A stretch of 25,334 nucleotides of DNA from a virus (IMGVR_UViG_3300046007_007079:1-25334); one strand, 5' to 3'; numbered from the stretch's first letter, positions 1 through 25,334 are shown. The notes: generated from the sequence alone by a model not told the origin. Made by a program: numbers and translations.

Positions 1-172
1 GAATGTCTTCTCTTATAAAGTTTTTTTATTCTTTATAAGTTTAGTATTCAAAATAGAATCGCCGAGTATGTTTGTTCTTTATCTATACAAAGCTAAACAC
101 AAAAAGAACTAAACTTGTAGTATTTTAATTTAAATTCACTAAAAGACGGGGATTCGATTTCCCCCTGGTCCA
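1..172 (+). ncRNA. ssrA: tmRNA (ssrA-like) 3' portion, cut by the window edge
   Basis: The 3' tRNA-like end is clear. A T-arm has stem 148-152 (GGGGA) pairing with 160-164 (TCCCC) around the loop TTCGATT. It is followed by an acceptor strand CTGGTCC (165-171) and discriminator A172; CCA is not encoded. The matching 5' acceptor strand (GGACCAG-like) is not found in the upstream bases, which argues against an ordinary tRNA. About 30 nt upstream, CTAAACTTGTAG (109-120) matches the conserved segment preceding the last helix of bacterial tmRNAs, which release stalled ribosomes. Helices fitting the pseudoknot region are visible: 12-20 with 31-39 (9 bp, perfect) and 74-80 with 103-109 (7 bp, perfect). 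The tag-peptide ORF and 5' half would lie left of the window. It could be phage-encoded, or a host ssrA beside an integrated element. Confidence 0.72.
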
Positions 173-238
173 AGTAAACGAATCTACTCGTCTCCATATT
201 TATTAGAAATTTAATCACAAACAAAATATCATCTTAAT

Positions 239-790
239 ATGGCAAGATCAATTGTAAAAGTAAAATGCACTTATTGTGGAAATGAATTCCAAAAATTAAA
301 ATCAGAATACGACAGAAAAATAAAAAATAATACCACAAATTTTTTCTGTAATTTAAAATGTTCGGGTCATTATTTTGATACGAAACACTTAGATAAATAT
401 AGAAAAATTTATAGTAAAAATATAAAAAATTATTCAAATAACAGACTAGATGAGTTCAGTTCAATTAAATATTATTTAAATAGATGTATTTATCGAAGCA
501 AAAAGAAAGGTATAAAATCTGATCTTACTTTAGAATATCTCAAAGATCTTTGGGAAAAACAAAACGGAATTTGTCCATATACTGGAATAAAAATGGAATT
601 ACCTAGAACAACTGCAGATGAAGATGTGAAAAAAACCCCAACTAAAGCAAGCCTAGATCAAATTATCCCATCCAAAGGTTATATAAAAGGTAATGTAGAA
701 TTTGTTTGCTATAGCATAAATGTAGCAAAAAATGATTTTTCTAAAGAAGAAATGATAGATTTTATTAATAAAATTAAAAAATATACATAA
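239..790 (+). CDS. HNH endonuclease with N-terminal zinc finger
   Basis: Predicted 183-aa DNA endonuclease of the HNH type, the class often found as free-standing homing endonucleases in phages. An N-terminal zinc-finger-like module has C10/C13 and C37/C41. The nuclease core starts with CPYTG (112-116) and continues with ASLDQI (137-142), GYIKGN (147-152) and IN..K (160-164). This follows the phage pattern 'SLDrId-skGYikGN-v-f-v-iN-aK', in which the classical HNH histidine after the Asp is replaced (Q141 here). The ATG at 239 has no Shine-Dalgarno. A weak -10-like TATCAT (227-232) lies 6 nt upstream, similar in placement to the stronger promoters in this window. It sits directly after the tmRNA and before the structural gene, a typical intergenic location for a mobile nuclease. 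Biological target unknown. Confidence 0.8.
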   Translation: MARSIVKVKCTYCGNEFQKLKSEYDRKIKNNTTNFFCNLKCSGHYFDTKHLDKYRKIYSKNIKNYSNNRLDEFSSIKYYLNRCIYRSKKKGIKSDLTLEYLKDLWEKQNGICPYTGIKMELPRTTADEDVKKTPTKASLDQIIPSKGYIKGNVEFVCYSINVAKNDFSKEEMIDFINKIKKYT

Positions 791-808
791 TATGTGTATA
801 TATATTAT

Positions 809-2188
809 ATGGGTCAAAATTCTGTAGTAGGTCTAAAAATAGGCGAAGCTCAATTAAGAAGCGAAAGTAATATAACATCCGCGCTAAGTTCTTGCGCCTC
901 TTGCTCTGCAGGCACCAAAGGATCAGGTCCAGCTTCAATAAATATAGCTAATCTAACGATGGATCTAACACTTGAGATGCGTGTTTCAAAAAATTGGAAT
1001 CCAACATTACCATATAGAAAACTTTATGATAGAAACGTAGCTTATAAGACAAAAGCTAAACCTATAGGCGGTCTTAAAAAGGGTATCGTAGGAGATTACG
1101 ACTCAGCAAAGCAGCAATTAAAAGATTGGTTTCAACAAACAACAAGTGTTGCTTTAGATGATGGTGCTGCTCAAGATATTCTTGATCAACTTTTTAAACA
1201 GGCTCAAGAAAAAGAAGATCAAATTATTGCTTCTGCAAAAGCATCTCTAGATTCTGGAAATACTCAAACTGATGGATATCTACCACCAGCCAGCCAAGAT
1301 TTTTGTGAAATATTTAGACAAGTATCTGCTTTTGAAGATTGGGATTCAAATCTAGGTGTCACAATTAGACATATAAATGTAGAGATTAACGTAGCGATCA
1401 CACCAACAATATCTGATTTCTGTGAATCTGATGATAAAAAAGGAACTATAGAAGTAAAAGTTGGTCAGCTTTGTGGTTATTTTAATGCTGAATGGCAGGA
1501 CGACAATGGAGGATTTCAACTTTATGTAAAAGATTATGTTGAGCCACCAAAAAATAATGTAAATTCAGATTATTTTTCAACTGAGAGTTGGGCGCAGTAT
1601 GATACAGCAATGACCGCTGGACAATGGCAAAGCGCATCAGTTAGAAGCAGTATTTTACAAGCAGCACTAGATTCTCAAAATAATCCTGGAGCAGTATACC
1701 CAGTTGATGGAGGATTTGAAGCTAATGTAAATGGATTTTTGAAATCTAGAATTATTACTGACCTTTCTGACGAACCACAAACACGTATGAGCATGTCAGT
1801 TGGTTTAGCTATCGGAGGTGGGATTGGATCAGACTATAATGAAAGACCGTTTCTAGAAGGAATTTGGACAGAGATTAATTTAGGCTCACCATCTAGTATT
1901 GCTGGAAATGTACAAGGATTAGTAACGCTTATAGGTCAAATGCTAAATCCTCGTCAACCACAGTTAGTTGGACTTGGTGATAGCCTAGATCAATTAAATC
2001 AAGATGTTGCAAATACTCCAGATGGTACGGTTGGTAACCCAATAAATACGATAGGAAGTGGTACGACTACACCAACTAGAATCGAAGGCGGAACTATAAG
2101 TAATGGTAGCACTTCTGGAAGTGGTACAATAAAAGTTAATCCTCCAGGAACTATAACTGAGCCAGTAGCACCAAGACCAAGAAGATAA
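809..2188 (+). CDS. Unknown protein, probable virion structural component
   Basis: About 459 aa and not recognised. Compared with its very Lys/Asn-rich neighbours the composition is richer in Gly, Ala, Ser, Thr, Gln and Asp, as is common for phage structural proteins. There is no signal peptide or membrane segment. Near the N-terminus is a CxxC in a Ser-rich stretch (SSCASCSAG, C29 and C32). A Gln/Lys/Glu-rich, probably helical segment lies near residues 95-145. Several beta-rich segments follow, for example around the stretch TIEVKVGQLCGYFNAEW. The last ~70 residues are low-complexity Gly/Thr/Ser/Pro ending in PRPRR. I chose ATG 809 because the five extra codons from GTG 794 are only a TA-repeat run; GTG 794 is the alternative. 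It precedes the glycan cassette and could be a tail, capsid-decoration or fibre-like protein. This is inference only. Confidence 0.6.
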   Translation: MGQNSVVGLKIGEAQLRSESNITSALSSCASCSAGTKGSGPASINIANLTMDLTLEMRVSKNWNPTLPYRKLYDRNVAYKTKAKPIGGLKKGIVGDYDSAKQQLKDWFQQTTSVALDDGAAQDILDQLFKQAQEKEDQIIASAKASLDSGNTQTDGYLPPASQDFCEIFRQVSAFEDWDSNLGVTIRHINVEINVAITPTISDFCESDDKKGTIEVKVGQLCGYFNAEWQDDNGGFQLYVKDYVEPPKNNVNSDYFSTESWAQYDTAMTAGQWQSASVRSSILQAALDSQNNPGAVYPVDGGFEANVNGFLKSRIITDLSDEPQTRMSMSVGLAIGGGIGSDYNERPFLEGIWTEINLGSPSSIAGNVQGLVTLIGQMLNPRQPQLVGLGDSLDQLNQDVANTPDGTVGNPINTIGSGTTTPTRIEGGTISNGSTSGSGTIKVNPPGTITEPVAPRPRR

Positions 2189-2190
2189 TT

Positions 2191-2218
2191 TTGAAATATA
2201 AATAATAAAAGATATAAT
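2191..2218 (+). promoter_or_regulatory. Sigma70-like promoter for the glycan cassette
   Basis: TTGAAA (2191-2196), a 16-nt spacer and a perfect TATAAT (2213-2218). The -10 ends 6 nt before the TTG start codon at 2225, so transcription would start on or next to the codon. The spacer also contains TATAAATA (2197-2204), identical to the T4-type late promoter motif. That may be coincidence in such AT-rich DNA. Confidence 0.6.
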
Positions 2219-2226
2219 CTTTTATT
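2204..2226. repeat. Perfect 10-bp inverted repeat over the -10 box
   Basis: Arms AATAAAAGAT (2204-2213) and ATCTTTTATT (2217-2226) are exact reverse complements separated by ATA. The palindrome covers the -10 element and the first two bases of the TTG start codon of the next gene. It could be an operator, or an AT-rich hairpin ending the upstream structural transcript. No separate T-run follows the stem, so a standard intrinsic terminator is not clear. Confidence 0.55.
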
Positions 2227-3190
2227 GAACATACTCTGGCCCGACATTCATAAAAATCTCACTAAAAATATAGCAAAAGCACTAGAAAAGCTTGGCCACA
2301 CTCTAATTTTACCAAGTAGCGAATATATTCCCACTAATTTTCCACCAAAGCAATTTAATCAATGGATTTGGAATACTTCTTGGACCCAAGAAAAAGTAAA
2401 CAATGAATTTACTTCAAAAAATATTAGAGTATTAAATAAAGAACAAATTCTCGATCTTAAACCAGAAGTAATATTTATAACAAGTTTTGAGAGTCAGTTC
2501 GAAATTCTTAATGAGGTTTGGCCACATCTTAAAGATAAAAGTAAACTAGCTTGTTATAGCGGAAATGATTATTGGGATGGTGCTTATCCTTTTTATATAA
2601 TTAAAAATTATCTATGCGCGGATTATGTTGGTTACTATCTTGCAAATAAATATAAAGTAAATCATTTATACTACAAACCTTGGGTTGATTATGATAGATG
2701 CACTTTTGATGGCCCAACTGATGGAAATATAGTTGGTATTTATATTTCAGAATATGAAAAGAACTTTAATCAAGAATATAATATGAGCCGAGAGTTGCAA
2801 AAATTAACTCCATATATAGATTATCACTACCATACAAATAGCTCTCAAGAAGAATTAACAAAAACACTAAAATCAAGTATTGCTACTCAACATATTAAAC
2901 ATCTTGAAGGTTATGGAATAGCTATTATTGAAAGTATGGCTTGCGGTAAACCAGTATTTATGCATCGCCTAATGGCTCAAAATAAAAGTCTTATGCAATG
3001 GAGTATAGAGAACGTAACAGCTTTATTTTTTGAAAGCGAATATGAATATATTGCTAAATTAAAAGCTTTACATGAAAGTAAAGATTATAGATATTTTCTA
3101 CAAAATACAACCGCTAATGTAATTCGTCAAATTATAGATAATCAAAGAGAAACAGAAAAGCTTGGACATTTTCTTAATAATCTAGTATAA
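2225..3190 (+). CDS. GT4-like glycosyltransferase (GT-B fold)
   Basis: 321-aa predicted retaining glycosyltransferase of the GT-B fold. The C-terminal donor-binding half has the signature E228-GYGIAII-E236 (E-x7-E) followed by SMACGKPV, typical of GT4 enzymes, and an ENVTALFF segment where family members read 'ng-G-lf'. The N-terminus MNILWPDIHK is a good first beta strand of a Rossmann-like acceptor domain. That supports the TTG start at 2225, since the next in-frame ATG would delete most of the protein. No membrane segments are seen, so it should act in the cytoplasm. Its promoter directly abuts the start codon. It is the first gene of the glycan cassette. The sugar and acceptor cannot be predicted. 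Confidence 0.82.
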   Translation: MNILWPDIHKNLTKNIAKALEKLGHTLILPSSEYIPTNFPPKQFNQWIWNTSWTQEKVNNEFTSKNIRVLNKEQILDLKPEVIFITSFESQFEILNEVWPHLKDKSKLACYSGNDYWDGAYPFYIIKNYLCADYVGYYLANKYKVNHLYYKPWVDYDRCTFDGPTDGNIVGIYISEYEKNFNQEYNMSRELQKLTPYIDYHYHTNSSQEELTKTLKSSIATQHIKHLEGYGIAIIESMACGKPVFMHRLMAQNKSLMQWSIENVTALFFESEYEYIAKLKALHESKDYRYFLQNTTANVIRQIIDNQRETEKLGHFLNNLV

Positions 3191-3191
3191 T
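3162..3191 (+). promoter_or_regulatory. Sigma70-like promoter upstream of GT2-like gene
   Basis: TTGGAC (3162-3167), an 18-nt spacer and a perfect TATAAT (3186-3191). The -10 ends 6 nt before the ATG at 3198. It overlaps the 3' end of the preceding gene. The predicted transcript would be leaderless or nearly so. Confidence 0.55.
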
Positions 3192-3197
3192 TTCATA

Positions 3198-4031
3198 ATG
3201 AAAATTTGGCTCTGTGGCATTACTCAAAACGAGAAGCAAAATATAGATGACATGACGAAAGATATCTATCAATATTTTGATGGACTAATTTTCGTAGACG
3301 GCGGCTCAACAGATGGTACATTAGATATATTAAATGCAAGAAAAGGGCAAGGAAAGATTATAAATAGAGAATGGTCAAATGACCATGACCTTCAAATGAA
3401 TGGCTTTTTAAGATCAAATATAATGCAAAATAGAGATTGGTTTATTATTCGCGATAGTTGCGAAAGGTTAGATATAGACTGGGCAAAGAACTTGCGTAAT
3501 TTTATAGAAAATTTCTTAGAAAAGAATAACGTAAATAGTTGTGTTGATAGACAAAAAGCTTTTCTTGTTAAATATTTTGACGATATGATATTTCAAGGAA
3601 GTCCTCATTGGGGGCTTCAAGGTATGAGGCCAGGATATCTTGATCTTTATGAGTATTATGGAAAAAATCAAAAAATGTTTGCATGGGAAGAAAGACCATC
3701 TCAAAGAAAGCATTATATTGACAGTGATATGAAATATTATTTTACTTATGGAAGATCAAATCATTGCGTTCTTCATTATTATGATAATGGAAAAACTCCA
3801 GAAAGATACCAACAGCAAGAAAGTATAAGACAAGCATTTAGATCTTTTTGCGAAAATTTAGGAATAAAATTTAATTTACAATCATTAAAAGATTATTGGC
3901 AAAAAAATATAATTGATGAAAAAATGAAATTTTTCATTAATAATGAAAGATTAATAAAAAGATTTTATAGATTAAATATACTCAATGAAAGTATAGAATC
4001 TATAGATAAAAACGAACAATGGAGAATATAA
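3198..4031 (+). CDS. GT2-like glycosyltransferase
   Basis: 277-aa probable GT-A fold glycosyltransferase. The N-terminal strand MKIWLCGITQNE and the motif FVDGGSTDGT (F32-T41, with D34 and D39) match the nucleotide-sugar-binding start of family 2 enzymes ('vDggStDgT'). Where family 2 proteins normally carry a DxD-like metal site after a Trp-rich strand, this one reads WFIIRDSCERLD. The acidic pair is D-S-C-E rather than DxD, so metal binding may be altered. The C-terminal ~90 residues are Lys/Asn-rich and not recognised. No membrane helices are seen. It has its own promoter and is followed 3 nt later by a methyltransferase-like gene. Donor and acceptor unknown. Confidence 0.75.
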   Translation: MKIWLCGITQNEKQNIDDMTKDIYQYFDGLIFVDGGSTDGTLDILNARKGQGKIINREWSNDHDLQMNGFLRSNIMQNRDWFIIRDSCERLDIDWAKNLRNFIENFLEKNNVNSCVDRQKAFLVKYFDDMIFQGSPHWGLQGMRPGYLDLYEYYGKNQKMFAWEERPSQRKHYIDSDMKYYFTYGRSNHCVLHYYDNGKTPERYQQQESIRQAFRSFCENLGIKFNLQSLKDYWQKNIIDEKMKFFINNERLIKRFYRLNILNESIESIDKNEQWRI

Positions 4032-4034
4032 AAA

Positions 4035-4595
4035 ATGCAACACTTTTATGAAAATATACATGGATGGTTTGACTATCCAGATCTATACAAATATTATATT
4101 AATAACGCGAAAGATGATTCTAAATCAATAGAGATTGGAGTCTACAAAGGCAGAAGCACAGCTTTCATGGGAGTAGAAATTATTAATAGTAATAAAAGAT
4201 TAACTCATTACGCTTTAGACCATTTTTATGGTAATAATGAACATAGAGAAGAAGGTAATTCAGCCTATACTCCAGAAGCAATTGATGGAACATTATATAA
4301 TCTTTTTTTAAAAAATATAGAACCAGTAAAAGATGTTATTGTTCCGATAAACAAAGACTCAAGAGAAGCATACAAAGATTTTGAAAATGATTTTTTCGAC
4401 TTAATATTCATAGATGGACATCATGGGTATGAAGAATGTCTGACTGATATGAAATTATGGTATCCAAAATTAAAGAAAAATGGAATTTTTGCTGGTCATG
4501 ATTTATGGGCAGAATCCGTTCAAAGAGCGGTTAATGAATTCTTGAATCGAGATTTTACAAGTTTCTCTGGGTGCTGGTTTCATATTAAAAAATAA
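4035..4595 (+). CDS. Class I SAM-dependent methyltransferase (Methyltransf_24-like)
   Basis: 186-aa predicted SAM-dependent methyltransferase. Motif I is SIEIGVYKGRST (31-42; E33-x-G35-x-x-x-G39), followed by ALDHFYG where the acidic residue ending beta-2 is expected. FIDGHHGYEEC (125-135) and the segment GIFAGHDLW fit the 'D-i-fiDg-H-y--v--D...l--gG-i--hD' layout of small sugar/peptide O-methyltransferases. The position between two glycosyltransferases suggests methylation of a sugar in the same glycan. The gene abuts the next one with no gap. The substrate cannot be read from the sequence. Confidence 0.75.
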   Translation: MQHFYENIHGWFDYPDLYKYYINNAKDDSKSIEIGVYKGRSTAFMGVEIINSNKRLTHYALDHFYGNNEHREEGNSAYTPEAIDGTLYNLFLKNIEPVKDVIVPINKDSREAYKDFENDFFDLIFIDGHHGYEECLTDMKLWYPKLKKNGIFAGHDLWAESVQRAVNEFLNRDFTSFSGCWFHIKK

Positions 4596-5495
4596 ATGAA
4601 AATAGTAGATTCTTTCATGTTCTTTAATGAAAGAGATTTAGTACATCTAAGAATTAAAGAGCTTTACGATGTAGTAGATTATTTTATTATTAATGAACTA
4701 TCTACGACTCATAAAGGAATAGCTAAAGAATCCATTTTTTGGAATGATAAGAGATTAGAATGTTTCAAGGATAAGATAAAATATAGATTTATAGACGTAG
4801 ATCATAGGTACGATCAATTATTTAATATCAACTTTAAAGACTCCTCACATTTCATAGGCAGTTGGGCGGAGCATGAACAAAGACTCAGGTTAATGGATGA
4901 AATAAATGAATTAAATTTATCTGACGAAGATATTGTGCTTTTTTCAGATTGTGATGAAATTCCAAATAAAAATAAATTTAGTGAATTACAAAATTATGAT
5001 TTTGTAGCGTTAAATCAAATGTTTTTCGTTCATTATATTAATCTTTATACAAATAAAAATGTAACTGGAACAATAGCAGTTAAGTATGGAAAAATTAAAG
5101 AAATAAATAAAAATAACCATAATTTAGGACTTCAAATTTTGAGAAGACATAAAGATTATATTCCAAGATTAGAAGATGGTGGATGGCATTATTCTTATAT
5201 GGGTGGGCCTAAAACTATGAGCGAAAAAGTTATTTCTATTTATGAAGGTAATCCAGATTCACCATTAAAAGATGAAAATAAATGCAAAGAGTTTATTGAT
5301 CAAACAATTAAAGATAATAAAAGCCCATTCTCTGATATGCCTCTTAGAGTATTAGATTTAAATGCTAGAAATTTATTCTTAACTTTTATAACTGCAAACT
5401 CTGGACAATGGGTAAAAGATGCATCGTACTGTCAAGTATTTCCAGAAATTGTAAATAAAATAGAATTCAATAATTTAATATTAGAAAATAAATAG
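4596..5495 (+). CDS. GT17-like glycosyltransferase
   Basis: 299 aa resembling glycosyltransferase family 17, whose best-known member is the bisecting N-acetylglucosaminyltransferase MGAT3. The bacterial and phage members are uncharacterised. Supporting features are the start MKIVDSFMFFNERDL, then ELYDVVDYFIINE, a DKIKYRFIDV segment, SWAEHEQRLRL, and the DxD-type metal motif FSDCDEIP (D118, D120). Later GGWHYSYMGG matches the family's conserved Gly-His-Trp-like region. There is no signal anchor or membrane helix, unlike the eukaryotic Golgi enzyme. The start codon immediately follows the preceding stop and there is no Shine-Dalgarno, so translation is probably coupled. The actual transferred sugar is unknown. 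Confidence 0.8.
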   Translation: MKIVDSFMFFNERDLVHLRIKELYDVVDYFIINELSTTHKGIAKESIFWNDKRLECFKDKIKYRFIDVDHRYDQLFNINFKDSSHFIGSWAEHEQRLRLMDEINELNLSDEDIVLFSDCDEIPNKNKFSELQNYDFVALNQMFFVHYINLYTNKNVTGTIAVKYGKIKEINKNNHNLGLQILRRHKDYIPRLEDGGWHYSYMGGPKTMSEKVISIYEGNPDSPLKDENKCKEFIDQTIKDNKSPFSDMPLRVLDLNARNLFLTFITANSGQWVKDASYCQVFPEIVNKIEFNNLILENK

Positions 5496-5500
5496 TTTTT

Positions 5501-6265
5501 ATGAAAATAAATTTTATAATACAAACATGGGGAGAAGACTTAGAAAGAGTTCAAAATTTTAAATTTTGTTTAAATCGTCTAAAGGTACTATCTGATTTTT
5601 TAAAAATACATGGCATAGAAACTAAAATATATCCATTTTGTTTTGGTACTATAAAAATTACAGAAGATAGTTTTCATTCAGATCTATCAGCGTTAACATA
5701 TCATAAATCATTTAAAACAAACTATGCAATAAAACAAATGATTAAAGATAATAATATCGCAGATGTTTTATGTTATATAGATGCTGATATTTTTGTCCTA
5801 GAACAAGATTTTATAAATTTATTAAGCTATCTAAAACAAACTAACTTCAAACAAAAGTATCTTACAAGCCGTTGGTTAGACACAGATTCAAGAGATTATT
5901 TTGATTTTGAAAATGATGTTATAAAAGAAAATATAAAAATAAGTAAAATGAGAGGAAGTGATGCTAGTGGTTTATTTATTGTGGATTTTGATATTCTATT
6001 AAAAATTGGTGGTTTTGATGAAAGATATACAGTTTGGGGAGCAGAAGATGATGATATGTGCAGGAGACTAGAAAGATATGGTTTACAAAAAGAATACATG
6101 AATTTTTATCCTATACATATAAAACATAAAAGATTAGATACTGAAAATAAAGACAGTCCAGTTAATAATCATGAAAAAATTTATTACCTTTATCAAGTTA
6201 AGATTTGTCAAGAGGATCAATCAATCGTTAGGCCAACAATTTTGAATAATTATTACATTGAATAA
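5501..6265 (+). CDS. GT-A glycosyltransferase with galactosyltransferase-type C-terminal domain
   Basis: 254 aa. The central metal-binding motif is CYIDADIF (D94-x-D96). The C-terminal block IGGFDERYTVWGAEDDDMCRRL (W179-G180, then E182 and three Asp to D185) matches the Glyco_transf_7C pattern ('GGfdE-y-gWG-EDdD') of beta-1,4-galactosyltransferases and related GT2/GT27 enzymes. In these the E/D pair acts at the active site. The protein is complete at both ends, with no membrane segment. The gene follows the GT17-like gene by 5 nt and overlaps the next start by 8 nt, so it is part of one translationally linked block. The transferred sugar cannot be assigned. Confidence 0.78.
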   Translation: MKINFIIQTWGEDLERVQNFKFCLNRLKVLSDFLKIHGIETKIYPFCFGTIKITEDSFHSDLSALTYHKSFKTNYAIKQMIKDNNIADVLCYIDADIFVLEQDFINLLSYLKQTNFKQKYLTSRWLDTDSRDYFDFENDVIKENIKISKMRGSDASGLFIVDFDILLKIGGFDERYTVWGAEDDDMCRRLERYGLQKEYMNFYPIHIKHKRLDTENKDSPVNNHEKIYYLYQVKICQEDQSIVRPTILNNYYIE

Positions 6266-7109
6266 TATAAGAATAAAGTTTAACTGCAACTGGACAAATG
6301 ATAAAGCTATTTATGATAGAGTTATATCAAATTATATTGGATATGAGACACCAGAAGTTACATATAAAGATGACTATACGCACCTAGTAATCTTCAATAA
6401 AAAAACATGTGATCAAAAATGCGCTAAAGAAAATACATTTAGTTTTATCATGGAGCCAAGTTGGTCTCAAAATTGGGATAGAAATTTAACTGATTATTGT
6501 AATAAAGTATATTTTCATGATTTATCTCTAATAGAAAATCAAGTAAGTAACCTAGATAGATACATAGAACATCCAAGTTATATGATGTATCACATGCTGT
6601 ACTCAGATAGTATTAATTATTTTTTGAACCAAAGATTTATAAAAAAATATAATTTAAGTTTTGTTGTAAGTTTTTCTCCAAATAATGAAAGCTACCTATA
6701 TGGGTTAAGAACAAAATTAGCTCTAGATCTTTTAAAAACAAATTTAGACTTTCATATTTATGGAAATAATTGGCCAATTTTAGATCAAAGAATAAAAGGG
6801 GCAGTTTTGAATAAAAAAGACGCTTTGATTGATTACAAATACTCAATTGCTATAGAAAATAGCAGAGAAAAGAATTACATTACTGAAAAATTTATTGACT
6901 GCTTTCTCTGTAATACAACTCCAATATATTATGGTTGTCCAAACATCAAAGATGTATACCCACAAGATTCATTTATAGAATTACCAGATCTAAATGTTAA
7001 TTCAATATTCAATATTATAGCAAAGCAAGAATATAATTTAGATATACTAAAAAATATATATTTTAAAAAATTCAATATATTCAATACAATAAAAGAGCAA
7101 ATCATATGA
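6258..7109 (+). CDS. GT10-like fucosyltransferase
   Basis: 283 aa with the hallmark of GT10 alpha-1,3/1,4-fucosyltransferases in the C-terminal half: YSIAIENS (E200-N201-S202), NYITEKF (N206-F212), TTPIYYG and YPQDSFIEL. These correspond to the family's 'fENS--dYvTEK---al--g-vPvyyG---i--fP-gSFI'. These enzymes use GDP-L-fucose or related GDP-6-deoxyhexoses, which fits the GDP-mannose 4,6-dehydratase gene downstream. It is shorter at the N-terminus than eukaryotic members and lacks a membrane anchor. The TTG start overlaps the previous stop codon. Starting there keeps the strand MNNIRIKFNCNW, and no ATG lies nearby. Acceptor unknown. Confidence 0.8.
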   Translation: MNNIRIKFNCNWTNDKAIYDRVISNYIGYETPEVTYKDDYTHLVIFNKKTCDQKCAKENTFSFIMEPSWSQNWDRNLTDYCNKVYFHDLSLIENQVSNLDRYIEHPSYMMYHMLYSDSINYFLNQRFIKKYNLSFVVSFSPNNESYLYGLRTKLALDLLKTNLDFHIYGNNWPILDQRIKGAVLNKKDALIDYKYSIAIENSREKNYITEKFIDCFLCNTTPIYYGCPNIKDVYPQDSFIELPDLNVNSIFNIIAKQEYNLDILKNIYFKKFNIFNTIKEQII

Positions 7110-7837
7110 AATATTCTATAGGTATAGTATCCTTTAACAAGAGATTTGAAAGCTATTTTAAACCTTTAATTAAATTTATTAAAGATAATTCTGATCTAGA
7201 AGTAGTAGTTTGCATAAATGGATCTCTTAGAGAGGAATTTGACGAGGTTTATAGAAAAGAACTCCTAGGTTTCTTGTCTCAATATGATAAAGTATATCCA
7301 ATGATATTTACATCTTTTAGATCGTTAAGCAAATTATGGAATAATTTAATTATCAATTCTACAAATGATAATATTTTAATACTAAATGATGATGTTAAAA
7401 TACTTAATGGTAAATTTTTTGAAGATGTAGAAAAGAATATTAATAATGATTTATTTACAATAAATGGTAGTTGGTCGCACTTTGTGGCAAATAAAAATCA
7501 AATGATTGAATTAGGTTTTTTTGATGAAAGATTGTTGGGTGTTGGAGAAGAAGATGGAGATATGGTATTTCGATATATAAATAAATATGGACAACGACCA
7601 AAAGATATTATTTCAGAGAATTTATATAATATATCTTCAAATGAAAATCAAGACAATATGAAGAAAGGCATTGGTAAATATTCTTTATTTAATAGATTAT
7701 TTATGTTTAATTATAAATATTTGATGAATCCCAGCGGTATAAAAGGTATGTTTGATTATCCAGTAACACAAAATATTCAAGACACTAATTTGTATCCATA
7801 CGAAAAATTCTACCTAGATAATATACATAACTTATGA
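7106..7837 (+). CDS. GT-A (GT2-like) glycosyltransferase
   Basis: 243-aa probable GT-A fold glycosyltransferase. It begins MKYSIGIVSFNKR, a typical first strand and loop. It has ILILNDDVKI (N94-D95-D96), the position of the DxD-like metal motif, and a C-terminal block GFFDERLLGVGEEDGDM (137-153) similar to the 'GgFDE-f--g-EDvD' acid patch of family 2 enzymes. The ATG overlaps the preceding TGA (ATGA), so expression is likely coupled. It resembles the gene at 5501-6265 in overall layout but not in detail, so I do not claim recent duplication. Donor and acceptor unknown. Confidence 0.75.
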   Translation: MKYSIGIVSFNKRFESYFKPLIKFIKDNSDLEVVVCINGSLREEFDEVYRKELLGFLSQYDKVYPMIFTSFRSLSKLWNNLIINSTNDNILILNDDVKILNGKFFEDVEKNINNDLFTINGSWSHFVANKNQMIELGFFDERLLGVGEEDGDMVFRYINKYGQRPKDIISENLYNISSNENQDNMKKGIGKYSLFNRLFMFNYKYLMNPSGIKGMFDYPVTQNIQDTNLYPYEKFYLDNIHNL

Positions 7838-8610
7838 AAAAATTAAATTATTACATTGTATATCATTCTACTATAGAAGAATCTTTTACGGATTCTATTC
7901 CTAATGATACAAGAATTTTTACAAAAGTAGGATTTAGTGAATCTAAGATTAGAAAAGAGCTGCAAAAACTAGAATTAAATTCTTTACCTAATTATTTTCA
8001 ATTATCACAAAGTTATGGAGAGGGACAAGTTTTATTTAATTTATTTTTAAACCCACAGGTCTATACTCAATCTGAATATATAGGCTTTGGACAATATGAT
8101 ATACAACTTTTAGTACCTTATAAAAATTTTGAAAATTATATAAAACCAAATAATCTTTTAGCTTTTGAATATTCTACACTACGGCAAGATTATAATCAAA
8201 GAATATTAATGGATCTAAATCAAAGAAATAAATTGTGCGGCGAAGGATATAATTGCTATAATCAAATAATAAAAGATTATAATTATTTTTTTAAAACTAA
8301 TCATAAACTTGAGGATCATTGGCATAAAGAAATAGCGTTATGTTCAGCATTTATTATAAAAACTGAAATTTATACTAAATTAATGAATTGGTTATATGTA
8401 ATGATACTATCAAATAAATGGAATTGGTTTGATGAAAATAATCAGCACAGAATTCAAGCTGGACTTTTTGAAAGACATTGCGCTGTATTCTTAATGTTAG
8501 AAAATTTAAACTATATTAGGATACCCACGATACATCATGGAACCCCAGAGTTTAAACAATATATAAAAACAAAATATTTAGAAATAAACGATAAGTCTAA
8601 CTATTATTGA
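7834..8610 (+). CDS. DUF4422-like putative glycosyltransferase
   Basis: 258 aa, tentatively assigned. The layout resembles DUF4422 capsular-polysaccharide glycosyltransferases: an N-terminal YYIVYHSTIE strand, SEYIGFGQYDIQL in place of 'dyiGf-HYRR', CSAFIIKTEIY--LMNWLY in place of 'm-imrk-ifd-Y--wlf', and a late GLFERHCAVFLMLENL segment. The canonical HYRR residues are not preserved. The family call therefore rests on pattern order and on the surrounding glycosyltransferases. No membrane segments are seen. The gene starts on an ATGA overlap with its neighbour. Profile comparison could place it differently. Confidence 0.5.
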   Translation: MKKLNYYIVYHSTIEESFTDSIPNDTRIFTKVGFSESKIRKELQKLELNSLPNYFQLSQSYGEGQVLFNLFLNPQVYTQSEYIGFGQYDIQLLVPYKNFENYIKPNNLLAFEYSTLRQDYNQRILMDLNQRNKLCGEGYNCYNQIIKDYNYFFKTNHKLEDHWHKEIALCSAFIIKTEIYTKLMNWLYVMILSNKWNWFDENNQHRIQAGLFERHCAVFLMLENLNYIRIPTIHHGTPEFKQYIKTKYLEINDKSNYY

Positions 8611-8612
8611 TA

Positions 8613-9143
8613 ATGGCAACAACACTTAGACAAGATTTATTTCATAAATATTCACAGGGATCAGAGGTATTCTTTGAGACTGGTACATATAAAGGAGAAG
8701 GAATAGAGGAAGCCTTAAAATATAATTTTAAGGAATTTTATAGCATAGAACTTTTTAAACCATTATATAATTTTTGTATAGAAAAATTTAAAAATCAAGA
8801 TAATATTAAAATATATTTTGGAGATAGTTCTGAAATATTAGGAGATATTGTAAAAAGTATAGATAAAAAAATAACTTTTTGGCTAGATGGACATTTTTCT
8901 GGAGATCATACAGCAAAAGGCAAAAAAATATCGCCAATAATTGAAGAATTAAATCAAATACAAAATCATAAAAGAAATGATCATATAATTATGATTGATG
9001 ATCTAAGATATGTAAGGCAAGGCTATTATGAAATGAATATGCCTCAAATTATCAATAAATTAAAAGATATTAACAAAGATTATGAAATACTTTTTGAAAA
9101 TGGCGTAGATGTAGATGATATTCTGGTAGCATATATTAAATGA
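8613..9143 (+). CDS. SAM-dependent methyltransferase-like protein
   Basis: About 176 aa with a class I methyltransferase-like core. FFETGTYKGEGIEEAL (F20-L35) matches motif I (E22-x-G24...G28). YSIELFKPLYNF fits the acidic end of beta-2, and GDSSEIL fits motif II. FWLDGHFSGDHT corresponds to the 'fwlDgH-s---T' strand found in small uncharacterised proteins near glycan genes. IIMIDDLR is a later core strand. ATG 8613 lies two bases after the previous stop and is preferred over the overlapping TTG at 8607. Likely role is methylating or otherwise modifying a sugar intermediate; this is inferred from neighbours only. Confidence 0.6.
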   Translation: MATTLRQDLFHKYSQGSEVFFETGTYKGEGIEEALKYNFKEFYSIELFKPLYNFCIEKFKNQDNIKIYFGDSSEILGDIVKSIDKKITFWLDGHFSGDHTAKGKKISPIIEELNQIQNHKRNDHIIMIDDLRYVRQGYYEMNMPQIINKLKDINKDYEILFENGVDVDDILVAYIK

Positions 9144-10132
9144 AAATATTAATTACTGGTGGAGCAGGAATGATCGGTAGTGTTTTATCTAGATATTTTC
9201 TTGATAAAAAATATAATATCATTCTATTGGATAATTTAAGCGGAGGATTTAAAGAAAATCTTCCTGAGAATATTAAATTTTATTTAAATGATATTTGCGA
9301 TACTAATTCTATAAATAAAATATTTGAATTAGAGAATCCAGACTATGTGATACATTGCGCTGCATATGCAGCCGAGATTTTAAGTCCATTTATAAGAAAA
9401 TATAATTATGAAAACAATTTAATAGGATCGATAAATATCATAAATGCTTGTATAAATTACAATGTTAAAAAGATAATCAATTTTTCTAGTTTTGCAACAT
9501 ATGGAGATGGCAATCCACCCTTTAAAGAAGATCACGTAAGAAATCCTAAAGATCCATATGGTATTGCAAAATTAGCCATAGAGATGGATTTGAAAGAAGC
9601 TTATGAACATTTTGGATTAAAGTATTCTACAATATTACCGCACAATGTTGTATCAAAATATCAAAACTATTGGGATAAATATAGAAATGCTATAGCAATT
9701 TGGATTAGACAAGCTTCTCTTCTCGAGGATATTACTATTTTTGGAGATGGGTTACAAACGAGAGCTTTTTCAGATTGTCAATTTTTATGTGATCCAATAG
9801 AAAAACTATTAACGAATTATGATGATCATTTTTTTAATATAGGATCAGATCGTCCAGTATCAATTAAAGATGCAGCTGAACTAGTTCTAAATATAGGTAA
9901 GGATTTTGGATTTAATAAATCAAAGCTCGTATTTCTAGAAAAAAGAAGAGAGGTAGTACATGCTTTTTGCGACCATCAAAAAGCTAAAGATTTATTAAAT
10001 TTTAAAGATAAGACAGATCTTAAAAATCTTATAAAAGAGATGTATGAATATTATATTCAATTTCCAAATAAAAAAGTAGAGTATATGAACTATGAAATAG
10101 ATAAGAATATATACTCTTTTTGGAAAAAATGA
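9140..10132 (+). CDS. NAD(P)-dependent nucleotide-sugar epimerase/dehydratase (extended SDR)
   Basis: 330-aa extended short-chain dehydrogenase/reductase of the UDP-glucose 4-epimerase group. The cofactor motif GGAGMIG is at 7-13. VIHCAAYAA is the NNAG-equivalent segment, SSFATYGDG carries the Ser/Thr region, and the catalytic pair is Y140-x-x-x-K144 in DPYGIAK. FNIGSDRPVSIKDAAELV is the expected C-terminal substrate-domain segment. It should interconvert or oxidise/reduce a nucleotide-activated hexose. Whether it epimerises UDP-sugars or reduces the 4-keto product of the neighbouring GDP-mannose dehydratase cannot be decided here. It starts on an ATGA overlap, within the glycan operon. Confidence 0.85.
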   Translation: MKILITGGAGMIGSVLSRYFLDKKYNIILLDNLSGGFKENLPENIKFYLNDICDTNSINKIFELENPDYVIHCAAYAAEILSPFIRKYNYENNLIGSINIINACINYNVKKIINFSSFATYGDGNPPFKEDHVRNPKDPYGIAKLAIEMDLKEAYEHFGLKYSTILPHNVVSKYQNYWDKYRNAIAIWIRQASLLEDITIFGDGLQTRAFSDCQFLCDPIEKLLTNYDDHFFNIGSDRPVSIKDAAELVLNIGKDFGFNKSKLVFLEKRREVVHAFCDHQKAKDLLNFKDKTDLKNLIKEMYEYYIQFPNKKVEYMNYEIDKNIYSFWKK

Positions 10133-10133
10133 A

Positions 10134-10733
10134 ATGAATAAAGCTTATATTAAAAATCTTTTAAAAAAAGATAATCCTATTATTTTTGAAATTGGTTGCG
10201 CAGATGGGATTGATACCCAACAATTTTTAAATGAGTTTTCTGAAATCAAAATTTATGCTTTTGAACCAGATCCATATAATCTAAATATTATTAAGAATAA
10301 AAATTTTGATAAAAGATTTAATATCTTCAAAGGGGTTGTAAGTAGTACTGATGGTACTAGATATTTTTTAAGGTCTGATGGATCTAGACATTCTGGATCA
10401 ATACTAAAACCTAAAAATCATTTAAATATTTGGCCAGAAGTACATTTTACAGAACAAATAGAAGTAGAATCAATTAGATTAGATACATTCTGTGAAATTA
10501 ATTTAATTAATCAAATAGATTTTATATGGATAGATGCGCAGGGAGCAGAGGGTGAAATCCTCAAGAGTGGAAAAAATATATTAAAAAATACAAAATATAT
10601 ATATACAGAATACTCTGATAATGAATGGTATGAGAATCAACCAAATCTACAAATGTTAATAGATATTTTAGGTGAAAATTGGATTTTAAAAGAAAAATTT
10701 CAAGCAGATGTTCTATTTGAAAATATAAATTAA
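10134..10733 (+). CDS. FkbM-family methyltransferase
   Basis: 199-aa SAM-dependent methyltransferase of the FkbM family. Motif I is PIIFEIGCADGIDTQQF (15-31), followed by IYAFEPDPYNL for the cofactor ribose region, GSILKPK and SIRLDTF. IDFIWIDAQGAEGEILKSG is diagnostic of FkbM ('d-iklDvqGaE--vL-G'). FkbM proteins O-methylate sugars or polyketides, and in polysaccharide or phage clusters presumably methylate sugar hydroxyls. One base separates it from the SDR gene upstream. No Shine-Dalgarno is seen. Substrate unknown. Confidence 0.85.
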   Translation: MNKAYIKNLLKKDNPIIFEIGCADGIDTQQFLNEFSEIKIYAFEPDPYNLNIIKNKNFDKRFNIFKGVVSSTDGTRYFLRSDGSRHSGSILKPKNHLNIWPEVHFTEQIEVESIRLDTFCEINLINQIDFIWIDAQGAEGEILKSGKNILKNTKYIYTEYSDNEWYENQPNLQMLIDILGENWILKEKFQADVLFENIN

Positions 10734-10744
10734 ATTAATAGTAT
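10717..10744 (+). promoter_or_regulatory. Possible weak promoter upstream of GMD gene
   Basis: TTGAAA (10717-10722), 16 nt, then TAGTAT (10739-10744), ending 6 nt before the ATG at 10751. An overlapping TATTAT (10742-10747) is another -10 candidate. Spacing to the start codon matches the stronger promoters here, but in such AT-rich DNA a chance match is likely. Confidence 0.3.
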
Positions 10745-10750
10745 TATATA

Positions 10751-11887
10751 ATGAATAATATTCAAGAAACTTATTACGGAAAAAAGATAGACACCGCAAA
10801 TATCTTAAATATTGAGGATGCCAGTAAGTTGATCAATGGAAGAAGAACTGTAGTAATAACTGGAGTAACTGGTCAAGATGGAAGCCATATGGTTGATTTT
10901 CTACTGAAAAATACAGATTATGTTATCTTTGGTGGAGTAAGAAGATTAAGCGTTTATAATCACGAAAATATTAAACATATAAATTCAAATAGATTTTATC
11001 TTATTAATTTTGATTTAACTGATTCTCATGCTATATCTAGAACAATAGAAAAAATTCAACCAGATTATTTTATTAACTTTGCTGCTCAAAGTTTTGTGGC
11101 TAGTAGCTGGGATTTTGCTCGACAAACTTGGCAAACTAATTCTACTGCAGTACTTGATATTTTAGAAGCCATTAGACTTTATAAACCATCTTGTAGACTT
11201 TATCAAGCTGGATCTAGCGAAGAATTTGGGAATGTTCAGTATATCCCACAAGACGAAAATCATCCGTTAAAACCTCGAAGTCCATACGGAGCAAGTAAAG
11301 CCGCCTCTAGACAATTGGTTAAAGTATATAGAGAATCTTATAATATTTACGCTATTCAAGGATGGCTATTTAATCATGAAGGCACAAGACGAGGCGAAGA
11401 ATTCGTGACTAGAAAAATTACAAAAAATGTAGCAAGAATTTATAATGCAATAAAAAATAATAAGGAATTTAAACCACTTGAATTAGGCAATATAGACGCA
11501 AAAAGAGATTGGAGCGATGCAGAAGATTTTGTAGAAGGCGTTTGGATGATGTTAAATCAAGATAAATATAATTTAAATTACGATGGAATACCAAAAGAAT
11601 ATATTTTTTCATCTAATGAAACTCACACAATTCGAGAATTTGCAGAGAAAGCTTTTACTTACGCTGGTATCAGTGGAGAATGGGTTGGACAGAAAGAACA
11701 TGAGGTATATCTTTCAAAAGATAAGAAAGTGTTAATTCAAATCAATCCAAAATTCTATAGACCTGCTGAAGTAGATCTTTTACTTGGAACATCAGATAAA
11801 GCTAGGAAAGAATTAAATTGGAAGCCTAAAATCTCATTTGATAATCTTATTAAAAAAATGATAGATCACGATATTAATAATGAATAA
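10751..11887 (+). CDS. gmd: GDP-mannose 4,6-dehydratase
   Basis: 378 aa. It converts GDP-D-mannose to GDP-4-keto-6-deoxy-D-mannose, the first step to GDP-L-fucose, GDP-D-rhamnose and related deoxysugars. The signature is strong: TGVTGQDGS (37-45), [20 protein letters not shown] (Ser-Ser-Glu catalytic region), SPYGASKAA with Y179 and K183, [18 protein letters not shown], and [22 protein letters not shown] is the expected C-terminal block. There is an N-terminal extension of about 34 residues before the Rossmann core compared with the usual enzyme. It probably supplies the donor for the GT10-like transferase at 6258-7109. It overlaps the next gene by 8 nt. Confidence 0.93.
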
Positions 11888-12956
11888 TTTTAAAAAAAAG
11901 ATTTTAGTAACAGGATCATCAGGTTTAATTGGATCTGAAACTGTATCATTTTTTTATTTACAAAATTATGAGATACATGGTATAGACAATAATCAGAGAG
12001 CAGTATTTTTTGGTCCAAATGGAGATACTCGCTGGAACCAATTAGAAATGCAAAGAAAATATAAAAATTTTGTACATCATGAAATAGATATAAGAGATAG
12101 AAATGGTATATTAAATTTAATAGAAAAAATAAAACCAGATATTATTATTCATACAGCAGCTCAACCTAGTCATGATTTAGCAGCAACAATTCCATTTGAA
12201 GATTTTGATACAAATGCGGTTGGAACATTAAATTTACTGGAAGCCGCAAGGAGATTCTGTCCAGATGTAATTTTCATACATATGTCTACTAATAAAGTCT
12301 ATGGAGATAGACCAAACCAAATAAAATTAAAAGAATTAGAAACGAGATGGGATTATGAAGATATAAATTATATAAATGGCATTAATGAAAATTTTTCAAT
12401 AGATAATAGTAAACACTCACTTTTTGGTGCATCAAAATTAGCTTCAGATATAATGGTTCAAGAATATGGTAGATATTTTAATATTAAAACTTGCTGCTTG
12501 AGAGGTGGATGTCTTACTGGGCCAAATCACAGTGGGGTTGAGCTACATGGATTTTTATCATATTTAATAAAATGTAATCTAGAAGAAAGAGTATTTAAAA
12601 TTTACGGATACAAAGGCAAGCAGGTTAGAGATAATATTCATTCTGTAGATGTAGTTAATTTTATAATGAATTTTATAGAATCTCCAAGAATTGGAGAAGT
12701 ATATAATTTAGGAGGAGGAAGAGATAATAGCTGTTCTATATTAGAAGCATTTTCAAAAATAGAAACTATAACTAATAAGAAGATGAAATATGAATATATA
12801 GAGAAGAATCGCGAAGGAGATCATATCTGCTATATATCAGATTTGTCAAAGATTCATAAACATTTCCCTAATTGGAAAATAACTAAATCGTTAGATTCAA
12901 TTCTAATCGAAATAGCAGAATCTTGGAAAAAAAGAATAGAAATTGATTGTAATTAG
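11880..12956 (+). CDS. CDP-paratose 2-epimerase-like SDR
   Basis: 358-aa extended SDR. It has the cofactor motif [10 protein letters not shown] (11-20), a long insert after beta-2 ([11 protein letters not shown]) as in CDP-paratose/tyvelose 2-epimerase-like proteins, [25 protein letters not shown], then [20 protein letters not shown] and [12 protein letters not shown]. The catalytic Tyr position appears to be Phe: SLFGASK gives F182-x-x-x-K186. I recall the same replacement in relatives but cannot check it, so the chemistry may differ from a standard Tyr-dependent SDR. It is the last gene of the glycan cassette, just before a promoter that starts the replication module. Exact nucleotide-sugar substrate unknown. 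Confidence 0.75.
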
Positions 12957-12975
12957 TATTTATTTATTGTATTAT
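12947..12975 (+). promoter_or_regulatory. Sigma70-like promoter at start of recombination/replication module
   Basis: TTGTAA (12947-12952), a 17-nt spacer and TATTAT (12970-12975), ending 7 nt before the ATG at 12983. An alternative -10, TATACT, lies at 12973-12978. The intergenic gap is only 26 bp and is filled by this element. Confidence 0.45.
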
Positions 12976-12982
12976 ACTATTA

Positions 12983-13321
12983 ATGCATAATCATAAACTT
13001 TGTCAATTTATAGCTAAAAAATATATAAAAGGAAATATTAATTGGCCAAGAGAAATTAAAATAGCTCAAAAATTAACTAAAAAATTAAAAGAATTTGAAT
13101 TTTGGGAAAACCTTCAAGATCTTAAGAGTCCACCTCCATCACTAGCATGGTTTCTTAAACCAGAAGGTAAAGCCTTTCTATTAAAAGAATATGAAAAATT
13201 TAAATTAAATTTAAATACCGAAACTGTAAAACTAGAAGAAAATAAAGTCCAAGATGATAAAAAGATTTGCCAAAAACCTAAAACCTTGATAGAATTTATA
13301 AGATATGGGAAGAAAACCTAA
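12983..13321 (+). CDS. Hypothetical 112-aa protein
   Basis: Not recognised. It is a basic, Lys-rich, probably helical protein beginning MHNHKLCQFIAKKY, with a central LKSPPPSLAWFLKPEG segment and no cysteine pair or membrane helix. The 3' end overlaps the recombinase start by 17 nt in a different frame. It is first in the recombination/replication transcription unit, so an accessory or regulatory role in replication is plausible but unproven. The octapeptide NLQDLKSP also occurs in the fingers region of the DNA polymerase at 21247-23841, probably by chance. Confidence 0.6.
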   Translation: MHNHKLCQFIAKKYIKGNINWPREIKIAQKLTKKLKEFEFWENLQDLKSPPPSLAWFLKPEGKAFLLKEYEKFKLNLNTETVKLEENKVQDDKKICQKPKTLIEFIRYGKKT

Positions 13322-14447
13322 AGAAGAAATTATTGAATCATCTGGTCCAAGCGCATCAGATAGACTACTATCCTTTTTAAAGGAAAATAAAGAAGATCAT
13401 TATAATTTTGAAGATGAAATCTATTATAAAGTATCTACTGGTAGTTTAAATCTTGATATTGCTACAGGTGGTGGTCTATGTCCAGGACTCCATAGATTTA
13501 TTGGAATGAATGAAGGTGGAAAAACTTCAGAAGCACTTGAAGTAACAAAAAATTTTCTTAGAACAGTAGATAATTCTAGAGCTTTACTTTTTAAAGCGGA
13601 AGGAAGATTGAGTAAAGAAATCAAAGAACGCTCTGGAATTAAATTCGTAACTGATCCCAAAGAATGGGTTGATGGGACTTGTTTCGTATTTGAGTCTAAT
13701 ATTTTTGAAACAGTTTCAGAATTAATGAAAGACTTGATCCAATCCAATGATGAGAATAAAAGATATATGTTTATTCTTGATTCGGTTGATGGATTGATGA
13801 CTAAAGGCGATGCTCAAAAAAGTATGACAGAAGCAACAAAGGTTGCAGGAGGAGCAGTAATTTCATCCATGTTGATGAAGAAAATTTCTCTTGCACTTTC
13901 TAAACGTGGGCATATGGCTATCTTTATTAGTCAAGTCAGATCTGATATTAAACTTGATCCTTATGCTGCAAATAAAGATATCCGTCAAACTACTGCAACA
14001 GGTGGAAATGCTTTGCTACATTTTGCTAATTGGATTCTTGAATTTGAACCAAAGTTTAATAAAGATCTTATCCTTGAAAAACCAAACGATAAATACGATC
14101 CAGTTAAGAATAAGATAATTGGACACAATGTTAAAATTGTGATTAAAAAATCAACAAATGAATCCACCAACTCTAAGATTCAATATCCAATTAAATATGG
14201 TCGTAAAGATGGTTCTTCTGTTTGGAGAGAATACGAGGTTATCGATCAAATCCTAGCTTGGGAATTTGCAACTGCAAAAGGAGCGTGGGTTACTTTCTCT
14301 GATGAAATCATTGAAGAACTTAAAAAAGTAGACCTAGAACTTAAGAAGCAACATCAAGGCGTAGATAATCTAAGGTCTTATCTTGAAGAAAACAAACCAA
14401 TTGTAGACTATTTCTATAGTAAATTTATTAATACTCTTGCATCATGA
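13305..14447 (+). CDS. RecA/UvsX-like recombinase
   Basis: 380-aa ATP-dependent strand-exchange protein. Domain order follows RecA: KVSTGSLNLDIATGGGLCPG (the 'pTGs--LD-aLGiGG-P-G' region), Walker A GMNEGGKT (67-74), and RALLFKAEGRLSKE, where RecA has 'aafidaEhald'. Walker B is YMFILDSVDGL with D159. FISQVRSDI is the sensor strand, and TTATGGNALLHFANWILEF corresponds to the 'tTgG-Alkf-aS-r---r' region. The classical RecA N-terminal helix region is reduced and the C-terminal ~130 residues are divergent, as in phage UvsX-type proteins. It likely serves recombination-dependent replication and repair. The next gene overlaps by ATGA. Confidence 0.88.
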   Translation: MGRKPKEEIIESSGPSASDRLLSFLKENKEDHYNFEDEIYYKVSTGSLNLDIATGGGLCPGLHRFIGMNEGGKTSEALEVTKNFLRTVDNSRALLFKAEGRLSKEIKERSGIKFVTDPKEWVDGTCFVFESNIFETVSELMKDLIQSNDENKRYMFILDSVDGLMTKGDAQKSMTEATKVAGGAVISSMLMKKISLALSKRGHMAIFISQVRSDIKLDPYAANKDIRQTTATGGNALLHFANWILEFEPKFNKDLILEKPNDKYDPVKNKIIGHNVKIVIKKSTNESTNSKIQYPIKYGRKDGSSVWREYEVIDQILAWEFATAKGAWVTFSDEIIEELKKVDLELKKQHQGVDNLRSYLEENKPIVDYFYSKFINTLAS

Positions 14448-14863
14448 GATTATTAAATATTAACGGAAAACTCGTTAATAAAAATGTAAGAAACTATCTA
14501 GTAGACTGGGAAGGTAAAAGCCGAAGTAAACTTCAATTTAATTTTAAACAATTCTTTTATCCTTATTGGAAGAATCATATTGTTTATGAAGAATTTCCAG
14601 TTTATGGAACAATGCTTAAGGTTGATATATTAAATGCAACAAAAAAGATAGCAGTTGAGATACAAGGCAATCAACACGAATCCTTTAATCAATTCTTTCA
14701 TGATAATTCAAGGTTAAAGTATTTAAATAGTATAAAAAGAGATGTCAAAAAAGAAAAATGGCTTGAATTAAATGGATTTAAATTTCTTGAATTGTATGAA
14801 AATGATTTGAAAAATATATCACCACAATATATAGAAGAAAAGTGCGGAATTTTAATTATTTAA
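14444..14863 (+). CDS. VSR/DUF559-like PD-(D/E)XK nuclease
   Basis: 139-aa small nuclease candidate. The core GTMLKVDILNATKKIAVEIQGNQH gives D61, E72-x-Q74 and H78. It is followed by a KEKWLELNGFKFLELYENDL segment typical of VSR/DUF559-type endonucleases ('fkVDf---kklaVEidG--H ... R---L---Gw-vlr---ndl'). The Q in place of Lys of the ExK motif is normal for VSR-like relatives. It sits between recombinase and helicase genes and overlaps the recombinase stop, so a role in processing recombination or replication intermediates is plausible. A mobile or mismatch-type endonuclease is the alternative. Confidence 0.65.
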   Translation: MRLLNINGKLVNKNVRNYLVDWEGKSRSKLQFNFKQFFYPYWKNHIVYEEFPVYGTMLKVDILNATKKIAVEIQGNQHESFNQFFHDNSRLKYLNSIKRDVKKEKWLELNGFKFLELYENDLKNISPQYIEEKCGILII

Positions 14864-14878
14864 GTGTAAAAGTTTTTG

Positions 14879-15154
14879 GTGACAAATAAAAGAAAAAGTT
14901 TTAAAATACCAGATTCTCTATTAAAGCAAATTGATGAATGCAGTTTTGGTGGATATATTCTTTTTAACTTTTCCAGTAAAGGTGAACCTCAAGTTTTTAC
15001 AAAATTTGATAATCAAATAAATGCAATGGCTCTTTTATATTATGTTAATACTTGGAGTCAAAGCGTAGATCAACTGAATTTAGAGGCTACTACCGATCAA
15101 ATAGCAAGAACTAACCAAGAAGACGATTTTGATAATCCAGAAGATAAAGATTAA
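14879..15154 (+). CDS. Hypothetical ~91-aa protein with acidic tail
   Basis: Not recognised. A basic N-terminus (TNKRKSFKIPDSLLKQIDE) is followed by a short hydrophobic/aromatic core (GGYILFNF, ALLYYVNTW) and a strongly acidic C-terminus with Glu/Asp clusters ending EDKD. I prefer GTG 14879; TTG 14876 is the in-frame alternative one codon upstream. Neither has a clear Shine-Dalgarno. It lies just ahead of the helicase promoter, so a helicase-loader or regulator role is possible, but nothing in the sequence proves it. Confidence 0.55.
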   Translation: MTNKRKSFKIPDSLLKQIDECSFGGYILFNFSSKGEPQVFTKFDNQINAMALLYYVNTWSQSVDQLNLEATTDQIARTNQEDDFDNPEDKD

Positions 15155-15159
15155 AACTC

Positions 15160-15188
15160 TTGACTTTTAATTTCTAGTTTGGTATTAT
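15160..15188 (+). promoter_or_regulatory. Sigma70-like promoter for DnaB-like helicase
   Basis: TTGACT (15160-15165), exactly 17 nt, then TATTAT (15183-15188), ending 9 nt before the ATG at 15198. An AAAGG just upstream of the ATG is too close for an efficient Shine-Dalgarno. The predicted mRNA has essentially no leader. Confidence 0.65.
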
Positions 15189-15197
15189 ATATAAAGG

Positions 15198-16682
15198 ATG
15201 ATTTATTCTTTACAGGTAGAAAGACACGTATTAAGCGGGTTATTAAAACATCAGGATCTATTTGCTGATATTGATGTATTTTTGACTGAAAATGATTTCT
15301 ATAATGATGTTCACTCATCAATATATACTGTATTTAAAAATATAAAGCATAAGGGCGAAACAGTAGATAAAGTACTTCTTGCTGAGAAAATTAAGAATCT
15401 TGGAATAACATTTAAGGATGAGATCAATATTTTCGATTATATTGATAACTTAAGCTTTTCTCAAATTACAGAAGAAGCGACAATGAACGCCTGTAAAGAG
15501 CTAATTAAATTAAGAATCCGAAGAGAGATATCTCAAACTGCGGATAAACTAAAAGAATATATAAATAAAAATTCAGAAGACTCAATAGATGATATCATTG
15601 GCAAAATAGATCAAATATATAACAAGAAGATTTCAGCGTATTCAGAAAATGATATGCCAGTTAATATTTTTGCAGAAGTAGAAGATCTTATTGAAGAAAT
15701 TGGTAATTCTCCAAAAGATGATACTGGACTAATTACCCCATATTCTGAATTTAATAGAATGTATGGCGGTTTAAAGAATGGAAATATTTACGCTATTGCA
15801 AGTAGACCTGGCCAAGGAAAATCTACATGGTTGAATGATATCTGCTTTAAAACGTCTATCAATCCTAAGAATAAAACTAAAACTCTTATTTTAGATACAG
15901 AAATGCAAACTGTAGATATTCAATTAAGAATGGTTGCTTCACTAACTGACGTACCAGTATGGTATCTTGAAACAGGAAATTGGCGTAAGAATGAAGAGAT
16001 GACTAAAAAAGTTCGAGCAGCTTGGGCAAAAGTTAAAACATATGAGTATTTTCATTATCATGTAGGTAATAAAAATATAGATCAAGTTTGCTCTCTTATT
16101 AGAAGATGGTATCTTTCAAAAGTTGGTAGAGGAAATCAAGCTATGATTGCTTATGATTATATTAAATTGACTGGCGAAAAGGTTAGTCAAAATTGGGCAG
16201 AGCATCAAGCTATTGGAGAAAAAATTGATAAACTAAAAAGAATATCAGAAGAAATACATTGCCCAATTATTACCGCCATGCAATTAAATAGAACTGGTGA
16301 AAATTTTAATAGAAACTCTAATAATGTAGTAGATGATAGCTCTGTTATTTCTTTATCAGATAGACTTCAATGGTTTGCGTCATTCGTAGCTATCTTTAGA
16401 AGAAAGACGCTTGATGAAGTAACTCTAGATGGACAAGCTTTTGGAACTCATAAATTAATTCCAACCAAAACAAGATTCCAAGGTAAAGACGCTGCTGGAC
16501 ACCAAGATTTGGTTAGAAGATTAGATTCGAGTGGAAAAGAAACATGGGCGCAAAATTATCTTAATTATCAAGTTACTAATTTCAATATCGAAGAAAGAGG
16601 ATCTTTAAGAGATGTTGCCGAGAGGCAAAGGGAACAATATGAACTCACCGACCAAAATGCAAATGATGGAGAATTACTATGA
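15198..16682 (+). CDS. DnaB-like replicative helicase
   Basis: 494-aa hexameric 5'-3' replicative helicase. The N-terminal domain (about 1-150) shows the DnaB pattern: EKH/ERHVLSGLLKHQDLF, then NDFYNDVHSSIYTVF. The RecA-like C-terminal domain begins with LITPYSEFNRMYGGLKNGNIYAIASRPGQGKST. Its Walker A is 202-210 (K208, S209). LILDTEMQ is the H1a acidic region, MIAYDYIKLTG is Walker B (D320), and ITAMQLNRTG is H3. ATP hydrolysis should drive fork unwinding together with the primase encoded at 17323-18228. It is full length for the family. Its stop overlaps the thyX start (ATGA). Confidence 0.93.
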   Translation: MIYSLQVERHVLSGLLKHQDLFADIDVFLTENDFYNDVHSSIYTVFKNIKHKGETVDKVLLAEKIKNLGITFKDEINIFDYIDNLSFSQITEEATMNACKELIKLRIRREISQTADKLKEYINKNSEDSIDDIIGKIDQIYNKKISAYSENDMPVNIFAEVEDLIEEIGNSPKDDTGLITPYSEFNRMYGGLKNGNIYAIASRPGQGKSTWLNDICFKTSINPKNKTKTLILDTEMQTVDIQLRMVASLTDVPVWYLETGNWRKNEEMTKKVRAAWAKVKTYEYFHYHVGNKNIDQVCSLIRRWYLSKVGRGNQAMIAYDYIKLTGEKVSQNWAEHQAIGEKIDKLKRISEEIHCPIITAMQLNRTGENFNRNSNNVVDDSSVISLSDRLQWFASFVAIFRRKTLDEVTLDGQAFGTHKLIPTKTRFQGKDAAGHQDLVRRLDSSGKETWAQNYLNYQVTNFNIEERGSLRDVAERQREQYELTDQNANDGELL

Positions 16683-17335
16683 ACGTTGAATTAATATCAA
16701 TTACAAAACCAGAGATAAAAGACTTAAAAAAAGCAGAAGATCTTGTAGCTTACTGTGCTAGAGTTAGCAATCCATCCAACCAATTAAATATAGAAACTGC
16801 GCCAAAACTATTAAAATTTTTAATTAAACATAAGCATTGGAGTCCATTCGAGCTAGTAGATATGTGTGTTGAAATAAAAACCAGTAGAGCAATTGCAGCG
16901 CAAATTTTACGTCATAGATCTTTTTCATTTCAAGAATTTAGTCAAAGATATAGCTTGGCTAATGAATACGAAGATGTAGAATTAAGATTGCAAGGTGATA
17001 AAAACAGACAAGTTGGTGAAAAGCTTCTACCAACTAATACAGATGCATATGATAATATATCTAACCTAGTTGCAGAGTCCATATCTTTAGCACAGCATTG
17101 TTATGATACAATGATAGAAAATGGAGTAGCTAAAGAAGTAGCTAGAATGATTCTACCACTCACAACACAAACTACAATGTATATGAAAGGCTCTTTAAGA
17201 AGTTGGATTCATTATATAGAATTAAGAACAGAGCAGAATACTCAGAAAGAACATCGAGAAGTCGCGGAGAGATGCAAAAGAATCTTTATTAAGGAATTTC
17301 CTATTATAAGCGAGGCTTTGGAATGGAACAAATAA
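16679..17335 (+). CDS. thyX: Flavin-dependent thymidylate synthase
   Basis: 218-aa ThyX, making dTMP from dUMP with FAD, NADPH and methylenetetrahydrofolate. The family signature RHRx7S is present as RHRSFSFQEFS (78-88), followed by QRYS. HWSPFELVDMCVEI matches the conserved 'H-spfeh--ftf-i' region. ARMILPLTTQTTMYMKGSLRSWIHYIELRTEQNTQKEHREVA matches the C-terminal substrate region, including the Arg/Gln-rich helix. It is complete and of usual length. Phages carry thyX to boost dTMP supply during replication. It is translationally coupled to the helicase and overlaps the primase start by 13 nt. Confidence 0.96.
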   Translation: MNVELISITKPEIKDLKKAEDLVAYCARVSNPSNQLNIETAPKLLKFLIKHKHWSPFELVDMCVEIKTSRAIAAQILRHRSFSFQEFSQRYSLANEYEDVELRLQGDKNRQVGEKLLPTNTDAYDNISNLVAESISLAQHCYDTMIENGVAKEVARMILPLTTQTTMYMKGSLRSWIHYIELRTEQNTQKEHREVAERCKRIFIKEFPIISEALEWNK

Positions 17336-18228
17336 GCGTGTATGAAATCCTAACTGAGTTAGGATATCAACTTAAAGATTATGGTAAAGAATTTAGGGCA
17401 AAACCTCTATATAGAGATAGTGATAATGATACAGTATTAAGGATTTATAAAGATACTGGTAAATGGTTTGACTTTAAGCAGAATATTAGTGGCGATATTA
17501 ATTCATTAGTAAGACTTACTCTAAAAATTGATGATCCAGAGAAAGCTCAAGAATGGTTAAAAACTAAAAACTTTAATGTAAATTATAATATCGAATATAC
17601 AAAACCAGTTTTAAAATCAACGCAAAAATTTGATCTTAATTTATTAGAGAATCTTGAGAATGATAATTCATATTGGAATAAAAGAGGAATTACAGATGAG
17701 ACTTTAGTTCAATTTAAAGGTGGAGTCGGAAAAGCTGGTAAGATGAAAAATAGATATGTGTTTCCAATATTTGATGCAAGAGCTGATATCATAGGATTCT
17801 CTGGTCGAGACGTAACAAATCTATCTAAGATAAAATGGAAACATCTAGGCGAAAAGAATGATTTCCTTTATCCATGCTTTTTAAATTCAAAGTTGATTCA
17901 AGACCAAAGAGAAGTAATTCTCGTAGAGAGTATAGGAGATATGCTCAGTCTATGGCAAGCTGGAATTAAAAATGTCCTTGTAACTTTTGGTACAAGTCTC
18001 AGTTTATCTATTTTGAATTATTGTCTAAAGATTGATGCAAAGAAAATATATATTAGCTTAAATAATGATTCTAATAAAAATAATGCTGGAAATATTGGAG
18101 CCGAAAAGAGTTACGCTAGATTAAAAAGGTATTTTGATGACAAGCAATTAAAAATATCTTTACCAACAAAAAAAGATTTTGGTGAAATGACTAAAGAAGA
18201 GATTTTACAATGGAAAGCAAATCTGTAA
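17323..18228 (+). CDS. DnaG-like TOPRIM primase lacking zinc ligands
   Basis: 301-aa primase-like protein. The N-terminal ~55 residues (RAKPLYRDSDNDTVLRIYKDTGKWFDFKQNISGDINSLV) align in layout with the CHC2 zinc-ribbon domain of DnaG. The Cys/His ligands ('CPFH', 'fkCfgCg-gGd') are absent. A linker YWNKRGITDETLVQFKGG and RYVFPIFDARADIIGFSGR match the DnaG catalytic-core N-terminal part. TOPRIM follows: VILVESIGDMLSL with E202, TFGTSLS, and SLNNDSN (N247, D249) where DxD is usual. It has no C-terminal helicase domain; the helicase is encoded just upstream. It synthesises, presumably, RNA primers. Start overlaps thyX. Confidence 0.78.
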   Translation: MEQISVYEILTELGYQLKDYGKEFRAKPLYRDSDNDTVLRIYKDTGKWFDFKQNISGDINSLVRLTLKIDDPEKAQEWLKTKNFNVNYNIEYTKPVLKSTQKFDLNLLENLENDNSYWNKRGITDETLVQFKGGVGKAGKMKNRYVFPIFDARADIIGFSGRDVTNLSKIKWKHLGEKNDFLYPCFLNSKLIQDQREVILVESIGDMLSLWQAGIKNVLVTFGTSLSLSILNYCLKIDAKKIYISLNNDSNKNNAGNIGAEKSYARLKRYFDDKQLKISLPTKKDFGEMTKEEILQWKANL

Positions 18229-19175
18229 AAGTATTATCAGCATCTAGAATTAAAACTCTCGAAACTTGTTCTTGGGTTTATTGGAATAACTATCATACTA
18301 AAGTTCCTCAGACTCAAAATGATGGCGCTCTTAGAGGTACAATCTGTCATACAGTTTTTGAACTACTTTTAAATCCAAAGCATAAAAATCATTTTAATAA
18401 AATAATAAAAAAGAATTCCATTAAAGGAAGTAAAGCAATTACAAGATTAGTCAAGAGATTAAAAGCTAAAGTTGGGCTAGATGAGTCGAATTTTGATATT
18501 TTAGATCAAATGATTATGGTTGGTCTAAAACATGACTTCTTTGGTGAGAAAGATGGCGAGATTGTTTCTCCAGAATATGCTTTTGAAATCAAGAATGATA
18601 CGCCTAAATATCATATTAAAGGATTCATTGACAAGCCCATTAAATCAAAGAATAAAATGGTTATAATTGACTATAAAAGCTCAAAGGCTAAATTTAGAGG
18701 AGATGACCTTGAGGCAAATATCCAAGCAATGATGTATAGTCTTGCTAGTAAAAAATTATGGCCTAAATTAAAACCTATAGTAAGATTTCTTTTCCTAAGA
18801 TTTCCTAAACAGCCTATTCAAGAGCTTGAATTTACAGAAGATCAAATAAAGGGATTTGAATATTATCTAGAACATATTAATGATTATATTAATAAATTTG
18901 ATGAAAATTCAGCTAAAGCAAATTTCGCTATAGATAATGACAAAAGCAAATGGATGTGTGGAATAGGAAATTGGAGATGCCCATATAGGGATTCCTATGA
19001 GTATTATGTTAAATTAAATGAAAAAGGCGAAGTTGTAGAATCTAGTCTAGATGGTAAATTTAAAGATATAAAAGGATTTAAAATAGAGAAAAGAAGATAT
19101 GAAGGATGTCCTAAGTTTAATAGTCCTAGTAAAGATGAATTTTTAGATAAAAAACAAGATGAATTTTTAGATTGA
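18210..19175 (+). CDS. Cas4/RecB-like PD-(D/E)XK nuclease
   Basis: 321-aa nuclease of the PDDEXK_1 (RecB/Cas4/AddB) group. It begins SASRIKTLETCSWVYWNNY (C20), then RGTICHTVFE with H47, GFIDKP with D141, VIIDYKSS with D154 and K156, and LEANIQAMMYS as the QxxxY-type helix. Cysteines at C20, C250, C257 and C300 could hold a 4Fe-4S cluster, as in Cas4 and AddB. This is inference from spacing. The C-terminus carries a short duplication, DEFLD twice, from a 17-nt direct repeat. It is not accompanied by Cas1 or a CRISPR array, so a replication/recombination exonuclease is likelier than CRISPR adaptation. It overlaps the primase stop by 19 nt. Confidence 0.82.
   Translation: MESKSVKVLSASRIKTLETCSWVYWNNYHTKVPQTQNDGALRGTICHTVFELLLNPKHKNHFNKIIKKNSIKGSKAITRLVKRLKAKVGLDESNFDILDQMIMVGLKHDFFGEKDGEIVSPEYAFEIKNDTPKYHIKGFIDKPIKSKNKMVIIDYKSSKAKFRGDDLEANIQAMMYSLASKKLWPKLKPIVRFLFLRFPKQPIQELEFTEDQIKGFEYYLEHINDYINKFDENSAKANFAIDNDKSKWMCGIGNWRCPYRDSYEYYVKLNEKGEVVESSLDGKFKDIKGFKIEKRRYEGCPKFNSPSKDEFLDKKQDEFLD
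19132..19172 (+). repeat. 17-nt direct repeat, 24-nt period
   Basis: The 17-mer AAGATGAATTTTTAGAT occurs at 19132-19148 and again at 19156-19172, in frame. It duplicates DEFLD at the C-terminus of the Cas4/RecB-like nuclease. The second copy ends at the first base of the TTGATT -35 box of the following promoter. It is probably slippage or a small tandem duplication. Confidence 0.8.
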
Positions 19176-19200
19176 TTGCTAATAAAACTTAGGTTATAAT
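19172..19200 (+). promoter_or_regulatory. Sigma70-like promoter for the polymerase operon
   Basis: TTGATT (19172-19177), exactly 17 nt, then a perfect TATAAT (19195-19200), ending 7 nt before the ATG at 19208. It occupies the whole gap between the nuclease stop and the PHP-fragment start. The predicted transcript is leaderless. Confidence 0.68.
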
Positions 19201-19207
19201 AAATAAA

Positions 19208-19951
19208 ATGATACCATTATTTAAGTCTCATTATTCTTTAGGTAGGTCAATACTTACTCTTGAGGATAAAAGTGAAGCTGATGACTATCCAGACTCAATA
19301 ATACAAATAGCTAAAGAGAATAAATTAAGTGAGATCTTTTTGGTTGAGGATAATATGTCTTCATTCTTAGAAGCATATACTAATACAAAAAATAATAATA
19401 TAAAATTAAATTATGGATTAAGAGTATCTGTAACGGAATCAATTAATGATAAAAGCGATGAATCAAGACAAAAGACTTCTAAAATTATTCTATTTTTTAA
19501 GAATAAAAAAGGACACGAATCATTAACTAAATTATTTAGTATTGCAGCTAAAAGTGGATTCTATTATGAACCAAGACTTGATTATGAAACATTAAAAAAT
19601 AATTGGTCAGATAATTTAATTCTTTGTATACCATTTTATGATTCTTTTATATTCAATAATACGCTCAAAAATTATATATGTATTCCGCAATTTAATTTTA
19701 CGAAACCAATAGCTTTTCTAGAAGATAATGATTTACCATTTGATACGATTGTTAAAAACAAGCTAGAAAAATATATAAAAGAAAATGCACTTGAACTTTT
19801 TAAAACTAAGAGCATTTACTATAATAAAAAATCAGATTTTAAAACTTACTTGACATTTCGATGCATTAACAATAGAAGTATTCTTAATAAGCCAGAGATC
19901 GAGCATATGTCAAGCAATGAATTCTGTTTTGAAAGCTGGTTATCAAAATGA
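19208..19951 (+). CDS. DNA polymerase III alpha, separate PHP domain (N-terminal piece)
   Basis: 247 aa corresponding to the N-terminal PHP domain of a C-family polymerase. MIPLFKSHYSLGRSILTLED aligns with the 'lHvHSeYSLLdG' opening. KENKLSEIFLVEDNMSSFLEAY aligns with 'ak-lG--alAlTDhgnl-g-vef'. The later IKLNYGLRVSVTE matches 'i-pIiG-E---', and KIILFFKNKKGHESLTKLFS matches 'l-lLakn--GykNL-kL-S'. The C-terminus RSILNKPEIEHMSSNEFCFESWLSK matches the 'yl-S-eEM' segment just before the palm domain. The polymerase continues only at 21247. The HxH metal ligands are replaced (LFK before SHYSL), so the PHP active site looks dead. The stop overlaps the next gene by ATGA, with no intein sequence at the end. 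Confidence 0.78.
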   Translation: MIPLFKSHYSLGRSILTLEDKSEADDYPDSIIQIAKENKLSEIFLVEDNMSSFLEAYTNTKNNNIKLNYGLRVSVTESINDKSDESRQKTSKIILFFKNKKGHESLTKLFSIAAKSGFYYEPRLDYETLKNNWSDNLILCIPFYDSFIFNNTLKNYICIPQFNFTKPIAFLEDNDLPFDTIVKNKLEKYIKENALELFKTKSIYYNKKSDFKTYLTFRCINNRSILNKPEIEHMSSNEFCFESWLSK

Positions 19952-20409
19952 AGATTACTCTTACAGACGCAGAATGTTTGATGCTAAAAACTCTAGGAGG
20001 CATGAGAAGTCTAGTGGCTAGATCTGCTGGTGTTAAAGACGCAAAAATGGGAGATCAAAATGGGTTAGAAGCAGATATAGATGGGTTAATGGGCGAGTAT
20101 GCTTTTTGTAAATGGAAAAATATTTTCCCAGACTTGATTCCTGCCCCAAGAAGCGGAAGCTGTGATTGTATCTTAAAAAATCAAAGAATTGATATAAAAA
20201 CTACCAGATATAAAACTGGCAGACTTCTAGCTACATTAAAGAATAATCAAGATATTGATATTTATGTTCTAGCGATCTTAGAAGAGAATACTGTTGATTT
20301 TGTAGGATGGGCTAAGAAGGAAGATCTATGTCAAGAAAAGAATGTAAAAAATCTAGGTCATGGTAATGGCTATTGCTTAGACCAGAATGAATTGAGGAGT
20401 TTTAATTAA
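19948..20409 (+). CDS. PD-(D/E)XK-like nuclease candidate within the polymerase split
   Basis: 153 aa, not recognised by name. It has a plausible PD-(D/E)XK core: DGLMGEYAFCKW with E50, GSCDCIL with D73, and RIDIKTTRY with D82-x-K84. LLATLKN follows, then a DIDIYVLAILEENTVDFVGWAKKEDL strand-turn-strand typical of such folds. It starts on an ATGA overlap with the PHP piece and precedes the exonuclease gene. Its place in the break of a conserved polymerase gene raises the possibility of a free-standing homing-type endonuclease. A replication-accessory nuclease, or a phage protein only sharing the fold, is also possible. Confidence 0.58.
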   Translation: MKITLTDAECLMLKTLGGMRSLVARSAGVKDAKMGDQNGLEADIDGLMGEYAFCKWKNIFPDLIPAPRSGSCDCILKNQRIDIKTTRYKTGRLLATLKNNQDIDIYVLAILEENTVDFVGWAKKEDLCQEKNVKNLGHGNGYCLDQNELRSFN

Positions 20410-20410
20410 A

Positions 20411-21049
20411 ATGGACGAGCATCTCTTAAGATATAACAAAACTAAGAATTTAGTATTTATAGATTGTGAAACATTTAATCTCTGCTTAAATTTTTGTCAT
20501 AATCTTCCTTGGCAGATAGCTATGATTAAAGTACAGGGTGATAAAAAGGTTGATGAAAAAAACTTTTATCTTAAATGGCAGACTGAATTAAAAATAAGTC
20601 AAGATGCAGCCAGAATTACTAGATATGATCATAAGAAAGTGCAAAAAGAAGGTCATGACCCAAAAGAAATTTTTCCTACGATTAAAGACTGGCTAGATCA
20701 TGCAGATTATATAATTGGACATAATACTTTAGGATTTGATATTTATCTTATAAAAGAATATTATAAATATATGGGATGTAATTGGAAACATTTAGTAAAT
20801 AAATTTATTGACACGAATACTATTGCTCGCGGTATTAAATATGGTATACCATATAATCCAAAAGAAAGTCTAATAGAATATCAATATAAAATATATCATA
20901 CAAGAAAGAAAAATGTTAAAAGTTCATTGACGACTTTAGGTAAAGAAAATGGTATAGATCATGATTATGATAAACTTCATGACGCTATAAATGATCTTGA
21001 CTTAAACTTAAAAGTATGGAATAAATTGAAATGGCAAGTAGAGGTGTAA
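20411..21049 (+). CDS. DnaQ-like DEDDh 3'-5' exonuclease
   Basis: 212-aa exonuclease that probably proofreads for the adjacent polymerase. ExoI is NLVFIDCETFN with D18-x-E20. ExoII is IIGHNTLGFDIYL with D110. ExoIII is KLHDAINDLDL with H190 and D195, giving the complete DEDDh set. Length fits a stand-alone epsilon-type subunit, without the long alpha-binding tail expected in E. coli epsilon. It has one of the few plausible Shine-Dalgarno sequences here, GAGGAG (20394-20399), 11 nt upstream of ATG. It lies between the two polymerase pieces, so complex stoichiometry may be set by co-translation. RNase T-type roles cannot be excluded. Confidence 0.88.
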   Translation: MDEHLLRYNKTKNLVFIDCETFNLCLNFCHNLPWQIAMIKVQGDKKVDEKNFYLKWQTELKISQDAARITRYDHKKVQKEGHDPKEIFPTIKDWLDHADYIIGHNTLGFDIYLIKEYYKYMGCNWKHLVNKFIDTNTIARGIKYGIPYNPKESLIEYQYKIYHTRKKNVKSSLTTLGKENGIDHDYDKLHDAINDLDLNLKVWNKLKWQVEV

Positions 21050-21050
21050 T

Positions 21051-21266
21051 ATGGCATCATTAGATGATATTTATGATATGGTTCAGAAATTAGATAATTC
21101 TAATATAGAATATCTTTTAATTACAATTCAAAAAGGCAAAAAGAATGGTAAAGCAGATGTTTTTTATTCTTTAAAAGATAGAAATTCAATGAAGATATTA
21201 ACTCATGGATTGAATCAATTTACAAAAGAAATAGATAGGCTAGAGGATGAAGGAAAATTTGAATAA
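21051..21266 (+). CDS. Hypothetical 71-aa protein between exonuclease and polymerase
   Basis: Not recognised. A small, mixed alpha/beta candidate: MASLDDIYDMVQKLDN (helix-like), EYLLITIQKGKKNGKADVFYSL (likely beta hairpin), and a C-terminal helix LNQFTKEIDRLEDEG. GAGGTG (21041-21046) lies 4 nt before the ATG. The last 20 nt overlap the polymerase start in another frame. Its position between the exonuclease and polymerase suggests a small subunit or coupling leader. It does not resemble E. coli HolE (theta) in sequence. Confidence 0.6.
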   Translation: MASLDDIYDMVQKLDNSNIEYLLITIQKGKKNGKADVFYSLKDRNSMKILTHGLNQFTKEIDRLEDEGKFE

Positions 21267-23841
21267 TATTTTAAACGATAAAGACTTCTCATCTAAATTT
21301 GATAATTTAGATTTAGGATTGCATGGCGTTAGACTTCCAGAGTTTAGCATTGAGTCCTCAACAAAAAGACACCTCAATCTTAGTGAAGATGTTTCGAATT
21401 ATGATTTTCTTAGAGCTTTAGCTTTGAATGGGTTTAAAGATCTAAAAATAGATAAAAATCTACCAGAATATAAAAAATATGTAGATCGTGCTAAATATGA
21501 GCTTGAAACACTAAAAGAGCTTGGATTTATTGATTATATTTTACTTGTATGGGATGTTATTAACTTTTGCAAGATGCATAATATTCCAGTTGGTCTTGGT
21601 AGAGGTTCAGCCGCTGGATCTCTAATTCTGTACCTTGTAGGAGTCACAAGGATCGATCCAGTTAAATATAACCTTTATTTCGAAAGATTTATATCCAAGA
21701 TTCGAGCTAAAAAGCAGGTTGTTGATGGAATAACCTATCTAGATGGTAGTTTAATGTGTGACGTAGATCTTGATATTTGTTATTATAATCGTCATAAAGT
21801 ATTAGAATATCTAGAGACTAAATTTAAAGGCAAAACTAGCAAGATTTTAACGCTTAATACTCTTAGCGGTAAACTGCTAATAAAAGAATGTGGTAAGATT
21901 ATTGGTGAAAAGACAGAGGAAGAAATGACTACAATATCGTCTTTAATTCCAAAAATATTTGGTCAAGTAAAAGATATTACAACTGCATATGACGAAGTAT
22001 CTAAATTTAAAGAATGGTGCGATGAAAATAAAGAGATATATCAAATTGCTCTAAAGCTAAGAGATTTAATTAAAAATAAGGGTGTTCATCCATCTGGAGT
22101 TTTGTTATCTTATGATGATCTAGAAAAAGTATGCCCAACAGAATTTTCTTCTGATAAAGAACCAGTCTCAAGTTTTGATATGAATTGGGTAAGCCTATTT
22201 AATATTAAATTGGATATCTTAGGCTTAAGAAGCGTTTCTGTTGTAGATGATGTCTGTAAAAATATTGGAATAAAAGTTCAAGATATTGATCTGAATGATG
22301 TATCAATTTATCAAAACCTTCAAGATCTAAAATCTCCACATGGACTATTTCAGATTGAAGCAGATACGAACTTTAAAGTCTGTCAAAAAGTAAAGCCTAA
22401 AAATCTCGAAGAACTTAGCGGAGTTTTAGCTCTAGCAAGACCAGGCGCATTACAATTTGTTGATAAGTATGCCAAGTATACAAACACAGGTGATTACGAA
22501 GGTATTCATCCATTTTTTGATGATATCTTAAAGCAAACTGGTGGCGTTGCTCTTTATCAAGAGCAGTTAATGCAAATGGCACATAAAATTGGTTTTGATC
22601 TTGATGAAGCAGAAATCTTAAGAAGAATTGTAGGTAAAAAGAAAATCGATGAGATTAAATCTTGGCAAAAGAAGATTGATGCAAAAATAAAACAAAATAA
22701 ATTACCAAAAGAAGTCGGTGAAATCTTATGGAAAATTATGGAGGATTCCGCAAATTATTCATTTAATAAATCACATTCACTAGCTTATGCGGCATTGGCA
22801 GCGGTAACAATTTACTTAAAATTTAATTATCCTCAACAATTCTTTTTATCTCTATTGAAGATGAGCAGAAATGAGCCAGACCCAATTGGTGAAATTTCTA
22901 AGATTCAGAAAGAGATGCATGAATTTGATATTCAACTTTTGCCACCTCATATTATTAAATCAGCAATGGATTTCTCAATTGAGGAAAAAGATATAAGATT
23001 TGGTCTACTATCAATTAAAGGCATTTCAGATAAATCAATAGAAAAATTAAATAGCTTTAGAAATAAATACTCAAATAAGTTTGAGATATTCCAAGCCGCA
23101 GAAGAAGCTGATCTAAATATTGGAGTATTATCTGCATTAATTCAAGCTGGCGCATTAAGTGGATTTAATCAATCTAGAAGTAAAATCGTACTAGAAGCAC
23201 AGCTTTGGAATATTTTAACTTCAAAAGAGAAAAAATACGCCATCTCATTTGCCGAGAAATTTGATTATGATTTAATTAAAATTATTAAACATTTAAATAA
23301 ATTTACTGACGAGAAGAATCATGTCGTTATTAAAGAGAATAGACTAAAGACTATTAAGAATAAATATGAACCATATCTACAGATATATAATCAAAATAGT
23401 AAAAGCGAAAGTTTCGCAAATTGGTATTATGAAAAGAAGCTTTTAGGATATACATATAATAAGTCATTAAAAGAAATATTCTCAGAGAAGAGAGAAAATC
23501 TAAAATATATATGCGATATTATTGAAGAGCCAGTTAATTCAAAAATAGCTTATGTTGGTCAAATTGAAGATGTCTTTACTGGGGTATCAAAAAATGAAAA
23601 GAAAACTAGATATGTTAGACTAAAAATATCTGATGAAACCGCCTCAATGAATGTTTTGATATTTAATGATAATATTGAAAATAATAAATTATTAAATAAT
23701 AAACCTTTTGAAGAAGGAAATATAGTTATAGTTAAAGGCTTAAAGAAAGATGATTGTATATTTGGAGATCTAGTCGCTATTCAAGATCAACAGATATACA
23801 TGAAACTAAATGATCTAAAGAAAATTGATAAAAATAATTGA
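21247..23841 (+). CDS. DNA polymerase III alpha, polymerase core without PHP domain
   Basis: 864-aa C-family replicative polymerase beginning just before the palm. LPEF opens the linker, PEYKKYVDRAKYELETLKELGFIDYILLVWD leads to GLGRGSAAGS (GRGS at 118-121), YNLYFERF, and the catalytic pair CDVDLDI (D174, D176). HPSGVLLS (281-288) and IKLDILGLRSV (third Asp D323) complete the palm. HGLFQIEAD, VLALARPGAL, YQEQLMQMA and FNKSHSLAYAALA are fingers and thumb-side motifs. A helix-hairpin-helix lies near 620-640 and an OB domain near 766-845 (YVGQIEDVF, MNVLIFND). About 14 extra residues lie between FERFIS-R and the catalytic Asp pair compared with E. coli DnaE. The PHP domain is encoded separately at 19208-19951. 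Confidence 0.92.
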   Translation: MKENLNNILNDKDFSSKFDNLDLGLHGVRLPEFSIESSTKRHLNLSEDVSNYDFLRALALNGFKDLKIDKNLPEYKKYVDRAKYELETLKELGFIDYILLVWDVINFCKMHNIPVGLGRGSAAGSLILYLVGVTRIDPVKYNLYFERFISKIRAKKQVVDGITYLDGSLMCDVDLDICYYNRHKVLEYLETKFKGKTSKILTLNTLSGKLLIKECGKIIGEKTEEEMTTISSLIPKIFGQVKDITTAYDEVSKFKEWCDENKEIYQIALKLRDLIKNKGVHPSGVLLSYDDLEKVCPTEFSSDKEPVSSFDMNWVSLFNIKLDILGLRSVSVVDDVCKNIGIKVQDIDLNDVSIYQNLQDLKSPHGLFQIEADTNFKVCQKVKPKNLEELSGVLALARPGALQFVDKYAKYTNTGDYEGIHPFFDDILKQTGGVALYQEQLMQMAHKIGFDLDEAEILRRIVGKKKIDEIKSWQKKIDAKIKQNKLPKEVGEILWKIMEDSANYSFNKSHSLAYAALAAVTIYLKFNYPQQFFLSLLKMSRNEPDPIGEISKIQKEMHEFDIQLLPPHIIKSAMDFSIEEKDIRFGLLSIKGISDKSIEKLNSFRNKYSNKFEIFQAAEEADLNIGVLSALIQAGALSGFNQSRSKIVLEAQLWNILTSKEKKYAISFAEKFDYDLIKIIKHLNKFTDEKNHVVIKENRLKTIKNKYEPYLQIYNQNSKSESFANWYYEKKLLGYTYNKSLKEIFSEKRENLKYICDIIEEPVNSKIAYVGQIEDVFTGVSKNEKKTRYVRLKISDETASMNVLIFNDNIENNKLLNNKPFEEGNIVIVKGLKKDDCIFGDLVAIQDQQIYMKLNDLKKIDKNN

Positions 23842-23866
23842 CATTTTTATATAGATATAGTAACAT
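23838..23866 (+). promoter_or_regulatory. Sigma70-like promoter for candidate SSB
   Basis: A perfect TTGACA (23838-23843), exactly 17 nt, then TAACAT (23861-23866), ending 8 nt before the ATG at 23875. The -35 overlaps the polymerase stop codon. The predicted transcript starts on or within 1-2 nt of the start codon. Confidence 0.62.
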
Positions 23867-23874
23867 AGATTAAT

Positions 23875-24408
23875 ATGATATCATTTTATAAACCAAATAG
23901 TAAAAATACAGGTACAGCTTGTAGTTTCAGCGTCAATGCAAAAGACGGGTCAATATGGAGTTCTTTGATAAAGCAAAGTTCATGGAACGAAGGCACAAAA
24001 ACAGGATCATTTTCCGATAATAAAGATAATCCACAAAAAAGTGCAAGAATTAAATTCTCTCCAACAGAAGTCGCTGGTTTACTAGAAACCCTAGATAAAA
24101 ATACAGAATTTTCAGCATACCACTCATCCGAACAACAAATAACTAAAATTAAATTTGCACCTTATATAAAGGATGATAAACAAGTTGGTTTCTCATATAG
24201 CGTTCAGAAGGAAAGCAAAGATAATATTGAAAATAAACAATCATACCTAATAGGCTTCTATTTTAATGAAGCGAGATTATTGAAAGAATTTTTACAATAT
24301 TCACTATCATCTATTTTTGATTCGCAAAGAGTAGAAATGATTAAGAAGATTAAAAATTCTTCAAAAGAGAAAACCTCAGAATCACAAGAAGATAGCGAAC
24401 TTTGGTAA
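23875..24408 (+). CDS. Candidate single-stranded DNA-binding protein
   Basis: 177 aa, family not certain. The body is rich in beta-forming stretches with aromatic residues (FYKPNSKNTGTACSFSV, IWSSLIKQSSW, SARIKFSPTEVAGLLE, ITKIKFAPYI, VGFSYSVQ, SYLIGFYFNEARLLKEFL). It recalls small Whirly/PC4-like ssDNA-binding folds rather than a typical OB-fold SSB. The C-terminus is a Ser/Glu/Asp-rich flexible tail ending QEDSELW, an acidic tail with a terminal aromatic. Bacterial SSB (DDDIPF) and T7 gp2.5 use such tails to bind replisome partners. It has its own strong promoter directly after the polymerase, as expected for an abundant protein. The function is inferred from context and tail. Confidence 0.6.
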   Translation: MISFYKPNSKNTGTACSFSVNAKDGSIWSSLIKQSSWNEGTKTGSFSDNKDNPQKSARIKFSPTEVAGLLETLDKNTEFSAYHSSEQQITKIKFAPYIKDDKQVGFSYSVQKESKDNIENKQSYLIGFYFNEARLLKEFLQYSLSSIFDSQRVEMIKKIKNSSKEKTSESQEDSELW

Positions 24409-24410
24409 TT

Positions 24411-25334
24411 GTGAGAAAGAAAAAGATCTTATTTCAAAGCGATTTCTCTTTGGCTAAGACTGGCTTCGGTAGAAATGCTAGAGCTTTGTTAAAATATTTA
24501 TACTCTACAGGTAAATATGATATAGTACATTACTGCTGTGGAATGACTTGGGATCATCCAGAATTTAAAAAGACTCCATGGAAATCACTTGGATCACTTC
24601 CTAATAACCAACAAGAATTAGAACAATTAAATCGAGATCCAAATTTAGCTAGGATGGCAAGTTATGGAGCGCATTTCTTAGATAGAGTTATAAATGAAGA
24701 AAAACCAGATGTATATTTCGCTGTTCAAGATATATGGGGAGTAGATTTCGCAATTGATAAACCTTGGTTTAATAAAATCGCTTCTGCTATATGGACAACT
24801 CTAGATTCTTTACCAATACTTGATTCTGCTATTAAAAATGCTCCTAGAATTAAAAATTATTGGATTTGGAGTAATTTCGCAACAAAAGCCTTACATAAAC
24901 TCGGATATAGCCATGTAAAGACTGTTCACGGATCTTTAGAAGATAAAGATTTCTATAGATTATCAGACTTTGAAAGAAATCAATTGAGAAAAAAGAATAA
25001 TATTCCACAAGATGCTTTTGTAATAGGATTCGTATTTAGAAATCAACTTAGAAAAAGCGTACCCAATCTTTTACAGGGATATAACCTTTGGAAAAAGCAA
25101 AATCCAGAGATTAAGAATACATATCTACTATTACATACCCATTGGGGCGAAGGGTGGAACATACATAAATTAGCCGCTGAGATAGGAGTAAATCCACAAG
25201 AGATATTAACAACTTATGTATGTAAAAATTGTGGAGAATATGAAGTAAAAAATTTTACTGGACAAGACTTAAATTGTAAATATTGCGGTGCAGAAAAAAG
25301 TCAAACAACTACAAATGTTGCACTAGGAGTAACA
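24411..25334 (+). CDS. GT4-like glycosyltransferase with inserted zinc ribbon (3' end outside window)
   Basis: Open from GTG 24411 to the window edge, 308 codons with no stop, so the C-terminus is missing. MRKKKILFQSDFSLAKTGFGRNARALLKYL is a typical GT-B N-terminus. EKPDVYFAVQDIW, SAIWTTLDSLPI and NYWIWSNFATKALHKLGY follow, then the interdomain stretch FVIGFVFRNQLRKSVPNLLQGY and TYLLLHTHWGEGWNI of GT4 enzymes. A zinc ribbon is inserted at C271-x2-C274 ... C289-x2-C292, after the first donor-domain strands. The donor-binding E-x7-E motif would lie beyond the edge. The gene starts 2 nt after the SSB-like stop, so it is co-transcribed with replication genes rather than with the main glycan cassette. 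Sugar and acceptor unknown. Confidence 0.8.
   Translation, partial: MRKKKILFQSDFSLAKTGFGRNARALLKYLYSTGKYDIVHYCCGMTWDHPEFKKTPWKSLGSLPNNQQELEQLNRDPNLARMASYGAHFLDRVINEEKPDVYFAVQDIWGVDFAIDKPWFNKIASAIWTTLDSLPILDSAIKNAPRIKNYWIWSNFATKALHKLGYSHVKTVHGSLEDKDFYRLSDFERNQLRKKNNIPQDAFVIGFVFRNQLRKSVPNLLQGYNLWKKQNPEIKNTYLLLHTHWGEGWNIHKLAAEIGVNPQEILTTYVCKNCGEYEVKNFTGQDLNCKYCGAEKSQTTTNVALGVT

Follow-up and report, generated by a model that had tools for sequence, protein, structure and literature searches.

A DnaE-type DNA polymerase III alpha encoded as two proteins in a clade of uncultured aquatic tailed phages

When a polymerase gene lies in two pieces with other genes in between, is it a damaged gene or a replicase that works in parts? 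The question is raised by a 25,334-base virus contig from IMG/VR (IMGVR_UViG_3300046007_007079), the whole of which is called the window here. At its 3' end is a + strand replication block encoding, in this order, a UvsX-like recombinase, a DnaB-like helicase, ThyX, a DnaG-like primase and a PD-(D/E)XK exonuclease. Next in order, 3' of this exonuclease, come five genes:

19208..19951, + strand: php, the PHP-domain piece of a DnaE-type DNA polymerase III alpha, metal ligands lost (247 aa; Pfam PHP, 6.6e-13; PHROG 405, positions 62-288 of 1190)
19948..20409, + strand: PD-(D/E)XK-like gene (class assigned by eye), a lineage-specific insertion at the php/exo junction (153 aa; PHROG 18407, a family of unknown function)
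20411..21049, + strand: exo, a stand-alone DEDDh 3'-5' exonuclease, putative proofreading subunit (212 aa; RNase_T, 6.2e-11; PHROG 192, 'DNA polymerase exonuclease subunit')
21051..21266, + strand: gene for a 71-aa protein, candidate small subunit, kept only in part of the clade (alignment, dN/dS, structure model)
21247..23841, + strand: pol, the catalytic piece with palm, thumb, fingers, HhH and probable OB domains (864 aa; PHROG 405, positions 322-1088, 5.6e-155)

The initial annotation of this DNA, which saw here an unbroken operon of five ORFs with a polymerase in two pieces, was correct in coordinates, strand and abutting or overlapping frames. The php gene overlaps the PD-(D/E)XK-like gene by 4 nt (ATGA), gaps of 1 nt lie on either side of exo, and the 71-aa gene and pol overlap by 20 nt if the first ATG of pol is taken, its start codon being uncertain. 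Promoter-like sites across the locus occur at chance level.

Together, php and pol make up one DnaE-type DNA polymerase III alpha, with the break precisely at the passage from PHP domain to palm. They match adjoining stretches of one chain, that of the full-length phage DnaE family PHROG 405 (php covering 62-288 and pol 322-1088), in agreement with the earlier proposal that a PHP part and a second ORF with the catalytic core make up one polymerase. The Pfam matches of pol are to DNA_pol3_alpha (PF07733, 7e-56) and, 3' of this palm, to the finger (PF17657, 2.3e-32) and helix-hairpin-helix domains (HhH_6, PF14579, 4e-17); a C-terminal OB domain is suggested by a weak PF01336 match (E 0.011, under the Pfam cut-off). 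Comparison with solved structures aligns pol residues 79-648 to residues 384-954 of Taq DnaE, and the catalytic aspartates of the palm (the triad D401, D403 and D555 in E. coli) are invariant in 170 of 170 pol sequences. Alignment of both pieces to fused, full-length DnaE, which had been recommended as a check, shows them adjoining at the PHP/palm boundary: php ends near residue 248 of E. coli DnaE, pol resumes a few residues on, and the LPEF linker is reached roughly 25-30 residues into pol. The break thus corresponds to the linker that follows the PHP domain, about residues 248-275 of E. coli DnaE, a position taken from the better-aligned rows and the structure match, a few divergent alignment rows being poor at their ends.

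The AlphaFold model of php (pLDDT 84, pTM 0.84) has its best PDB match in residues 7-257 of Taq DnaE (Z 22.7, rmsd 2.9 over 231 residues). It matches DnaE of M. tuberculosis and E. coli with Z 20-22, PolC with Z 18-19 and free-standing PHP enzymes with Z 12.4 at most. Against solved structures, php residues 93-240 align to Taq DnaE 96-250. Since php is by this fold match a complete DnaE PHP domain, the break falls on a domain boundary. The metal-ligand positions (HxH, TDH, E, H, C/H and DxH in fused phage DnaE) are substituted in sequence alignments of php and are replaced by another conserved signature: IPxFKSxYSxGxSIL, (V/D)EDN, GLR, IPFYDS and KSIYY. Among 153 php sequences, 22 positions are at least 98% conserved, and these do not make up the ligand set. 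The conserved ligands by which a free-standing PHP phosphoesterase or an active PHP nuclease is recognised are therefore lacking, and with its metal-binding residues lost php is almost certainly no nuclease, as judged from the alignments. Bacterial PHP domains without ligands occur together with separate exonucleases, and in E. coli Pol III depends on its inactive PHP domain for full stability and activity (PMC3666897). This domain also binds epsilon (PMC3919608). A dead PHP next to an intact stand-alone DEDDh exonuclease would fit this bacterial pattern, the PHP being here on a chain of its own.

The exonuclease gene lies between php and pol in all 267 loci holding both pieces, among the matches listed. 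Residues D18, E20, D110, H190 and D195 of the DEDDh set are present in each of the 159 distinct exo sequences, and by these residues exo is a putative epsilon-like proofreading exonuclease. Three genes had initially been placed in the break; exo is the sole constant one, and the description does not hold for the other two as constant members of the arrangement. The window's PD-(D/E)XK-like gene occurs only in the near-identical relatives L002, L003, L042, L044 and L079 and is lineage-specific cargo at an insertion hotspot, not a constant member. More generally, gene content at the php/exo junction is variable. In 131 of 186 loci the junction is tight (<100 nt between stop-to-stop frames), and in the remaining ones it holds unrelated genes for IMP dehydrogenase, cupin, SET-domain and glycosyltransferase-17 proteins or for proteins without a Pfam match. 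By eye, some of the proteins in this last group resemble PD-(D/E)XK nucleases. As for the 71-aa gene, its conservation extends over the window's branch and some neighbours, and it is unrecognisable in the larger set. Its product is predicted (pLDDT 84) to adopt a helix-hairpin-helix shape made of one helix, two strands and one helix; a fold search gave no convincing match (best Z 3.7). We regard this protein as a candidate small subunit.

Several hundred loci were collected in four scans of IMG/VR viral contigs, the queries being more divergent each time, and in a scan of GTDB genomes. Among the matches listed, 267 loci have strong matches to both pieces; php and pol are separate ORFs in all 267 and fused in none, so that the N-terminal PHP domain that DnaE carries in the same chain is absent from pol throughout. 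Counted without duplicates, these loci have 209 php and 207 pol sequences, fewer than 267 because some contigs were fetched more than once. A tree that also includes eight unsplit DnaE proteins, of phages and E. coli, unites 36 representatives in a single group with a support of 100/100. The stem of this split clade is long, the root of the tree is unreliable, and long branches leave the clade's placement within the C family unsure. The search for unsplit versions in related phages, also recommended at the outset, yielded no fused relative inside the clade in the four viral scans, which cover the best 80 loci each, so that forms linking the clade to fused dnaE could lie outside them. All fused dnaE genes found belong to phages outside the clade, with identities near 30%. 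The carriers are a large and widespread clade of uncultured aquatic tailed phages, and no close relatives of their helicase, exonuclease or terminase were found among isolates. Hits in metagenome-assembled genomes were considered as a clue to the host and rejected; they are scattered over unrelated phyla and most likely represent phage contigs that were binned wrongly.

All pieces of the locus are under purifying selection. The median pairwise dN/dS (Nei-Gojobori, pairs with dS 0.15-1.5) is 0.125 for php, 0.085 for exo, 0.074 for pol and 0.147 for the 71-aa gene. Each of twelve contigs of 56-172 kb contains one C-family palm and one PHP match; neither an A- or B-family polymerase nor a second C-family polymerase was detected in these twelve contigs, which are fragments, and the absence of another polymerase is accordingly suggestive. 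A beta-type clamp (PF02768) was likewise not found in 12 contigs, fragments as well, nine of which are shared with the polymerase-search set. The initial annotation had proposed a working replicase in pieces, to be abandoned if relatives showed decay, if a second polymerase existed or if the split was an assembly artefact. The proposal is well supported: dN/dS of 0.07-0.13 for php, exo and pol and invariant catalytic residues speak against decay, no second polymerase appears in the long contigs, and the same break recurs in independent metagenomes, in every one of the 267 loci listed.

We think it likely that this locus is the replicase core of the clade, a DnaE-type Pol III alpha whose two-protein state is permanent. 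The pieces and the exonuclease most probably come together non-covalently, and we infer that the split polymerase is the main replicase of these phages. The PHP protein would then persist in a structural role, binding the palm from outside and carrying the exonuclease, whose docking on php is suggested by analogy with E. coli epsilon. In this way php might take over in trans the part played in cis by E. coli alpha's inactive PHP domain, and one operon with abutting or overlapping frames would allow translation to deliver the parts together. Gene distances correlate with a rho of 0.94 between php and pol, compared with 0.62-0.66 for the neighbouring thyX and 0.93-0.94 for the primase. As the correlation with the primase is equally high, the php-pol value shows shared descent, not contact.

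The most serious alternative, which we hold to be unlikely, is that the PHP protein has a separate job, as exonuclease scaffold, regulator or host-interaction factor, next to a self-sufficient DnaE without PHP. In its favour, the metal ligands are gone, a new signature (FKSxYSxGxSIL, PFYDS) is in place, and php does evolve somewhat faster than pol (dN/dS 0.125 versus 0.074). Yet the entire DnaE PHP fold is retained up to its C-terminal boundary, an inactive PHP domain still contributes to Pol III in bacteria, as described above for E. coli, and no loss of php is seen: among the loci tallied, those without it all start at or inside exo, the 71-aa gene or pol, or are otherwise truncated upstream. 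Considerably less probable is that the unfused state is the older one, with separate PHP, exonuclease and palm-finger subunits later fused in bacterial DnaE and PolC and kept apart in the phage clade. This is compatible with the tree because the split clade is on a long stem and a reliable root is lacking.

The remaining explanations are all very improbable. One is that RNA splicing, trans-splicing or an intein still joins the pieces. Polymerase genes are frequent sites of mobile introns and inteins, and an HNH gene lies between two dnaE pieces in phage KLEB27-3. We nevertheless judge such joining highly improbable: no Rfam intron was found over the locus, either at the gathering score or at E <= 1, conserved protein-coding genes fill the space between the pieces, the php reading frame closes just a few residues past its domain, and only about 24 pol residues precede the LPEF linker, too few for an intein half. 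That no intein-like sequence is visible at the junction, as noted initially, is thereby borne out, neither php nor pol having room for intein halves. It would be just as surprising if the locus were a decaying or spare polymerase in phages that use the host replicase. Some other phages do depend on the host polymerase, and that no phage clamp was found in the 12 contigs could be read in this sense, but the purifying selection is strong on every piece and the catalytic residues are invariant across highly divergent phages. Finally, the window is a single metagenomic contig, and an assembly or sequencing artefact might be suspected; as hundreds of contigs, assembled from many metagenomes, share the arrangement and contain so many distinct php and pol sequences, this can practically be dismissed.

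The two-protein replicase can be compared with known systems. A close likeness is with bacterial DnaE Pol III alpha and its stand-alone epsilon (E. coli, PDB 5fkv), which have the same domains in the same order, the same Asp catalytic triad, an inactive PHP and a separate DEDDh exonuclease. In bacteria, however, PHP and palm form one chain, whereas the phages have two proteins with the exonuclease gene between them, and no beta clamp was found in the phage contigs. PolC also unites PHP, DEDDh exonuclease and palm in one replicase, but its exonuclease is inserted within the PHP domain, while in the phages the PHP fold is uninterrupted and exo lies downstream. The split-intein DnaE of cyanobacteria differs by the intein halves at the ends of its pieces, for which php and pol have no room.

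Split phage replicases are already known. In PMC2988022, which cites Petrov et al. 2010, gene 43 is described as split into 43A and 43B in the T4-related Aeromonas phages 25 and 44RR, and the phage 25 pieces as co-purifying with polymerase activity. The case is alike in being a phage replicase in two pieces and different in being of the PolB family and in what fills the break, which in phage 25 is a gene for a homing endonuclease and in 44RR an untranslated stretch. In group 2.2 jumbo phages, Pol III alpha is split into two proteins predicted to reconstitute the enzyme (PMC7824862); that split lies inside the catalytic module, involves no PHP, separates genes that are far apart and accompanies a PolB replicase, whereas in the window's clade the break is between PHP and palm, the genes are adjacent, and no PolB was found in 12 contigs. 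The initial annotation pointed to nrdA of Aeh1 and knew of no such arrangement. The arrangement itself does appear new; these two closest precedents (PMC2988022 and PMC7824862) were not mentioned there. Homing-endonuclease splits such as those of nrdA in Aeh1 and gene 43 in phage 25 carry the endonuclease gene in the break; in the window's clade the constant gene in the break is the DEDDh exonuclease, the PD-(D/E)XK-like gene being optional. Viral replicases were reportedly surveyed by Kazlauskas and Venclovas in 2011. In the open-access literature, subscription papers being outside its scope, no description came up of a phage DnaE with its break at the PHP/palm boundary. What is new is such a break in the only replicase recognised in these phages, and its fixation throughout a clade.

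Bacterial C-family replicases have a strictly conserved PHP domain, and the role of a nuclease-dead PHP has been hard to separate from that of the polymerase fused to it. In these phages the domain boundary is cut already and the parts are kept under selection, so that PHP-palm and PHP-exonuclease contacts could be studied as subunit interactions, with one or the other protein omitted. The replicative polymerase of a whole widespread phage clade can, it seems, be permanently modular and not just an occasional victim of homing endonucleases.

Several isolates also have dnaE in more than one ORF, namely Rossellomorea phage phiT1, Corynebacterium phage P1201, Bacillus phage KLEB27-3, Alicyclobacillus phage KKP_3916, phage G and Cellulophaga phage phiST. 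Their breaks are inside the palm or fingers, the PHP match, where found, is in the ORF with the palm start, and in some of them HNH or homing endonuclease genes lie beside the breaks. The P1201 'phosphoesterase' beside dnaE was considered as a free PHP gene and discarded: it shares about 120 bases with the next ORF, a polymerase ORF to which the weak PHP match belongs, and dnaE is interrupted in the fingers. PB1-like phages, which a 466-aa database entry had suggested as a split case, actually have one polymerase of 1035 aa.

The junction between php, the PHP-domain piece of the DnaE-type Pol III alpha, and exo, the stand-alone DEDDh exonuclease gene, is an insertion hotspot: in the loci of relatives, the same spot holds unrelated genes in different phages, including IMPDH, cupin, SET domain and glycosyltransferase 17 genes. 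Several of the relatives' inserts are possibly PD-(D/E)XK proteins. Examples of inserts at this junction are the following (locus and coordinates).

L160, 1287-2312
L195, 4930-5310
L186, 4831-5355
L055, 4056-4970

The catalytic piece, pol, is further split into two ORFs in each of the loci L260 (3944-7021) and L208 (7611-10595), and the stretches of the pol model covered by the paired ORFs overlap (positions 93-119 and 489-557). In the unrelated isolates phiT1 (L215) and P1201 (L218), dnaE breaks at nearly one site. In the pol model this site lies at about positions 323-326, directly after the Asp that is third in the catalytic set, and a 49-aa ORF or an overlap is found there.

The window has two further features of note.

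9140-12956, cluster of three nucleotide-sugar epimerase-like genes (PHROG 540)
23875-24408, 177-aa gene directly 3' of pol and conserved together with it

The 177-aa protein, for which Pfam and PHROG gave no match, has an acidic C-terminus ending in EDSELW. This tail and the gene's location make single-strand binding protein a possible identity, although this is a guess. The epimerase-like cluster adjoins the replication block. In the related locus L010, thyX matches at two sites, 843-1103 and 2067-2519, with 92% identity for the N-terminal part and 77% for the other stretch. This pattern suggests that the gene was duplicated, interrupted or exchanged.

The phage replicase block is also present on GTDB genome contigs (L204-L212), in MAG bins named Woesebacteria, Lokiarchaeota, Flavobacteriaceae, Halobacteriovorax and others; these are most likely mis-binned phage contigs. 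Contigs that carry members of the clade reach 203 kb (L280, 203,067 bases; L295, 184,324 bases), and some of these phages therefore attain jumbo size.
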